In this document: positions 1 to 64,000 of the stretch, piece after piece
Layout: the number at the start of each line of letters is the position of its first letter
Position numbering within the stretch: position 1 is the stretch's first letter
Assembly (NCBI GenBank): GCA_937899725.1
Contig: CALCCA010000007.1
Coordinates: 1 to 64,000 of the forward strand
Origin: an uncultured Halomicronema sp.
Lineage (GTDB): Bacteria > Cyanobacteriota > Cyanobacteriia > Phormidesmidales > Phormidesmidaceae
Length of the DNA: 64,000 bases
Reading direction: 5' to 3'
The notes under the pieces: model-generated
Seen by the model: the letters and a program-made list of their open reading frames with translations, nothing else
What the model was told of the DNA's origin: nothing
The model's database searches: none
Made by a program: the position numbers and the translations under genes

Positions 1-234
1 AAGTCGTTGACCAAGCCTTCATTGACTGACCAGATCTATCCGCGGATTGCTATAGGACGCGATTTGGGGACAATGCTCACTAAGGTTCAGCCGGAACCAA
101 ATTCACTCAAACGTTAGCGGCATACTGCAAACACAGTTACGAAAGCTGAATTTTAGTACCCAATGCGACTCTGCCCCTCTTAGAGTCGAAACGAAGACAT
201 AAGCAGATACTCTCCCCCGCTGAGGCCTGAACCC

Positions 235-723
235 ATGACCCAAAGCCCTTCTCTGCCCTTAGCCGAGGCTGACTCCCAGGCTTGCAAAATCCCCATTGTC
301 AAAACCCATCAAGAGTATCAAGTCTTTCGCATTAGCCCTGAAGACCGCAATCGGCTGGCGATCGTGTTTGATCCTAAAACCGCTGATGTGTCGCTGACCT
401 ACTGCGTAGAAATTTTTGAGGCGGGGGGGGAAACGCCCTCCCATCGTCACAATGCCGCCGTCGAGATGTTTTATGTGCTGAAGGGTGAGGGGGAAGCGGT
501 TTGCGATGGTAAAACCGTGCCGCTGCACACCGGCGACAGCATTTTGATTCCGAACAGCGGCACCCATGAAGTGCGCAATGTGGGACGAGATCGCCTCTAC
601 ATGCTCTGCATCATGGTGCCGAACGAAGACTTTGCTGAACTGATCCGCAATGGGGTGCCCGATCAGCTAGATGAAGAAGATCTGCGCGTCCTCAGCCGCC
701 AAGATATGTTGGTATCCTGCTGA
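235..723 (+). CDS. Cupin-domain protein
   Basis: A single-domain cupin of 162 residues. The conserved beta-barrel spans about residues 55-130. The first cupin motif is visible as the stretch with PSHRHNAAVEMFYVLKGEG (two His and a Glu as likely metal ligands), and the second as the HTGDSILIPNSGTHEV region with a further His. Cupins of this size bind a metal and act as small enzymes or ligand sensors; nothing here fixes the substrate. The start ATG at 235 has only a weak GAGG-like ribosome site upstream. It converges with the PEP-synthase-like gene, and an inverted repeat lies between them. Family assignment is firm, function unknown. Confidence 0.85.
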   Translation: MTQSPSLPLAEADSQACKIPIVKTHQEYQVFRISPEDRNRLAIVFDPKTADVSLTYCVEIFEAGGETPSHRHNAAVEMFYVLKGEGEAVCDGKTVPLHTGDSILIPNSGTHEVRNVGRDRLYMLCIMVPNEDFAELIRNGVPDQLDEEDLRVLSRQDMLVSC

Positions 724-814
724 GCGCACGGTTGGATATCTCTAAGGCAGAAGCGATAAATGCCGGTTACGAGAGGGTGGAGAGTAGCGGGTGAAAATCT
801 AGAGATAGTGCCAA

Positions 815-876
815 GATCCCCGGTTTCTGTCAAGGCAATCCAGCTCTTTTTGGCTCAGAGCTAGAAACCGGGAATC
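815..876. terminator. Inverted repeat between convergent genes
   Basis: Arms of 14 bases (GATCCCCGGTTTCT at 815 and AGAAACCGGGAATC ending at 876) pair at 13 of 14 positions across a 34-base loop. It lies between two convergent genes, so it could end transcription from both sides. There is no T run after the stem. The GAAACCGGG core is shared with the dispersed 86-bp repeat at 35074 and 44938, so it may instead be a degenerate member of that family. Confidence 0.5.
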
Positions 877-886
877 TGGCCAATCC

Positions 887-3157
887 TCAAGCCTCGGCCT
901 GTTGAATCAAATTGGCGGTGATTTCTAACGCGGTGGCATCGACAGAGATGGCCGTCAGCCCTTGCTGAATCGCGGCTCTCACTGCTTCTGGGTGGTGAAT
1001 CGGGGAAGCACCACAAAGGCAACAAGCAATCTGCAGCTGCTGAGCGGATTGCATCAGCTGTGCGATCGCGCTCTGTACGGCAGGGTGCGTTTCATCAAAA
1101 TGGGCGGAAAATAGTTGCTGATCGCGATCGATGCCCAACAGCAGCTGAGTCAGATCATGGGTGCCAATGGCAATGCCCTGCACGCCTGCCGCGACATATT
1201 CCGGCAATAAAAACAGCACTGACGGGACTTCGGCCATGATCCACAGCTCAAAGTCAGGCTGCTGATCGAGGCCAATGGCCTGCACCTGAGCTTGACAGTC
1301 GGTGAACTCAGCCACCGTGCGGACAAAAGGTAAAAGCAGCTGCACGTTGTGGTAGCCCTCATCTTGCAGACGCTTGAGCAGCTGTAGCTCTAATTGAAAG
1401 AAGCCGGGCTGTTGCCCATAGCTAAACGTGCCCCGTATCCCCAGCATGGGGTTAGCTTCGACCGGGGGAGCCCCGATGAGCTGGGCAAACTCGCTGGTGC
1501 GAATGTCAAGGCTGCGATAGCGCACGGGGCGGGGCGCAAAGGCCGCTAAAATCGGGCGCAGTTGTCCGAGCAGTCGCTCTAACAAGACGTCCTGTTGGCC
1601 CTGAGCAATCCACTGGTAGGGATGCAAACGTTCTAACACTGGCAGTATCAACCATTCCGATCGCAGCAATCCCACCCCGGCCACCGGCAGGGCCGCAGAG
1701 GTCGCCGCAATCTCTGGTTGACTCAGATTGAGCCAGATGGCAGTACGCGAGGCACCTTCAATCGCAGACCTCGCTAGGGCCGATCGCCCCGGTGCAGCAT
1801 CGGGGTGCCGGTCAGGCAGCAGCTCAGGGAGCGATTTAATCAGGCCGCGATCGCCATCAATATGCAACCCCTCCCCCGGTTGAAAGCGCTGCGTGGCATC
1901 GGCCACGCCGACAATGGCCGGTAGCCCCAATTCACGAGCCAACACCGCCGCATGAGACGTCAGACCGCCCCGCTCCGAAATAATGCCAGCGGCGGTCTTT
2001 AATAGCGGCAGCCATTCTGGTACCACTTCAGCGGCAATCACAATCCGATGGTGCGCCGAGACGGGCAGAGGCGTCTCCGGACTCAAAATTAACGCTCGTC
2101 CCTGCCCTTGCCCCGGCGCGGCAGCGTGTCCGGTGAGCGGTTCATCGGTGGCAGACGTGACCGTCGAGGTGGCAAAGGGCTGCAGCGGCCACCAACCAGC
2201 TTGAGTAATGTGCAGCGTGCGACTGGGGGCGATCAGGCTCCATTCAATCTGCAGGGGGCGCTCAGTCCAAGTGCCCAACCACTTCGCCAAGGTCCAGAGT
2301 CGACGCTCCAGGCTGTCGTCGATGAAGGCCCGCGTCGGCTGTGTCAGCAGCGTCCGCTGTAAGCAGTTATCAATTAAAAATGTGGGTGAGGCCGAGTCAC
2401 GATCGCCCAGCCGATAGCCCTGTTCTTGATAGCCTGCCTGCCAGGCAAACTGTGGCCCTAGGGGCAATTTGCCCTCATAGGTAGCGGGACAAACCTCGGG
2501 CATCGCGGCGATTTGTCCCTGCACGGCGGCGATCGCGACCGTCTCGGCAGAGCGCACCGTTAACGTGCCCGAGACGGCGGTGGGGGCGACGGCTTGCACC
2601 ACAATCGCGACTTCTACCTGGGTCGGATAGACCCCCCAGGAGGCCGGTTGAGTCGCCGCCCACTGGCTCCAAAAGGCTAAACTCTTAGCGCTTAAAACCG
2701 CCGTCCAAAGCTGTTTAACAGCGGCGTCTAAAGCCTCGGGCTCAGCCCAGCAAAAAGGACTTTCGAGGATTTGGGCAAAGGGCGCAATGGCCAACGTTTC
2801 ACTGCACCACAACGAGGGAATCAGCCGCACCACGGGGCTGTCAATGTCGGCTAAGAAATCCGACCAGGGCAACGCTAAGGGTAGCGTGAGCAGGGGGCGA
2901 CGGAGACGTTTGGCCAGATTTTGGACAGAGTAGCCGGTGGCGCTGGCGTGTTGCCATAGCAGTTGCGGCCAATCCGCATAAATCGGCTCGCGGGTCACCA
3001 GCTTTTGCATCGATTGCTGAAAACAGTCAGCCGTAATCACCCAACTGGGGACAATCGGTTGCCCTGACGCTTGCAGCTGATGCAGTAAATAACCCGCTTC
3101 GCCGATTTGACACGGCTGCGGATCGGCAAGCGTTTTCAGGGAAGCAAACCGCGACAT
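887..3157 (-). CDS. PEP synthase-like protein with degenerate ATP-grasp domain
   Basis: 756 residues with the three-part plan of phosphoenolpyruvate synthase/PPDK. Residues about 1-340 align by eye with the ATP-grasp domain. The mobile swivelling domain follows, with GGLTSHAAVLARELGLPA and the phospho-accepting His near residue 402. The C-terminal PEP/pyruvate barrel (about 450-756) shows GLLRSEW, RSLDIRTSEF, NPMLGIRG, IGTHDLTQ and the acid/base Cys at about 715 in LCGASP. The N-terminal glycine-rich GGKGANL motif and the usual QARP end of the ATP-grasp domain are altered (IGEAGYLL; QAGWW). The phosphotransfer half is therefore intact but ATP use is doubtful. It could be a divergent PEP synthase or a regulatory PEP-binding protein. 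ComF lies divergently upstream. Confidence 0.8.
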   Translation of the reverse strand: MSRFASLKTLADPQPCQIGEAGYLLHQLQASGQPIVPSWVITADCFQQSMQKLVTREPIYADWPQLLWQHASATGYSVQNLAKRLRRPLLTLPLALPWSDFLADIDSPVVRLIPSLWCSETLAIAPFAQILESPFCWAEPEALDAAVKQLWTAVLSAKSLAFWSQWAATQPASWGVYPTQVEVAIVVQAVAPTAVSGTLTVRSAETVAIAAVQGQIAAMPEVCPATYEGKLPLGPQFAWQAGYQEQGYRLGDRDSASPTFLIDNCLQRTLLTQPTRAFIDDSLERRLWTLAKWLGTWTERPLQIEWSLIAPSRTLHITQAGWWPLQPFATSTVTSATDEPLTGHAAAPGQGQGRALILSPETPLPVSAHHRIVIAAEVVPEWLPLLKTAAGIISERGGLTSHAAVLARELGLPAIVGVADATQRFQPGEGLHIDGDRGLIKSLPELLPDRHPDAAPGRSALARSAIEGASRTAIWLNLSQPEIAATSAALPVAGVGLLRSEWLILPVLERLHPYQWIAQGQQDVLLERLLGQLRPILAAFAPRPVRYRSLDIRTSEFAQLIGAPPVEANPMLGIRGTFSYGQQPGFFQLELQLLKRLQDEGYHNVQLLLPFVRTVAEFTDCQAQVQAIGLDQQPDFELWIMAEVPSVLFLLPEYVAAGVQGIAIGTHDLTQLLLGIDRDQQLFSAHFDETHPAVQSAIAQLMQSAQQLQIACCLCGASPIHHPEAVRAAIQQGLTAISVDATALEITANLIQQAEA

Positions 3158-3590
3158 AAAGACCCAAAATCAGGAGGCCAGTGCAGGCTCAAAGCAACTC
3201 AGGTGATCGCCGTAACGAGGCCTGCTGACCAGGCGCTGAAAGCTGACTCATCAACTCATACATCGGAGAAGATGACTAAGTCTAAGGGGAAATCACGGCA
3301 ATCTTGGGCAGTCTTCTCATTGTTTTTACCCTGTGCTCTCAAAGTCGTCCCTTTGCACAATAGAAACAGGCCCCGTCGCGGATAATCCCGATTTTCTGAA
3401 AAAAGACGACAACTCGCCCCCTCCCTGGCGGCTACCCGGCGCGCTCAAATGGCCTCAGGCTTAGCGTCCTGAGTGTGGGGAGGCCCCTATTGCTCGCGAT
3501 CGCACAACCAACTCCAGAACGGCGGCCTCATCTCACCGGACAGCCGTGACGGTGCTGACCCGCTAACCTTCCCCTTGGGGCAAAATCACC
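3158..3590. other. Intergenic region, nothing recognised
   Basis: A 433-base stretch between the divergent PEP-synthase-like and comF genes. It must hold both promoters, but I see no convincing -35/-10 pair, RNA gene or repeat. Short open frames in it look unlike proteins. Confidence 0.5.
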
Positions 3591-4337
3591 ATGCTGACCC
3601 AGTCTTGGCAAACCCTAGCCAACCTATTTCTACAGCAAACCTGTCCGCTGTGCGATCGCGCTACGCCTCAACCGCTGTGCGCTAACTGCTGGCACCAGCT
3701 GCAACCGGGGGCCAATACGCGCCCGCCTCAGCCCCCGTCGGCGGCCCTGCCCATCGTGACCTGGGGGGCTTATGAGGGCGCGTTAAAACGGGCGATCGCG
3801 GCCCTCAAATATCATGGTCAGCCCCAGCTAGCGATGCCCTTAGGACAGGCGCTGGGGCAACACTGGCAGCAGTTCCCCCTCAAAACAGTGCGATCGCCCT
3901 TGGTAGTGCCCATCCCCATGCATCCCGAAAAGCAGCGGCAGCGAGGCTTTAACCAAGCCGAGTTATTGGCCAAAGCCTTTTGCCAACAAACCGGTTTATC
4001 ACTGGTGCGCCAAGGGCTCGTGCGTCGTAAGGTGACCACCCCCCAGTTTGGCTTAGGTCTGCAGGCGCGACAGCAAAATTTAGCCAACGCCTTTATCGTT
4101 GGCCCCGCCTTCAACCAACACCGCCCGACGCGCCCGGTGCTACTGCTCGACGACATTTACACTACGGGCACCACGGTCAAAGTGGCGGCAGCTGAGCTGC
4201 GACGCTGGGGCATTTCGGTGTGTGGTGTGGTCACCTTGGCCAGCGCCGTGCTGGAGAAATCGCGCCAGATGAGCGATTGCCCAGCAGATGCTGACAGCAA
4301 CCGGTTGTCTCGCTCCACCACCTCGCCGCCGCTCTGA
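3591..4337 (+). CDS. comF: ComF family phosphoribosyltransferase-like protein
   Basis: 248 residues. An N-terminal zinc-finger-like segment carries CPLCDR and CANC (about residues 19-34), followed by a type I phosphoribosyltransferase fold. The PRPP-binding motif is seen as VLLLDDIYTTGTT near residues 182-194, and the RGFNQAELLAKA segment typical of ComF is at about 120-130. ComF/GntX proteins are needed for DNA uptake during natural transformation in several bacteria; their enzymatic reaction is not settled. The tail beyond about residue 225 is Ser/Asp rich and not family typical. The family call is sure; a role in competence here is inference. Confidence 0.9.
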   Translation: MLTQSWQTLANLFLQQTCPLCDRATPQPLCANCWHQLQPGANTRPPQPPSAALPIVTWGAYEGALKRAIAALKYHGQPQLAMPLGQALGQHWQQFPLKTVRSPLVVPIPMHPEKQRQRGFNQAELLAKAFCQQTGLSLVRQGLVRRKVTTPQFGLGLQARQQNLANAFIVGPAFNQHRPTRPVLLLDDIYTTGTTVKVAAAELRRWGISVCGVVTLASAVLEKSRQMSDCPADADSNRLSRSTTSPPL

Positions 4338-4518
4338 TTGTCACCAAGATGGCACCATTCCCGCTTGACAGGCAGGATGAACCGGCACGGGCAGCGATCG
4401 CGGCAAGCCTATGAGCCATTGGGCTTTGCCACGCGGAGCGAGCGGCCATCATCTCGCAGCAAAGCCTCTACAATCGAGGGCAGGTGATCGCTGTTTCCCC
4501 CGTTGAGTCTGTCGCGCT

Positions 4519-5592
4519 ATGGCTGGCCGTCGTCCTGGTTCCTCGATTTCTGACACGCTCATCGAAGTCACCTATCGCCGAGCGCGACAACATTTGATCT
4601 GGGGCGCTATCGCCCTGGGCGGCGTCGTGCTGTCAGGCATTCTTTGGTACAAGCTGGTTGAAGGGTGGACCTGGCTGGATGCGATCTACATGTCAGTCAT
4701 CACGCTGGCCAGCGTCGGCTTTGCCGAGGTGCGGCCCTTGGGCTCCCGAGGACGCATCTTCACCATCGTGCTGATTTTGATGGGCGTGGTGGTGATTGGC
4801 TATATTCTGAATTCGTTTTCCGAAGCCCTGATTCAAGGACACTTTCAGGCGGGTATTCGACTGAGGCAGCGCCGCAAGCTTATGGACTCTCTAACTAATC
4901 ACTACATTATTTGTGGGTTTGGCCGCACGGGCCGACAAGTCGCCATGGAGTTCTCCCTAGAGCGGATTCCGTTCATTGTCGTGGACTCTGACGATCATTC
5001 AATTCAGGCCGCCCAGCAAATGGGATTTATCACCTATCAAGGCGATGCCACCCAAGATCAGGTGCTGCAGCGCGTCGGCGTAGAGCGGGCCATTTGCTTA
5101 GTGGCGGCCCTGCCCTCTGACGCCGAAAATCTGTACACCGTATTGTCAGCAAAGACTCTGGCTCCACAGATTCGGACGATCTCGCGGGCCAGCACCGAAG
5201 AGGCGGTGCAAAAGCTACAGCGAGGTGGGGCCGACGTGGTGATTTCGCCTTACATAACGGGGGGCAAACGCATGGCAGCGGCGGCCCTGCGGCCACAGGT
5301 GGTAGATTTTTTGGAAGGTATTTTGTCGGGGGGCGATCGCGCCGTCTATGTCGAAGAATTTTTGATCGCACCAGAGCATTGCCCTAAGGTGGGCCAAACC
5401 TTAGGGCAGACGGAGCTACGGTCAAAATCAGGGGCGCTGATCTTGGCCATCCGCCGCGCCGATAACACGCTCATTGTGGGCCCCAATGCCGATACCATCA
5501 TCTGCGCCGGCGACTTGGTCATCGGCATGGGCACCTCAGATGAGCTGCGCCTGCTCAATCAAATTTTGAGTCCACTCCGCCGCTACCGATAA
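4519..5592 (+). CDS. Two-TM potassium channel protein with RCK (TrkA) domains
   Basis: 357 residues. Two membrane helices (about 22-42 and 80-105) flank a pore loop at about 50-75. A cytoplasmic RCK/TrkA-N Rossmann domain starts with YIICGFGRTGRQVAMEF (about 128-145) and the acidic VVDSD strand end, and a TrkA-C domain occupies about 270-355. Channels of this plan (MthK, GsuK and cyanobacterial relatives) form tetramers gated by ligands bound to the RCK ring. The filter reads S-V-G-F-A at 65-69 where T-V-G-Y-G is usual, so the last filter glycine is alanine. Selectivity for K+ should not be assumed. It stands alone, between comF and a DUF2752 gene. Confidence 0.88.
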   Translation: MAGRRPGSSISDTLIEVTYRRARQHLIWGAIALGGVVLSGILWYKLVEGWTWLDAIYMSVITLASVGFAEVRPLGSRGRIFTIVLILMGVVVIGYILNSFSEALIQGHFQAGIRLRQRRKLMDSLTNHYIICGFGRTGRQVAMEFSLERIPFIVVDSDDHSIQAAQQMGFITYQGDATQDQVLQRVGVERAICLVAALPSDAENLYTVLSAKTLAPQIRTISRASTEEAVQKLQRGGADVVISPYITGGKRMAAAALRPQVVDFLEGILSGGDRAVYVEEFLIAPEHCPKVGQTLGQTELRSKSGALILAIRRADNTLIVGPNADTIICAGDLVIGMGTSDELRLLNQILSPLRRYR

Positions 5593-5758
5593 TTAATGAC
5601 CCGCCTAGCCGACTGTTATTATCAGAGGCGCTAGCAACGTCATGCGAGCATCCTGAACCGTTACTCTACGATCAGTCTCCGAATCGTGATCGCTACCATC
5701 ATCGTCCTAGCTGATCGAAATCGCCCGTCTTACCCAGTGCCGACCCTAGGTATCACCG

Positions 5759-6193
5759 ATGCAAATTGCCTTTTCTACTGCCTTTAGCCGCTTGTTAGAA
5801 AGCCGTCCCACCTGTTTATCGATTACGGGAGCTATCGGGCTGCATGGCTTCCTGCTGGCTTTGGGGCTACCCAGTTGGCAATGCCCGATTCGGCATGGGT
5901 TGGGCCTGCCCTGCCCAGGCTGTGGGTTGTCGCGAGCCATGATTAGCGGCTTTCACGGTGACTGGCAGCAAGCCCTGTTGATCCACGCCTTTGCCCCGGT
6001 AGCGATCGCGGTAATCCTGTTGATTATGGTGAGTGGCCTGCTGCCAACCGGCTGGCGAGGCGCCCTAGTCGGCGGCGTCCGCACCTTAGAAACCCATACC
6101 GGCATCACCTTCTTTTTGCTAACGGGGCTCCTGGTTTATTGGCTGGTCAGACTCTTGTTTTTTCACGACAGCCTATATGCTCTCGTGATGTAA
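5759..6193 (+). CDS. DUF2752 membrane protein
   Basis: 144 residues with three predicted membrane helices (about 20-38, 74-98 and 115-138). The family signature is clear: CPIRHGLGLPCPGCGLSRA, with its Cys pair and Gly-Leu-Ser-Arg, ahead of the second helix. DUF2752 proteins are small inner-membrane proteins of unknown function. The first codon at 5759 is the only ATG ahead of the conserved part. No functional hint comes from the neighbours. Confidence 0.85.
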   Translation: MQIAFSTAFSRLLESRPTCLSITGAIGLHGFLLALGLPSWQCPIRHGLGLPCPGCGLSRAMISGFHGDWQQALLIHAFAPVAIAVILLIMVSGLLPTGWRGALVGGVRTLETHTGITFFLLTGLLVYWLVRLLFFHDSLYALVM

Positions 6194-6352
6194 TATTTGC
6201 CACTCAAAGCCTATGTAGTTCTCCCCATCAAGGGGACATGGATACCCTTCTATCGTTACCATATATTTCAGCATGAGAAGAATTTGCCCAATGCTGATGC
6301 TATAGGCTGTATAGCTCTTTAGAGTGACTATGGAAATTGAGGCCAACTAAAA

Positions 6353-6619
6353 ATGTTAGCTGTTTTGAGTCTATTGTTAATCGCTGCCAGCGTTGGTAGC
6401 TTAGTGTGTCTGATTTTAGTTTTGCTGAAGCTGTTTCCCGATAAGGGTGTGGGCTGGGGGATTTTCGGGATCATTTGTGGTCTGTATACATTTATCTGGG
6501 GCTGGCAAAATGCTGAACGCCACGGAATTCAGCAGATCATGATGATTTGGACAGCCTGCTTTGTGGCGAGCATTGTCCTCAATGTCTTAGTTAGTGTCAT
6601 GGCGGGTGCGAATCTGTAA
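6353..6619 (+). CDS. Small three-helix membrane protein
   Basis: 88 residues, almost all hydrophobic: helices at about 3-26, 32-50 and 58-84, with a short loop containing FPDKG and another with NAERHG. The GIICGLYTFIWGWQNA segment is of a kind seen in other small bacterial membrane proteins, but I cannot name a family with certainty. There is no Shine-Dalgarno sequence before the ATG. Coding is supported by the clean transmembrane pattern rather than by recognition. Confidence 0.65.
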   Translation: MLAVLSLLLIAASVGSLVCLILVLLKLFPDKGVGWGIFGIICGLYTFIWGWQNAERHGIQQIMMIWTACFVASIVLNVLVSVMAGANL

Positions 6620-7029
6620 ACCGCTAGTGATTGTCGCCGTCCTACCCACCCGTCATCGGCCAGCTGATTGAAGCAAATCCCTTCAGGACTGAGACACTAC
6701 CGACTCAAGTTCTGAAGGGAGTCTGAAGGTCTGGTCGCCTGTGATGGCGGCGACACTGCTCTATCTGAAATTTATCCCCGTAGAGACAGTCACATCTCAC
6801 CGACACCAGAGGTGGAGGCTGTTGGGCAGAAGTCGGAATACAGAAGTCGAAACACCTTGCGGTAAGGGCAAGCCCGATGGAATCAAAAAGCCGATCAGAG
6901 GTTGATTTCAGCCATCTGGGGTGGCCTCATCAAACTGCAGCTTGCTATGGCCGTGTGATTAGCGACTCTACTTAGGGGCGATCAGTCATCAATGCCCCCG
7001 CTTCAATCTTTGGACAACTGCCCTGACTA
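6620..7029. other. Intergenic region with a degenerate dispersed repeat
   Basis: No gene is seen. The segment about 6829-6912 shares CGGAATACAG-AGTCG and AAAAAGC--TCAGAG--TGATTT with 30327-30385, in the same order, suggesting an old dispersed repeat. The 6829 copy has an extra insertion between the two blocks. Confidence 0.35.
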
Positions 7030-7193
7030 ATACCAATTCGCTGAAACTGAACGACCGATCGGCCTTGCGCCTCCGCTCAAGCAACGGAGGTGAAGCGGAG
7101 TCGTCAGCCCTACGGGCAGGCCGAGCCAACACCCAGTGTCTCCTGCCGGGAGAAAGCCGTTGCATGTGTGACTGTCATTTGTAGAGCTGGCAT
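7030..7193 (-). repeat. MITE-like element, copy 4 (diverged, reverse orientation)
   Basis: 164 bp that match, on the minus strand, the elements at 44747 and 58131. The left end ATACCAATTCGCTGAAACTG equals the complement of their right end with one change. The right end, read on the minus strand, is ATGCCAGCTCTACAAATGAC against ATACCAGTTCTACGAATTAC. The internal CTCCGCTCAAG...GCGGAGTCG hairpin and the GGGAGAAAGCCG block are also kept. No coding capacity. Confidence 0.75.
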
Positions 7194-7279
7194 AACTTTT
7201 CGGTGGCAAACCTGTCACGGCTCCCATGATTACTAGAGCTGCTTTGAGTGAGGGGTGCCTCGAATTGCGGATGCGGGGG

Positions 7280-9040
7280 TTAGAGTCCAGAGGGCTCAGC
7301 AGGGATCGCCTCTAGCGGCTCTAGCTCGGGCGATCGCGGGGCAAATTCTTCAACCGATGCGGGCGTCAGCAGTGCAGGCAGAAAATTGACCGCTTGGCTC
7401 CAGGTATCCAGCGTGAGCCCCACGGCCTGATCCAGGGTGACAATGCTGTCCAAAAATTGAATGCGGGCCGTGAGTTCGCTGTTTTCGGCGTCCACCAGGT
7501 TTTCTTCCTGATTCGTAATCTGAAAGATGTTTTGAATGCGACCCCGACGAAACAGTTCTTGGGTGACTTCGAGCTGCAGACGGGCGTTTTCCGTAGCGCG
7601 TTGCGCCGCCTCCACTCGGGCTAGATTAGCGTTGACGGTGTTGAGCTGATTGGTGATTTCATTGCGGATACTGGTGCGCTCTTGGGCAAGGCGATTTTCC
7701 TGCTGCAGAATTTCGACTTGACTCTGCACCAGCGCGGTTTCTAACTCCGGTTCATCAAAGGTGCGACGGGCCACCACTCCCAATGTGGTTTCAGAAAAAT
7801 CCCCGAGGTTGGCGTTGCCTTCTAGATTTAGCTGCCATTGCAAGTCGTCGGCGGCCAAGCGCTGGTTGAGCTGAGCCACTTCTTGATCAAGCTCAATCTG
7901 CCGGTAGTCGGGGCGAGTTTGATAGGCGATCGCCACGAGCGTTTCGAGGTCATAGCCCTCGATCCGGGCCACTGCCGAGGCGAATAAATCAGTAATGGTC
8001 GCGGCGGCAGCGACAAAGACGAGATCTTGCTCGGTGCCAATTTGGTCTAGCAAATCGGTGTTGGCTTGCGCTCGCTGGGTTTGGGCCAGCAGTAAGTCGC
8101 GTTCGGCATCGGCTACTGACCGGCGCGAGTCCACTAGGTCAAATTCCGCCCGGCGACCGGCTTCGACTAACGCCGTTAAAATCCGTAAGCGCTCTTGCCG
8201 TCGTTCTAGCGCCTGGGCCTGAATGCGGACGGACTCCTGGGTTTCGATCAGCGTGGTGTATTGGTTCACCGTCGTGCTCACGGTGTCAATCAGAGTTTGC
8301 TCTAGCGCTAAAAAGTTCTGTGACTCACGCAGCCGGGCAATGTCGACCGGCGCTTCATTGACGGCAGTGCCGGCACCGCGCAAGAGTGGCTGAGTCAAGC
8401 GCAGGCCAATGGGGGGGTCGCCCAAGGCGTCTAAGGTGAGGCCAAGTTCGGTGCCCTGCCGAGTAGTGAGGGTGCCTTCGACCCCGGCGCTCTGGGTCAA
8501 GGTGGCGCGATCGCCCAATTCCGTGGCTGTGCCGCCAATGCTACCGAGTAAATTGCCGCCGCCGCGCAACCCGGCGTCAAAGCTCTGGCTGACGCCAATG
8601 CCCACCGCTGGCGTGAAGCGCGGGTCGAAAGCGGCTTCCGCTTCCTGCAGTTGTTGTTGCTCAACCAGGCGCTGCAGCTGGCGATCGCGCAAATCGCGAT
8701 TGCCGGTCACCACTAACGTCAGCAGTTCCGGTAAGGTGAGGGCGATTTGCGGTCGCCCCGGAATGAGGGTCGCGTCTTCCCGCAGCGGCTCATCGGTGGG
8801 ACTGGCAGCCTCTCGGGAGGGAACAGCGGCGGGAGCCGGCGTGGTCTGAGTGGAAGGGTCACCTTCACCGGGAAGTGGACTGAAGGCTGGGGCCGTTTCA
8901 CCGGCCGCCTCACTGGCGATCGCGGGACTCGGTAGCAAGAATCCTGGGATCAGAACGCAGGCGCAGGGCAACGCTAAGCAACCAATCCCCACCCAGAGGC
9001 GGTAGCGAACAAGGGACAAAACCGGCGACATATGGCTCAT
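7280..9040 (-). CDS. TolC family outer-membrane efflux protein
   Basis: 586 residues. The N-terminus has a hydrophobic signal segment (about 16-42, ending at PAIA), then a Pro/Thr-rich linker (45-95). Two repeats of the OEP fold follow, rich in long Gln/Arg/Glu amphipathic helices (for example LVEQQQLQEAEAAFDPRF and the C-terminal RRGRIQNIFQITNQEENLVDAE). TolC-type trimers form the outer-membrane exit duct of tripartite exporters. Its start overlaps the permease stop by four bases (ATGA), so it is translationally coupled to the upstream permease and adaptor. This completes a MacAB-TolC-like set in one operon. The substrate is unknown. Confidence 0.92.
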   Translation of the reverse strand: MSHMSPVLSLVRYRLWVGIGCLALPCACVLIPGFLLPSPAIASEAAGETAPAFSPLPGEGDPSTQTTPAPAAVPSREAASPTDEPLREDATLIPGRPQIALTLPELLTLVVTGNRDLRDRQLQRLVEQQQLQEAEAAFDPRFTPAVGIGVSQSFDAGLRGGGNLLGSIGGTATELGDRATLTQSAGVEGTLTTRQGTELGLTLDALGDPPIGLRLTQPLLRGAGTAVNEAPVDIARLRESQNFLALEQTLIDTVSTTVNQYTTLIETQESVRIQAQALERRQERLRILTALVEAGRRAEFDLVDSRRSVADAERDLLLAQTQRAQANTDLLDQIGTEQDLVFVAAAATITDLFASAVARIEGYDLETLVAIAYQTRPDYRQIELDQEVAQLNQRLAADDLQWQLNLEGNANLGDFSETTLGVVARRTFDEPELETALVQSQVEILQQENRLAQERTSIRNEITNQLNTVNANLARVEAAQRATENARLQLEVTQELFRRGRIQNIFQITNQEENLVDAENSELTARIQFLDSIVTLDQAVGLTLDTWSQAVNFLPALLTPASVEEFAPRSPELEPLEAIPAEPSGL

Positions 9041-10236
9041 TCTCCTCGCAGCGCCTGCACGACATCAATCTGAGTAATGCGCAGCGCGGGGAAAAAGCTG
9101 GCCCCAACGCCGACGACAAACGCCGCCCCCATCGAAATTGCCGCATCTTGTACGCGAAAACTGTAAGGAGCTTCGAACACTTGGGTAGTGGCGACTTTAG
9201 TCAGGCCGTGGATGGTGACGATCGCGGCGGTGCCGCCAATCAGACTCAACAGTGCCGCCTCCGCGATGAACTGCATCATCACTTCCCAATCGGTGGCTCC
9301 AATGGCGCGCCGCAGGCCAATTTCGCGGGTACGTTCCATCACAGCGGCGATTGTAATGTTGGCAATGCCAACGCCGCCAATCACCAGCGATAGCAGCCCC
9401 ACACCTTGCAAAATCCGGGTGCTAGTGCGCTGTTGTTGCTCCTGCTGGTACAGATCTTCCGCATTGCCCCGGACGCGCACCTGAAAACCGGGATACCGCT
9501 GACTCAAAAAGGCTTCAATGCCGGCCTCCACCGCTTCATAATTTTCCAGTTCTTGAATGGCGATTTGCGGTCGCCCCCAATCCCACCCGCCACTGATGGC
9601 GCTGGCATAGTTTTCGGTCAGCCAAACTTCCCCGGTCGGGTCGCGATCAGCATTATTTTGTTTGGTCTCCATTACGCCAATCACGGTCATCCGGGTCGTG
9701 CCCAAAAAGATGCCCTGGTTCAGGGGAGAAGTGTCTAGAAAGAGCTGATCGGCGAGGACAGTGTTCACGATCGCCACCGGGTAATACTGCTCGAAATCGC
9801 TCTGTTGAAAAAAGCGCCCCGCGACGATGGTGCGACCGGTGGTTTCTTGAAAATTGAGAGACACCCCCTGCACGTCGACTTGATCCGCCACTTGGCCCTG
9901 AAACTGAATTTGGCTCATCCACCCCACTTGCGTTTCGTGGCTGATGCCCGCAATGCCATCCACGGCTTGCCGCAGCGCCGCAAAATCCGCTTCCCCGAGG
10001 TCAGGTGGCGGTGTCGTCCAGTCAGAGGGATTAAACATCCAAAAGACTAGATAGGGGTTGTCACGCTGCGCCAGTTGATTTTGGAGTTGGGCTGTGGTGA
10101 TGGCGTCAATGTTCAGAGTGGCATTAACCGCCGCCACGCCCATAAAAATGCCCAGGGCGGTGAGGCCTGATCGCGCCCAGTTGCCGCCCAGATCGCGAAC
10201 AGTGGTTAAGAATAAATCAGTCGGTGAGAGTCCCAT
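9037..10236 (-). CDS. MacB-like ABC transporter permease
   Basis: 399 residues from the ATG at 10236. One N-terminal helix (about 22-42), a periplasmic MacB_PCD domain (about 45-270), then three FtsX-type helices with GLLSLVIGGVGIANI and the conserved RTREIGLRRAIGAT loop that contacts the ATPase. Such permeases work mechanically, driving periplasmic substrates or peptides into TolC rather than carrying them across the inner membrane. A TTG two codons earlier overlaps the adaptor stop codon, but AGGAG lies 10 bases before the ATG, which I prefer. It sits between adaptor and TolC genes, with only the short overlaps expected of one operon. Confidence 0.92.
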   Translation of the reverse strand: MGLSPTDLFLTTVRDLGGNWARSGLTALGIFMGVAAVNATLNIDAITTAQLQNQLAQRDNPYLVFWMFNPSDWTTPPPDLGEADFAALRQAVDGIAGISHETQVGWMSQIQFQGQVADQVDVQGVSLNFQETTGRTIVAGRFFQQSDFEQYYPVAIVNTVLADQLFLDTSPLNQGIFLGTTRMTVIGVMETKQNNADRDPTGEVWLTENYASAISGGWDWGRPQIAIQELENYEAVEAGIEAFLSQRYPGFQVRVRGNAEDLYQQEQQQRTSTRILQGVGLLSLVIGGVGIANITIAAVMERTREIGLRRAIGATDWEVMMQFIAEAALLSLIGGTAAIVTIHGLTKVATTQVFEAPYSFRVQDAAISMGAAFVVGVGASFFPALRITQIDVVQALRGE

Positions 10237-10238
10237 GG

Positions 10239-11636
10239 TCAATTATCTCCTGGTGTCTGACCCGGCTCGGGGGGCTCTGGCCCATCGGCTGCCGCCTCGG
10301 GGGTTGCCAACAGCTGACCCGGAGACAGTTCGGCGTCGGGGGGCACCGCCATGACGATTTCATCTCCAGCCTGCAGGCCAGAGAGAATTTCCACCGCCTC
10401 TAAGGTAGCTAGCCCAATTGTTACCTCCCGCTGGCGGGCGCGATCGTCGGCATCTTTTACCCAAACGTAGGGATTTTCGGCATCGCGCTGAATGGCGGTA
10501 ACCGGCACGACCAGCGCTTGCGATCGCTGGTTCAGCACAATATCGACGCTGACGGCGCTGCCCGGAATCAACGCCCCACTCGGGGCATTCAGGCGAACCT
10601 CCGCTTCGACCGTGGCTTGCTCGGCATTCTCTTGGATGGAAGTGGCTTGGGGCGAGACGCGGACAATTTGCCCCGCAAAGATGTCGGACTCAGGGCCGAT
10701 CACGCTTACCCGCACCGGCATGCCAATGCCTACCTGCGCTGCATTCAGCGTGGCGAGCTGCAGCCGAATGGTTTCTTGCGTGGGGTCACCAATGCTGAGC
10801 AGCAGGCCTTCGCGCTCGACCCCGTCGCCGGGCTTGACTTCCACCTTGAGCACGATCGCGTCCATCGGCGCCACAATCTGGTTGTCTTCTAGCTGCAGGC
10901 GAATGCTTTCTGTCGTGACCTGATCTTGCTGCACCTGTAGATCCGCTTTAGTTAGATCTACCTCCGCGTCACGGACGGCGGACTGGGCATCTTCAAAGGC
11001 GCGTTTGTCAGTGCGGAAATCGTCTTCAGAAATGAACCCCTGGGCCAGCAGGTCTTCCGAATCTTGCTGGCGGCTGGCGGCGTCGGCCAAGCGCGATTGT
11101 CGCTCCGCCAAAATTTCTTGCTGGCGCTGGTAGGTCAGCTGATTGATCCGATTTTCCACAATTTGATCGGCCAGCCGTTGCTGCAGGGCGCGATCGCGCA
11201 ATTCCAACAGCACCTGCCCCTGACTCACCCGTTCTCGTTCTTCGACCAAAACGGCTTGTACGGTGACATCGCTGGGCGCTTTGAAGGTTTGTTGCCCGCC
11301 CAGCTCTACCACGCCCGATTCGGTAATAGTGTCTTCCAGATCGGCTCGGCCCACCGGGGCCAGGGTGACGGCCAGCGGTTCAGGGGGTGACTGTAAAAAC
11401 CTTTGATAGCCTAACCAACCGCCAATGCCCACGAGCAAAACGAAACCCGAGCCTAAGATCCACTTGAGTCCGGCCTGCTGTTGAGCCTGGGGAGTCGTGA
11501 GCTGGCCAAAATCGGCGAAATTGGCCGCAGGCAATTCGGTCTCGGCCCGGTCGGCCCGGTTCGGTAACCGCGGCGCAGCGGCCTGCAAATCTTCGGGGGG
11601 CGATTGCTCCACGGTGTTGTCCTGATCCAGTGCCAT
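10239..11636 (-). CDS. HlyD/MacA-type periplasmic adaptor
   Basis: 465 residues. A cytoplasmic Pro/Glu-rich tail (1-57) precedes one membrane helix (about 58-78, GSGFVLLVGIGGWLGY). A biotinyl-lipoyl-like half (FKAPSDVTVQAVLVEERERV), a coiled-coil hairpin rich in Gln/Arg (about 150-265), the second lipoyl half (QIVAPMDAIVLKVEVKPGD) and beta-barrel/membrane-proximal domains follow. The adaptor links the inner-membrane permease to TolC. The Asp/Glu/Pro-rich tail (about 435-465) is unusual but not unprecedented. The gene lies 106 bases after the ATPase gene and its stop touches the permease start. Confidence 0.92.
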   Translation of the reverse strand: MALDQDNTVEQSPPEDLQAAAPRLPNRADRAETELPAANFADFGQLTTPQAQQQAGLKWILGSGFVLLVGIGGWLGYQRFLQSPPEPLAVTLAPVGRADLEDTITESGVVELGGQQTFKAPSDVTVQAVLVEERERVSQGQVLLELRDRALQQRLADQIVENRINQLTYQRQQEILAERQSRLADAASRQQDSEDLLAQGFISEDDFRTDKRAFEDAQSAVRDAEVDLTKADLQVQQDQVTTESIRLQLEDNQIVAPMDAIVLKVEVKPGDGVEREGLLLSIGDPTQETIRLQLATLNAAQVGIGMPVRVSVIGPESDIFAGQIVRVSPQATSIQENAEQATVEAEVRLNAPSGALIPGSAVSVDIVLNQRSQALVVPVTAIQRDAENPYVWVKDADDRARQREVTIGLATLEAVEILSGLQAGDEIVMAVPPDAELSPGQLLATPEAAADGPEPPEPGQTPGDN

Positions 11637-11742
11637 ACCTCAGCCATCCCCAATTCTGCGGAGTCGTGTTGTATCCGTCAACAACATAGCTTAAGGGTTT
11701 GCCAAACTTGCGGGCCGGACCGCGAGCTGGTGCTCAGCGGGA

Positions 11743-12507
11743 CTACTGCGGTAAAGCAGCAGGCGAGACGCGATCGTGCAAAATGCGCCCATCGCTAACC
11801 TGAATGATGCGCTTGCTATAGCAGGCGACCTCGTGGGAGTGGGTCACCATCACAATCGTGATCCCGGCCTGATGCAGTTCGGCAAAAATCTCCATCACAG
11901 CTTCGGCAGAGTGGGTATCGAGTGCGCCAGTGGGCTCGTCGGCGAGCAATATCAAAGGTCGATTGACGATCGCCCGCGCAATGGCGACGCGCTGCTGCTG
12001 CCCCCCCGACAATTGAGGGGGCCGTTTATCGAGCCGATGGCCCAGCCCCATGCGGCCCAGAGCATCTGCGGCTAACTGTCGCCGCTGCGATCGCCCGATG
12101 CCGGTATACATCATCGGCAAAATGACATTCTCTAGAGCCGTCAGGCTATTTAGCAGTTCGTACCGCTGAAACACGAAGCCAATGTTTTGATTGCGAATGC
12201 GAGCCAAACGATTTTTGCCCAGCTGCGAAACATCTACCCCGTTGAGGCGATAGCGACCGCTGCTGGGGCGATCGAGGCAGCCAATGATGTTCATTAGCGT
12301 GGTTTTACCAGAGCCCGACTCGCCCATAATGGCGCAGTATTCTCCCCGCTGAATGGTCAGGCTCATGCGATCGCAGGCCCGCACCATCGCTTCGCCGGTG
12401 CCGTACACACGTGATATCTCATTTAAAGCAACCACGGGCTGGGTGGGGGCGATCGCCCCGTTCATCTCAGAAGTTTGGGCGTGATTGGCGTGGGCCGAAA
12501 CGGTCAT
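11743..12507 (-). CDS. ABC transporter ATP-binding protein, MacB/LolD type
   Basis: 254 residues with every ATPase motif: Walker [10 protein letters not shown] (Lys near 68), the Q-loop in VFQRYELL, the signature [14 protein letters not shown], Walker [14 protein letters not shown] and the switch His in VTHSHEVA. The set resembles the LolD/MacB branch, which pairs with FtsX-fold permeases like the one 1.5 kb downstream. The first 25 residues are a non-conserved leader. It follows the anti-sigma gene by 48 bases on the same strand, so sigma factor, anti-sigma and exporter may be co-transcribed. Confidence 0.94.
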
Positions 12508-12555
12508 AGCAGCATCCCCCAGTTCGCTTCAATCTTAGCCTGCACCTGCCTGCTG

Positions 12556-13395
12556 TCATCCAGGCGCGGGCAGGCTGTGCATGACTAACTCACCACCTGA
12601 TTCGGTCGAGGCCGTGACGGGGTCGATGGTGATTAAGACTTGGGCCGCCGGGGCAGTACAGGCCACCGAAGGGAGCGACCACTGAATTGGCTCATTATCT
12701 TGGGGGGTAAACTCGCCGCAATACATCAGCGCCTCAGCGGTCTCGACATCAGCCCAAAAGCGATAGACCTGATCAGCGGGTAATGGCGGTAGATTGTGGG
12801 CGACCAAAATCGCTTTGCTTTCCCCCGCCAGGGTCACCACACTGCCCGCCGCCGTCGCTAAATCGCCCGTGCCCTCAAGCGCGTAGACGGCCTTTTGCGA
12901 GTTGCGGAGGCTAGTCAGCACGGTTTCGGCCTGATCCTGCTGTTGCTGCAGATCTTGAATGGTGTCATTCGCCAGGGTGAGGTCTTGCTGAGCGCGCTTG
13001 AGGGCCTGAGTCTGGGCGGTAACGGCCTGCCGCAGGCGTAGGTTATCGACGCCTAACAGCAGCCAGATGCCCGCTGTGATCGCCCCGCCCAAGGCCCACC
13101 AATAAGGACGACTGAACAGCGGCACCGCCGCCAGAGCGGGAACTGGGGTCGGGCTCACAGGCGAAGGCTGGACGGCTCGCAGAATTCGCTCCTCTAAATC
13201 GCTCGCCGGCGCTTGGGGATCAAGGGCTTGAGGCAATTGCGCCAGGGCGGCTTCATACTCTCGCAGAGTTTGCTGTAAATCAGGAGTCGCTTGTAGAAGC
13301 TGAGCCAATTCCGCTTGCTCAGCTGGGGTCAAATTGCCCAGCGCGTAGCCAGCGAACAGGTCATGCCATTTCTCAGGGAAATCAGAGCGGGTCAT
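12556..13395 (-). CDS. Membrane anti-sigma factor (RskA-like)
   Basis: 279 residues. The cytoplasmic N-terminal domain (about 1-75) looks like an anti-sigma domain (FAGYALGNLTPAEQAELAQLL). One membrane helix is at about 94-115, then a coiled coil (about 118-160) and a periplasmic RskA C-terminal domain containing LPADQVYRFWADVE and IDPVTASTES. The zinc HxxxCxxC motif of the ZAS class is absent, as in RskA/RslA relatives lacking metal. These proteins hold an ECF sigma factor at the membrane until proteolysis frees it. It starts nine bases after the sigma gene ends, the usual pairing. Confidence 0.88.
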   Translation of the reverse strand: MTRSDFPEKWHDLFAGYALGNLTPAEQAELAQLLQATPDLQQTLREYEAALAQLPQALDPQAPASDLEERILRAVQPSPVSPTPVPALAAVPLFSRPYWWALGGAITAGIWLLLGVDNLRLRQAVTAQTQALKRAQQDLTLANDTIQDLQQQQDQAETVLTSLRNSQKAVYALEGTGDLATAAGSVVTLAGESKAILVAHNLPPLPADQVYRFWADVETAEALMYCGEFTPQDNEPIQWSLPSVACTAPAAQVLITIDPVTASTESGGELVMHSLPAPG

Positions 13396-13404
13396 TGTGT
13401 CTTA

Positions 13405-13992
13405 CTAGGTGAGGTCTTGCAATAGTCGTCTGAGTTTTTTTAAGGCTTGGCGAGAGCGCGTCTTCACGGTCCCCAGAGGGATCTCTAGGCGTTGGGCAAT
13501 CTGCGACTGGCTGAGGCCTTCATAATAGGCAATTTCTAAAATTTCTTGTTCGGCAGGCGCTAGATCTGCCAGCGCCGCTCTCACCCGATGGGCCTGTTCG
13601 CCCAGACTGGCTTGCTCTAGCGGCGGGTTCGCCTTTGAGCGGTCAGGGTGCGTGTGATGCCAGCGCTGCACCAGACGATAACGAGCGCCCTGAGAGCGCA
13701 GGCGATCAATGGCACGCGATCGCGTGATTAAACACAGGTAGGTGCTGAGGGTGCCCCGATCAGGATTGTAATTAGGACTCTGCCAGAGCTTCAGAAAGAT
13801 CTCTTGAGTGAGATCTTCAGCTTCTTCTGGCGTCTTCAGCACTTTGCAGGCGAGCGAATACACCAAGCGTTCATACCGCCGATAGATTTCGCGCAGCGCC
13901 TCGACTTGTCCCTGTTGTATGGCGGTTAGTAGATCGCGGTCAGTCGCGGTCTGCAGACAGTCAGGGGCAAGCGTCTCAGGCTTAGAGTGCAT
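13405..13992 (-). CDS. ECF-type RNA polymerase sigma factor
   Basis: 195 residues. Region 2 (about 25-95) shows VEALREIYRRYERLVYSLA, DLTQEIFLKLW and STYLCLITRSRAIDRLRS. Region 4 (about 130-190) has the helix-turn-helix YYEGLSQSQIAQRLEIPLG followed by TVKTRSRQALKKLR. Regions 1.1 and 3 are missing, as in ECF sigmas of the SigK-like kind paired with RskA-like anti-sigmas. It is followed by its probable anti-sigma and the exporter genes, and is divergent from the PEP-CTERM gene across a 228-base gap. Its regulon probably includes its own operon; that is inference. Confidence 0.92.
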   Translation of the reverse strand: MHSKPETLAPDCLQTATDRDLLTAIQQGQVEALREIYRRYERLVYSLACKVLKTPEEAEDLTQEIFLKLWQSPNYNPDRGTLSTYLCLITRSRAIDRLRSQGARYRLVQRWHHTHPDRSKANPPLEQASLGEQAHRVRAALADLAPAEQEILEIAYYEGLSQSQIAQRLEIPLGTVKTRSRQALKKLRRLLQDLT

Positions 13993-14220
13993 AAGGACTC
14001 AAGGCAACTAGCGAGTTTATTAGGAGGCAAACCCTAAATTTACCTACTTACAATACGCTTCCCAATCGCGATCGGATTGCCCTGACTGGGATTTTGGCCT
14101 ACCGCTACTTCTTTTGGCCTGCACCCAATCCAATTTTGGGCGGTCTCCGTATTCTCTTCTAGAAGTGACCGTCACTTTACGGGTGCTTTGCCCTGGTAAT
14201 AATGCTTTTAGGAGAAATCT

Positions 14221-14904
14221 ATGAATCGATATCTAGTTCCGGGTATGGTGGGCGCAGCTACCGTCGCGATCGTCGCGGCGGTGCCGTTAGCGACGCCTGC
14301 CGCTGCGGCAGAGTTTGCGGTAGATGCTGGCGTCACGCGGGTATTTCTCGATTTTGAAAATGTCTTGAGCCCCCTCGGGATCAATCTGGTGACCGCTAGT
14401 GAAGATGCCCTCGCCAACGGCATGGGCGAGTTTCAGGTAGGCTTTGACATTACAGACGACACCGACTTCATGTTTGATGACGGCCTCACCGCTCCGATGG
14501 GCACGATTCGCCATACCGGCTCGGTCACCCTGGATATTGGCGGGACTGAAGTCACCGTTGGTGATTTTGATATTGGCCTGCGCGACGGGGGCGGCATCTT
14601 TGTGCGGGATACCTTGACCACCGGCGCGATCTTGTTTGACTTTGAGCCCACCAGTGCCGCGTCAGACGAGAGCAGCCTGGCGTTGAATGGTGACCTGTTG
14701 GTCTCGCCAGAATTTAGCGGTCTCTTGAGCGAGCTGTTGGCCGATCCCACGCTGGCCCCAGCGTTAACGGGTGCTGCCGTGGGTCGGGCGCAAGTGGATG
14801 CCGATTTAGTGGGTGGAGCCGCTTCGGTGCCTGAGCCCCTCGGCCTCGTAGGCATGATGCTGGCGGGCACCGGGGCAATCGCGTCGCGGCGCTGGCTCCG
14901 CTAA
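14221..14904 (+). CDS. PEP-CTERM sorting-signal protein
   Basis: 227 residues. A signal peptide (about 1-30, ending TPAAAAE) precedes a beta-rich, Gly/Asp/Thr-rich body without a recognised domain. The C-terminus is a PEP-CTERM tripartite signal: V-PEP at 203-206, a hydrophobic stretch (LGLVGMMLAGTGAIA) and basic SRRWLR. Such proteins are thought to be sorted and cleaved by exosortases on the way to the cell surface; no exosortase gene is in this window. A good ribosome site AGGAG lies seven bases before the ATG. It is divergent from the ECF sigma gene, which suggests but does not prove shared control. Confidence 0.88.
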   Translation: MNRYLVPGMVGAATVAIVAAVPLATPAAAAEFAVDAGVTRVFLDFENVLSPLGINLVTASEDALANGMGEFQVGFDITDDTDFMFDDGLTAPMGTIRHTGSVTLDIGGTEVTVGDFDIGLRDGGGIFVRDTLTTGAILFDFEPTSAASDESSLALNGDLLVSPEFSGLLSELLADPTLAPALTGAAVGRAQVDADLVGGAASVPEPLGLVGMMLAGTGAIASRRWLR

Positions 14905-15230
14905 GCCCCATTCGAGTCAGCCAGTCCGTTCAGGACAATGGCTAATCAGGTTTCGCCATGGGCATGGCCGACATTGGCAGCGCGCTATTCTGCTGTGCCT
15001 GTGGCGTCAACCTGACTGCAGGCAGTGGCAGGGAAGCCGCGATCGCCGACATCGTTGCTTCGCCACTGCCGTAAAGTCGCCCGATCAAGGCTTGGGATGC
15101 GGCTCTTTGAATAGGGCTCAAACATCTACCGAGCCAAGCTCGGAAAATTCTTGAACGCTCCTAATGACCAGCGTCTAATCGCCGCCGAGATAGTATAGTC
15201 AGGCTTGATTCCGTAAATTCAAGCTCTCCT
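14905..15230. other. Intergenic region, nothing recognised
   Basis: 326 bases between two co-oriented genes. No open frame with coding character, no tRNA-like cloverleaf and no strong hairpin seen. Confidence 0.5.
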
Positions 15231-15623
15231 ATGACAGACATCACACTCCTAACGGCGGCCCGTCATGCCTTTGACCAATTTGCTGAGGGCTGGATAACGG
15301 GTAACTTTGAGCCCTACATCGCGTTGCTCGCCGATGAAATGACCTTTTGGTTTCCCATGGGTACTCATCGCGGCAAATTTGAGGGAGCCGTGGGGCGGCA
15401 ACAGATGATCGCCAAATGCCACGACCACACGACAGCGGGCGATCGCCTCACGCTACACGCGCCACAGTATGTGCTTTCCGATGGCAATTCCGTGATGTTT
15501 GAATTTGAGGCAGAAGGCAACTACGCGGGCCAGCCGTATCGTGGCCATAACGCGATCGCATTTGAAATGAGAGGCCACCAAGTCATCGGGTTTCGCGAAT
15601 ATTTTGGCGATTTAGGTCAGTAA
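15231..15623 (+). CDS. NTF2-like / SnoaL-like protein
   Basis: 130 residues forming one NTF2-like cone. Helices at about 5-35 contain FDQFAEGWITGNFEPYIALL. The sheet starts at EMTFWFPMGTHRGKFEGAVG and ends with the typical AIAFEMRGHQVIGFREYF. This family includes ketosteroid isomerase-like enzymes, lyases and non-catalytic ligand binders, and the short length fits a single-domain member. No substrate can be named. The gene stands alone and is followed by a repeat-rich spacer. Confidence 0.82.
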   Translation: MTDITLLTAARHAFDQFAEGWITGNFEPYIALLADEMTFWFPMGTHRGKFEGAVGRQQMIAKCHDHTTAGDRLTLHAPQYVLSDGNSVMFEFEAEGNYAGQPYRGHNAIAFEMRGHQVIGFREYFGDLGQ

Positions 15624-15644
15624 TCGCCATCCTCAGCCGGACAT

Positions 15645-15713
15645 CTCCCCTTGTGGGAGGGGCGAATGGGGTGGGTGGCTTGCCAGTGAGCGCGACTGAT
15701 CGGCACCCACCCC
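15645..15713. repeat. Nested inverted repeats (possible terminator or REP-like element)
   Basis: GGGGTGGGTG at 15668-15677 pairs perfectly with CACCCACCCC at 15704-15713 across 26 bases. Just before it a small CTCCC/GGGAG hairpin begins at 15645. It follows the NTF2-like gene and could stop transcription, although no T run is present. The G-rich composition is typical of cyanobacterial interspersed repeats. Confidence 0.5.
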
Positions 15714-15770
15714 GCCTTTGGCACCCCGCCCGAGATGGAATTTGCGGCTCAAGATGCGAGTCAAAGCGTT

Positions 15771-15872
15771 ATACCAGTTCTCCAGAATAGAGCTACAGAT
15801 TGTAGTAGAGGGCTATGGGGGCAAGGGGGCGAAGGGGAAAGGATGTGTAGCTAGATTTTAGAGAATCGGTAT
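15771..15872 (+). repeat. MITE-like element, copy 3 (short, diverged)
   Basis: 102 bp bounded by ATACCAGTTCTCCAGAATAG and, on the opposite strand, ATACCGATTCTCTAAAATCT; both then continue to AGCTACA. The termini match the 142-bp elements at 44747 and 58131, but the interior is replaced by a G/A-rich stretch and the central hairpin is lost. It is an internally deleted or older copy. No coding capacity. Confidence 0.7.
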
Positions 15873-16036
15873 TACTTAATTCTGATCCCGAACTCAAGTT
15901 GCAGTTAAATCAAACCATCCAGATCGCTAAAGTCGTAATTTGACCCGCATCTTGATCCTGTAGGACTTGCCCTTCCCAAAAGATATCCGACCTGCGAATG
16001 CCAAATTCTGCTGTAGGCGAACGCTGGGAGGACGGG

Positions 16037-17575
16037 CTATCGGGGTAGACGCGCATCGCCCCGATGAAAGGCGATCGCATCCATCGGGGCGATCGTCGCG
16101 GCAAACTGGCCGTTCTCATCCACCGTGATCACGCGATCGCAGCGGCTGTCCGAGGCAACAGCGCTGATCGCCTCGCAATATTGGCCCGCCGGTAGCTGGG
16201 TTTGAAAGGTGCGCGTTAGGGCGGTCTCTTCTCGGTTAATCACCACAAAGCCGCGATCGCCGCGCCCAAAAGCAATCTGGTTAGCCCCATTGCTCCACCA
16301 ATCAGTGATTGTGGGAACCGCTTCGGTCACAGCGCGAAACGCGACCATGGCCACTACTGCCGGTTGTCGATGCTCACATACCCAGGCGTCACCACAGCCC
16401 AGTTCGTCTGGCTGAAACACCGTCAGCGTGCGACCATCGGCGGTGGCGGGGGGGCCTTGCTCAGAGGTCTCAAAGGCATAGCTCGACATGATGCGGGGCT
16501 GACCGTAAGGATAAGCCAGCATAAACACCATGGCTAGGGTATGCAGCTGACCGTCATGGTAAGTCAGGTAGTTACCGCCGCCGCCGTGCCCCCGCTGCTT
16601 GTCGTGATTATCGATAAACACCACGGCCTGCCCACTAGGCACCAGTGGCACGGTGGTTTCCAAGGTGCTTAAATCCGCCAGCGTGCGATCGCCAACATTC
16701 AAAAATGACTCCCCCACCAGTCGGCCATATTCAAACTCAATCACATCACCCAGGCCATAGTAGTCAACCTTGCTAATGGCTTCAGTGCCCGGATCAATCA
16801 CCTCAAGATAGATAAACGGGTCAACCTCAACGCGATCGCGCAGCTGCGCTAAGATTGCCGCTAAATCCTCACTCCGCATATGCTTAGCCGCATCAACGCG
16901 AAATCCGGTAATGCCTAAGCTCGCCAGATCTGCCAGGTAATCGGCCAACTGCGCTTGTACATGGGGGGACGCGGTATTCAAATCGGGCAAGCTGACCAAC
17001 TCACACTGCGTCACCTGATCCGCATCTTGATAATCAGTAATCGCTTGCCGACAGGCATTAAAATCTTCCGGCTGGTAGAGCCCCGGATAGCGGTAGCGAT
17101 CAAACTTGGTGCCCGCCGAACCCGGGACGTCATCGATCGCCGCCATGTGGTTGATCACCGCGTCGGCATAGATTTCAACCCCTACAGCACGACAGCGCTG
17201 CACCATGTCAATCAGCTGAGCGCGATCGCCACTGCGACTGACCAACTGGTAGCTCACGGGCTGATAGCGCTGCCACCAGGGGAAACCATAGTCAGGGGTC
17301 ACAATATGCTCTTGCGGCGGTGAAATTTGCACAGCGCGATAGCCCTGTGGTCCCAAAAAGGTTTCGCACTCTTGAGCGATATCCGGCCAAGTCCATTCAA
17401 ATAAATGGACGATCACCTCAGTTTCTGGCGGGGCCTGGTGGGTAATCACCGCTGCGCGATCGGCCTCAGCCTGCAAAGGGCGCACCATAAGCCAACACGT
17501 TCCAGCTATCACCGCACCCGCCGCTAGGCCCCAATAGCCAGCGCGGTTGCCCCTAATCTTTGATCGCCACTGCAT
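16037..17575 (-). CDS. Animal-type alpha-amylase (GH13), exported
   Basis: 512 residues from the ATG at 17575, which has GGAG eight bases upstream; a GTG six codons earlier is less likely. An N-terminal hydrophobic segment (about 12-33) suggests export or membrane anchoring. The GH13 barrel is close to animal and Pseudoalteromonas enzymes: HLFEWTWPDIAQECE, AVQISPPQEH, WWQRYQPVSYQL, DAVINHM, GFRVDAAKHM, LEVID and FIDNHDKQRGHG. Catalytic residues are Asp228, Glu258 and Asp325. The three positions that bind chloride in animal enzymes appear conserved (Arg226, Asn323, Arg361 in GQPRIMSSY). Predicted reaction: endo-hydrolysis of alpha-1,4-glucans, here outside the cytoplasm. Confidence 0.93.
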   Translation of the reverse strand: MQWRSKIRGNRAGYWGLAAGAVIAGTCWLMVRPLQAEADRAAVITHQAPPETEVIVHLFEWTWPDIAQECETFLGPQGYRAVQISPPQEHIVTPDYGFPWWQRYQPVSYQLVSRSGDRAQLIDMVQRCRAVGVEIYADAVINHMAAIDDVPGSAGTKFDRYRYPGLYQPEDFNACRQAITDYQDADQVTQCELVSLPDLNTASPHVQAQLADYLADLASLGITGFRVDAAKHMRSEDLAAILAQLRDRVEVDPFIYLEVIDPGTEAISKVDYYGLGDVIEFEYGRLVGESFLNVGDRTLADLSTLETTVPLVPSGQAVVFIDNHDKQRGHGGGGNYLTYHDGQLHTLAMVFMLAYPYGQPRIMSSYAFETSEQGPPATADGRTLTVFQPDELGCGDAWVCEHRQPAVVAMVAFRAVTEAVPTITDWWSNGANQIAFGRGDRGFVVINREETALTRTFQTQLPAGQYCEAISAVASDSRCDRVITVDENGQFAATIAPMDAIAFHRGDARLPR

Positions 17576-17791
17576 AGGTCTGTCTCCAAGCACCCAATCT
17601 TGCTATGAAAGTGCCCGAAAGGCACTCGGTTTTTACTGCTTAAGGTCACCCTGCCTTTGGCCACCCTCCTCAGAAAGGGTTGTCGCCTCAACCGGCGGGG
17701 TCAGCGGGCCTGATGCCCCTATCCCGAACTCAGGCTGCTTAAGCCCAGATGGCTGTCGCGATCGCTCCCCGTTGGTCTTAAGGCCACCCCG

Positions 17792-18313
17792 TCAAAGATG
17801 CTGACATCGTTCTAGGCGCAGCATCAGGGCATCAAATAAACCCGGATCGCCAAAACCGGCCCCACGCCCGGTGCCCCAGCCGCCCACCAGCAACGACTGA
17901 GGCCAAGGCATTTCCCAAAACCACAAAGCCGGTAAGTGACCACGGGGGGCATCCAGCGAAAACGTCAGACGATCATAAAACTTGAAAAACCGAAACGGTC
18001 GCGATAACGGCAAGGTCCAGCCAGCTTGGGCGCTAAAGGCAAACGCAGAGCGGTCCACCTCTTCGCGATAAATCTTGAGCTGTGTGCTGAAGCCAAACCG
18101 GTGACTACTGTAAAACAACCAGCGCTGATCAATTTGATGCAGCAGCTCACAGGGAAACTGCGCGATCGCTGGCCGCTCTAACCAGCCCACTTCCTGCCGC
18201 TGCACGCCGTTGAGCATGATTTCTAGCGTCACGGCATCAGCCGTAAGCCAATCTTCCTGCCGCAGCAACGCATCCAGCTCAGTTAAGCCCGTCGCCAGTT
18301 CAGCGCTCAGCAT
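17792..18313 (-). CDS. GUN4-domain protein
   Basis: 173 residues, nearly all one GUN4 fold: ELDALLRQEDWLTADAVTLE at the start, then VGWLERPAIAQFPCELLHQID, the signature YSSHRFGFSTQLKIY, and the end block RLTFSLDAPRGHLPALWFWE. GUN4 binds porphyrins and stimulates magnesium chelatase in chlorophyll synthesis, but cyanobacteria carry several paralogues with unknown partners. This copy lacks the N-terminal helical bundle of Synechocystis Gun4. Its start overlaps the end of the preceding GUN4 gene by 14 bases, so the two are likely co-translated. Which tetrapyrrole it binds, if any, is unknown. Confidence 0.85.
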   Translation of the reverse strand: MLSAELATGLTELDALLRQEDWLTADAVTLEIMLNGVQRQEVGWLERPAIAQFPCELLHQIDQRWLFYSSHRFGFSTQLKIYREEVDRSAFAFSAQAGWTLPLSRPFRFFKFYDRLTFSLDAPRGHLPALWFWEMPWPQSLLVGGWGTGRGAGFGDPGLFDALMLRLERCQHL

Positions 18314-19811
18314 CCATGACTCCTTCTCGCACTTCAGTCACCCGCTGCGATCGCAACTTGGGCCAGCATTTCTCAATCACATCGTGAAAGATTCGCTCAA
18401 CGACGCCTTCGTCTAGGGCGTATTCGCCCTCTAGGGTGGTCGCGCCCCAGCGCCAGGTAGGCAGGTGCCCAATTGGCGCTTCGAGGGTAAATTGCAAATC
18501 ACGATAGGCCTTGCGCAGGGTCAAGACATCAACGCCGCCGATGCTGAGCGCCGATTTCCAACCGATGGCGGCCAAAAAATCGCCCCCCTGAACGGCCTGC
18601 TGTACAAAGATCCGATGTTGGGCAATAAAGCCAAAGCGACCCCGACTATAGCGTGACCAGAGCGCCTCCAGGGTTTGCAGATCAACGCAGTGAAATTTAG
18701 CCAGGGTGCCAGCGTCGATGGGTTGCATATCCCGACTCACGGCGGACAAAATGAGCCGCTCCGTTTCTTGGTCGGCAGCTTCCCATTGCGTTTTCCAGAG
18801 CAAATCCCGTAATCGATGATATTTGAGCTGCATGGCCGAATCGATGGGGCCATACTGCTGGTCAGTCACCTCGCGCTCGATGGCGCGAACCACTTCGGGG
18901 TCGAGCTGCCAGTCGGCGCAGGCTTGCTTCAAGCGACCGCGATCAAAGTCGGTCGGATATGGCGTATGGGCGATCGCCGCCGCGTATTCCTGGCGATAAA
19001 GCTCGGCATACTCTTGCCGCACGACCACCTGTTGTTGGGTCACCTCGGCCTGGCGTTGCGTTTCCTGTTGCGCTCGGGCCGCCTTTTCTTGCTCCTGCAG
19101 GTGGGTAGCTTCGGCTTTGATGCGCGCAATATACTCTTGATTAATCGGCTCCACATCAGCCTGCGATAGGCCTAAGACCTGATAAAGGCGGCGCAGTTCG
19201 AGGTGAGTGGTGTTGTCAAGGGGAATCGGCTGACGCTCGATTTCGGCACTGAGCACCTCACGATATTTATCGAGCTTGGCCTGGCGATCGCCATAGGGGC
19301 CTAGCGCTTTCTGGATGATCGCCTCCATCGCTTCAGGGGAGAACTCCAGGTCATGTCGCAACAGCTCGAGGTTCGCTCGCTCCACTGGTGTAATTTCGCC
19401 CCCCCGCTGAGCGTAGAGCTGCGCCCGCGCCTGCAAAAGTTGCGGGGCGGGCAAAATCGCTCGGAGCGCCGGGATCATTGCTAATAGCTGTTCTGGTGAA
19501 TCGGTTTGGGTTTGCACCCGCAGGCGATCAATCGTGCAAGTAAGGCGGATTTCGGCGGGGGTTACGTCTAGGCGCTCGCTCATATCTTTGACCCAGGTGA
19601 CCATCTGGTCGGGCTCGGCCAAATGCACCTCTAGCCCCCAACGCGCCACCGCCGGCTCAGTCTGCGGCAGGGCGGTGATGGTGGCCCGAGGGGTGATCTC
19701 TAGCTGCATCAGATCATCCCAAAACTTTTGCACGATGCGATCGCGATCGTCGTCGGTCAAGGTCACATCAACGATTTGCAAAACCACCGTGGCCGGTTCG
19801 AGACTCTCCAC
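18300..19811 (-). CDS. Multidomain protein with C-terminal GUN4 domain
   Basis: 503 residues, GTG start. The C-terminal 150 residues are a divergent GUN4 domain: RLRDLLWKTQWEAADQETER, LWSRYSRGRFGFIAQHRIF, AIGWK and LQFTLEAPIGHLPTW. In front lie two or three short helical repeats of the type Y-x-E-x(7)-P-x(6)-L-x-x-L-x-LG-L (about 160-210 and 270-330), joined by a Gln/Glu-rich coiled coil (about 225-270). Residues 1-110 form an alpha/beta-looking region I cannot name. The mixture suggests a scaffold or sensor that couples a porphyrin-binding domain to protein contacts. It is followed by the second GUN4 gene with an overlap. Confidence 0.78.
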   Translation of the reverse strand: MESLEPATVVLQIVDVTLTDDDRDRIVQKFWDDLMQLEITPRATITALPQTEPAVARWGLEVHLAEPDQMVTWVKDMSERLDVTPAEIRLTCTIDRLRVQTQTDSPEQLLAMIPALRAILPAPQLLQARAQLYAQRGGEITPVERANLELLRHDLEFSPEAMEAIIQKALGPYGDRQAKLDKYREVLSAEIERQPIPLDNTTHLELRRLYQVLGLSQADVEPINQEYIARIKAEATHLQEQEKAARAQQETQRQAEVTQQQVVVRQEYAELYRQEYAAAIAHTPYPTDFDRGRLKQACADWQLDPEVVRAIEREVTDQQYGPIDSAMQLKYHRLRDLLWKTQWEAADQETERLILSAVSRDMQPIDAGTLAKFHCVDLQTLEALWSRYSRGRFGFIAQHRIFVQQAVQGGDFLAAIGWKSALSIGGVDVLTLRKAYRDLQFTLEAPIGHLPTWRWGATTLEGEYALDEGVVERIFHDVIEKCWPKLRSQRVTEVREGVMDAER

Positions 19812-20071
19812 CCTGGAAAAACGCTCCTCAATATGACCGACATCCCGCCCGATGCGAGGACTGCGATTAAGGATATAGCAGAATTCAGAATGCGGCGGTC
19901 AGAATTGGGAATGGAAAGGCTTATCAGCTCACCCTTTCAGCCATCCCGAGTAATTTGCTCACTAGGCCGCTGGGGCGCGCGCTCAAAACTCCCGCATCAG
20001 ACACTGCCACCAAGCCCAATGAGGCCAGCCCCGCGATCTCGGATCGCAGCCGACCAGCCGAGTCGGCTGGC

Positions 20072-20410
20072 TCAAAACGGGCTGCGTCGAGTAGTCATCA
20101 TCTTGTAACCGGCGCTCATCGAAGCAAAGGCGAGAAAAAACTGCCAAAGGCTGGTCGGGTTCAAAATTGCCCGGCTACTGACAAAGACGCAAACGATACC
20201 AAAGCCGACGGCAATCCAGCCGAGTGTTTTGGCATCGCCGTTGAGGAAAATGGCCATCACAATGCCGATGCACAAAGAAATCACGGAAAGGTCAGCAGCA
20301 ATGCCGCGCCACCAGGGATAGGCATGGGTAGTGAAGATAACATTTTGGCCTAAGAAGTAGATGCCCAACAGCATCAAGGCTAGACCCGCAATGAAATAAA
20401 GGGCTCGCAT
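20072..20410 (-). CDS. Small membrane protein, unknown
   Basis: 112 residues with four hydrophobic helices (about 4-24, 37-55, 60-78 and 85-103) and a basic end KMMTTRRSPF. The hydrophobic pattern and the ATG right before the first helix support coding. No family is recognised. It is on the same strand as the GUN4 genes but 261 bases upstream of them, so it is probably a separate unit. Confidence 0.65.
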   Translation of the reverse strand: MRALYFIAGLALMLLGIYFLGQNVIFTTHAYPWWRGIAADLSVISLCIGIVMAIFLNGDAKTLGWIAVGFGIVCVFVSSRAILNPTSLWQFFLAFASMSAGYKMMTTRRSPF

Positions 20411-20479
20411 GACTCAATTCCTCTATCGAAATATCCACTTTGAATTTTGTGTAGGGGGGCTAACAGTTGGCGATCGCGC

Positions 20480-21076
20480 TCACTCACCCGAACTCACGGG
20501 GCCAGTGCGGCTGAGCGCCCTCGCAATCACCAAGGGCACACCGAGGCCCAACGTCAGATTAATCAGCAACCACAGCAACGAAGTTCCCCGGCTGAATCCG
20601 TGGATGTAGAAGCCTCGGCGGGTAGAAGACAACAGCGCATCCCAAATGAGGTGAGCGCTCATGCCGACCGACAAGCCGATCGCGCCATCTCGTAATGTAC
20701 TCAGCCCAGCCCGCTGCCAGCGGTTCAACCCCGGTCGGCGACTCAGCCATAACCACAGGCCCAGCAGCAACAGGGGAATCAGCACAGAGTGAAAAGGCCA
20801 GCTGCGATGGATGAGAAACCGGAGTCTGGTCAATTTATAGAGGGGCAGATCCCAGTCGGGTATGGCCATGTAAAAGGCGGTATGGCTGAGTAGCGGGATG
20901 CCCAACTGGCGAAACAGAAACAAGCCGCTGGCACCCCACACCACCATGAAGAGAAACACTAGCGGATTAATCACCCGCGCCGCCGCTCGGTGATAGCGCT
21001 CTAACCCGGCCCAAAACAGGACGCCAACGCCGAGCCCAATCGCGAAATGGAGCAGTTTGTCTAACAGCGAACTCAT
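20480..21076 (-). CDS. YdjM-like membrane-bound metal-dependent hydrolase
   Basis: About 198 residues from the ATG at 21076; an ATG at 21199 would add 41 residues that look non-coding. Four or five membrane helices are interrupted by conserved polar motifs: IPDWDLPLY, LIHRSWPFHSVL and the Asp/His-bearing GMSAHLIWDAL. This is the pattern of the YdjM/LexA-regulated 'membrane-bound metal-dependent hydrolase' group (DUF457-like). The His and Asp residues would bind metal; no substrate is known. No Shine-Dalgarno sequence marks either start. Confidence 0.72.
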   Translation of the reverse strand: MSSLLDKLLHFAIGLGVGVLFWAGLERYHRAAARVINPLVFLFMVVWGASGLFLFRQLGIPLLSHTAFYMAIPDWDLPLYKLTRLRFLIHRSWPFHSVLIPLLLLGLWLWLSRRPGLNRWQRAGLSTLRDGAIGLSVGMSAHLIWDALLSSTRRGFYIHGFSRGTSLLWLLINLTLGLGVPLVIARALSRTGPVSSGE

Positions 21077-21428
21077 GGCAACCGCCGCAGTCTTGAAGAC
21101 TGTGATGCTAGAGAGAGTGATGTCTTTAACTTGCCCGATCTTGGGTGGGAAAACACCTGACTCGCTGGCCTGGCCTGGTAGGAATGGGTCGCGATCCATT
21201 CCTCAATGCTGCCTGGGCGCTACCGGCGGCTCGGGTGATTGACGTCATACCCATTCGCTGAATTTGGCCGACATTTCAAAAAAGTGTGTCGCCTCCTTGG
21301 CGAAGGGGGCAGCGACAGCGGGGGAGCCCCAACCCGTAGCGCAACTTTGCAAAACTGGGATCAATCAAGGGTCAGCAGAATCCCAGACAGCCGTGTATCT
21401 TAGGAAGGCTGGGTGATCGCATACCTGC

Positions 21429-22250
21429 ATGGCAACCCCCAAAAAATATCAAGGCCAATCGGCCCTCTTGTCAAAAGACCTGTTGGCCTTTTATCGCGAG
21501 GTGAGTCAATCACCGCTGACCGTCGTCGATGTGGAAACGACCGGCTCATTGCCCTATCGCGGGGCTCGCGTCATTGAAGTGTCGGTGCTGCAGGCCAGCT
21601 TAGAGGCCGGTATTTTGCATCAAGAGACCCACCTGATTAATCCCGGCGTACGCGTCCCGGCCATGATTACCCGCATCACCGGCATCGACCAGTCGATGGT
21701 TTCGCAAGGGCGCTTTCCCGAAACGGTGTGGCCTGACTGTTTAGAACGGCTAGAGGCTGGCGTCTTAACCGCTCACAACCTGGAATTTGACTATCGCTTT
21801 TTGCAGGCCGAATATCGCCAACTCGACCATACGTTCACGCGGCCACAGGCCGCTCAGCTGTGTACGGTCCTGCTTTCACGATTGCTGCTGGCTGACTTGC
21901 CCTCTCGCAGCCTGCCGAATCTGGTGAAACATTTCGGTTTTGATGTTGGCACCTCACACCGGGCTGGCGCTGATACCCTGGCCTGCTGGCTATTGGCTGA
22001 GCTGCTACTCAAACAGATTCAGTCCGAAGATGAGGCGGGGCTGATTGCCCGCTTTGGCCGCCAGTGGATTCGTCTCAAGGATGCAGCGACGCTGCTGCAA
22101 TGTTCGGCCCCGGTGACGCAGCAGATTTTGACAGATGCCCAGATCGAAAGTCGCTTTTCTAAACGCAAGAACCGCCCCCTGTATCGTCGTGGCGATGTGG
22201 AACGGGTGATGCAAGAGCGATCTTCGGGCGAGCAGTTGTCGGTGTTGTGA
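21429..22250 (+). CDS. DnaQ-like 3'-5' exonuclease with C-terminal HTH-like segment
   Basis: 273 residues. The RNase T/DnaQ exonuclease fold covers about 30-205, with Exo I VVDVETTGSLP (Asp and Glu), Exo II LTAHNLEFDYRFL and Exo III HRAGADTLACWLL (His and Asp), so the DEDDh set is complete. The last 65 residues contain IRLKDAATLLQCSAPVTQQI and YRRGDVERVMQE, which resemble the excisionase/MerR-like helix-turn-helix used to bind DNA. Stand-alone DnaQ-like enzymes trim or proofread DNA or RNA ends. The added HTH-like piece could target it. The RluA-like gene follows on the same strand. Confidence 0.85.
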   Translation: MATPKKYQGQSALLSKDLLAFYREVSQSPLTVVDVETTGSLPYRGARVIEVSVLQASLEAGILHQETHLINPGVRVPAMITRITGIDQSMVSQGRFPETVWPDCLERLEAGVLTAHNLEFDYRFLQAEYRQLDHTFTRPQAAQLCTVLLSRLLLADLPSRSLPNLVKHFGFDVGTSHRAGADTLACWLLAELLLKQIQSEDEAGLIARFGRQWIRLKDAATLLQCSAPVTQQILTDAQIESRFSKRKNRPLYRRGDVERVMQERSSGEQLSVL

Positions 22251-22437
22251 GGGCGCGCTTGCCGCGCAGGGGCGCAAGGGGGCGACGGGGCAAGGGGGAC
22301 TGGCAGAGTGGTGTGGAAAAACCATGTCTTGTCGGCAGGGGTTTGGCAGCGCTAAACCCTGACAGAAAAGGCTTTTGGCCTGGGAATGTAGTGCAAGCGC
22401 AGAGCCTTTGGCTACGCTCACACGGGGGCGGGGGCGC

Positions 22438-23406
22438 ATGAATCAGGGCTGGATTTATCGCGATCGCATTCCGGCGACAGCCATGGGCCAAACCGTGCTG
22501 GATTATTACACCCAGCGGTATCGCCATTCGAGTCGAGCCGATTGGCAGCAGCGGATTGAGGCAGGGCAGGTGACGGTCGATGAGGAGTTCGGTCGTGCGG
22601 AGCAGCCGCTGCAGCCCGGCCAGCAACTGGCCTATCATCGTCCCCCTTGGCAAGAACCGGTAGTGCCGCTGGAGTTTGCTGTGCTCTACGAAGATGATGA
22701 CTTTCTGGCGATCGCCAAACCCTCAGGCTTACCCGTTTTACCCGGCGGCTGCTTTTTAGAACATACGCTGCTACATCAGCTCAGACAGCGCTACGACGAT
22801 CCGCGGCTGAGTCCAGTGCATCGCTTGGGGCGGGGGACGTCGGGAGTCATGCTGTGGGCGCGATCGCCCCTAGCCAAATCGGAGCTGAGTCGGCAGATGC
22901 GCCGGTCGACCTATGAAACGTCCTCTGAAACCGCCCCCGCCATGGCTCTGCGCAAAACCTATCGAGCGCTGGTTGGTCTCGGTGAGTTGCCTGACACATG
23001 GGTGATGACCACGCCCATTGGGCCAGTGCCTTACCCTCAGTTGGGCACGGTGCATGCCGCCACGCCCACAGGCAAACCGGCTCGCAGCGAGGCCCGCGTG
23101 GTGAGCCGCTGTGACGCGCACACACTGCTAGACGTGACGATTTTTACGGGACGCCCCCACCAGATTCGCATTCATCTGGCGGCGGCCGGTCACCCATTGC
23201 TGGGTGATCCACTGTATGCGCCGGGCGGCCAGCCTTATCCGGTGACTGACCCGCAGGGAGTCGTGCCGGTGCCGGGAGACTGTGGCTATTGGCTGCATGC
23301 CCATCGGCTGCGGTTGCACCACCCTCGCACGCGATCGCCCCTCGAAATTGTGGCCCCGCCGCCCCCGCCACTACAGCAGTTTGATCAGGTCACCCCAGAT
23401 AGCTAA
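22438..23406 (+). CDS. RluA-family pseudouridine synthase-like protein lacking catalytic Asp
   Basis: 322 residues from the ATG at 22438; an upstream TTG adds 21 residues that look like spacer. An S4-like N-terminus (about 30-70, RIEAGQVTVDEEF) precedes the RluA catalytic domain, with LAIAKPSGLPVLPGG and GRPHQIRIHLAAAGHPLLGD. In RluA enzymes the motif HRLDRxTSG holds the catalytic aspartate; here it is HRLGRGTSG, with codon GGG. Known RluA chemistry needs that Asp, so the protein may be inactive or an unusual subfamily. I recall plant organelle homologues with the same change, so it may be an old lineage rather than a mutation. Confidence 0.85.
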   Translation: MNQGWIYRDRIPATAMGQTVLDYYTQRYRHSSRADWQQRIEAGQVTVDEEFGRAEQPLQPGQQLAYHRPPWQEPVVPLEFAVLYEDDDFLAIAKPSGLPVLPGGCFLEHTLLHQLRQRYDDPRLSPVHRLGRGTSGVMLWARSPLAKSELSRQMRRSTYETSSETAPAMALRKTYRALVGLGELPDTWVMTTPIGPVPYPQLGTVHAATPTGKPARSEARVVSRCDAHTLLDVTIFTGRPHQIRIHLAAAGHPLLGDPLYAPGGQPYPVTDPQGVVPVPGDCGYWLHAHRLRLHHPRTRSPLEIVAPPPPPLQQFDQVTPDS

Positions 23407-23432
23407 AATCACCATCCGATCGGCTTTATTAA

Positions 23433-23466
23433 TTCCGACTTCCGAATTCCGAATTCCGAATTCCGC
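23433..23466 (+). repeat. Short tandem heptanucleotide repeat (STRR type)
   Basis: Nearly five consecutive copies of the 7-base unit TTCCGAA (first copy TTCCGAC, last incomplete). Cyanobacterial genomes are known for short tandemly repeated heptamers in intergenic DNA. The rest of the 276-base gap holds no recognised signal. Confidence 0.75.
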
Positions 23467-23682
23467 TATACAAAACATCCTCATGACTGAGCAGCGATCG
23501 CCCACCCCGACGTCACTCTAGTTTCAGCCAACGGGCGGGCGGATTGTGCAACAACTTGTCAAAGAATGGGTCTAAAGGGTGGTTGCCGCGATCGCCAGGC
23601 AGTATTTTTGCTCTATTGCGCTCCGGGCTAGACTGGATCACCGTTCGCCTGGCTGTTTCTACCGTCGTCGTAAATCCGCCCT

Positions 23683-26600
23683 ATGCTCGACCAGTTTTGG
23701 GAAATTGTCGGTTACGTCTTTGCCCTCAACGGTGCCGCCTTTCGCATCGCGAGCCACTTCCCGATAGCCCTGTGGCTGGCGCTCTTGATTGTGGTATTGG
23801 CGGGGCTGTCGCGCAGCATTGGCCAGTGCGTCATTCTATTTCTCAATCAGGTCAAGCCGCAGCGGTTTGTGATGAGCCTGTTGATTAACGCCCTGCTGTT
23901 TGTCGGGGGCTTTTTGGCGCTGGTGGGGTCAACCTGGCTGATTACGTTAGTGCCGTGGTCCATCAGTGTTTCCCTGAGCGCTCTGATCACGGTGCTCGGG
24001 CTGTCCTATGCGCCCCTGCTATTTAGTTTTTTAGGCGCGCTACCTTACCTGGGCGTTCCCCTGCTGTCTTTATTGTCGGTGTGGCACCTGCTAGCCATGG
24101 TGGTGGGCTTTGGGGCCGTGACAGAAACAAACATTCCCGGCGCGTTTGGCTATGTGGCGGTTGGCTGGCTGGCGCTGCAAATTATTGAACAAACCATTGG
24201 TCGCCCGATCGCCGCCCTGACCCAGTGGTTAGAAGATACGGCAGCCGGAGTCGATCTCAAAACCGAACGCCAAGAGATCGTCACCCTCTTTCAAGACCGC
24301 ATTGCCGCCTCGACCGATGAACTCAAATCAGAGGTGCAACAGCGGCTCGACACCGTTCAGCAAGAACGGCAAACGGCGCTGCCGATCAGTCTATCTGCCG
24401 GTGACAATGGGTCGCCGCTGGCCGCTGTGGGGTTTGGCGAAGCGATCACGACGGCCACAGCTCAGCCCACGGTCACTAAAGGGGCGGAACGCAGCGATAG
24501 CCCGCTGTTGAAAACGGCTCTCGGGCTGATCGCGATGACCGTACTGACGCTGATCGTGCTGGTGCTGTTGCGACCCGTGCGGGAATGGTGGTTTGGGTGG
24601 TTTGGCAACTTGCCCGAGCTGTTGCAGCTGGTGCTCAACCTGGTGTGGATTGCGATCGTCGCTGTCATCGTCGCGGGGTTGCTGGCGCCCCTCGAAACGC
24701 TGGGCTGGTGGGCCGGTTGGTATGAGGATGAAGTCAACGCGATCGATAATGCTGGGGAACTGGCCGAACCGATCGCTGACACCGACACCCTTGATCGGTA
24801 TGTGGTGTACCTCGATGGCATTGGCAAATCGAGCTATGAGTATTTGCCCGATGTCGAAGACTTTTTGGATGCGTTGGCCCCGGCGCTGCCTGCCGGGGTG
24901 GCATTAGTGCGGGGCATCATGCCCTACTCCGTGATGAATAAGCCGCTGGATGAAGACCGAACGCTGTCGTTTTTTTGGCGCTATGCCGACCAGCTGCGGT
25001 TTGCCAACCCGGCCAGTTTGCTGGGGCTCATCGTCAACATCCGCAACGTTTTGATTGTGGGCGTCTCTGCCGATCGCCGCTACGGCCCCCTCTATAACCA
25101 GGGGATTGCGCAAATTGTGCTAAGCGGCCTGCTCAAAAATGGCTATCGCCTGGGCAGTGGCACCCCGGTCACCTTCATTGGCTATAGTGGCGGCGGTCAA
25201 ATGTCTTGTGCCAACGCGCCCTTCTTAAAGCGCGCCATTGCCGCCCCGATCGATGTCATTTCTATCGGTGGGGTGATCAGCGCCAACAGTAACTTTCTCA
25301 AACTAGAGCATCTGCACCATCTGGTGGGTGAAAAAGATGATGTTGAGCGCCTTGGCCCCCTGATGTTTCCGGGCCGGTGGAAGCTTTTTCCCCTATCGTT
25401 TTGGAACCGGGCCCAGCGGCTGGGCAAAATTACAATCATTCCGATGGGGCCGGTCGGTCACAATGTGCCGGGGGGCGTGTTTGATCCCAAGGTGATTCTG
25501 GCGGATGGCCGCACGGCCCTACAGCAAACGATTGACACCATCAACGCGATTCTCTGCGGTGATCTGGAAACAGGGAAAGACCTGGAACCAGCGAAGCCGA
25601 GCAACTACAGTCTTTATCGCCAGCTACCATTTTGCCAGCCGAGTTTTTACCCGCTTGGCCCGCCGCCTGATCCGGCCCTATATCAGCCGATTGGCGAGTG
25701 GATGGGGCGATTAATTTTGCCTGCTAAAGCAGCGCGATCGCAGGTGCGAGGCGTGCTGATCGAAGTCTCCCACGCGCCGCCGGACTACGCGCACCTGGTC
25801 GGGCAAACGGTGCCCCTACGCTGGCAGCGCGATTTGCCGCAAGTGCAGCGTTTGGTCAAAGCGGTGACCCGTGACGTTAACTTCAGCGCTGATGCGGAAT
25901 ATAACAGTAAGTTTGGCGGCATGGTGCTGCCCGATCGCATTAACCGGTGGCGGCAGGTCGATCCCCTCGAATCCTTAGCGGGCAGTCACCCGGTAGATGA
26001 CATCACGGTGATGTTGACGGCAATTGATGTGCGATCAGCGGATGATGACACGGTGGCCCTGCATACGCGCTACCAGCCGGTCGAAATCACCGGTCGCTAT
26101 TACGCGCTGGTGCAGTTCATCGCCCCGATCGCCCCCGATCAGTATCGCGTGCGCCACTTCAATGCCGTGACTCGCCAGTTTGACGGCCCCGCAACGGTGA
26201 TGAGCACGCCACCAGTGATTGTGGCAAAAGACTATGGCAGCTATCCCTCAACCCTCAACCACATCGAAAATTCGCCCAGCAATGAACAGGGATGGTATGT
26301 CTATGGCGCTCTGAACGCAGCGGGGCAGTTTGTCGTGCAAGCCTGGATGCCACGAGGGTTGATGCGGCTGCAGCCTGATCGCGTCATCTTTGGCGAAAAG
26401 AACGTCTACCGTCACATTCGCCAAGAAACTTGGGAGGGCATCGCCGCGAAAAAAGGGCAAACCTCATCGGTGTTAGGAACGACCCGCGACAACGGCACTG
26501 CCGCTGCCATTCAAGCGGCGGTGGGCGATTGGCAAGTGGGCGATCGCGCCCTGATGCTACACACCTATGGCGGTATCGGCGGCCCTCAAAAAGAACCGGC

Positions 26601-27378
26601 AGCAGCGACGCCCATTTTCTTCGGCCATTTTGCCTTTGGCGTGGCGGAAGTCAAGCGCGATCCGCTGGCGGACGAACTGCGGTTTGATATTTGCTATTAC
26701 CAGGTCTATACCCAAAATACGGATGGTCTGGTGGCGGGCACCCTGCACTGGTCGCGCTACCTGGGCGATCGCCAAAGGGGCTGGCTGGGCAACCGCCCCA
26801 CCTGCGACATGGTGGTTAAACTCCCCTGCTTTACCGAAGATTTTGACTTCGACCAGGCACCCCAGTCGGCCCTGCACTATATGGAAAGCTTTTTAATGGC
26901 CATGACAGCGCGATATCGCATTGGCGATGGCACCGGCGCTACCTATGTCGGCCCGGCCAATAACTGCTCGCAAGATTCCAATCAGGCCTTGTTTGCGGCG
27001 GTGCGACAGCTGGGGCAGGCGATGGGGGTGCAAGCAGCACAACTGCAGCACTGGGCAGCCGCGCATCCAGACCAGGCGCAGCGGTTTCAACAGTTAATGA
27101 TCTTTGGCAAAGACTTGAAGCAGGCTCTGCAGCCCTTCGGCAAGACTCGTGCCGATTGGGAAACCAACGAATTCAACCTGGGCACGACGTTGGAACATAA
27201 ACCCCTGGAAAATCTGATGATGGGCCTCACCAGCTGGCGTACACTGCTGCCGCGTAAAGCCAGCGATACCGTAGTACGAGCCTTTCTGAAGTACGGTGCC
27301 ACCGTGTGGATTTTGCGGACTAATCAGGTCGGCGGGCATGACCCCAATATCGAACCGATCGCGCCCATCACGCTGTAG
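23683..27378 (+). CDS. Large membrane-anchored fusion: alpha/beta-hydrolase-like plus permuted NlpC/P60-like domain
   Basis: 1231 residues. The N-terminus has five or six membrane helices (about 20-180) in a Yip1-like arrangement. A soluble linker and two more helices follow (about 272-295 and 310-337). Residues about 365-650 look like an alpha/beta hydrolase: YVVYLDGIGKSSYEYLPD, a nucleophile elbow GYSGGGQ with Ser502, and a late Gly-His in GPVGHNVPGG. The C-terminal half (about 690-1231) is mostly beta. It includes GHFAFGVAEV (His982) followed about 110 residues later by PANNCSQDSNQALF (Cys1095), the His-then-Cys order of permuted NlpC/P60 and LRAT-like enzymes. Both active sites are inference. 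A strong hairpin follows the stop codon. Confidence 0.7.
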   Translation: MLDQFWEIVGYVFALNGAAFRIASHFPIALWLALLIVVLAGLSRSIGQCVILFLNQVKPQRFVMSLLINALLFVGGFLALVGSTWLITLVPWSISVSLSALITVLGLSYAPLLFSFLGALPYLGVPLLSLLSVWHLLAMVVGFGAVTETNIPGAFGYVAVGWLALQIIEQTIGRPIAALTQWLEDTAAGVDLKTERQEIVTLFQDRIAASTDELKSEVQQRLDTVQQERQTALPISLSAGDNGSPLAAVGFGEAITTATAQPTVTKGAERSDSPLLKTALGLIAMTVLTLIVLVLLRPVREWWFGWFGNLPELLQLVLNLVWIAIVAVIVAGLLAPLETLGWWAGWYEDEVNAIDNAGELAEPIADTDTLDRYVVYLDGIGKSSYEYLPDVEDFLDALAPALPAGVALVRGIMPYSVMNKPLDEDRTLSFFWRYADQLRFANPASLLGLIVNIRNVLIVGVSADRRYGPLYNQGIAQIVLSGLLKNGYRLGSGTPVTFIGYSGGGQMSCANAPFLKRAIAAPIDVISIGGVISANSNFLKLEHLHHLVGEKDDVERLGPLMFPGRWKLFPLSFWNRAQRLGKITIIPMGPVGHNVPGGVFDPKVILADGRTALQQTIDTINAILCGDLETGKDLEPAKPSNYSLYRQLPFCQPSFYPLGPPPDPALYQPIGEWMGRLILPAKAARSQVRGVLIEVSHAPPDYAHLVGQTVPLRWQRDLPQVQRLVKAVTRDVNFSADAEYNSKFGGMVLPDRINRWRQVDPLESLAGSHPVDDITVMLTAIDVRSADDDTVALHTRYQPVEITGRYYALVQFIAPIAPDQYRVRHFNAVTRQFDGPATVMSTPPVIVAKDYGSYPSTLNHIENSPSNEQGWYVYGALNAAGQFVVQAWMPRGLMRLQPDRVIFGEKNVYRHIRQETWEGIAAKKGQTSSVLGTTRDNGTAAAIQAAVGDWQVGDRALMLHTYGGIGGPQKEPAAATPIFFGHFAFGVAEVKRDPLADELRFDICYYQVYTQNTDGLVAGTLHWSRYLGDRQRGWLGNRPTCDMVVKLPCFTEDFDFDQAPQSALHYMESFLMAMTARYRIGDGTGATYVGPANNCSQDSNQALFAAVRQLGQAMGVQAAQLQHWAAAHPDQAQRFQQLMIFGKDLKQALQPFGKTRADWETNEFNLGTTLEHKPLENLMMGLTSWRTLLPRKASDTVVRAFLKYGATVWILRTNQVGGHDPNIEPIAPITL

Positions 27379-27410
27379 AGGATAATCTCTGATCGTCCTC
27401 TACAGCGTGA
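27368..27410 (+). terminator. Perfect 15-bp hairpin at the end of the large fusion gene
   Basis: TCACGCTGTAGAGGA at 27368-27382 pairs perfectly with TCCTCTACAGCGTGA at 27396-27410 across 13 bases. The stem includes the stop codon of the preceding gene. There is no T run, so it may work as a factor-assisted terminator or as an mRNA 3'-end stabiliser. Confidence 0.7.
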
Positions 27411-27563
27411 AGTCTACAGGTAAAGGTCCGAAACGAGAGCAGCGAGCTAAGACAACAGTGGGTGATGTTCTGGACCTATGGCTAGGGTCGTTAGCTGGCT
27501 TTGAGGGCACGAGCTTCAGAAAAAAGAACATCCACAAATCTAGCGCACTGCTAGCCCGCCCGA

Positions 27564-27587
27564 CCTCAGCGGTTAGAGCCGCTGAGG
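27564..27587 (-). terminator. Hairpin at the 3' end of the glutaredoxin-AhpD gene
   Basis: CCTCAGCGG and CCGCTGAGG form a 9-bp perfect stem with a 6-base loop that overlaps the last codons and stop of the minus-strand gene. With the hairpin at 27368 it insulates two convergent genes. No U tract is seen. Confidence 0.5.
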
Positions 27588-29272
27588 CTGGTGGCGGTGG
27601 CGGTTGCTCTATCGGCTTCAAAGGCTGATGATGAGTGTCCTAACAGGCTAGTTATCGGCATCGGATAACGCAGCGCCAGTGACTGAGTCTCCAGACCGTG
27701 CTTATTCATAAAGAGTGCAACTTCAGACGTCATCTCAAGCTGAGCAATAGCCGTGAAACGTTGAATCATTGAACCCATCGAACATACGGTGATCAGATGA
27801 ACCAGCTCTACTGACTCGAACGTATCGATCACCCTTTGAATAAATCGACGTGGGGTGGTTAACGGCTGTTGCGCACTCACCCAAGCCAGCTGCAGCGCAG
27901 CTTTCTCCCGAGCGGTGAAGACACCGTCTGCTTCAACATGTCCGGTCGCTACGGCGAAGCAAAGGCGAATGCGATCGAGCACTGCTGTACTGTCTTTGCT
28001 GTTGTGATGAGCCATGAAAGCTTCATTGGCGGCCAGCGCATCGTGATCGCGAGTGATCGCAGAGACCCGCAGCATTAAATGCTTGAGTTCCGCAGAGAAC
28101 AGTGTGGGGGGGTGATCGCCCAACAGCTCGCCATAGAGATAGGCATGGTGCTTACGCACGGGTGCTGGAAATGTCTCGAACCAGATGGGCATCGTCCCAA
28201 ACTCGCGCTCGACATAAGCATCCAAGTCACCCACTGCCGCTTCATATTGACCCAACAGCTCCGGAATCGAAGGGCCACCTTCAGGAATGTCATAGTCCAG
28301 ATTAGAAGGATTAGCCGTGCCCGAGCCATGACGGCCAGCCTCTATGCCAACTTCCTGTCCTTGCTGCATCCAGTCGCCTTCAATCTCAACACTGGTCAGA
28401 TCGTTAAAGACATTGAGATAGCCCAAGGATGCCACGATCAGGCTGGTGCCCATAATGTTTTTGGCAGCATCCTGATTAGGCCCACGACTCTGCGGAGCCA
28501 ATTCATGAATGCGGGCAATCAGCTCAGGCGTGACCTGGTTCGTCGTCGCTGCAGCTGCCAACTCCGCTAGCGTCACCTCAAAGGGGCCAATGAGTCCGCC
28601 AAAATCACCTGCTTGGGCCGCCTTAAGCTGCTTGACTACGCCCACAGATTTGTTGTCTCCAGTGGCTGCAGTATGAACCTGACAATAGTTGCAGCCGTGA
28701 GCGTTAGAGGTCGCAAAACCGACTGCATACATCGCTGTGTCACCGATGATTTCCTTGGCCATTTTCACCGCCGACATATTGTGGCAGTACACAAACAGCT
28801 TGTACGCCTGAGGCCACTGGTGCATGTACTCAAAGCAGTTTGGCCAGAACCCAAAGAACTGCTGATAAAAGCGCAGTAGCGGCCAAGCTTCAGGATCGTC
28901 ATCGCGAGAGCCATCGCTAGCTGGAATATACTCGCGCAACAGCGTATCTTCTGCGCCGTGTGCGAGCTCAGCATCAGAGCGCGCGTCGAGGCCCAAATCA
29001 CGACCCGCTGTCGCCTGTGCTAGCTCAGTCAAGCGACCTGTGCGCTGAAGCGCGGCCAAATCTTCAGCGCCATTGATGTGATAGTCGCCAAAAAAGATTT
29101 GCGGCACGGTGGCAACGCCCGAAGCATAGATACTGCTATCGGCATTACGCTGGCTGGCCTTCACATCGTACTCAACATACGGTAGACCCGCTTCATCTAG
29201 CACCGCCTTAGCATTCGTACAGTAGGGGCATCCTGGCTTTGTAAAAATGCGAATCGTTGAATAGTCACTCAT
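27566..29272 (-). CDS. Glutaredoxin fused to AhpD/carboxymuconolactone decarboxylase-like domain
   Basis: 568 residues. Residues 1-82 are a complete dithiol glutaredoxin: IFTKPGCPYC with Cys15 and Cys18, and cis-Pro in TVPQIFF. A linker leads to an all-helical AhpD-like region (about 125-560) with the motif HGCNYCQVHTAATG (Cys194, Cys197, His200), the redox centre of alkylhydroperoxidase D. The second half contains a further related helical unit (about 370-520) without the Cys pair. The fusion suggests the glutaredoxin reduces the AhpD dithiol so that peroxide or another oxidant is removed with glutathione as donor. It is divergent from a TetR gene with three palindromes between them. Confidence 0.87.
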   Translation of the reverse strand: MSDYSTIRIFTKPGCPYCTNAKAVLDEAGLPYVEYDVKASQRNADSSIYASGVATVPQIFFGDYHINGAEDLAALQRTGRLTELAQATAGRDLGLDARSDAELAHGAEDTLLREYIPASDGSRDDDPEAWPLLRFYQQFFGFWPNCFEYMHQWPQAYKLFVYCHNMSAVKMAKEIIGDTAMYAVGFATSNAHGCNYCQVHTAATGDNKSVGVVKQLKAAQAGDFGGLIGPFEVTLAELAAAATTNQVTPELIARIHELAPQSRGPNQDAAKNIMGTSLIVASLGYLNVFNDLTSVEIEGDWMQQGQEVGIEAGRHGSGTANPSNLDYDIPEGGPSIPELLGQYEAAVGDLDAYVEREFGTMPIWFETFPAPVRKHHAYLYGELLGDHPPTLFSAELKHLMLRVSAITRDHDALAANEAFMAHHNSKDSTAVLDRIRLCFAVATGHVEADGVFTAREKAALQLAWVSAQQPLTTPRRFIQRVIDTFESVELVHLITVCSMGSMIQRFTAIAQLEMTSEVALFMNKHGLETQSLALRYPMPITSLLGHSSSAFEADRATATATSLSGSNR

Positions 29273-29315
29273 GGGTTTGAATCCTCTGTAATGGTTGTCT
29301 TAAATTAGATTTGCA

Positions 29316-29350
29316 GTTCAAAATGACCGAACCGTTCGGTCATTTTGAAC
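29316..29350. promoter_or_regulatory. Operator palindrome O1 (35 bp, perfect)
   Basis: GTTCAAAATGACCGAAC, one central base, then its exact complement: 17-bp arms with no mismatch. It lies 44 bases before the ATG of the glutaredoxin-AhpD gene. The core TGACCGAAC-n-GTTCGGTCA recurs twice nearer the TetR gene, as expected for the binding site of the divergent TetR regulator. Confidence 0.8.
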
Positions 29351-29528
29351 TATTGGTGTCACTCTAGGATGGTTGAGACTTGCCCATCTATATCAAAAGG
29401 TATAAAAGGCTTGTCGACTCCGGAAAGATAGCTTGCTTGAGCCTTGAAAAGCTTGCCTATACCTTCGAAGCAAGCCCCTTTCAGGCAAAGCAGTTTGCCC
29501 AGAAGGGGCGGGTGAGCACAATCAGAAA

Positions 29529-29547
29529 TGACCGAACAGTTCAGTCA
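29529..29547. promoter_or_regulatory. Operator palindrome O2
   Basis: TGACCGAACAGTTCAGTCA: arms of nine bases with one mismatch, the same core and single-base centre as O1. It is 67 bases before the TetR start codon, a position fit for controlling the TetR promoter. Confidence 0.75.
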
Positions 29548-29585
29548 TATTCAACTGATAACGCACATGGTAGAGTGTTGTCAAA

Positions 29586-29604
29586 TGACTAAACAGTTCA
29601 GTCA
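29586..29604. promoter_or_regulatory. Operator palindrome O3 next to the TetR ribosome site
   Basis: TGACTAAACAGTTCAGTCA, the third copy of the core, ends ten bases before the TetR ATG and runs into its AGGA ribosome-binding site. Binding here would block transcription of the regulator itself, so negative autoregulation is the simplest reading. Confidence 0.72.
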
Positions 29605-29614
29605 GGAAAACTAG

Positions 29615-30268
29615 ATGGCCATTCCGCGCACAATCGATATAACCAGCCCTAAGGCACAGCAAATTCTGGCGGGCGTGCGCAGCGTATTTCTAGAGATGGG
29701 ATATGAGGGAGCGAGTACTGACAAGCTTGCCCGTGCCGCAGGCGTATCAAAAGGAACGCTGTATAACTACTTTCCTGATAAGGAAACGCTTTTCATTGCC
29801 TTTGTTGAAGCCGAGTGTCGTAAACAGGCGGGACTAATCTTTACCGTTAAGAATCAATCTGCGGACATTGAAACAGTGCTGCGAGAAATCGCTCACAACT
29901 ATGTGAAAATCGGCCCGTCCTCTTTTGTTCAAGGAATCTATCGGCTAGCCCTTGCTGAGGCCACTCGCTTTCCAGCCTTAGCTCGTACTTTCTATGATTC
30001 TGGCCCAGACTTGGCCTCACGCCGGATGGTTCAGCTATTAGCGGGCGCGGTTGCTAAAGGCGAGCTAGAAATTGACGATTTGGATATGGCTACGCACCAG
30101 TTTGCTCAGCTTTGCAAGGCTGACCTATTTGAAAAATGTCTCTTCCAAGTCAAGCTTTCTGTAACTTCAGAAGAGATTGAGCGAATCGCCAACAGTGCCG
30201 TTGATGTTTTTCTACGGGCTTACCGTGCTAAAAAGCCCGTAGAATCCGCCACTAGTATCCGTGATTAG
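29615..30268 (+). CDS. TetR/AcrR family transcriptional regulator
   Basis: 217 residues. The N-terminal TetR DNA-binding domain (about 10-65) carries FLEMGYEGASTDKLARAAGV, KGTLYNYFPDKETLF and the following helix; the rest is an all-helical ligand/dimer domain without a recognised subfamily. TetR proteins bind palindromes as dimers and leave when a small ligand binds. Three matching palindromes lie upstream, one overlapping this gene's own ribosome site, so it probably represses itself and the divergent glutaredoxin-AhpD gene. An oxidised lipid or reactive electrophile is a plausible signal given the target, but that is inference. Confidence 0.92.
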   Translation: MAIPRTIDITSPKAQQILAGVRSVFLEMGYEGASTDKLARAAGVSKGTLYNYFPDKETLFIAFVEAECRKQAGLIFTVKNQSADIETVLREIAHNYVKIGPSSFVQGIYRLALAEATRFPALARTFYDSGPDLASRRMVQLLAGAVAKGELEIDDLDMATHQFAQLCKADLFEKCLFQVKLSVTSEEIERIANSAVDVFLRAYRAKKPVESATSIRD

Positions 30269-30424
30269 AGCAAGAAAACTGCGTTCCGGATTCTGTCAAC
30301 GACAGGCTGAGCCTCTATCGCAGCAGCCGGAATACAGCAGTCGGAAGTCGGAGTTAAAAAGCTGTTCAGAGGGTGATTTTGGCTATGTATATTGACCGGA
30401 TTAAATGACAGCTGGAGATCGTGC

Positions 30425-32476
30425 CTAATCAGTCTGAACGGTTGGCTCACTCGGTGGATTGACTGAATTGGTTGACTCTGCCATCGACTGTGCAGCTTCT
30501 AGGTTAGGGCGGAGTTTGACCCGGACGCCGATCGCGGTGATGTTGTCATGGCCGTTGTGTTCGTTCGCGAGATCAATCAGATTGGCGATGCCTTCATCCA
30601 GGTCGGCGCGCGATCGCAGCATGGGTTCCACGTGTGATTTGACGTGGCTTTCGAGCAGGTCATTGTCACTTAAGCCGTCGGAGCACAAGAGTAACAGCGT
30701 ATCTTGGGTAATCGGGAATGGCGTAATCGTCGGCGCGACATCGTCGTTGTTGCGCGGGCCTAGCGCTTGAGTAAGTTGGTAGGCATCGGGACGGGCATAG
30801 GCGATCGCGGGCTCGACACCGCGATTCACTTCGCGCTGCCCGACTTCATGATCCACCGTGATTTGCGTGAGCCCTTGCCGGGTGCAGAGGTAGAGGCGAC
30901 TATCCCCCACATGGGCCACGATCGCCTGATGATCAGCGATCAAGAGCAAGACTAAGGTGGTACCCATGCGGGCATTACCGGCCCGATCTTCCGACTCATT
31001 TTGCTCAAAAATGGCCTGATTTGCCTGCAAGATGCCGTCCTTGATGACGGTTTCATCGGGCAGCTCCGCGACCCAATGTTCTAAAAAGTAATCGCGTAGG
31101 GTCTGCACCGCTAAGGCACTCGCCACCTCACCGCCAAGGTGCCCGCCCATGCCATCACACAGAATATAGAGACCGCGCGCCTGGAGCTGGGTACCCACAG
31201 GACTATCAGTACGCTTGAGCTGAGTCTCCGCAAAAAACGAATCTTCGTTATGCGATCGCTGCCGCCCAATATGGGTGCGCCCAACCTCGTCTAACCGATA
31301 GAGCTTCATCGGGAGGGCCATGGTGGGCAGATCACTCTGACCATCTTCCGACGATGGCACCGCTAGATCGTCTTCGCCCGCCAAGCCGTCTAACTCGTCA
31401 GCCAACAGCAGGTCGTCCACCACCAGCGGCGCGGCGTCATCTTCTGAGAGCGGTGGCAGCGGTATGCCGGCAGCTCCCGTCACCACGGGGTCGAGAACCG
31501 CATCGGGAGCGGGCAATACCGCTTCTGGGCCGGAGGGCACAGCGGCGTCGGGATCAAGCGGGCTAATCGGCAGGCCCTGCAGCTCATCGGCAATATCGGC
31601 TAGCTGCGCTTTCACCAATGCCAGCGCCGTCATGTCACCCGCCGTCATCTGGTCGGCCAGGGTCGTGAGCGCCGGCAGCTCATAGGCCAGCTCTTGCAGG
31701 AGTGACTGCCAAAGCAGCCCTAAATCTTGCAGAGTATATTGGCGATCGCCCGCGTTAAAGATGAGACGCTGTAAACAGACCACCTGATCATCATCAACGC
31801 ATAAGTTGTTGGGTTCCAGCAGACTGGGTTCGGCCTCGACGGCGATCAAGGCATCCCACAGCGTCAAGATTTCGTAGCACCAATGCACCAGCTCGAGGGG
31901 CTCAACTTCCCCAGACTGTAGCAGCGCTGAGAGAGTCTGCCAGGTAGAGCGATCTTCTACCACCACCACCGTCAGCTCACTTTCCCGCCAAGCAGCCTGC
32001 AGCTCAGGCACCATCGGAAAAAACTGATCTTGCAACTGCCAGTAGGCCAAGGCCGCTGTGGGCAAGCGCTCGACTAACGCCTCATCATCGACCTCTTCGC
32101 TGGCGTTGTCGAGTAACTGCATGAGGGGTGAGTCACTCGCAGGCTCACAATCTAAGAGGCTGAGCAGGATTTCTGCCGTGTCTAACGGGGTGTCGGCAGC
32201 GGTGGGCTGGCGGAGCTGATAGCGCGGCTCTCCCCGCAAGCGCTGATCGGCGGTGAGCAATTGCGCGACCTGCGGTGAAGCGGCGGCGGCTTCGGGCGTG
32301 GCGGCGATCGCCACCGCACCAGCAACAGCCGTTCCTGGCAGCGGCGATTGGGGATAACGCTCGCCGCTCCGGGTTGGCGTGATCACAGCTCGCAGTCCTT
32401 TCAGAGCATTGCCGCATTGCTGACAAAAACGATTTTGAGCTGGGTTTTCGAATTGGCAGTGCGGACAGACAAACAT
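30425..32476 (-). CDS. PP2C protein phosphatase with zinc ribbon and kinase-like remnant
   Basis: 683 residues. A zinc ribbon opens the protein (CPHC and CQQC between 4 and 21). Residues about 75-310 resemble a protein kinase that has lost its catalytic residues: EPNNLCVDDDQVVCLQRLIF takes the place of the catalytic loop and DFG region. A Pro/Asp/Ala-rich linker (310-390) leads to the PP2C domain (about 395-660) with RQRSHNEDSFF, LCDGMGGHLGGEVAS, RMGTTLVLL, AHVGDSRLYL, SDGLSD and GHDNITAI, so all metal-binding Asp are present. PP2C enzymes dephosphorylate Ser/Thr, countering Hanks-type kinases. The kinase-like part may recognise substrates. Confidence 0.88.
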   Translation of the reverse strand: MFVCPHCQFENPAQNRFCQQCGNALKGLRAVITPTRSGERYPQSPLPGTAVAGAVAIAATPEAAAASPQVAQLLTADQRLRGEPRYQLRQPTAADTPLDTAEILLSLLDCEPASDSPLMQLLDNASEEVDDEALVERLPTAALAYWQLQDQFFPMVPELQAAWRESELTVVVVEDRSTWQTLSALLQSGEVEPLELVHWCYEILTLWDALIAVEAEPSLLEPNNLCVDDDQVVCLQRLIFNAGDRQYTLQDLGLLWQSLLQELAYELPALTTLADQMTAGDMTALALVKAQLADIADELQGLPISPLDPDAAVPSGPEAVLPAPDAVLDPVVTGAAGIPLPPLSEDDAAPLVVDDLLLADELDGLAGEDDLAVPSSEDGQSDLPTMALPMKLYRLDEVGRTHIGRQRSHNEDSFFAETQLKRTDSPVGTQLQARGLYILCDGMGGHLGGEVASALAVQTLRDYFLEHWVAELPDETVIKDGILQANQAIFEQNESEDRAGNARMGTTLVLLLIADHQAIVAHVGDSRLYLCTRQGLTQITVDHEVGQREVNRGVEPAIAYARPDAYQLTQALGPRNNDDVAPTITPFPITQDTLLLLCSDGLSDNDLLESHVKSHVEPMLRSRADLDEGIANLIDLANEHNGHDNITAIGVRVKLRPNLEAAQSMAESTNSVNPPSEPTVQTD

Positions 32477-32749
32477 GGCCAGGAACCTAAGCTGCTATCT
32501 GGCGAGGCAGTCGAAAAGTTTTATCCCCATAGCTTACCCGAAGAATCGCCAGTGAGCTGCGCTGCACCTGGCAACCGGATTCATCAGGCAATTGGGTGCA
32601 TCAACTATTTCAATGCCACACGATTCAGATTCAAACGATCGCTCACACCAAACATACTAAGAAATTTCCCAATCCGGCAGCCAAAATCCGGAAATGCCGA
32701 CAATTGGAGCCTGACCAGAGGATGCCTGCCTGTGATTGGGGGGCCAGGT

Positions 32750-33427
32750 TTACGGCGGCAAATTTTCAGCTAAGAGCTGCTGCACTTCGTCAGGGGTCAG
32801 CGATCGCCAATCGCCAGGAGTCAAACCGGCCAGGGTTAAGCTGCCAATCGCCCACCGCACCAGTCGTAAAGTGGGATGCCCTACGGCGGCTGTCATGCGC
32901 CGCACCTGACGGTTGCGACCTTCGGTCAGCACCAGCTCCAGCCAGCTAGTGGGCACTGATTTGCGATAGCGAATGGGGGGCTGCCGCGGCGGCAGGGTGG
33001 GTGCTTGCGGCAAACCGGTCACCTGCGCCGGTCGCGTGCGTTGACCTTTAATCTCAACGCCCTGACGCAGCTGCTGCAGAGCCGCTGCATCCGGTTGGCG
33101 CTCGACCTGCACCCAATAGGTGCGGGGATGACCGTATTGGGGGCTGCTCAAGCGATGCTGCAGGCGGCCATGATCGGTCAACAACAGCAGCCCTTCGCTG
33201 TCGCGATCAAGGCGACCCACCGGGTAAACCCCCGGCACATCAATGAAATTTTTGAGCATGGCGCGATCGCCTTGACTGTCGGTGAACTGACTCAGCACGT
33301 CGTAGGGCTTGTAGAAGACGAGATAGCGGTAGGCCGCTGACGGCTGATCGGCACCTAACTGAGCCGTGACTGCGCCCCGAGGCGATCGGCGTGGAGTAGG
33401 TTTTCTGCGCCGACGGGAAGGAGGCAA
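32750..33427 (-). CDS. rluE: 23S rRNA pseudouridine synthase RluE-like (RsuA family)
   Basis: 225 residues beginning at TTG; an in-frame stop five codons upstream and no internal ATG before residue 57 leave this as the best start. A basic tail (1-20) precedes the RsuA-family catalytic core: [15 protein letters not shown], then [19 protein letters not shown] with catalytic Asp74, and [21 protein letters not shown]. There is no S4 domain, which matches RluE, the enzyme that makes one pseudouridine in helix 89 of 23S rRNA in Escherichia coli. Site specificity here is by homology only. Confidence 0.88.
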
Positions 33428-33544
33428 AACTGTATCAACCTATGTAACCGTTTGCTGCAATATTTGCAAATATGTTGAGAAACTCTGCTTTCTGAGGTGA
33501 GACTTAATATCCTGAAAATAGCCAGCGTTTATCTCAGAGAGATT

Positions 33545-33856
33545 ATGGACAAGCTACAACGGTATCGGTTTAACTGCACGCTGACTTTTGGCGATATCTA
33601 TGGTCAGGTGATTGCCTGGTTAGTGGTGTTGCTCATTAGTTTGGCGGCTTCGATGGGTCTGATGGGTGCCCGCCAACCCCTGTATGCCTTGGTCTCAGTG
33701 GGCTTAATCCTGGTCTTGTCTTTACCCTTTTTGCTGTTTGCATTTGTGACCACGTTGGTCAATCATATTGAGTTTGTCAATATTGAGCCGGAAACAGCGG
33801 CCACATCGACGGCTAGCACCAGTGTGGCTCAGCAGCCGGCCCAAGCTGCGGGTTAA
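33545..33856 (+). CDS. Small two-helix membrane protein
   Basis: 103 residues from the ATG at 33545; the frame is open 16 codons further up, but an AGAG ribosome site and a Met-Asp-Lys start favour this one. After a polar start (about 1-20) two helices follow (22-42 and 50-78), then a Thr/Ala/Gln-rich soluble tail. No family recognised. Reading-frame composition and topology support a real gene. Confidence 0.62.
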   Translation: MDKLQRYRFNCTLTFGDIYGQVIAWLVVLLISLAASMGLMGARQPLYALVSVGLILVLSLPFLLFAFVTTLVNHIEFVNIEPETAATSTASTSVAQQPAQAAG

Positions 33857-34261
33857 CCAGCGACCTCACAAACGGCGGCGGTTTAACGGTGGGGCATCAT
33901 TGCTCCCCAAATCTGGCGGCGACTAGCCACCTTGTACTCCGCAGCATGGGCTCGGGAGGATAGGGTGGCTTATTTGTTTAGTTCATGAGTTTGCCATGGT
34001 TTGGGCGCGGTACTGTAGTGATGAACCCAGTGAGACGGGCCTGATCGTTCTGCTGACCAGCCGTAGCGGCAGCAGTGATGGCGGCGGCCCGGTCTAGAGC
34101 GCGTCATCAATCAAACTCGGCAGCTTGACGGTATGGGCATGACCGCGCCCGCGCCGGAAAGCTAGTTGGCGGCTGAACCGCTTTCAGCCTCAGAACTCAG
34201 CCGCTCAATGATGACAGCCTCCAGTTCATTTGTCGTGCTCAACCCGCCTAATTGACTGCCC
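33857..34261. other. Intergenic region, nothing recognised
   Basis: 405 bases between co-oriented genes. I see no tRNA, repeat of the families described here, or strong hairpin. Confidence 0.5.
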
Positions 34262-35059
34262 ATGACCGCCCCCGCCATCTTGGCTTTAGATTTTGACGGT
34301 GTCCTGTGTGATGGCCTGATCGAATATTTTCAGACCTCTTGGCGAGCTTATTGCCAGCTGTTTCTCGATGCGGAATCAGCGCCACCCGAGGGCTTAGCCG
34401 CACAGTTCTATCCCCTGCGGCCAGTGATTGAAACCGGTTGGGAAATGCCGCTGCTGCTCCACGCGCTGCAGCAAGGCGTGAGCGCTGAGGCGGTTTTAGA
34501 CCACTGGCCTACCCTGGTGCAAGCGCTATTGGCAGACACCTCCCTGCAGCCTGATGTGGCGATGGCCGCAGTAGATGGCGTCCGTGATCACTGGATCAAG
34601 ACCGATTTAGACAGCTGGTTGAGTCTGCATCGCTTTTATCCCGGCGTGATTGATCGGCTACAGGGGGCGATCGCCGCCGGTATTTTTCCCATCATTATTT
34701 CGACTAAAGAAGGGCGATTCATTCAGGCCCTGCTGGCTCAAGCGGGGGTAGATCTGCCCCGCGAACAAATCATTGGCAAAGAGATCAACCAGCCTAAAAC
34801 TGACACCTTGAGGCAGCTCCGGCAGTCGTCCGCCGCTGAGGTCAGCGGCCCGGTGCCCATTTGGTTTGTCGAAGATCGCCTCAAAACACTGGATAAAGTC
34901 AAAGCTGTGGATGACTTGCAGGATATTGTGCTGTTCCTCGCCGATTGGGGCTACAACACTGCCGCTGAAAGGGCACGCGCCGCGATCGATTCCCGCATCC
35001 ATCTGCTATCGTTATCTCAATTAGTACGTGAGTTCTCAGGGTGGCAGGCTGCGGCCTAA
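34262..35059 (+). CDS. HAD-family hydrolase
   Basis: 265 residues. The HAD nucleophile motif is at the very start: ALDFDGVLCDG with Asp10 and Asp12. Motif II is IISTKEG near residue 143-149, the motif III lysine is probably in the GKEIN segment, and motif IV is the acidic FVEDRLKTLDK. An inserted helical cap occupies about 20-120. HAD enzymes of this type remove phosphate from small metabolites through an aspartyl-phosphate. The phosphoglycolate-phosphatase-like layout fits but the substrate is unknown. Confidence 0.85.
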   Translation: MTAPAILALDFDGVLCDGLIEYFQTSWRAYCQLFLDAESAPPEGLAAQFYPLRPVIETGWEMPLLLHALQQGVSAEAVLDHWPTLVQALLADTSLQPDVAMAAVDGVRDHWIKTDLDSWLSLHRFYPGVIDRLQGAIAAGIFPIIISTKEGRFIQALLAQAGVDLPREQIIGKEINQPKTDTLRQLRQSSAAEVSGPVPIWFVEDRLKTLDKVKAVDDLQDIVLFLADWGYNTAAERARAAIDSRIHLLSLSQLVREFSGWQAAA

Positions 35060-35073
35060 GAGTCATCCCAAAG

Positions 35074-35159
35074 AAAACATATCTCACCTGAAGAACCCGG
35101 CTTCTAGGAACCGGTCAACAGTCTGCGGCCAGTTTTTGATAGAAACCGGGTTCTTGGAC
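35074..35159 (+). repeat. 86-bp REP-like dispersed repeat, copy 1
   Basis: Nearly identical to 44938-45023 read on the opposite strand. Inside, GAACCCGG near the left and AAACCGGGTTC near the right can pair, as can AGGAACCGG with CCGGGTTCTT, so the unit is palindromic. It lies between the HAD and NurA genes. The shared block CAACAGTCTGCGGCCAGTTT is nearly identical in both copies. Confidence 0.75.
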
Positions 35160-35301
35160 CCGTTATTGCTTGGCATACTCTGAGCTTTGGTCAGGTGTGG
35201 TCGGGCTTCAGCCCAACTTTGGGAATCTGGTTTAGGAGCTCACGGTCGACGATTCACCCGCTTTCCTGGAAGCGGATTCTAGGCGCCATCAGAGCACTGC
35301 C

Positions 35302-36495
35302 ATGTTGGATTTGATGAAGCTCGCCCAGCAAATGCAGGGCATTAGTCATCACCTTAAAGAAGAAGCCGAAGCTGCCGGACGCCGCGTCAAAATTGCTAAT
35401 ACGCTGATGGAGCAGGCTCAGGCCCACCAGGCAGAGCTGATCGAGCGCCTAGAAGCCTGGCACGATCGCATCCCCTTCGCCATCGCGACGCCGATAGAAC
35501 CGTTAGATACGCGGGTGGCGATTGCGGCTGCGCCCGCTGCTCATACCGTATTGGCCACCGATGGGTCGCAGATTTCCCCCAGCCATCACGAAATTGCCTA
35601 CTGCTATCTGCTCAACGTGGGTCGGGTGGTGCTGCACTATGGTCAGGGCCGCTTTCCGCTGTTAGACAGTCTGCCTGAGGTGGTCTATCGTCCCGAAGAC
35701 CTCTACATTTCTCGCCAGTGGGGCATTCGCACTGAAGAATGGATGGGCCATCGCCGCACCATTTCCGAAGCCCAAGCTCTGGCCGATCTGGCCCTCACGA
35801 TAGGCGCGGAGTCAGCGACTGTTGACTCGGTGCCTACCCTCGCCTTGACGGATGGCTCCTTAATCTACTGGTTTTTAGAAGACTTGCCCCATGACGCCCG
35901 CGATCGCATCTTGCCCCCCATTTTGGCCGCTTGGGATGAGTTGCAGGCGGCGGGCGTGCCCCTGGTGGGTTATGTCAGTGCCTCGCGCAGCGGCGAAGCG
36001 CTGAACTTTTTGCGGCTGCAGAGCTGCCCGTTTGAGGTGCCCGACTGCTTGACCCATTGTGCCGCCCAGCGCGATTTGGCCCCCTGCCAGGTGTTTGAGC
36101 CGCTGCGCGATGTCGCTCTTTACTCCACCCATTTAGCTCCAGGCGAGCGCGGCCCGCTGTGGCGCAGTTCCGTCAATATTTTGGCGGACTATGGGCCACA
36201 TCACATCTATTTTTGCTATTTGCACGTGGGTGCCGAACTTGCTCGCATTGAGCTGCCCGCCTGGGTGGCGCTCGATGTGGCGCGCCGCGACGCGGCGCTA
36301 GAAATGGTGATCACCCAGGTGCAAAAGGGCTATGGCTACCCGATCGCACTGGCCGAAGCCCACAATCATGCAGTCGTGCGCGGCGGCGATCGCAGCCGAT
36401 TTTTTGCGCTGCTAGAACGCGAGATGATTCGCGCCGGTTTGCAAAATGTCGGCACCTCCTTTAAAGAAGCGCGGAAACGGGGCAGCATTGCCTGA
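35302..36495 (+). CDS. nurA: NurA-domain 5'-3' nuclease
   Basis: 397 residues. The NurA domain (about 75-385) opens with the motif LATDGSQISPSHHE, whose Asp87 is the metal-binding residue of the family, and continues with ALTDGSLIYWFLED and EIPAWVALD-like ELPAWVALDVARRD. NurA is a nuclease that in archaea works with the HerA translocase and Rad50-Mre11 to resect DNA ends; cyanobacterial copies are common but not studied in detail. No HerA gene is in the window. The first 70 residues are a coiled-coil-like helix. Confidence 0.87.
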   Translation: MLDLMKLAQQMQGISHHLKEEAEAAGRRVKIANTLMEQAQAHQAELIERLEAWHDRIPFAIATPIEPLDTRVAIAAAPAAHTVLATDGSQISPSHHEIAYCYLLNVGRVVLHYGQGRFPLLDSLPEVVYRPEDLYISRQWGIRTEEWMGHRRTISEAQALADLALTIGAESATVDSVPTLALTDGSLIYWFLEDLPHDARDRILPPILAAWDELQAAGVPLVGYVSASRSGEALNFLRLQSCPFEVPDCLTHCAAQRDLAPCQVFEPLRDVALYSTHLAPGERGPLWRSSVNILADYGPHHIYFCYLHVGAELARIELPAWVALDVARRDAALEMVITQVQKGYGYPIALAEAHNHAVVRGGDRSRFFALLEREMIRAGLQNVGTSFKEARKRGSIA

Positions 36496-36594
36496 GCGGG
36501 GGCGGAGAGCAAATCGTTTCTCCCGTCGGATGGCTGGGTACTCTATCGATGATATTGATCACCGCCCGAACGATTAAAAGTTCGACGAACGCCT

Positions 36595-39030
36595 ATGTCT
36601 GCCGCTGCTGATGCTAGTTTGATCCTCACAACTGCCCTCCAGCAACTCGTTGAGCGATCGCTAGAGGACATGGCGGTCTACGATCACGCGCTGCGCTATT
36701 GCGCCGTGAGTCCGGCGTTATCCCAGCGCTTGGCAGTGCTGAGCTCAGACTGTGTTGGCCAAACCAATGCCGATCTGGCCGCCTTCGCCTCATCACATTC
36801 ACCGGCCAGTCCCTGGCGGCAGTATTGGCAGCAAGTCGACGATGCGCTCCGTCGCGTTCAGCAACAGGCGACGGCTGAGCGACGGGTTCATTGGCTGCCG
36901 GGAGGTGAAATTGGTCAGCGGTATGCAACCACCTACACGCCCATCACCGATCAGCAGGGGCAGGTCAGTCACATCGTGAGTGTCAGTCACCCACTTCCCC
37001 CTGCCGAGCCGTCGCTGACGGCGACGCCAGACAGTTTGACGGTAGCCCAGCTAAAGGCTCATCCTGACTCGATTGTGGGGGCGCAAATGCCCAGCCAGGC
37101 CGCCGCCGCCCCAGCACCGTCGTCCACCCATCCGACGATGGCCTCGCCTCCAGCAACTGAGTCGGTGCCCAGCCAACCGCCGGGGCGCTGTGTCGAGCCG
37201 ATTCAAGCGTCGGTCGATTTTCTGCAGTTAGTGATTGACAACATTCCCCAATACATTTTTTGGAAAGACCGCAACTCGGTGTACCTCGGCTGCAATCAAC
37301 GGTGGGCGGAGATGGCGGGCTTGCCCGATCGCCGCGCCGTCGTGGGTCTCACCGATGCTGACCTGCCATGGACTGACGAACAGGTGGCCTGGTATCTGGA
37401 ATGTGATCGCCGCGTGATGGCCACCGATACCCCGATGTTGCGGATCAAGCAGTCGCAGCGACAGGCCGATGGGCAGCTCAGCTGGCGCGAAACGAGCAAA
37501 CTGCCGATGCATGATGCGCAGGGCCATGTCGTCGGTCTGTTGGGCGCGATCGAAGATGTCACCGATCGCAAAATCGCTGAAGATTTGTTGAAAGAATCCC
37601 GAGCGACCTACCGCCAAACAGCCAAGCGCGAGGTCCTACTCAACGCGATCTTTAATCAAATTCGCCAGTCTCTGAGCTTGGACGATATTCTCGACACGGC
37701 GGCGCGGGAGGTGCGGCAACTGTTCAACGCTGATCGCGTGTTGTTCTATCGCTTTGATGCCAACTGGCAGGGGCAGATCGTCACTGAATCAGTGGTCGCA
37801 CCGTGGATTGCGACGATCGAGCATCAGAGTCCTGACAACTGCTTTGCGGCAGAATATGCGGCGCTATACCTGGAGGGGCGCACGCAGGCGATCGACGATG
37901 TGGCAACGGCGAACATCAACGAATGTCACCGCGACTTCTTGCAAGGGTTGCAAATTCGGGCTAATGCTGTGGTGCCGGTGCTGGTGGGCAACTCGCTGTG
38001 GGGACTGATGATTGCCCATCAATGTGCCACAACCCGAGCTTGGCAAGAGAGCGAAATCGACCTCATGCAGTCATTGGCGGCTCAGGTCAGTATCGCTATT
38101 CAGCAGGCTGAGCTTTACTCGCAAGCGAAAGAAAGTGCCGCAGTAGCGCGAGCCAAGGCAGCACAGCTAGAAGAGAGCTTGCAAACGCTACAAAAAACTC
38201 AAACCCAGCTGGTGCAGACCGAGAAAATGTCAGGGCTAGGGCAAATGGTGGCCGGTATTGCGCACGAAATCAACAACCCCGTCAATTTCATTTACGGCAA
38301 TATTCCCCACATTCGAGAGTATTCGGATGACTTGATGACTCTGGTGAATTTATACGAGAAACATCATCCGAATCCAGCACCTGAGATAGCTGATTTCATC
38401 ACCGAAATTGATTTGGAATATTTGCTCGCGGATCTCTCCAAAATCTTGCAGTCATTGCAGTTAGGCAGTCAGCGGATTCGGCAAATTGTCTCATCGTTGC
38501 GAACGTTTTCTCGCTTAGACGAGGCGGAAATGAAAGCGGTCGATATTCACGAAGGGCTCGATAGTACGCTGCTGATCTTGCACCATCGCTTCAAAGCCAA
38601 ACCCGAGCGGCCCGAAATTCACATCATCAAAGAATACGGCGAGCTGCCGCTGTTGGAGTGCTACCCCAGCCAGTTGAATCAGGTATTTATGAACCTGCTG
38701 GGCAACGCTGTCGATGCGTTAGAGCAAGAACTCATGATGGGCGATCGCACCCACAAACCCGAAGCCGCTACGGTCAAAATCATCACGACCAAACTCAACA
38801 ATCAAGTGTTGATTCGGATTCGCGACAATGGCCCTGGTATTGACGAACAACATCGAGCCAAGCTGTTTGACCCGTTCTTTACCACCAAGCCAATCGGAAA
38901 GGGCACCGGCTTGGGCCTGTCAATCAGCCATCAAATTGTGACTGACAAACATGGGGGCCAACTCACCGTAAGTTCAGAGCTGGGCCAAGGGTCTGAGTTC
39001 CAGATCTACGTTCCCCTGCGCACCTCATGA
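36595..39030 (+). CDS. Sensor histidine kinase with PAS and GAF domains
   Basis: 811 residues, no membrane helix, so cytoplasmic. Order: a PAS-like domain (about 8-130), an Ala/Pro/Ser-rich linker (135-200), a PAS domain with PAC end (about 203-325, [20 protein letters not shown]), a GAF domain (about 350-505, [18 protein letters not shown]), a coiled coil, then the kinase core with [13 protein letters not shown] (phospho-accepting His557) and ATPase boxes [18 protein letters not shown] and GKGTGLGLS. The GAF does not contain the Cys of a bilin-binding phytochrome in the visible motif, so its ligand is open. The CBS-GGDEF gene follows 98 bases later and may be its partner in signalling. Confidence 0.9.
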
Positions 39031-39128
39031 TGGACTATATTGTGAAAGTTTATGAAGTAAACGATGGCGGTGGCTGATAGCTCACAGTCCTAGCGGTTAT
39101 TGACATCTACAGAGTCTGAGAGCAAGCG

Positions 39129-40583
39129 ATGGTTCATCCCTGTGTGGAAAGTCACTTCACCACCATTTCAGCCGAGACACCCCTGATAGCCGCGATCCAG
39201 AAGTTGACTCAATTGGCCTGTGAGCTGGAGACAGAGACATCAGCGTCTAGCCCTGATAGCAGTTTGCTGGTGGTACAGCAGGAAAAACTCATCGGCATTG
39301 TCACAGAGCGTGACTTAATTCGCCAGATTGCGGCGCAGTCGAATCTGTCTGGCCTGACAGTTGAGCAGGTGATGACAACTGACCTGATTACGCGCCACCG
39401 CGACGATTTGGGGAATGCCTTTGAGCTAATGCAAATTATGCGGCGACATCGCATCCGTCATTTGCCAGTCATCGATGATCAAGAGCGCCCCATTGGTCTG
39501 GTAACGCCCAAAAGCGTCCGCGCGACTCTCATGCCAGCAGATTTGCTGCGCTATCGGCTGGTGCAAGAGATCATGACTCGCAATGTGATCATGGCCAGCG
39601 GCCAGGCCTCGCTAGCCGCCATCACCCAGCAAATGGCGGCAGCTTCAGTGAGTTGCGTGGTCATTGTGCAAGAGAACGCTGGCATAATCTTGCCCATCGG
39701 CATTGTGACCGAGCGGGACGTCGTACAGTTGCAGGCCTTAGCATTTGACTTTGCTCAGACTCAAGCAGAACAGGTGATGAGCGCGCCGGTCTTTGGCGTG
39801 AGTCCTCAAGATTCGGTTTGGAAAGTGCATAAGCTCATGGAGGAGCGCCGCATTCGCCGGGTCGTGGTCGTGAATAAGCAGCAGCATTTAGTCGGCATCA
39901 CGACTCAGACGAGTATTTTGGGGGCGCTCGACCCGCTGGAAATGCGCCAACTGATTGAAGACTTAGAGGCCAAGATTCAGCGTCTACATGATGACAAAAC
40001 GGCCTTGCTCCAGCAGCAGCATGAAACCCTGACGGAAAGAAATCAAGCCCTGCAGATGGCGAATCGAGAGCTCAATCGCTTGTCTAATCTGGATGGGTTG
40101 ACTCAAATTCCTAATCGGCGCTGCTTTGACGATCGCCTTCAACAGGAGTGGCGACGTCTACAGCGTGAACAGCAGCCGTTGTCAGTCATCCTGGGCGATA
40201 TTGACAACTTCAAAGCAGTAAACGACACCTTTGGACATCTGCTGGGTGATGACTGCCTCAAGGCGGTGGCGATGGCGATGAGTCAGGTGCTTAAGCGGCC
40301 TGACGATTTTGTGGCGCGTTATGGCGGCGAAGAGTTTGTCGTAGTGTTGCCCAATACCGATCAGGCGGGTGCCGTGAATGTTGTGCTACAGCTGCAGCAG
40401 GCGATCGCCAATATTGCACCCGTGTCATCGTTATCCCCGGATTGCTGTCGGGTGACGATGAGTTTTGGCGTCACGACTCTGGTGCCAACTTCGTCGCTCA
40501 GCTGTCAAAAGCTGCTGATTTTGGCCGATCAAGCACTGTATACCGCTAAAGCCAACGGACGCGATCGCTATCACGTGAGCTGA
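39129..40583 (+). CDS. CBS-domain diguanylate cyclase
   Basis: 484 residues. Two Bateman modules made of four CBS repeats occupy about 1-285 (IGIVTERDLIRQI, HRIRHLPVIDD, IGIVTERDVVQLQ, RRIRRVVVVNK). A coiled coil follows (about 280-315), then a GGDEF domain with DGLTQIPNRR, GDIDNFKAVNDTFGH and the active-site GGEEF at 399-403. The I-site R-P-D-D at 390-393, five residues before GGEEF, is intact, so product inhibition is expected. It makes c-di-GMP from two GTP; adenine nucleotides bound to the CBS pairs probably tune the output. No EAL/HD-GYP phosphodiesterase lies nearby. Confidence 0.92.
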   Translation: MVHPCVESHFTTISAETPLIAAIQKLTQLACELETETSASSPDSSLLVVQQEKLIGIVTERDLIRQIAAQSNLSGLTVEQVMTTDLITRHRDDLGNAFELMQIMRRHRIRHLPVIDDQERPIGLVTPKSVRATLMPADLLRYRLVQEIMTRNVIMASGQASLAAITQQMAAASVSCVVIVQENAGIILPIGIVTERDVVQLQALAFDFAQTQAEQVMSAPVFGVSPQDSVWKVHKLMEERRIRRVVVVNKQQHLVGITTQTSILGALDPLEMRQLIEDLEAKIQRLHDDKTALLQQQHETLTERNQALQMANRELNRLSNLDGLTQIPNRRCFDDRLQQEWRRLQREQQPLSVILGDIDNFKAVNDTFGHLLGDDCLKAVAMAMSQVLKRPDDFVARYGGEEFVVVLPNTDQAGAVNVVLQLQQAIANIAPVSSLSPDCCRVTMSFGVTTLVPTSSLSCQKLLILADQALYTAKANGRDRYHVS

Positions 40584-40643
40584 GCAACTGACAGTCGCAG
40601 ACCTCAGGACTGGGATTGCATTCTGGTTGCGGCGACCTCGAAA

Positions 40644-42866
40644 TCAACAGCGGGGTACACTGCGGCAGGAGACGGCACCGTCAACCACATCAAAGGTAAT
40701 AGACAACGCCGCCAGCTGCGTAACGCTCACCGGCTGTACGGTCGAGGTTTCAGAACCCCGCATGCCACTAACATCTTGCAGAAAGCCATCTACCACTGCT
40801 GTCGGGTCGTCAACACCGAGGGGACCCGATGAAACGCCAGTATCATCGGCGATTGCCTGCAGTCCCTGCAGGGCATTGTTGAGGGGATTGCTACTGGCGA
40901 CAATGAGCACCTCTGTGGTGCCTACCGGCGGTTGGGTAACCAATCGAAATCTGTCTCGGCTAAGATCAGGCAGCATCAGGCTGGCGCCGGCTGGCAGCAG
41001 CGTCGATTCGACTGTTGCAGTCCACTGGTTCGGAAAGATGACCGACATGACGCCTGTGGCATCAATCACCAACACGCTGAGATAAAGGTCGCGACTTTCC
41101 TGATTGTCAACCTGAAATTGAATACCTGTCCCGAGGGGGATTTGATCAACTCCGGGGCGCGGGGGGGGAGCATTGTCCGCTTCAGGTGATGCCGTGCCAC
41201 GCACAGTAAAAGCATTGGCTAAAACCTGATTGCCTGCTTCGGGAATCATGGTCACACTGAGATTTAAGCGTGAGGAGCCGGGGTTGAGCGTCAGTTTAAT
41301 CAAGCGAGCGGCTAAAAGCGATCGCAGCTTGGGCCGTAGCCGCTCAATCGCTGCCGTCACCGTTTCCTCCGGATTGCCGTAAGAGTCAGGTACCAAATCA
41401 AGCCCCTGCGAAAATAACCCGAGGCTGCCCTCAGCGGGTAAGTCAGGCTGATCGGCGAGTTCCTGACGATTTTCTGCGGTCATGCGTCCTAGCACATAGT
41501 GCACTTCATCCCCCCCCAGGGCGAGGGGCTCAATTTGGAGAATCGTGGCCAGGGTCGATTGGGCGATCGTCGTATCAGCCCCCAGCGACTCATCCAGGCC
41601 AATCCGTAAAGTGACATCGGTCGGAATGCCACGCACTTGTTCTTGCAGCAGCGAGCCTGAGGGGAGCCCTGCCGCTTCGAGCAGGCGGCCGCGACCGCGC
41701 AGACCTTGACGATCAGTCAGCTGCACTTGACCACGTGACTGGCCCGTTTCATCGACCCCAGAGAGCACCGCCCCCGGCCCAAATACTTCCAAGCTGTTGG
41801 GATCAACGCCCCCCAGCCACACCTCCACCTCACCGCCCGTAATATTGGTGACCACCGCCTCAGCCGGATCGGACACCTTGGGGGTGAAATAAATCGGCGC
41901 CGTCCTTTCACGATCGGGGGCCATTGATAGCTCAGGAATTTGGTTGCTAAACGATAGTTCCGTCGTCGTGCGACCCACATTTGCAATCGTGGTGTCAAAG
42001 GACGTATTGCCCGTCTGCTGCCACAGATATTGCGTGAGCACAAAGGTAAACGCCCCAGCATAAAAATCGGCAAAGGGCGTATCGGCGGCATATTGGTTAC
42101 GGCGAGCTGAGGCAATTGCGGCGCCCGTGGCGATCGCGGCCCGACGCTTTTCCACAAAATCATCTGGACTCAAATTCAACCGTGATAGCCACTGGGCCTG
42201 ATAAGCCAGTTCGGCTGCGCTCATCGCTAAGCCATTGCCGCCCGGGCGGGCGCGAATCGCCAGGTTGCCCCGCTTAGCGCCGCCCGAGTGGCAGCTATCG
42301 AGCACCATCGTGAAGTTGTCAGTCGGCACCGCACTGCCCAGCAAAAACAGCGTGTGTCCCGTGATGTCGTTGACGGCTCCGCCCTCGCGGGGAAAGCCAG
42401 CTGGCAAAGGACTATCCACAGGCACCAGAGTGCTGTTTAAACCATCTTCAAAGTCTTTGTCGGGGTCTGCCACCCGAGAGCCATGACCCGAAAAGTGAAA
42501 GACCACCACATCGTCAGGTTGCGCCTGTTTGATCAAATGCTCGTCAAACGTGGTGAGAATGTTCTCGCGGGTGGCCTGCTCGTCGGTCAGCGTCACGATG
42601 TCGCTCGGATTAAACCCATAACGATGCACCAATAGCTGATACTGCAGTTCCACATCATTGACACAGCCGTTCAGCGGGGGAAACAAGCCATCCTCCGGGT
42701 AGGCGTTGATCCCCACGAGTAACGCCAGCTTGCGCGGGGTCGATTGGGCCAGCAGACGCCCGTAGCGATCGCTCCGCTGCATGACATCCCACTGCGACCA
42801 GCCCAACGCCGCTAAGGTCGCTCCAGCGGTTTGCAAAAAATGACGGCGTGAAAATCCTCGCGACAT
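40644..42866 (-). CDS. Tat-exported orthocaspase (caspase-family peptidase C14)
   Basis: 740 residues. The twin-arginine signal SRRHFLQTAGATLAALG stands at 6-22. The caspase p20 domain (about 45-290) shows KLALLVGINAYP, VVFHFSGHGSR with catalytic His128 and MVLDSCHSGG with Cys192, so the dyad is intact. The C-terminal 450 residues are beta-rich and contain DUF4384-like features (DLYLSVLVIDATGVMSVIFP). Orthocaspases in cyanobacteria cut after basic residues and have been linked to cell death and stress; export by Tat would place this one in the periplasm or thylakoid lumen. The gene converges with the diguanylate cyclase gene. Confidence 0.92.
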   Translation of the reverse strand: MSRGFSRRHFLQTAGATLAALGWSQWDVMQRSDRYGRLLAQSTPRKLALLVGINAYPEDGLFPPLNGCVNDVELQYQLLVHRYGFNPSDIVTLTDEQATRENILTTFDEHLIKQAQPDDVVVFHFSGHGSRVADPDKDFEDGLNSTLVPVDSPLPAGFPREGGAVNDITGHTLFLLGSAVPTDNFTMVLDSCHSGGAKRGNLAIRARPGGNGLAMSAAELAYQAQWLSRLNLSPDDFVEKRRAAIATGAAIASARRNQYAADTPFADFYAGAFTFVLTQYLWQQTGNTSFDTTIANVGRTTTELSFSNQIPELSMAPDRERTAPIYFTPKVSDPAEAVVTNITGGEVEVWLGGVDPNSLEVFGPGAVLSGVDETGQSRGQVQLTDRQGLRGRGRLLEAAGLPSGSLLQEQVRGIPTDVTLRIGLDESLGADTTIAQSTLATILQIEPLALGGDEVHYVLGRMTAENRQELADQPDLPAEGSLGLFSQGLDLVPDSYGNPEETVTAAIERLRPKLRSLLAARLIKLTLNPGSSRLNLSVTMIPEAGNQVLANAFTVRGTASPEADNAPPPRPGVDQIPLGTGIQFQVDNQESRDLYLSVLVIDATGVMSVIFPNQWTATVESTLLPAGASLMLPDLSRDRFRLVTQPPVGTTEVLIVASSNPLNNALQGLQAIADDTGVSSGPLGVDDPTAVVDGFLQDVSGMRGSETSTVQPVSVTQLAALSITFDVVDGAVSCRSVPRC

Positions 42867-43172
42867 AGTTGAGCTTCCTGAATGAGGGGGACGAAATAGC
42901 AGTCACACAGTTTTCTTCTACAGCCTACATCCCGCGATCGAGGCAATCCTGAAAGGGGCTGACGATACTTAACTTCAGGCCGCGATCGGGACGCCGCCCG
43001 TAGCAGTGGCTGAGCGGTAGCGGAAATCACTTCTAGAGAAGGGGGGTACTCATTCTCAGTAATTGGCCGTCCCACGCTAGCTTGGCCGCACTGAGGAACC
43101 CAGCAGTAGGGGGATAGATGTGCCGTCTGGTTGCCGAGCATCGGGCTCAAGGATGCAACCGGTCGTTGCCCC
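42867..43172. other. Intergenic region, nothing recognised
   Basis: 306 bases between two minus-strand genes; it should hold the promoter of the orthocaspase gene, but no clear consensus boxes or repeats are visible. Confidence 0.45.
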
Positions 43173-43862
43173 TCAGGCAAAGAGCAGTTGCCAACCGACG
43201 ATCGCGATCGCCAAATCGGCCAGCAGATGGCTGATATAGCAGGCCCATAGCGAACGATAGGTGAGGTAGCACCATGACCACACCACCCCGGCCACAAAGA
43301 CCCCCACTGACCCGAGGATGACGACGGCCCAACTGCCGGTAAAGCCCGCCAGCGCGATGATGTGGTGCAGGGTAAAGAACAGCGCGGCCAGGGCCACTGC
43401 CCACCCGCCTGGCACCAAGACCTCACATTTTTGATAGACAAACCACCGCCAAATGTATTCCTCAACCAGGGCATTGCCAAACGTAAAGTAAACCGCACTC
43501 GCCAGATAAATCTCTGGGTTCAGCAGTCCCACCTGGGCGGCAGCGGCTTGCACCGTCGCGGGGTCAAGCCAGCGTTGCTCTAAACCCACATAGGCGCCAT
43601 AAATCACCCCAAACATCCCCACCCCGAGCAAAATGCCTGCCCCCAGTTCTCGCTGGGTGGGTCGGGGCAAAGAAAGTCGTTGGCGATCAACTCGCAGGTA
43701 CCACGCGATCGGCAACAGCAAGATCCACACGCGGGTAGCCACAAAGACGACCTGTCCCCCTTGGCCCTGCAAATACAACCTGGCCGCGATGCCCAAACTG
43801 GCGGCAGAAACCAGCAATAGCAGCGCCACCGTAGCTTGTAGAGGAGACTTACGTTTGGACAT
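43173..43862 (-). CDS. CPBP-family intramembrane metalloprotease
   Basis: 229 residues from the ATG at 43862; an ATG at 43910 would add 16 residues. The start MSKRKSPLQ gives a basic N-terminus right before the first helix. Seven or eight membrane helices carry the Abi/CPBP signatures: ALVEEYIWRWFVY (double Glu and Arg), FTLHHIIAL (His) and SHLLADLAIA (His and Asp). These glutamic/metallo-type membrane proteases include Rce1 relatives and bacteriocin immunity proteins. The substrate is unknown. Some cyanobacterial members function in membrane or polysaccharide processes, but nothing here points to one. Confidence 0.87.
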   Translation of the reverse strand: MSKRKSPLQATVALLLLVSAASLGIAARLYLQGQGGQVVFVATRVWILLLPIAWYLRVDRQRLSLPRPTQRELGAGILLGVGMFGVIYGAYVGLEQRWLDPATVQAAAAQVGLLNPEIYLASAVYFTFGNALVEEYIWRWFVYQKCEVLVPGGWAVALAALFFTLHHIIALAGFTGSWAVVILGSVGVFVAGVVWSWCYLTYRSLWACYISHLLADLAIAIVGWQLLFA

Positions 43863-44069
43863 GATGGCGATATGGGCAATGGTTGCAACCGGCAGTGCCG
43901 CCAGCATCAAAAGTCATCGGCTGGCTTAGCGCTAGCGTAACCTGCCCAGCCAGCGACCATCCTCACAGCGACCATCCTCAGGCTAAGTTGGCAAGCCATC
44001 GACCATCCCTGGTTCACTCCAATAGAGCGATCGCGGCTCCCTCCACTCAGTCAATCCACCACCCTGGGC

Positions 44070-44636
44070 TTAAATACCGATCAGTCCTTCCAGCGATTTG
44101 GGGGTATCGGCGGGGGGCGTCGCTCGCCCGATGCCCAGTTCGCCACTCGTGTAAGTCGTACCAAAAGTAGCCGCTAGGGTGACCACTTGACGCAGCGCCG
44201 AGCGCAAATCAGAGGCTTGCAACGACCCCAGGGGATGCACATAAACCGCCACTACCGTCCCCTCGGTCACGGCATATCGCGCATCCAGAGCCGAATGAAA
44301 GTTTGCCAGCAAGATGGCCTCAACCTGCTCGACAGAGAGCGTCTCAGCCGCCGCGATCGGCGTCACGATGCGCATCCGATTTCTTGCTTCATCGGCCAAC
44401 ACAACCACAGTTTGCCCCTCTAGCGTCAGTTGCCATTGGCCCGCTGAGCCCTGTAAGTTACCCGCCTCATCCTGCAAAATGTCCTCTAGTGCCTCAACCG
44501 TCATCTCAGACTGCACTTGAGCCCTGGCCGGTGCCAGTGCCTGCCCACCGCCAGGGACACCCGACAGTGGGGCCAAATTCACCAGCAAGCTGATACCCAT
44601 CGCCCCAGAAACAGCGTAGAAAAACTTTCGGCGCAT
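44070..44636 (-). CDS. Exported YbjN-like (T3SS chaperone-fold) protein
   Basis: 188 residues with a signal peptide (basic MRRKFF, hydrophobic core, likely cut after PARAQ near residue 40). The mature part looks like the YbjN/type III secretion chaperone fold: a beta-sheet that includes WQLTLEGQTVVVLADEARN followed by helices VEQVEAILLANFHSALDARY and the VVAVYVHPLGSLQASDLRSALRQV segment. Proteins of this fold bind other proteins; periplasmic cyanobacterial members have no known job. The gene is followed by the CPBP protease gene on the same strand after 207 bases. Confidence 0.7.
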   Translation of the reverse strand: MRRKFFYAVSGAMGISLLVNLAPLSGVPGGGQALAPARAQVQSEMTVEALEDILQDEAGNLQGSAGQWQLTLEGQTVVVLADEARNRMRIVTPIAAAETLSVEQVEAILLANFHSALDARYAVTEGTVVAVYVHPLGSLQASDLRSALRQVVTLAATFGTTYTSGELGIGRATPPADTPKSLEGLIGI

Positions 44637-44746
44637 GACGGTTCTTTGAAGAAAAGGACACCTCGGAATATACGGAACTTCTCTGAGAACCCTGTGAGAG
44701 GAAGCCGATCTGCGGCTTAAAGCCGGGGATAAAAAAATATCCTCTG

Positions 44747-44888
44747 ATACCAGTTCTACGAATTACAGCTACACATACCAGTCGGCTTTCTCCCTCGGGG
44801 AGACGCGATGCGAACGACTCCGCTCAGCCGACGTTCCTTGAGCGGAGTCGAAAGGAAGATCTGTAGCCCAGTTTCAGAGAATTGGTAT
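44747..44888 (+). repeat. MITE-like element, copy 2 (142 bp)
   Basis: Bounded by ATACCAGTTCTACGAATTAC and GTTTCAGAGAATTGGTAT. The 27-base termini are inverted repeats matching at 19 of 27 positions. It differs from the copy at 58131 at two positions out of 142. A 12-bp perfect hairpin (CGACTCCGCTCA / TGAGCGGAGTCG) sits in the middle. No reading frame of its own, so movement would need a transposase in trans. Confidence 0.88.
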
Positions 44889-44937
44889 GAAACAGACTAG
44901 GAAGGGCTTTGTCTAGGAGTATTCCAAGCAATACTTT

Positions 44938-45023
44938 GTCCAAGAAACCGGTTTCTATGAAAAACTGGCCGCAGACTGTTAACCGGTTCTCAGAAATCGG
45001 GTTCTTCAGGTGAGATGTGTTTT
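44938..45023 (-). repeat. 86-bp REP-like dispersed repeat, copy 2
   Basis: Reverse-complement counterpart of 35074-35159, with only a handful of differences. A further fragment of its centre (AAAACTGGCCGCAGACTGTT) is repeated once more at about 45049-45070. The copy lies 49 bases from MITE copy 2, making this 477-base gap a landing place for repeats. Confidence 0.75.
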
Positions 45024-45113
45024 ATTTTGAATGACGCAGATGGGGCAAAAAACTGGCCGCAGACTGTTGACATCCTGCAAGTGGCGAACAGCGGCCAGTC
45101 GGCCTGACAGCGA

Positions 45114-46046
45114 CTAGGCCACACTGTCAACGACGTCAGGGCTCTCTAGGCTCAACACCCACTCGGCCAGCAGCTGATTGACCTGCTGAGGCACTTCATC
45201 ATGGGGACAATGCCCCGCTTGCAAAAAATGCTCCTTGAGGGGGGCGTAATGCTCGCGAAACTGCTGGCTGCGCTGGCGAGTATTCATCCAAGGATCGCCC
45301 TCGCCCCACAGAATTAGCAGCGGCGCGGTCATGCGGCTGAGCAAGGCGTCCACCGTTTCCCCTTGCGGTGACTTGAAGACAGCCGCGAAGACTTTGACCG
45401 CACCCGGATCATCAGCCGGGCGACGAATATCTTCGACAAGTTGGTCCGTGATCACCGTGTGATCGAGGTAGACCTGCTTCAACGTCTTGCGAATGTTGCG
45501 GCGCTGCCGCACGTACTGAAACAGCAGCCAGCTGGGCAGGGGCTGCAGCAATACCGTCTGCACGGTTTGTCGAATTGCCTGCTGTAAAGGGTTCGGTTTC
45601 GGGGCCGGCGTACTCGATTGAAACGGGCCAGCACTATTCAACAACACCACGCCCGCTACCGATTCAGGATGGTCAGCGGCCACACACAAACTGGCGTATC
45701 CCCCGAGCGAATTGCCGGCGATTACGGCTGGTCGCCCAATCACATCACGGCTGAACTCATGCAGTTGATCACGCCAGAGTCGACCGCTGTAGGCCTGGTC
45801 GGGCTTGGCCGATCGCCCAAATCCCAACAGGTCGATCGCCCACACCTCAAATTCCTCTTTGAGTTCATGAATATTTTTGCGCCAGTGATCGGTAGACGCC
45901 CCAAACCCATGCACTAGCAGCAGCGGTGGCCGATCGCGGTGAGCGGTTCCCGCTTTGACGTAGTAGATATCGTGACCTTGCCACTGCCAGGTATCACCCG
46001 GTAGAGCGAGGACTTCATGAATGTTGGAGGTGATCGCGACCGTCAT
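45114..46046 (-). CDS. Alpha/beta-fold hydrolase
   Basis: 310 residues, one alpha/beta hydrolase domain with a helical lid (about 165-225). Oxyanion strand LLLVHGFGASTDHW, nucleophile elbow AGNSLGGYASL (Ser113), acid in ILWGEGDPW and the His in QAGHCPHDE complete the triad. This sort of cyanobacterial hydrolase resembles plastid pheophytinase-like and haloalkane-dehalogenase-like proteins. A chlorophyll breakdown or lipid ester role is possible but unsupported here. It stands alone between repeat-rich and plain spacers. Confidence 0.88.
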   Translation of the reverse strand: MTVAITSNIHEVLALPGDTWQWQGHDIYYVKAGTAHRDRPPLLLVHGFGASTDHWRKNIHELKEEFEVWAIDLLGFGRSAKPDQAYSGRLWRDQLHEFSRDVIGRPAVIAGNSLGGYASLCVAADHPESVAGVVLLNSAGPFQSSTPAPKPNPLQQAIRQTVQTVLLQPLPSWLLFQYVRQRRNIRKTLKQVYLDHTVITDQLVEDIRRPADDPGAVKVFAAVFKSPQGETVDALLSRMTAPLLILWGEGDPWMNTRQRSQQFREHYAPLKEHFLQAGHCPHDEVPQQVNQLLAEWVLSLESPDVVDSVA

Positions 46047-46395
46047 ACAGGCAACAAGATGTAACAGTGTGTAAATTCACTGTAGCGAATTTCGGCGGCG
46101 GCGAAGCGATCGGCCTCAGCGCCAGGGAGAGCTCAAACCCATGACCGCCTGCCCCCAGTTGGAAAATTTCGGCAATCCTCCGGCCTGTCATCCTTAAGGC
46201 GATAAATGTCCTGCTGAACCCGGGTTACCAACCGACAGTTGAGGTGGGTGCGGTCAGGCTGATTCGGCAAATTTTTGGCGGTTAATTGATTACCACCCCT
46301 AGAGAAAGCGCCCTTAGCAGTCTATTCTCACAAGCAGATGACAACTGCGTCCTTTCGCGACACAGTGCTAGATAACGTTTTGATCCCCCGAGGCT
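46047..46395. other. Intergenic region, nothing recognised
   Basis: 349 bases between divergent genes. It must carry two promoters; no operator-like palindrome or RNA gene stands out. Confidence 0.45.
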
Positions 46396-47826
46396 ATGGC
46401 TGCGCTTTCCCGCTCTAAAAAACGTCGTCCGATTGTCAAAACCACCGCGCTTTGGTTTGAGCGCATTGTGGCGATCGTGGCATTGATCAACCTGACCCTG
46501 GTGCTGTTTGATACCAGCTACATCCGGTTTCGCGATCTTTACCTGAAGTTTTTACCCGAGTTCACCACTTGGTATGGCGAAGTGTTTAAGGGCATCGAGC
46601 CAGAGCGGGCCACGGTCAATTATCTTGAAACCGTCGAAAAGCTCGAAGAGCAAGTGGCCCAAACGGGGCTGCAATCGATTCAAGCGGAGACCTTACTGTC
46701 CGACCTGCGCCAACAAAGCATCAGCATGGTCGACGAAAACCCTTTCGAAATTGCCAACAAGTCAGGCACTTTAGAGCGCATTAAGAACGACATCCGCGAT
46801 CGCATCGGTGTCGATTCTTCTAAACAGGCGTTCACCACTTTTTGGAGCGAAGACTACCTCACCCAAGCTGGCTGGACTCAAGAAATCGGCTTTTTCAACG
46901 AAGATATCGAACCGTTGCTGGCAACCAACTATTTTCGGCGCATCGGTGAAGATGGCGGCCCCCGCAACGACTTTTGGAAACTCGATGGCTGGTTTGTCTT
47001 ATTTTTTGCCGCTGAGCTGCTCGCGCGCACGTTCTACATCAGCCGCCGCTACCAAAACTACACCTGGCTAGATGCCTTACTGCTGCGGTGGTATGACCTG
47101 TTCTTTTTCTTGCCTTTTTGGCGCTGGTTGCGCGTGATCCCCGTGACGATTCGGCTCAACCAGTCGCAGCTCGTGAACTTGATCCCACTCCGCAATCGGG
47201 TCAACCGCATCTTTATTGCCAACTTTGCGGTGGAACTCACCGAGATTGTGGTGCTGCGCGTCGTTGACCAAATTCAAAATCTCGTGCGGGATGGCGACGT
47301 GGCCGACTGGCTATTGGCGATCGGGGCCAAACGTCAATATGTCGATATCAACGGGGTCAACGAGGTGGAAGCGATCGCGAGCAAGCTGACCACCATCACG
47401 ATGTATCAGGTCTTGCCTGTCATCAAACCTGAACTCGACGCCCTGCTTAAGCACAGTGTTGTCAGCGCCCTGGAACAGGCCCCCGGCTATCAGGGGTTTC
47501 GGCAGCTGCCTGGCATTGGCGACCTGCCGGATCAAATCGCTCAACAAGTGGTCAATCAAACGTCGCAAACCCTCTATCAGGCAATGACTGGAGCCTTGGA
47601 AGATGAAAAAGGGAGTGCGCTCACCCAAAATCTCATCACCAAAATCGGTGAGGCTCTCCGCACCGAAGTCCAGCAAAACAAGACGGTGGACGAACTCGAA
47701 CAGTGGACCGTCGCCCTGTTAGAAGAAATCAAGATCAATTACGTCAAACAGCTCTCTGTAGAAGACGTCGATCGCCTCAGAGAGGGCAATTACAAACTTT
47801 ATAATATGACTCAAGTCCGCCAGTAG
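46396..47826 (+). CDS. Cyanobacterial membrane protein of unknown function
   Basis: 476 residues. One helix near the N-terminus (about 22-42) follows a basic tail (SRSKKRRP). A soluble segment rich in Glu/Gln (45-190) leads to two or three hydrophobic segments (about 200-215 and 232-252, LRWYDLFFFLPFWRWLRVIP), which resemble the S4-S5 part of ion channels with basic RWLRVIPVTIRL. The C-terminal 230 residues are soluble and mostly helical. I do not recognise a named family; the length and clean frame suggest a conserved cyanobacterial protein. It precedes the rimP operon by 161 bases. Confidence 0.72.
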   Translation: MAALSRSKKRRPIVKTTALWFERIVAIVALINLTLVLFDTSYIRFRDLYLKFLPEFTTWYGEVFKGIEPERATVNYLETVEKLEEQVAQTGLQSIQAETLLSDLRQQSISMVDENPFEIANKSGTLERIKNDIRDRIGVDSSKQAFTTFWSEDYLTQAGWTQEIGFFNEDIEPLLATNYFRRIGEDGGPRNDFWKLDGWFVLFFAAELLARTFYISRRYQNYTWLDALLLRWYDLFFFLPFWRWLRVIPVTIRLNQSQLVNLIPLRNRVNRIFIANFAVELTEIVVLRVVDQIQNLVRDGDVADWLLAIGAKRQYVDINGVNEVEAIASKLTTITMYQVLPVIKPELDALLKHSVVSALEQAPGYQGFRQLPGIGDLPDQIAQQVVNQTSQTLYQAMTGALEDEKGSALTQNLITKIGEALRTEVQQNKTVDELEQWTVALLEEIKINYVKQLSVEDVDRLREGNYKLYNMTQVRQ

Positions 47827-47948
47827 GTTTCATCACAGCAAACCGTTGCGCAAACGCAGTTTAGAACGCCCTGCGGATATGCGCTAATATGATTAGCCGA
47901 GTAGATGGCGGGGCTATTTGCTCGTGCCTAATTCTGCATGTTCTGAGG

Positions 47949-47974
47949 AAGTGGGCACGTTACCCACTTTTTTT
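47949..47974 (+). promoter_or_regulatory. rimP leader hairpin with T run (putative attenuator)
   Basis: AAGTGGG (47949-47955) and CCCACTT (47963-47969) make a 7-bp stem with a 7-base loop, followed by TTTTT. It lies 14-39 bases before the rimP start codon, so it has the form of an intrinsic terminator inside the operon leader. Hairpins of this kind before rimP-nusA are known in other bacteria and are thought to serve NusA feedback. Confidence 0.72.
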
Positions 47975-47987
47975 ATTGGAGTGCTAT

Positions 47988-48458
47988 ATGGCTCATCCGC
48001 TCATTCCTGAAGTCCTAGACTTAGCGACGCCCGTTGCCAAGCACCTAGGGCTAGAGGTGGTGGATGCAGTCTTTCAGACTAACCATTCACCGCCGGTTCT
48101 CCGGATCGATGTGCGGAACTGCCAGCAAGAAGACACCAGCCTCAATGACTGTGAACAGATGAGTCAGGCTTTGGAAGCGGTCTTAGATGAAAGCGATCTG
48201 ATCCCTGATGCTTATGTGCTCGAAGTCTCCAGCCCCGGTGTCTCCTCCGAGCTGCTGTCTGATCGCGACTTTATTGTCTTCAAAGGGTTCATGGTAGAAG
48301 TGCAGCTCTCAGAGCCTTACAAAGATCGTCACACTTGGCTAGGACAGCTACTCAAGCGCGACGCCGATCACCTTTATCTCAGTCGTAAGGGGAAACCCAC
48401 CAAGTTGCCGAGAACGTTAGTAGAAACCGTTCAACTCAGTGACCAAGCGGTTGAATAA
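47988..48458 (+). CDS. rimP: Ribosome maturation factor RimP
   Basis: 156 residues from the ATG at 47988, which has GGAG six bases upstream; the open frame extends further but only as leader. The RimP N-terminal domain (about 5-80) includes VAKHLGLEVVDAVFQ, LRIDV and the DCEQMSQALEAVLDE helix with the following YVLEVSSPGV signature. A small SH3-like C-terminal domain covers 88-150. RimP helps assemble the 30S subunit. It heads the operon rimP-nusA-ylxR-infB in the order common in bacteria. Confidence 0.95.
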   Translation: MAHPLIPEVLDLATPVAKHLGLEVVDAVFQTNHSPPVLRIDVRNCQQEDTSLNDCEQMSQALEAVLDESDLIPDAYVLEVSSPGVSSELLSDRDFIVFKGFMVEVQLSEPYKDRHTWLGQLLKRDADHLYLSRKGKPTKLPRTLVETVQLSDQAVE

Positions 48459-48555
48459 GTCTATCTAAATCGGATAAATCGGAATTTTTATGCCATTTCA
48501 TTGGGTCGCCAGCGGGGCGATCGCCACCATTTTGAGGGAGTTAGTAAGTTAGCCC

Positions 48556-50067
48556 ATGTCCTTAGTCAGCCTGCCCAACCTACAAGACCTAATCGATAGC
48601 ATCAGTCGCGAGCGCAATCTGCCTAAACATGCCGTCGAAAATGCCCTACGAGAGGCTTTACTCAAGGGCTATGAGCGCTTTCGTCGCACCCAGCGCGTGG
48701 CCGAAGACATTCATTTTGATGAGGGCTACTTCGATAATTTCGACGTTGAACTCGACGTCGAATACGAAGACGACCAGGGATTTCGGGTGTTGGCCTCCAA
48801 AACCATTGCCGAAGAGGTCGAAAATGCTGACCACCAGATTGCCCTCGCCGAAGTATTAGAAGTCGCCCCAGAAGCCCAAGTCGGCGATACCGTTGTGCTC
48901 GACGTGACCCCTGAGCAAAAAGACTTTGGTCGCATGGCCGCGATTCAAACCAAGCAGGTGCTCGCCCAAAAACTCCGCGACCAGCAGCGCAAACTGATTC
49001 AAGAAGAATTTCAAGAGCTGGAAGGCACTGTCCTCACGTCGACGGTGCAGCGGTTTGAACGGCAGTCCGTCATCATGACCGTCAGCAGCGGCACCGGTCA
49101 GCCGGAAGTCGAAGCCGAATTGCTGAAGCGTGATCAGCTGCCCAACGACAATTACCGCCCTAATTCCAAGTTTCGGGTCGTGCTCAAGAAAGTGTCCGAA
49201 GGTTCCCACCGTGGTCCCCAGCTGCTGGTGTCGCGCGCCGATGCGGCCCTGGTCGTTGAGCTGTTTTCCAACGAAGTGCCCGAGATCGAAGACGAAATTG
49301 TGCGCATCGTGGCCGTCGCCCGCGAAGCTAACCCGCCCTCTCGCTCCGTCGGGCCGAGAACCAAAATTGCCGTTGACACCGCCGAACGCGATGTCGACCC
49401 CGTCGGAGCCTGTATTGGCGCTCGGGGATCGCGCATTCAAGCGGTCGTGAGCGAATTGCGGGGGGAAAAAATTGATGTCATTCGCTATTCGCTTGACCCA
49501 GCCACGTACATCGCCAATGCCCTCAGCCCGGCCCGAGTGGATGAAGTGCGCCTGATGAATCCCGAAGACCGGCAGGCCCATGTGCTCGTGCCCGAAGATC
49601 AACTCAGCTTAGCCATTGGTAAAGAAGGACAAAATGTTCGCCTCGCCGCCAAGCTCACCGGCTGGAAAATCGACATTAAAGATACGGCTAAATACGACTA
49701 TGCCGAAGAAGATCAGAAGATTGCCGAGCAGCTAGCAATTCGCCAAGCGGCTGAAGAGGCACGTCTAGAGAAGGAAGCCGCCGAGGCTGCCGAGCTAGCC
49801 GCCTGGAAAGCGGAAGACGAGGCCTACGAAGCGGAGAAAGCAGCTCGTTTAGCGGCCGAAGCGGCGGCGGCAGGAGAAGTGCCAGAACCGGCAGACGCAG
49901 TAGCCACCACGGCCACGCTGGCAGCCGAGGCAGAGGTCGCACCGGAGGCGGAGGAGACGGCTCCAGACAGTGCGGCAGATGAGGCAGCAGCAGATGAGGC
50001 AGCAGCAGATGAGGCAACTGCCGAGAGTGAGGCGATTGGCGCCAGTGCTGCCCCTGAAGAGGAGTGA
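48556..50067 (+). CDS. nusA: Transcription elongation/termination factor NusA
   Basis: 503 residues. N-terminal RNA-polymerase-binding domain (about 1-125), S1 domain (about 135-200, LEGTVLTSTVQRFE), then two KH domains (about 225-375) with DPVGACIGARGSRIQAV and LAIGKEGQNVRLAAKL. The acidic AR repeats of enterobacterial NusA are absent. Instead residues about 390-503 are Ala/Glu-rich low-complexity sequence. NusA binds RNA polymerase, modulating pausing, termination and antitermination. A 97-base gap separates it from rimP and 16 bases separate it from ylxR. Confidence 0.96.
   Translation: MSLVSLPNLQDLIDSISRERNLPKHAVENALREALLKGYERFRRTQRVAEDIHFDEGYFDNFDVELDVEYEDDQGFRVLASKTIAEEVENADHQIALAEVLEVAPEAQVGDTVVLDVTPEQKDFGRMAAIQTKQVLAQKLRDQQRKLIQEEFQELEGTVLTSTVQRFERQSVIMTVSSGTGQPEVEAELLKRDQLPNDNYRPNSKFRVVLKKVSEGSHRGPQLLVSRADAALVVELFSNEVPEIEDEIVRIVAVAREANPPSRSVGPRTKIAVDTAERDVDPVGACIGARGSRIQAVVSELRGEKIDVIRYSLDPATYIANALSPARVDEVRLMNPEDRQAHVLVPEDQLSLAIGKEGQNVRLAAKLTGWKIDIKDTAKYDYAEEDQKIAEQLAIRQAAEEARLEKEAAEAAELAAWKAEDEAYEAEKAARLAAEAAAAGEVPEPADAVATTATLAAEAEVAPEAEETAPDSAADEAAADEAAADEATAESEAIGASAAPEEE
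49978..50022 (+). repeat. In-gene 15-bp tandem repeat in the nusA tail
   Basis: The unit GATGAGGCAGCAGCA occurs twice exactly and a third time with changes, encoding repeats of Asp-Glu-Ala-Ala-Ala. Such slip-prone repeats can vary in number between strains. It lies in the disordered acidic C-terminus, outside the folded domains. Confidence 0.85.
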
Positions 50068-50083
50068 TGGTTGCCGCCATCAC

Positions 50084-50401
50084 ATGCACGTTATGCAACC
50101 CAACCTCCGACGCTGTGTGAGCTGCCGCGAGATCGCCCCTAAATCAGCCCTGTGGCGGATCGTGCGAGTCTATCCTACCGGCACAGTACAATTAGATGAG
50201 GGGACGGGGCGATCGGCCTACCTCTGCCCGACGGCCGCCTGCCTCAAAGCCGCTCACAAGAAAAATCGGCTGGGGCGAGCCTTAAAGGCACCCGTTTCCG
50301 AGCAGATTTATCAACAGCTGCAGCAACGGTTAACCCGCCCTACTATCGCCAGCTCTGAGCCCTTGCCGGAATCATCGACTCGGGGTGAAAAGCTCCTATA
50401 G
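50084..50401 (+). CDS. ylxR: YlxR (DUF448) RNA-binding-like protein
   Basis: 105 residues from the ATG at 50084; an alternative start is 50093, and the open frame upstream is only the nusA tail read in another frame. The family motif is clear: RRCVSCREIAPKSALWRIVR near the start, then GRSAYLCPTAACLKAA and RALKAPVS. YlxR sits between nusA and infB in most bacteria and binds nucleic acid or RNase P in some. A basic tail follows. A 253-base gap separates it from infB. Confidence 0.93.
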   Translation: MHVMQPNLRRCVSCREIAPKSALWRIVRVYPTGTVQLDEGTGRSAYLCPTAACLKAAHKKNRLGRALKAPVSEQIYQQLQQRLTRPTIASSEPLPESSTRGEKLL

Positions 50402-50654
50402 TTAAGAGATTCCCGTGGAACATGAGCTCAACGGTTGATTACAGTATGATTAGGGTTTGGTAGCATAGTGCTCTGCCAAGAAACACACATTCGCTTAGAG
50501 AGTTGACGTTTATGTGCTCTTTGAGACCTATAAGCCTAGTTTTGATAGCTTGAGTTTTAGGGTTGCGGCAGTTTGCGGCAACGAGTCAATGTAAGTTTTG
50601 TCTAGCAAAGCAGGTTTGTTTTATGGAATAGCGGTATCGACGAGGGAGATTTGG

Positions 50655-53627
50655 ATGAACAACGGCAAAGTCAGAATATACGAATTATCGAAGGAACTCG
50701 GATTGGAAAATAAGGATATTCTGGCCATCTGTGAGCGCTTAGAGATTTCGGCTAAAAGCCACAGCAGCAGTATCACGAGTGACGATGCAGTCAAGATTCA
50801 GAACGAGGTCAAGCAAACGTCAGGAAAACTACTCAACAAGCCGACTAAGCCTTCTCCTCCTCGTCGTCCTCAGAAGCCCACGGCTCCGACCGCAAAAGAG
50901 ACGCCACGGCCAGCCAAGAAGCAACAAATTTTAGAAATTCGGCGGCATCGCCCCAAACCAGCGGTGGCTCCCACGCCCGCCCCATCTGAAGCAACCGGTG
51001 CCGCTGTCAGTCCTGCCGCCCCGGTCGGCGATGAGGCGAGTGCTCCCCCCAGTCGTCCCGCTGCGGTTCAGTCACCCTCGGCAGTACCTCGGCCTCGGCC
51101 CAAGCGCCCAGGCGAAGTAGCCATGCCGAAGCCCGCGATGCCCCGCTCGCCGGTTTCGCGTCAGGTCGATCGGCCAGAGTCGCGCGAGGGCACAGTTGAG
51201 CAGCCTGATCTCGAACTGGCTGGCCCCCCGAGTCGGCCTTCACGACCGGAGCGCCCTTCGCGGCCAGTTCTCAAGAAGCGCGATCGCAGTGCTGATCGGG
51301 GCGGTGATCCTTCTCAGCCGACGCGGATTGAGATTCGCGAAATTGACGAAGAGGAAGAAGCCCCTCAGCTCAAGCCTAAGCCCGAGCTCCGTCGACCTAA
51401 GCCCAAACGGTCGGAATCCATCGACGACGATACGTCACAGGATGAAGATGATACCGCTGCCGTACCGGGCGATGTGGTTGAAGAACCCATTTTGCGACGG
51501 CCGTCACCGCCTCGCCAAAAACGCAAAGGGAAAGAGCGCGAAGAAGACGAGCAAGAACAACAAAAGACCACCAAGGCCAAAACGAAGCGGCGGGGTCATG
51601 ATCTCCTGAAGCATCAGGAAGAAGACATCCTGGCGGATATTGACGAGGTCACAGGTGATCTGAATGATAACGGGGCTTCGGCGGCTCTGAGCGTCTCGAT
51701 CGCCCGCCCGCCTAAGCCGAAGTCCAAGTCTAGTCCAAAGCCGCCCAGCACGCCCAAATCTCACAAGCCGCCACAGCAGCGCGGCGAAAGTAACCGTAAT
51801 CAACGGCGCGATCGCCGCAACCAAAACGAAGAACCCGAGCGGCCAGAAATGGTCACCTTGAGCACTGGGCTCTCGGTACATGAACTGGCTAGTTTGATCA
51901 AGGTGCCGGAAACCGAGATCATCAAGCTGCTGTTTTTCAAGGGCATTGCGACGAATATCAACCAAACCTTGGATATCGCAACTGCCAAGATGGTGGCAGA
52001 AGAGTTCGAAATTCTGGTGGAAACCGCCGAGGTCGAATCAGAAGCGAAAAAGGTCACGGAAATGTTGACCGCTGATGACCTAGAGAATCTCTCGAAGCGC
52101 CCGCCCGTGGTCACCATCATGGGTCACGTCGACCACGGTAAGACCACCCTGCTCGACTCCATTCGCAAAACGAAAGTGGCTCAGGGCGAGGCCGGTGGCA
52201 TTACCCAGCACATTGGGGCCTATCACGTTGATATCGAACATGATGGGGGTGAGCAGCAGATCGTCTTTCTCGATACCCCCGGTCACGAAGCCTTCACCGC
52301 CATGCGGGCCCGCGGTACGCGAGTTACCGATATTGCCATTCTGGTGGTCGCCGCTGACGATGGCGTGCGGCCTCAGACGATTGAAGCGATCAGTCACGCC
52401 AGAGCGGCTGAAGTACCCATCGTGGTCGCGGTCAACAAAATCGATAAAGAGACAGCCCAACCCGACCGGGTCAAGCAAGAACTCATGGAGCACGGCTTAG
52501 TGCCCGAGGAGTGGGGCGGTGAAACCATTGTGGTGCCAGTCAGTGCCATCAATGGCGATAATCTCGACACCCTGCTGGAAATGCTCTTGCTCGTCTCTGA
52601 GGTGGAAGATTTACACGCCAACCCCGATAGCTTAGCGAAGGGCACCATCATCGAAGCCAACCTCGATAAAGCACGGGGCCCGGTTGCCTCGTTGCTGGTG
52701 CAAAATGGCACCCTCAAAGTCGGCGATAGTGTCGTTGCCGGTTCGGTTTTCGGTAAAGTGAGGGCGATGATCGGCGATCGCGGCGATCGGGTGACGGCAG
52801 CCACGCCTTCGTTTGCTGTCGAGGTGCTGGGTCTTAACGATGTGCCGGCAGCAGGTGATGAGTTTGAAGTCTTTGCCGATGAACGTGAAGCCCGTAGCAT
52901 TGCCGATTCGCGCTCCGACGAACAGCGACGCTCTCGCTTGCAACAGGCCATGGCTTCTCGTCGGGTCACCCTGAGCAGTCTCTCCGCCCAAGCTCAAGAG
53001 GGTGACCTCAAAGAACTCAACATTATCCTTAAAGGAGATGTGCAGGGGTCGATTGAGGCGATTTTGGCGGCGCTGCAGCAACTGCCGCAAAATGAAGTGC
53101 AAATCCGAGTTCTGCTCGGAGCACCGGGCGAAATCAGTGAAACGGATGTTGATTTAGCCGCCGCCAGTAACGCGGTTCTGATTGGCTTTAACACCACCCT
53201 GGCCCCCGGCGCTCGCCAAGCGGCAGACCGTCAAGGCGTTGACGTCCGCGACTACGACATCATCTACCACCTGCTGGATGATATTCAAGGTGCGATGGAA
53301 GGTTTGTTAGAACCCGAACTAGTCGAAGAACCCTTGGGCGAAGTCGAAGTTCGAGCTGTCTTTCCCGTTCGCAAAGGCACCGTTGCCGGGTGTTATGTGT
53401 TGTCTGGCAAGGTGACACGGAACTGTCGCATTCGGGTTCAGCGGGGCAATGAAGCGGCCTATGAAGGCAATCTCGATTCCCTCAAGCGGATGAAAGACGA
53501 CGTTAAAGAAGTGGCCGCGGGCTTTGAATGTGGCATCGGGGTTGACAACTTTAACGGCTGGAAAGAAGGCGATATCATTCAAGCCTTCAAGCTGGTCACC
53601 CAACGTCGCAAGTTGTCGCCCGTCTAA
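50655..53627 (+). CDS. infB: Translation initiation factor IF-2
   Basis: 990 residues from the ATG at 50655, with GGGAG eight bases before it; an upstream in-frame start at 50598 is less likely. An IF2_N domain begins at residue 5 ([20 protein letters not shown]). A long Pro/Arg/Lys/Glu-rich disordered region (about 60-385) follows, then a second IF2_N unit (about 400-460). The GTPase domain starts near 485 with [15 protein letters not shown] and NKID, and domains II-IV complete the factor. IF-2 brings initiator tRNA to the 30S subunit. The extended N-terminus is typical of cyanobacteria. Confidence 0.96.
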
Positions 53628-53635
53628 CCCATGCT

Positions 53636-54982
53636 ATGACTCTTCCCCACCGCGATCCCTACCTTTGGATACACCTAGCTGGCTTGGCGACCGTGCCGCT
53701 CTGGTTGGATATCGGTTTGGCAGGGCTCGCGGTGGGCGATCCCGTGGTGGCACCGGGCGTCGAGTTGTTGACGCTGGCACTGGTGGGCACGCTGCCCATC
53801 CTCTGGATGCAGCTGCAGCGACCTTTTTACATTTTTAGTGTGCCGGGATTGGCTCTGCGCCCTGATCAGTTATCGGTCGAGCGGCGCCGCTTGCTCGCGC
53901 TGCAGCGCACCCTGTTAAGCCGACTCTTGGTGCTCTGCAGCGCGATCGCGCTTTTATTGGGGCTTTACTGGCTGTATCAGCTCGCGCCAATCGCGGCCGA
54001 CATGACTCCATTTGCCGCCAAATCTCGCCCGACTGGCTGGGCGATCGCGGCGATCGCCTTTTTATGCGCCAATTTGTTTGTGCAGGTTCCGGCGACCGTG
54101 ATTCCTTTACTGCTGACTTCGCCCACGACCCGCCAAACAACTGAGCCCTTCGAATCAACTGCCATCCTGGAAAAGTTCATGGTTATTGGGCTGCGGTTAG
54201 AGCGCATTCTCCCTGACCTGCTCCCAGCAGAGGGCCGACCGGTCCCCGAGACCGCGCCACCCACCATACCGGACCCGGCAGCCGAGACCATGCCCATCTG
54301 TGAGACTACGATCACCGAAGCAGTGGGCTCCAGTGCCGCCGGCCCAGAGTCTCTCAATGAGACCCTGACGCCAAGCCCTCCCCCCACAGACACCCCAGCG
54401 ACATCGGACGTGCCCCCAACAACCCGGGGGGAAACCGCTGATTCCCTTGATGACGAGATTGAGTCTGACACCGTGTCGGTACCCAGTCATCTTCCAGCCT
54501 CAGTCGACGCGCCAGACGACAGCCAAGCTAATTTAGCTGATACGGAGTCCGATTTAGCCGACACGGATGCTGACGAATCGGCCAGTGCGCTCAGCCCTGA
54601 CGCTCCATCGAGTTCACCAGATACTTCTCTGACCGATGCGGTGGCGGTTGCCCCAATCACAGCGCAGTCAGAGTCGTTGGTTCAAGACATCACGGTTGAC
54701 TCATCAGCAGAGCCGGAGGCAAGACATGATGCTGAAGGGGTTAAAGCTCATACTTTTAGCGCCTCAGAAGTCTTAGAAGTGGCGAAAATCTCAGACCCGT
54801 CAACGACGGACGAGCCGCCTGAGCCCAGCTGCCTAGAAGGCGATAATGATACAGTCATCCCGACGGAGCTAACCGCGAGCGATGCAGTCGCCATTACCGC
54901 TAGTGATGAGAGCGATTTCCAGGCACCAACAGCGTCTTCAACCGACGATACCAAGGCTTCTGTGTTGTCCCAAGAATCTTAA
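53636..54982 (+). CDS. Low-complexity tail membrane protein
   Basis: 448 residues. The first 165 hold four membrane helices (about 12-32, 38-60, 96-118 and 132-160) and conserved-looking segments such as HRDPYLWIHLAGLATVPLW and LQRPFYIFSVPG. The remainder is a Ser/Thr/Asp/Glu/Ala/Pro-rich acidic tail of nearly 280 residues with no fold. This is the layout of the 'low-complexity tail membrane protein' found downstream of infB in cyanobacteria; its function is unknown. It starts eight bases after the infB stop and is probably its operon partner. Confidence 0.85.
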   Translation: MTLPHRDPYLWIHLAGLATVPLWLDIGLAGLAVGDPVVAPGVELLTLALVGTLPILWMQLQRPFYIFSVPGLALRPDQLSVERRRLLALQRTLLSRLLVLCSAIALLLGLYWLYQLAPIAADMTPFAAKSRPTGWAIAAIAFLCANLFVQVPATVIPLLLTSPTTRQTTEPFESTAILEKFMVIGLRLERILPDLLPAEGRPVPETAPPTIPDPAAETMPICETTITEAVGSSAAGPESLNETLTPSPPPTDTPATSDVPPTTRGETADSLDDEIESDTVSVPSHLPASVDAPDDSQANLADTESDLADTDADESASALSPDAPSSSPDTSLTDAVAVAPITAQSESLVQDITVDSSAEPEARHDAEGVKAHTFSASEVLEVAKISDPSTTDEPPEPSCLEGDNDTVIPTELTASDAVAITASDESDFQAPTASSTDDTKASVLSQES

Positions 54983-55250
54983 GGCGTTATTCGAAACAGC
55001 GCTTTAATCATCGAGGTGGGTCAAGGCGCAATCGTCACGGAGAGATTTTTCTAGCGGCGGGGCTAGGTAAAAGGACAATCTCTCAGACGTCATCCAGGAG
55101 CAGAAATCGATCGCCACCAGTGGGGCACAGCGTAATAGATTCTGCTGAAAGTGTGGTGGTTCCTACAATCGGTCGTCAAATCCGTGCGCTATCCTGAAAG
55201 GGCTTTGAGAGAGTGTAGGCTCCCTCAGAGTTCTCTCTTGTTCTCACACT

Positions 55251-55460
55251 ATGGCAACATTCATGACCCAGTTCTCTTCGGCAAAGACGCATGACGCCTC
55301 TGCAGACAGCACAACGTGGGCCAATCTCAGGGCAGCGATCGCCAATAGCTCTGGCTTTAAAGGCTGGAAACAGCAACAATCCCCTTCTTTAACCGCTTCA
55401 TCGCTCGACAAGCAAGTGCGTCTCTATCTGCGGGAAACTTTGGAGACTCTAGCCTACTAG
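55251..55460 (+). CDS. Small conserved-looking protein
   Basis: 69 residues. The second half (GFKGWKQQQ, then LDKQVRLYLRETLETLAY at the very end) has the form of small cyanobacterial proteins ending in YLRETLETLAY, which I recall but cannot name. The start ATG has no strong ribosome site. Flanking gaps of 268 and 219 bases contain nothing else recognisable. Function unknown; likely a real gene. Confidence 0.6.
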   Translation: MATFMTQFSSAKTHDASADSTTWANLRAAIANSSGFKGWKQQQSPSLTASSLDKQVRLYLRETLETLAY

Positions 55461-55679
55461 GGGGCTAACACCCGTGAGCGGCTCATAACCGATACCACAA
55501 GAGTTTCAGCCCTTAGCGTGGTTGGTAGAACGGGCACGATAATGACTATCCCATAGGCGTCTGGCAACTAATTGATGACAGGCTCTAAGTCCCTACACTG
55601 GTTTCAATTCTCGCAACTCTGGCTTTCACCTTGTGCTCGTTTTTCATACTAGACCTACGTCAGTTGGAAAGTGAGCACC

Positions 55680-56588
55680 ATGATGATTAAACCGGCTTCT
55701 ATTAATTTCCGCCTTGCTGCCCTTACCGGGCTTTTAAGCTTGGCGGCAACTGTTGGCTGCAGCAGCGCACCAACCGGCAGTGAGACGGCGATTCAGGAGG
55801 CTCCCGCCTCGGCAGCAGCTGATAGTGTGGTCTCAGCGGAAAGTGCGGGCGATCGCAGCTCGTCTATTCCCACACCTGACCTGCAACACTCGCCGAAGCT
55901 GATCAAAAATGCCGCTCTGCGCATCGAGTCAGCCAATGTTGATGAAGCGGTCACAGCAATCTCCAATATTCTGGCGGAAAATCAAGGCGATTTGCTCTCC
56001 CTATCCGACCAAGAAAATCAGGCGACCCAGCCGCGTCAGGTCAGCTTGCAGATACGGGTGCCTCAAGCCAATTTAGACAACACGCTAGAAGCCCTGCGAA
56101 ACCTAGGCAATGTCGCTGAGCAAACAATCGCCGCCGAAGATGTGGCGGCTCAACTCGTCGATCTGCAGGCTCGGGTGCGTAACCTCCGGAAGTCAGAAGA
56201 AGCGCTGTTGGAAATTATGGAGCGCTCTGGCTCTATTCCTGATGTGCTTGAGGTCAGTCGCGAACTCAGCACGATTAGAGAAGCGATCGAACGCCAAGAC
56301 GCTCAGTCCAAAGCTCTCCAAAGCCGAGTCGCCTATTCCACCATTTCTCTCTCTCTGGTCAGTACTCAACCCCTGGCCCCAATGACCTCGCCCGTCGGTG
56401 AAACCCTCAATCACACCTGGCAAACTGCCACCAGTGCAGCTCAAACCGTGAGTGTAAGTTTGCTGCAGCTAACGCTGTGGCTATTAGTCTTCAGCCCCTA
56501 CATCGGCCTTGTAGTGCTCGGTGGATGGGTCGGTCAACGCTATCGAAGTCGGCAGCAACCGGCAACAGAGCAAACTGATGTGACTTAA
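55680..56588 (+). CDS. DUF4349 envelope protein
   Basis: 302 residues from the ATG at 55680; a GTG three codons earlier is possible. A hydrophobic N-terminus ending in AATVGCSSAP suggests a lipoprotein, though the lipobox is not perfect. The DUF4349 domain follows (about 80-275), with LIKNAALRIESANVDEAV, RQVSLQIRVPQANLDNTLEAL, the coiled-coil helices LVDLQARVRNLRKSEEALLE and the VSRELSTIREAIER region. A C-terminal helix (about 258-282) would anchor it in the membrane. DUF4349 proteins are envelope proteins of unknown function. Confidence 0.85.
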   Translation: MMIKPASINFRLAALTGLLSLAATVGCSSAPTGSETAIQEAPASAAADSVVSAESAGDRSSSIPTPDLQHSPKLIKNAALRIESANVDEAVTAISNILAENQGDLLSLSDQENQATQPRQVSLQIRVPQANLDNTLEALRNLGNVAEQTIAAEDVAAQLVDLQARVRNLRKSEEALLEIMERSGSIPDVLEVSRELSTIREAIERQDAQSKALQSRVAYSTISLSLVSTQPLAPMTSPVGETLNHTWQTATSAAQTVSVSLLQLTLWLLVFSPYIGLVVLGGWVGQRYRSRQQPATEQTDVT

Positions 56589-56776
56589 CCAGTCACCTGA
56601 GCAGACCGCAGTGAAACACTGCCACACGGTAGCGATCGTTCCATAGCAGTCACCAGTCCGGTGAGGACCAGACTGCGGAGCCACTTTGCTGATGCGCTGA
56701 GGATCAGAATGCTTCTAGGTATCCTCAGCCAAGTAGCCAGCGCTATATTTCGCGTACAGCAAGGCCATCAGAGAAT

Positions 56777-57376
56777 TCAGGAAGATTGTTGAGACGGTTC
56801 TGGCTGATAGGGCGTTTCATACAGGAGATGACTCACGAGGAGCTTCAAGAAAAACAGTGATAGAAACCATTCCATCCCGGGTGTAGGCATCCAGCAGTAG
56901 CGATCGCCCAGCGATGACAATCCATACAGTCCCAGCGCGACGGGGCGCTGCAGATACAGCGGTACCCTCAAAATCAAAACCGACGCCCCCAGAAGATATC
57001 CAGAGATAGCGAAAAAGAAAGGCCAGTCTCCTCCTCACAAGAACAGGGCGACTACAGCAATATGAACAAAATGAAGCATCACGAACGCTAGGTGCTGTCG
57101 CCAGCCTTGACCGGGCCGGTGATACCAACGTTTGGCCGCCGACGTAGCATTGGTCAACACTCCTCCTACAAGGTCGAAGCCAAGGACAGAAATCACGCCT
57201 AATTGCCAGCCGCTCCATTCCATTGGCAGGGTCAAGGCATAGGCCGGTGCAGCGATCATGGCGGCAATTGGGGGAAGCAATTGCAGCGTGATCTCAGCTG
57301 GGGTGGCACCTGGTCCAATCAATTGATCTAACCAGCCGAACGCCCCCGAACGAGGCAATAAAGCAGGGGATTGCAT
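56777..57376 (-). pseudogene. Membrane protein gene interrupted by one in-frame TGA
   Basis: From ATG 57376 (GAGG nine bases before it) the frame reads 113 codons, meets TGA at 57037-57035, then continues in the same frame for 85 further sense codons to TGA at 56777. The downstream part (GGDWPFFFAISGYLLGASV... ending in HLLYETPYQPEP) has clear membrane helices and a sensible soluble tail, so both halves belong together. No frameshift is needed. The family is not named; the protein has about five helices (ITLQLLPPIAAMIAAPAYAL, LGVISVLGFDLVGGV, AFVMLHFVHIAVVALFL and two after the stop). It is divergent from a TetR gene, with operator-like repeats directly upstream. Confidence 0.78.
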
Positions 57377-57390
57377 CACTATTTTCACCT

Positions 57391-57433
57391 CATAACAGTT
57401 GTTATTTTTTTCTTATTTATAACAACTGTTATG
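57391..57433. promoter_or_regulatory. Paired TetR-type operators
   Basis: CATAACAGTTGTTAT (57391-57405) and ATAACAACTGTTATG (57419-57433) are exact inverted copies separated by 13 A/T-rich bases. Each is itself a quasi-palindrome ATAACA-nn-TGTTAT, as expected for a TetR dimer site. They lie 15-57 bases before the minus-strand membrane gene and about 94 before the TetR start. Confidence 0.8.
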
Positions 57434-57526
57434 ATATTTGCCAACGAGCATTCACAGCTGCTGGGAAGCGGCGCGTTTGTCAAGCGGATGATTTTCACAT
57501 TGTCCAGATAGGTGGAATTTGAGTTC

Positions 57527-58123
57527 ATGGCACAGCATGATCGCCGCTTAGAAGTTGCGGCAGCAGCCTGGCGGGTAATTGTTCGAGAAGGTCTTGAGCG
57601 AGCAAGTATGCGGGCGATTGCTCAGGAAATGAGCTGCACAACGGGTGTGGTTATGCACTATTTCCGCAACAAAGAAGAGCTAATTCTATTTGCGCTTCAT
57701 CAAGTGACGGCGCGCCTCCAAGCAGCGATAGAGGCGGTCCCGGTGCCGGCCGCGGGGGCAGAGAGGTTAATCCAAATGTTGATCGTATTTTTGCCCGTGG
57801 ATGAGTCGCGGCAGCATATTCTCAGAGTCTGGGTAGCATTTTTGGGCTATGCCGTCGGGCAAGACACGCTGATGCTGCAGCATCAACAGAGTGCCGCTCA
57901 ACTTCGGGACTTGATGCTGCAGGAGCTCATGAATCTGCAGGCAACAGGCTTACTGCGGACTCACATAGACCCGGCCATTGAAGCAAACGCTTTGCTGGCA
58001 TTGGTTAACGGAGTCAGTCTAGATTCGTTGATTCAGATCAATCGCCTGAGTCTAGAGCAGCAAGAGGGAATTATTCGCCGCTATGTGAATGGCCTGCTGC
58101 TCAACACCGAGACTGCACAATAA
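57527..58123 (+). CDS. TetR family transcriptional regulator (BetI-like)
   Basis: 198 residues from the ATG at 57527; a GTG five codons upstream is also open. The HTH domain (about 5-50) has REGLERASMRAIAQEMSCTT, GVVMHYFRNKEELILFAL and a C-terminal helical domain resembling BetI-type regulators (RHILRVWVAFLGYA). It is divergent from the interrupted membrane gene and the two inverted ATAACA-nn-TGTTAT sites lie between them, so it very likely represses that gene and itself. The ligand is unknown. A MITE copy starts seven bases after its stop. Confidence 0.9.
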   Translation: MAQHDRRLEVAAAAWRVIVREGLERASMRAIAQEMSCTTGVVMHYFRNKEELILFALHQVTARLQAAIEAVPVPAAGAERLIQMLIVFLPVDESRQHILRVWVAFLGYAVGQDTLMLQHQQSAAQLRDLMLQELMNLQATGLLRTHIDPAIEANALLALVNGVSLDSLIQINRLSLEQQEGIIRRYVNGLLLNTETAQ

Positions 58124-58130
58124 GGAGCTA

Positions 58131-58272
58131 ATACCAGTTCTACGAATTACAGCTACACAGACAAGTCGGCTTTCTCCCTCGGGGAGACGCGATGCGAACG
58201 ACTCCGCTCAGCCGACGTTCCTTGAGCGGAGTCGAAAGGAAGATCTGTAGCCCAGTTTCAGAGAATTGGTAT
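58131..58272 (+). repeat. MITE-like element, copy 1 (142 bp)
   Basis: Same termini, hairpin and length as the copy at 44747; only two bases differ. Internal hairpin arms lie at 58199-58210 and 58223-58234. The ends ATACC...GGTAT allow a TA target duplication as made by IS630/Tc1-like transposases, but no such transposase is in the window. It is inserted between the TetR gene and the TonB-like gene. Confidence 0.88.
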
Positions 58273-58324
58273 AAGGCGAGGCAGGCTCTGGTCAAGCTGT
58301 CGGCAACAGTCATTCTCAGTCGCA

Positions 58325-59197
58325 TCATTGAGTGCTGCGAATTTCGACAACGATCAGAATCTCGTCAGAGACGATCGCAGCCCCACCATCTTGAGCTGGA
58401 ATCAAAGGCGGCATCTGCGATCGCAGCGCTTGAAGGCAGCTAACCAGCGCTTCGTTGCCCACATTCTCAGCAGTCCGTGGAATAAACTCAGAAATTTGAC
58501 CATCGGCCTCAATGATGGGCCACAGCGTGACGGTGACTGACGTGCCAGGGCTGATGCCAGCAGCACAGTCAGCGTTAGTGAGCAACGCAGTGACCGACGC
58601 TGGCCAAGTCACAGGCAGTTGGGGAGGGATGTCATGAATGACTGAGCCGCCGCCTGGTGCCGGCTCAGGCCGCCAGGCGGCAGCGATCCCAGGCGCTGCA
58701 GGCGGCACCGGGGCAGGCGGTGCGACCTCGCCAGGAGACTCGGGCGGCACAGTGGGCGGGACGTTATTCGGGGGATTAGCAGGCGTAGCCGGTGCCGCTG
58801 GCGCAGGAGAGGGTGCGGGCCCATTGGGGGACACGGGGGGGACTGCGGACTGAGTCGGCCTAGCCACCGGTCTCGGTGCAGGCGTAACCGCCGTAGGGGC
58901 GACCGGTTCAAAGGGACGTTGCGTCACAGTGGGAGACGAGCTTACCGGTTGGGTTGCCGTTGGGACATCAGCCGTGAGAGGCGACCCTGACTCGGCCAGG
59001 GGAGCCGGAGCTGACTCGAACGGGATCTCAGTCCCCGGCGGTAAAGCAATCACGCTGATCGGCCCTGGGGTCACAGCGCTGCGGCGAGTTTGCCAGACCG
59101 CGATCGCCCCAGATACCGCCACCATATGCAGGAGCGTAGCGACCAGCCCACTCATGATCCACACCCAGCGGGGTGTCTGATACCCCCTTAGCCCCAT
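58325..59197 (-). CDS. TonB-like proline-rich protein
   Basis: 290 residues. One membrane helix near the start (about 12-34) is followed by a very Pro/Ala-rich periplasmic linker (about 60-180) and a small C-terminal domain (about 195-288) with VTVTLWPIIEADGQISEFIP and a conserved-looking Cys pair. The plan is that of TonB-type energy transducers, which pass proton-motive force from ExbB/ExbD to outer-membrane receptors. No ExbB, ExbD or TonB-dependent receptor is nearby, and the C-domain match is by layout rather than clear motif. Confidence 0.65.
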   Translation of the reverse strand: MGLRGYQTPRWVWIMSGLVATLLHMVAVSGAIAVWQTRRSAVTPGPISVIALPPGTEIPFESAPAPLAESGSPLTADVPTATQPVSSSPTVTQRPFEPVAPTAVTPAPRPVARPTQSAVPPVSPNGPAPSPAPAAPATPANPPNNVPPTVPPESPGEVAPPAPVPPAAPGIAAAWRPEPAPGGGSVIHDIPPQLPVTWPASVTALLTNADCAAGISPGTSVTVTLWPIIEADGQISEFIPRTAENVGNEALVSCLQALRSQMPPLIPAQDGGAAIVSDEILIVVEIRSTQ

Positions 59198-59282
59198 GTC
59201 CCATGCCCAACGCTTAATTCCCTCATCAGTCTAGCGTTCAGTCAAAAGCCACCAACGTCAGCTAGTTAAGCTTGCACCAACG

Positions 59283-62200
59283 TCAAAGCGTGATGCTGCA
59301 GACCTTTAACGGGGTGGCAAGGCCGCGCAGCTTTACCAGACGACTGTCTAAAAGAGTGTCAGGGGATAAATGCTGCGCCAGCGTCCACGATACTAAAACA
59401 CCGTTGGGGTCAGCGACCTCTTGCAAGCGAGAGGCGATGTTAACACAGGGGCCGATCGCAGTGTAGTCAGCCCGCACCTCTCCACCGAACATGCCCACCA
59501 CGGCATCGCCTTGGTGAACGCCGTAGCGCACTCGAATTTCAGGAATGTCTTGCAGCTGCCATTTTTGGTTGAGCTGCGTCAGGGCATCGTGCATTTGATG
59601 GACGGCCGCGATCGCTCGTTTAGCCTGCTCTACCGGCGGCAGATCCTCAGGCGCACCAAATAGGGCCAACACACCATCGCCCATAAATTTGTCAACGGTG
59701 CCGCCATTGGCAAAGATGGCCTCGGTCATGGCGTTCAAATATTCGTTCAGCAGTTGTGCTAAGCGACGGGCTCCGAGCTGATCAGACAACGGCGTAAAGC
59801 CGACAATGTCACTGAACAAAACGGTGATCAAACGAGGTTCAGGCTGCAGAGCCAACTGCAAGTCACCCGCTGCGGCTTTGCTGACCAGCGACGCGGGCAA
59901 AAATCGGCGCAAGACCGATTCGGTTAAATACTGGTTGAGATCTTTAACCTTTTGTTCATTCATTTTCAAGGCCAACAGGTTGCGCACCTCAGCCAACAGT
60001 TCGCGATCGTTAAAGGGTTTACCGAGATAGGCATCGGCGCCTTGCTCTACCCCTTCGATGCGCGTTTCATCATCCACCTTTGCCGTCAATAAAATCACGG
60101 GAGTGCTGCTCAAGCGGTTATCCTGGCGAATCTCTTGCAAGAGCTCTAAGCCTGACATTCCCGGCATCATCAGGTCAGTCAAAATCAGATGCGGTTGCTC
60201 AGTTGCGATCATCTCGAGAGCCATGGCGCCATTGTGAGCCGTCCGCACCTGATAGCCCTGCCGCTGTAACACACTAGAAATATAGGCCCGCAGATCGCTA
60301 TTATCATCCACCACCAAGATGTGAGAAGCAGTCGCATCAGTCGTCTCTAGGCTTGGCGACGACTTGGCGACCAATGCGGGTTGGCCATCCCTCTGAGCAT
60401 CCATCGGGGTGAAGATGTCTGCTAGCTCAATGGTGGCTCGGCTCGGCTCAGCGCGAATCGAGTGGTCAACTACTTGCTCGTCGGGCAGGTGCTGGCGGCC
60501 TACCGGCAACCCAACCCGAAAGGTCGTGCCACTGCCATAGACCGATTCCACGGCAATCTGGCCATGGTGCAGCGACACCAGCTCTTGCACCAAAGACAGG
60601 CCCAAGCCAGTGCCTTCATGGCGACGATTGGCCGAGCCGTCTGCCTGGCGAAAGCGCTCAAATAGATGAGGTAGCTGATCTTCGCGAATGCCCTGGCCGG
60701 TGTCAGCCACAGTCAGCACGCACTGCTCATCCTGAGGAGTCAGAGTAACGGTGATGGTGCCGCCCTCTGGCGTAAACTTCACCGCATTAGAGAGCAGGTT
60801 ATAAAGCACCTTGTCAAACTTTTCGAGATCGAGAAAGAGGGTGGGACAAGGTGAGAGCTGTGAAACCAAGCTCAGGCCTTTGCGATCGCAATAGGGACGA
60901 AAAGCCGTGACGATGTCATCAACAAACGCTTCGGGGTTGACCGGCCGAAATGTGGGCTGCATCCGTCCGGCATCAAGGCGCTGCAAATCCAGCAGTTGAT
61001 TGACTAAGCGCAGCAGGCGGCGAGCGTTGCGCAGGGCCACCTCTGACTGTTCATAATTTAAGCCCTCCCCCTGGTCGACGGCGGCTTCTAAGGGGCCAAG
61101 CGTCAGCGTTAGCGGGGTGCGAAACTCGTGGGAAATGTTTTGAAAAAATTCGGTTTTTTGGCGATCAAGCTGCATGAGCTGCTCGGTTTGCTCGCGGGTC
61201 TTTTGATAAAGACGAGACTGCTGCACCGCGATCGCGGCCTGTACGGCTACCGCCTGAGCCAGCGTCACCTCATCCTGACTCCATAAATGCGGCTGATAAA
61301 TATGCCGTAGAGAAATGCTGCCGATGATTTTGCCTTCAGCAATGAGCGGCACCACTAAGAGCGATCGGGCCCCAGAGCGAGCGTGATCTTGAATGCTCAT
61401 CTCCGGGTGATGGTTGAGATCGTTGATGGTGATGGGCTGCTGAGTCACCAATAACTCTTGCAGCACGGGATTGCGACTAATCGGCGTATCGGAGCGAGGG
61501 AGCGCGTTGAGGTCTAGTTCGTCAGCTTTGGCCACCACCTGGTCAGCTACGGCATGACGTTCATAAAGCCCGACACACTGCATGTAGTCGTCTTGGGCCG
61601 TCCACAATGATAAAACACAACTATCAACCTCCAGCACCTGACCCAATTCGCGGGTAATCGCCGCAAAAATTGACTGCGGCTCTAAGCTCGATCGAATGGC
61701 TTGCGTGACTGCATTGAGCAGCTGCTCGCGGCGCGCTAAGGCCTGCACTTGCTCATGGGAAATAGCTTGCGAAAGCGCCAGAACAGCCTGATCGGCAACC
61801 GTTTTTAACAGTTGCTTTTCGCTTACTTGCCAGTCTCTCTCTTCGTCACAATGATGTAGAGCTAAAACCGCTAAGGTTTTTTGCTGACTGATCAGCGGTA
61901 CCAGCAGCGATGATTGAATATTAAGGGCAGTACAGGCCGTCAGGGTTGCTGACCGGTCTGGCCAGGCCGCTAAGTCATCGGGAGTAACCACCGTCACCTC
62001 AGTGACGCCCCAGACTAAATGCGACTGCCACTGTGATAACGTTTCAGCGGATACCGCTGATTCCGCCGCGCGATATACCGTAGGCTTCACGGCGGTTGCG
62101 GTATCGGCGACCGGCTGCAGCAAGCACAAATCGGCCCCGGCGTAGACTCCCACGGTTTCGGCGATCGTCTGCATCATGGCTTGGGCAGTGGCCGCTCCGC

Positions 62201-62678
62201 GAATCGTGTTGGTAATCGTATTGAGCAAGGTCTCTTGCTGCAAAACCCGCTGCAGTTCTTCCGTCCGCGATCGCAGAATCTGATGGGCTTCTAGCGCTTG
62301 GGTGACCACCATTTTGAGATCGTCAGCTTCCCAAGGTTTCGTCACATACTTAAAAACTTTGCCCTGATTGATTGCCCCCACCAAATCTTCGACATCGGTA
62401 TACCCGGTCAAAATGATGCGCATGATGTTGGGATGTTGCACCGCTGTCTGACGCAAAAACTCCGTCCCGCTCATGCCCGGCATCCGCTGATCAGAGATGA
62501 TCACGGCAATGTCAGGGTGCGTTTCTAAAACCCCCAAAGCCGCATGCCCGCTTTCTGCCCGTAACACCTTGAATTGCTTGTAAAACGTTCGATACAGCAA
62601 ATCAAGGTTGTCTGGTTCGTCATCCACGACCAGCAACTTTGGCTTGTGAGCTTTTTCTTGACGCTGCGTTCTAGACAA
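59283..62678 (-). CDS. cyaC: CyaC-type hybrid histidine kinase / adenylate cyclase
   Basis: 1131 residues, cytoplasmic. Order: receiver (13-130, phospho-Asp63 in IISDQRMPG), GAF (about 150-300), GAF (about 330-480), histidine kinase with NISHEFRTPL (His517) and ATP boxes NLLSNAVKF, DTGQGI and GTGLGLSL, a second receiver (about 785-905, Asp835 in LTDLMMPG), then a class III cyclase (about 940-1130) with FSDIVGFT, VDKFMGDGVLALFG, YTAIGPCVNIASR. Both metal Asp, the Lys and Thr that select ATP, and the transition-state Asn and Arg are present, so cAMP is the likely product. This order is that of CyaC of Anabaena and Spirulina. Confidence 0.9.
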   Translation of the reverse strand: MSRTQRQEKAHKPKLLVVDDEPDNLDLLYRTFYKQFKVLRAESGHAALGVLETHPDIAVIISDQRMPGMSGTEFLRQTAVQHPNIMRIILTGYTDVEDLVGAINQGKVFKYVTKPWEADDLKMVVTQALEAHQILRSRTEELQRVLQQETLLNTITNTIRGAATAQAMMQTIAETVGVYAGADLCLLQPVADTATAVKPTVYRAAESAVSAETLSQWQSHLVWGVTEVTVVTPDDLAAWPDRSATLTACTALNIQSSLLVPLISQQKTLAVLALHHCDEERDWQVSEKQLLKTVADQAVLALSQAISHEQVQALARREQLLNAVTQAIRSSLEPQSIFAAITRELGQVLEVDSCVLSLWTAQDDYMQCVGLYERHAVADQVVAKADELDLNALPRSDTPISRNPVLQELLVTQQPITINDLNHHPEMSIQDHARSGARSLLVVPLIAEGKIIGSISLRHIYQPHLWSQDEVTLAQAVAVQAAIAVQQSRLYQKTREQTEQLMQLDRQKTEFFQNISHEFRTPLTLTLGPLEAAVDQGEGLNYEQSEVALRNARRLLRLVNQLLDLQRLDAGRMQPTFRPVNPEAFVDDIVTAFRPYCDRKGLSLVSQLSPCPTLFLDLEKFDKVLYNLLSNAVKFTPEGGTITVTLTPQDEQCVLTVADTGQGIREDQLPHLFERFRQADGSANRRHEGTGLGLSLVQELVSLHHGQIAVESVYGSGTTFRVGLPVGRQHLPDEQVVDHSIRAEPSRATIELADIFTPMDAQRDGQPALVAKSSPSLETTDATASHILVVDDNSDLRAYISSVLQRQGYQVRTAHNGAMALEMIATEQPHLILTDLMMPGMSGLELLQEIRQDNRLSSTPVILLTAKVDDETRIEGVEQGADAYLGKPFNDRELLAEVRNLLALKMNEQKVKDLNQYLTESVLRRFLPASLVSKAAAGDLQLALQPEPRLITVLFSDIVGFTPLSDQLGARRLAQLLNEYLNAMTEAIFANGGTVDKFMGDGVLALFGAPEDLPPVEQAKRAIAAVHQMHDALTQLNQKWQLQDIPEIRVRYGVHQGDAVVGMFGGEVRADYTAIGPCVNIASRLQEVADPNGVLVSWTLAQHLSPDTLLDSRLVKLRGLATPLKVCSITL

Positions 62679-63164
62679 CCCTAAATACCCAATAAAAGAT
62701 ATTTGACCCTATGTGTCGTACTGCAATCCCTGATCAATTCGACGGTTACCGCCAGGTTTTCACGATGGTCAAAACCACTTGCTTATGCACTTTACTGCTT
62801 TTCACAACCGATCAAGCCGGTAAATGCGAGAACAGCATCACCTTCCTGCCATTGTGATGGCTACCCATGATCAATGGGAAAATCCAGAGGGAAAAATCTT
62901 GGATTTTCACCCAGCTCTATTCTCATGCAATCGCCCAGGTCGTCTTGACCGGAGACGGATATCGCACTAGGGGAAAATTGATCGCTCAGCGACCTGCAGC
63001 ACCTTGTTCAGGGCATATATCCTGATCCAGGGCTTTTCCGTTGAGCTTAGAGCTGATTTAGCCGCCCAAAGTCCCCCAACTCGTAGTCTTGCTAGTCAAA
63101 ATATTTCGACAAGAAGGTTACACTGACCATTGTGCCCGTTAAGTAGGACGAGTACATTCCAATA
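62679..63164. other. Intergenic region with a weak hairpin
   Basis: 486 bases between divergent cyaC and GNAT genes. A GAAAATCC / GGATTTTC inverted repeat (62878-62885 and 62901-62908) could form an 8-bp hairpin. No other signal is seen. Confidence 0.45.
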
Positions 63165-63818
63165 GTGCCCATTCCCTTCGTGACAAACACGTTGGCCCCT
63201 CTAGCAATTTGGGTTCCAGTGTCCACATCCGTTGAGTTTGAATCTATTTCATGTCATGTGCGGCCAGCCCGACTAGCTGACCTGCCACAGGTCACTGATG
63301 TGCTAGCGGCCAGCTTTTACCCTCCTTTGGGGTGGCAACGTTGGCTTTATCCTTTGTTTCGCTTGAGCATTCACGAAGATCTCAAGCAACGCTTGCAGGC
63401 TAACTACAAACACTATCAATGTTTGACCGCGATCGCGCCTCACCATCAAGACAGTCGAGTGGTTGGCACCGTTGAGCTGGCCTGTCGTCAACCAGAGCTA
63501 TGGCGTTTCAATCGTCCTCGGCAGGTTTATCTATCAAACCTGGCAGTGCAAGCTGGGTATCGTCGTCAAGGGGTAGCCCGCCAACTCCTCAAAACAGCAG
63601 AGCAGCTGTCTCTCGATTGGGGCTTTCGAGAACTCTACCTGCATGTCATGGCTGACAACAATCGGGCCAGATTGCTTTACCAAAACATGGGATACCAGGT
63701 TCATCGCATCGAACCTTCGCTGTTATCTCTGCTCAATCTTCAGCCGTCACGTCTGCTGCTCAAGAAGTTTTTGCCTCCTGGCAGTGGGGCCAAGCCAGCA
63801 GCGCTAGATACACCTTAA
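63165..63818 (+). CDS. GNAT family N-acetyltransferase
   Basis: 217 residues starting at GTG; no ATG precedes the conserved part. The GNAT fold runs from about 28 to 185: VRPARLADLPQVTDVL, GTVELAC, then motif A LSNLAVQAGYRRQGVARQLL with the acetyl-CoA loop Arg-Arg-Gln-Gly-Val-Ala, and motif B ELYLHVMADNNRARLLYQNMGY. A proline/Leu-rich insert at about 45-75 is found in plastid-type relatives. It transfers acetyl from acetyl-CoA to an amine; the acceptor is unknown. The promoter lies in the gap shared with cyaC. Confidence 0.9.
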   Translation: MPIPFVTNTLAPLAIWVPVSTSVEFESISCHVRPARLADLPQVTDVLAASFYPPLGWQRWLYPLFRLSIHEDLKQRLQANYKHYQCLTAIAPHHQDSRVVGTVELACRQPELWRFNRPRQVYLSNLAVQAGYRRQGVARQLLKTAEQLSLDWGFRELYLHVMADNNRARLLYQNMGYQVHRIEPSLLSLLNLQPSRLLLKKFLPPGSGAKPAALDTP

Positions 63819-64000
63819 GGACAAAAGCTTTCACCGGCATCACACCTCGTGCTTCAGATCTCTCTGCCCCAGCCACCAGTCCCCTTAACCAGCAGGCTGC
63901 TGAGGCAGCATTGCTGTAATGATGGGGATTGCTTTTAACAAGGCTGAAGCAGACCAAACTTTTGCAGTCGCTCGTCGGCGAACTGGTTAATCACGAGACT

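Follow-up and report, generated by a model that had tools for sequence, protein, structure and literature searches.

Divergent, self-repressed switches of the TetR family are common, and the AhpD protein of Mycobacterium tuberculosis reduces organic peroxides. Among described regulators of the AefR/NalC type, NalC is released from DNA by pentachlorophenol (PMC3290565), and AefR binds phloretin, quercetin and apigenin, with flavonoids breaking its contact to DNA (PMC11915855). On the side of the enzymes, human Sestrin2 reduces alkyl hydroperoxides, cumene hydroperoxide included (PMC4674687), and the biosynthetic debrominase Bmp8 has been proposed to use cysteine-disulfide chemistry (reviewed in PMC5577590). 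Fused, sestrin-like AhpD dimers of prokaryotes are pointed out in a 2024 paper (PMC11429811), which also names an electronegative hinge with a DDYDY-like motif in the second lobe as a feature of the sestrin family; both of the examples given there with one dead lobe have lost the cysteines of the N-terminal lobe.

Here we describe a locus from an uncultured Halomicronema sp. that combines a putative switch of the first kind with an enzyme related to the second. The window, i.e., the whole stretch of DNA that was analysed, comprises 64,000 nucleotides.

Organization of the divergent locus

The locus consists of two divergent genes. On the minus strand (27566-29272) lies an open reading frame of 568 amino acids whose product, according to Pfam, a match to Bmp8 and the predicted fold, is a fusion of a glutaredoxin with a double AhpD-superfamily protein that is sestrin-like and Bmp8-like. 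On the plus strand (29615-30268) a gene of 217 codons encodes a putative TetR-family repressor with an AefR-like TetR_C_7 domain (Pfam). The distance between both start codons (29272 and 29615) leaves a gap of exactly 342 bases, the length given in the original prediction. None of the genes flanking the pair in the window is recognisable as a detoxification gene.

The gap contains three copies of the 19-bp pattern TGAC-YR-AAC-n-GTT-YR-GTCA: operator O1 (29324-29342, TGACCGAACCGTTCGGTCA) on the side of the fusion, O2 (29529-29547, TGACCGAACAGTTCAGTCA), and O3 (29586-29604, TGACTAAACAGTTCAGTCA), which abuts a ribosome-site-like AGGA upstream of the tetR ATG at 29615. The three copies, and the contact of the last one with the tetR ribosome site, had both been predicted. 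With up to two mismatches the pattern occurs three times in the window, and all three matches are O1 to O3; dinucleotide shuffles of the window yield a mean of 0.11 and at most one match. Together with the conservation described below, these counts rule out chance repeats, and, as judged from sequence, the three operators are real as DNA elements. O1 is embedded in a perfect palindrome (29315-29351, 18+1+18 with the core at 29324-29342) that measures 37 bp, not 35 bp as originally stated. In the entire 7.0-Mb genome only two further sites match the O1 sequence with up to three mismatches. Both fall within unrelated genes, and their number is no higher than in the control with the reversed pattern, so that a wider regulon in the same genome was rejected.

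A heptamer TTGTCAA (29578-29584, plus strand) is located immediately 5' of O3, and its TGTCAA part is found directly 5' of O3 in all eight genomes aligned (see below). It is a candidate for the -35 element of tetR, in which case O3 would overlie the remainder of the tetR promoter. A scan of the 342-bp gap for consensus sigma-70 promoters returned none, and an alternative extended -10 element (TGnTAnnnT) in the interval between O2 and O3 was discarded as it is not kept across all eight genomes. We also observe an imperfect 16-bp inverted repeat between O1 and O2 (29474-29509, GCCCCTTTCAGGCAAA/TTTGCCCAGAAGGGGC), which is not conserved in genomes G440 or G443.

The operators accompany the regulator

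The operators were compared across eight genomes, namely the window genome together with G440, G443, G447, G062, G464, G478 and G575. Among the 65 genomes of the order that were searched, G440 and G443 harbor the same TetR/fusion arrangement with three sites. The G440 proteins are 85% (TetR) and 82% (fusion) identical to those of the window, the G443 proteins 70% and 59%; in G443 two of the three sites deviate from the pattern by one mismatch. In an alignment of the three gaps the 19-bp cores are conserved, whereas the stretch that separates O1 from O2 is largely unconserved. The same holds for O1 itself: its core is kept in G440 and G443 and the outer arms of the 37-bp palindrome are not, for which reason the longer palindrome was discarded as the true site.

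In the remaining five genomes, the TetR orthologues (identity 58% in G447, 55% in G062, 54% in G464 and G478, 52% in G575) face genes other than the fusion. Nevertheless, a near-perfect O2-like site is present in each of them, so that this upstream site is kept in all eight genomes, and the spacing between O2 and O3 is confined to 57-60 bp throughout. O3 itself is clearly degenerate in four of them (G062, G464, G478, G575). Conversely, fusions that are accompanied by another regulator (G070 and G389) lack the motif in their vicinity. Since the sites are present with the TetR orthologue whatever its target, and absent at the fusions of G070 and G389, the sites travel with the regulator. The DNA part of the original prediction, which made conservation beside orthologues its test, is thus borne out by seven other genomes, two of them with the whole pair. 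Beside proteobacterial relatives of the TetR protein the search found no copy of the motif. The co-occurrence strongly suggests that O1 to O3 are used by the neighbouring TetR.

The predicted gradation of the sites is likewise visible. With a symmetric matrix, trained each time with the scored genome left out, the site nearest to the target scores highest in 7 of 7 loci scored (30.9-31.3 bits for O1 in the three fusion loci, 31.3-31.9 bits for O2 in the others). O3, at the start of tetR, scores lowest in six of the seven, the exception being G443, where O2 is lower. The gradient, a sequence score and not an affinity, fits the idea of the original prediction that the enzyme would be repressed more strongly than the regulator.

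An AefR-like regulator

The assignment to the TetR family, already made in the original prediction, agrees with Pfam: TetR_N matches with 55.0 bits (gathering score 24) and the C-terminal ligand domain TetR_C_7 (AefR-like) with 115.4 bits (gathering score 22; E 2e-33). As befits a member of the TetR_C_7 regulators, a conserved palindromic operator lies in its divergent gap. Among solved structures, 6g87/6g8h, 8wrf, NalC (8ke8) and 3bhq are the closest in sequence, and we take the first to be the flavonoid-responsive FrrA of Bradyrhizobium. Because the nearest known relatives NalC and AefR sense phenolics, it is plausible by analogy that this regulator does so as well.

All seven aligned TetR orthologues share the recognition-helix stretch VSKGT(L/I)YNYFPDK. 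A divergent TetR_C_7 paralogue in G399, 27-28% identical, has VAKRTIYQYFGGK at this position and a different palindrome pair, AACGAAACGGTTTTGTT and its near reverse complement, upstream of its own fusion. In this one case, recognition helix and site thus appear to co-vary. The two facing ACGAAACGGTTTTGTT-type sites of G399 (L066, 8108-8158), between the distant fusion and the paralogue, constitute a related, distinct operator.

Domains and active site of the fusion

The N-terminus of the fusion is a dithiol glutaredoxin. The domain (residues 6-86; 29015-29257, minus strand) matches PF00462 with 58.4 bits (gathering score 22.9, E 8e-16), residues 5-86 align with E. coli Grx3 (1fov) at Z 11.6, and the CPYC motif occupies residues 15-18 (29219-29230, minus strand). 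In this respect the enzyme is as predicted, with a complete CPYC glutaredoxin.

Pfam yields nothing significant for the other 480 residues, and its CMD family is not reached. A phmmer search of this part against the PDB retrieves Bmp8 with an E-value of 1.5e-4, the only match outside the glutaredoxin below 0.1 (the next PDB family follows at 0.64). The match covers a first AhpD-superfamily lobe (about residues 122-300; 28373-28909, minus strand), which contains the motif C194-N-Y196-C197-Q-V-H200 (28673-28693, minus strand). The Cys, Tyr, Cys and His of this C-x-Y-C-x-x-H motif are invariant in nine aligned members and stand in the same register in Bmp8. By motif and sequence similarity the lobe thus qualifies as Bmp8-type, and its fold, C-x-x-C and histidine (C194-C197-H200) place it in the AhpD/CMD superfamily. 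A second lobe of the superfamily (about residues 335-528; 27689-28270, minus strand) is recognised from the internal repeat and the alignment with Bmp8. A profile alignment of both lobes extends over 156 columns (E 3.8e-4, for a single comparison), and the second lobe has lost both catalytic cysteines.

An AlphaFold model of residues 95-530, computed from an alignment of nine natural sequences, has a pLDDT of 80 and a pTM of 0.86. The predicted structure aligns best with both lobes of human Sestrin2 (Z 20.4, 274 residues, rmsd 3.3, model residues 22-418), as a bilobal AhpD pseudo-dimer would, and with Bmp8 (Z 18.1, 171 residues, about 12% identity), whose chain can also be placed on the second lobe. 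All structure matches with Z above 5 belong to the AhpD superfamily, with further chains of the superfamily down to Z 7.4 and unrelated folds at Z 2.9 or less. By sequence, no match to the sestrin family (PA26) is found in Pfam up to E 1, nor is a sestrin chain listed by the sequence searches with cut-offs of E 1 and 5. The sequence match to Bmp8 and the predicted structure thus uphold the AhpD-like Cys-x-x-Cys motif of the original prediction, and the single domain envisaged there gives way to a duplicated, bilobal one.

Distribution and genomic context

The distribution of the fusion is patchy. In a sample of 386 cyanobacterial genomes, long matches occur only in G000 and G070; in the sample of 65 genomes of the order, searched at a different threshold, five genomes match the fusion at E 1e-6. 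Within the order of G070, matches are found in 5 of 245 genomes, and 398 genomes of the phylum around a Pelagibacteraceae centre contain two full-length fusions and many single-lobe relatives. A search of plasmids with the non-glutaredoxin part gave no match, and a scan of genome contigs with the whole fusion returned only matches to the glutaredoxin.

Different regulators face the fusion: TetR_C_7 proteins (the window type and another in G399), a TetR_C_30-type protein in G070, LysR-type proteins in G389 and the proteobacterium G631, and a CecR-type TetR in G1009. The LysR/fusion cassette is divergent in both the cyanobacterium G389 (L063, 5771-8450) and G631 (L112, 6628-9301). Both LysR proteins are 62% identical, which points to a likely horizontal transfer of the pair.

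The neighbourhoods were read by hand for a small set of loci chosen as matches, without a background rate. The window-type TetR faces FAD-dependent aromatic hydroxylases in G062 and G447. In G595, the fusion is shortly followed by a hydroxylase that shares 71% identity with its G062 counterpart, and is preceded by membrane-fusion and efflux-pump genes (the latter recognised by eye from the sequence). A FAD hydroxylase is also found beyond the fusion fragment of G443. In G458, the genes that flank the fusion encode a glutathione reductase-like protein, a glutathione transferase and a haloalkane dehalogenase (E 2.8e-86); the glutathione-reductase context stems from a CPHC sub-family of 27-30% identity and not from the closest orthologues. 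In the proteobacterium G1009, two Rieske/VanA aromatic oxygenases as well as the CecR-type TetR flank the fusion. These neighbourhoods point to the detoxification of aromatic compounds or xenobiotics. Of the peroxide or electrophile response originally proposed, the electrophile part would fit better, and the peroxide part finds no support in the neighbourhoods seen.

Several further arrangements were observed. In the proteobacterium G995 (L116, 3225-5458), a relative with a single lobe and the C-x-Y-C-x-x-H motif adjoins a FAD aromatic hydroxylase, such that the association with these hydroxylases extends beyond the fusion. In G464, G478 and G575 (L090-L092), the TetR orthologue faces a protein of 650 amino acids (641 in G575), and the HlyD_3 match of the G464 copy suggests an export target. 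A hydrophobic, membrane-like protein of 156-158 amino acids, with no match in Pfam, follows the fusion in G389 and G443 (L063, 8553-9023, and L065, 5264-5740). The G443 fusion itself is broken at two contig ends (L064, 1-1397, and L065, 5836-6349), whose pieces correspond to the N- and C-terminal parts; the flanks of both ends differ, which could reflect an insertion or a break in the assembly.

A putative module for aromatic electrophiles

Taken together, we consider it somewhat probable that the locus is a self-repressed module, inducible by phenolics or electrophiles, and that its enzyme reduces aromatic and perhaps halogenated toxicants at the expense of glutathione. A dimer of the AefR-like TetR would bind O1 and keep the fusion gene off, and binding at O2 and O3 would damp the expression of its own gene. 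Release of the regulator would be brought about by a small aromatic molecule, in the likeliest case a phenolic or related electrophile. The derepressed fusion would then act as a self-contained thiol-disulfide enzyme: the first lobe (C194/C197/H200) would reduce or dehalogenate the toxicant or one of its metabolites and thereby acquire a disulfide, which the attached CPYC glutaredoxin would re-reduce with glutathione, with glutathione reductase and NADPH restoring the latter. The second lobe may be a catalytically dead duplicate that completes the sestrin-like pseudo-dimer and possibly shapes the substrate pocket. We infer glutathione as the reductant from the fused CPYC domain and the glutathione reductase-like neighbour in the distant sub-family, and the substrate class from the neighbours and from Bmp8. 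Removal of halogens by the fusion is speculative. With an E-value of 1.5e-4 and 12% identity in the structure comparison, the match to Bmp8 is weak, and a shared, here predicted, fold shows no function. Tentatively, one may go further and see in the fusion a self-contained enzyme, free of cobalamin and flavin, that acts on aromatic toxicants as a reductive dehalogenase or a quinone reductase driven by glutathione. Its catalytic lobe, of the Bmp8 type, would sit in the sestrin-like pseudo-dimer and be recycled by the glutaredoxin of the same chain, and the gene would have passed between cyanobacteria and proteobacteria while the aromatic-sensing regulators beside it changed; we regard this specific version as rather improbable.

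The most serious alternative, unlikely in our estimate, is close to the original view of the locus: the fusion would be an alkyl-hydroperoxide reductase whose AhpD-type lobe receives its electrons from the glutaredoxin domain, and oxidative stress would be sensed by the TetR via Cys68 and Cys167. In line with such a role, the fusion matches both lobes of Sestrin2 and shares its order, the catalytic lobe preceding the other, and Sestrin2 is active on cumene hydroperoxide (PMC4674687). True peroxidases also occur in the AhpD superfamily, so that the fold cannot give the substrate class. The details of the active site argue differently. In the putative peroxidase YP_296737.1 (cited reference residues: relay E74, C86, Y88, C89, H93) the histidine follows the second cysteine at +4, whereas His200 is found at +3, as in Bmp8; and the position 12 residues before the first cysteine, occupied by the relay glutamate in the peroxidatic AhpD reference, is by sequence position Tyr182, with the reservation that other residues could serve. 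Histidine spacing and Tyr182 moderately favour a Bmp8-like over a classical AhpD chemistry. Furthermore, neither a peroxidase nor AhpC turned up among the scanned neighbours, a subset of all neighbours. The two TetR cysteines are kept in seven aligned orthologues and absent in three divergent paralogues, in line with a sensing role, but equivalents are present also in one proteobacterial relative, and the pair is therefore not specific to the circuit. A peroxide role of the module is thus less supported than the module for aromatic electrophiles.

As a second alternative, the fusion might be a biosynthetic or catabolic tailoring enzyme of a dedicated aromatic-metabolite pathway, with the TetR sensing a pathway intermediate. 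Aromatic oxygenases do adjoin relatives of the fusion, and Bmp8 acts in the biosynthesis of pentabromopseudilin (PMC5577590). However, in the window and in G440 the fusion faces the regulator with no pathway genes recognised alongside, and the patchy spread (2 long matches in 386 genomes, 5 genomes in 65) with swapped regulators looks like that of an accessory defence gene, which makes this alternative quite improbable. That the palindromes serve another regulator or are structural elements, and are not used by the neighbouring TetR, is very improbable: regulators beside the fusion are indeed often swapped (TetR_C_30-type in G070, LysR in G389 and G631), but the sites follow the TetR orthologue (G062, G447) and are missing near fusions with other regulators (G070, G389).

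Comparison with known systems

For the preferred reading, a module responding to aromatic electrophiles, the switch would be of the common autoregulated TetR type, for which a usable operator motif is now at hand. The unusual part is the enzyme, which joins a glutaredoxin to a bilobal AhpD protein with, according to the model, one intact and one dead lobe in the arrangement of human sestrins. We found no description of a glutaredoxin-sestrin-like fusion in the open-access literature with a limited set of search terms. Its substrate, once found, would show the role of such pseudo-dimers in bacteria, and also whether Bmp8-like dehalogenation serves defence outside natural-product clusters.

With respect to the regulator, the locus resembles nalC, where an inverted-repeat site is likewise located in the gap between the gene and its target (PMC3290565); the repeat half there, AGAACTGT, is unlike the motif of the window. 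The members of the AefR/NalC sub-family cited here regulate genes for efflux or for an antirepressor, and none of them a glutaredoxin fusion.

With respect to the enzyme, four comparisons apply. The hybrid peroxiredoxin-glutaredoxin of H. influenzae (Prx5, PDB 1nm3) also fuses a glutaredoxin to the thiol enzyme it recycles, but its peroxiredoxin fold is unrelated and the order of domains is reversed. In the parts of PMC11429811 considered here, no glutaredoxin fusion is found, and the dimers with one dead lobe described there have lost the cysteines of the opposite lobe. The tetrabromopyrrole debrominase Bmp8 (PDB 6ohi, 6ohj) has the same C-x-Y-C-x-x-H active site, yet consists of a single domain of 195 amino acids without glutaredoxin, whereas the domain is duplicated here with one copy inactive. 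Human Sestrin2, finally, has two AhpD-like lobes per chain, the first catalytic and the second without cysteines; it keeps only Cys125 of the dyad, whereas the fusion of the window keeps both cysteines and, unlike the sestrins, carries a glutaredoxin.
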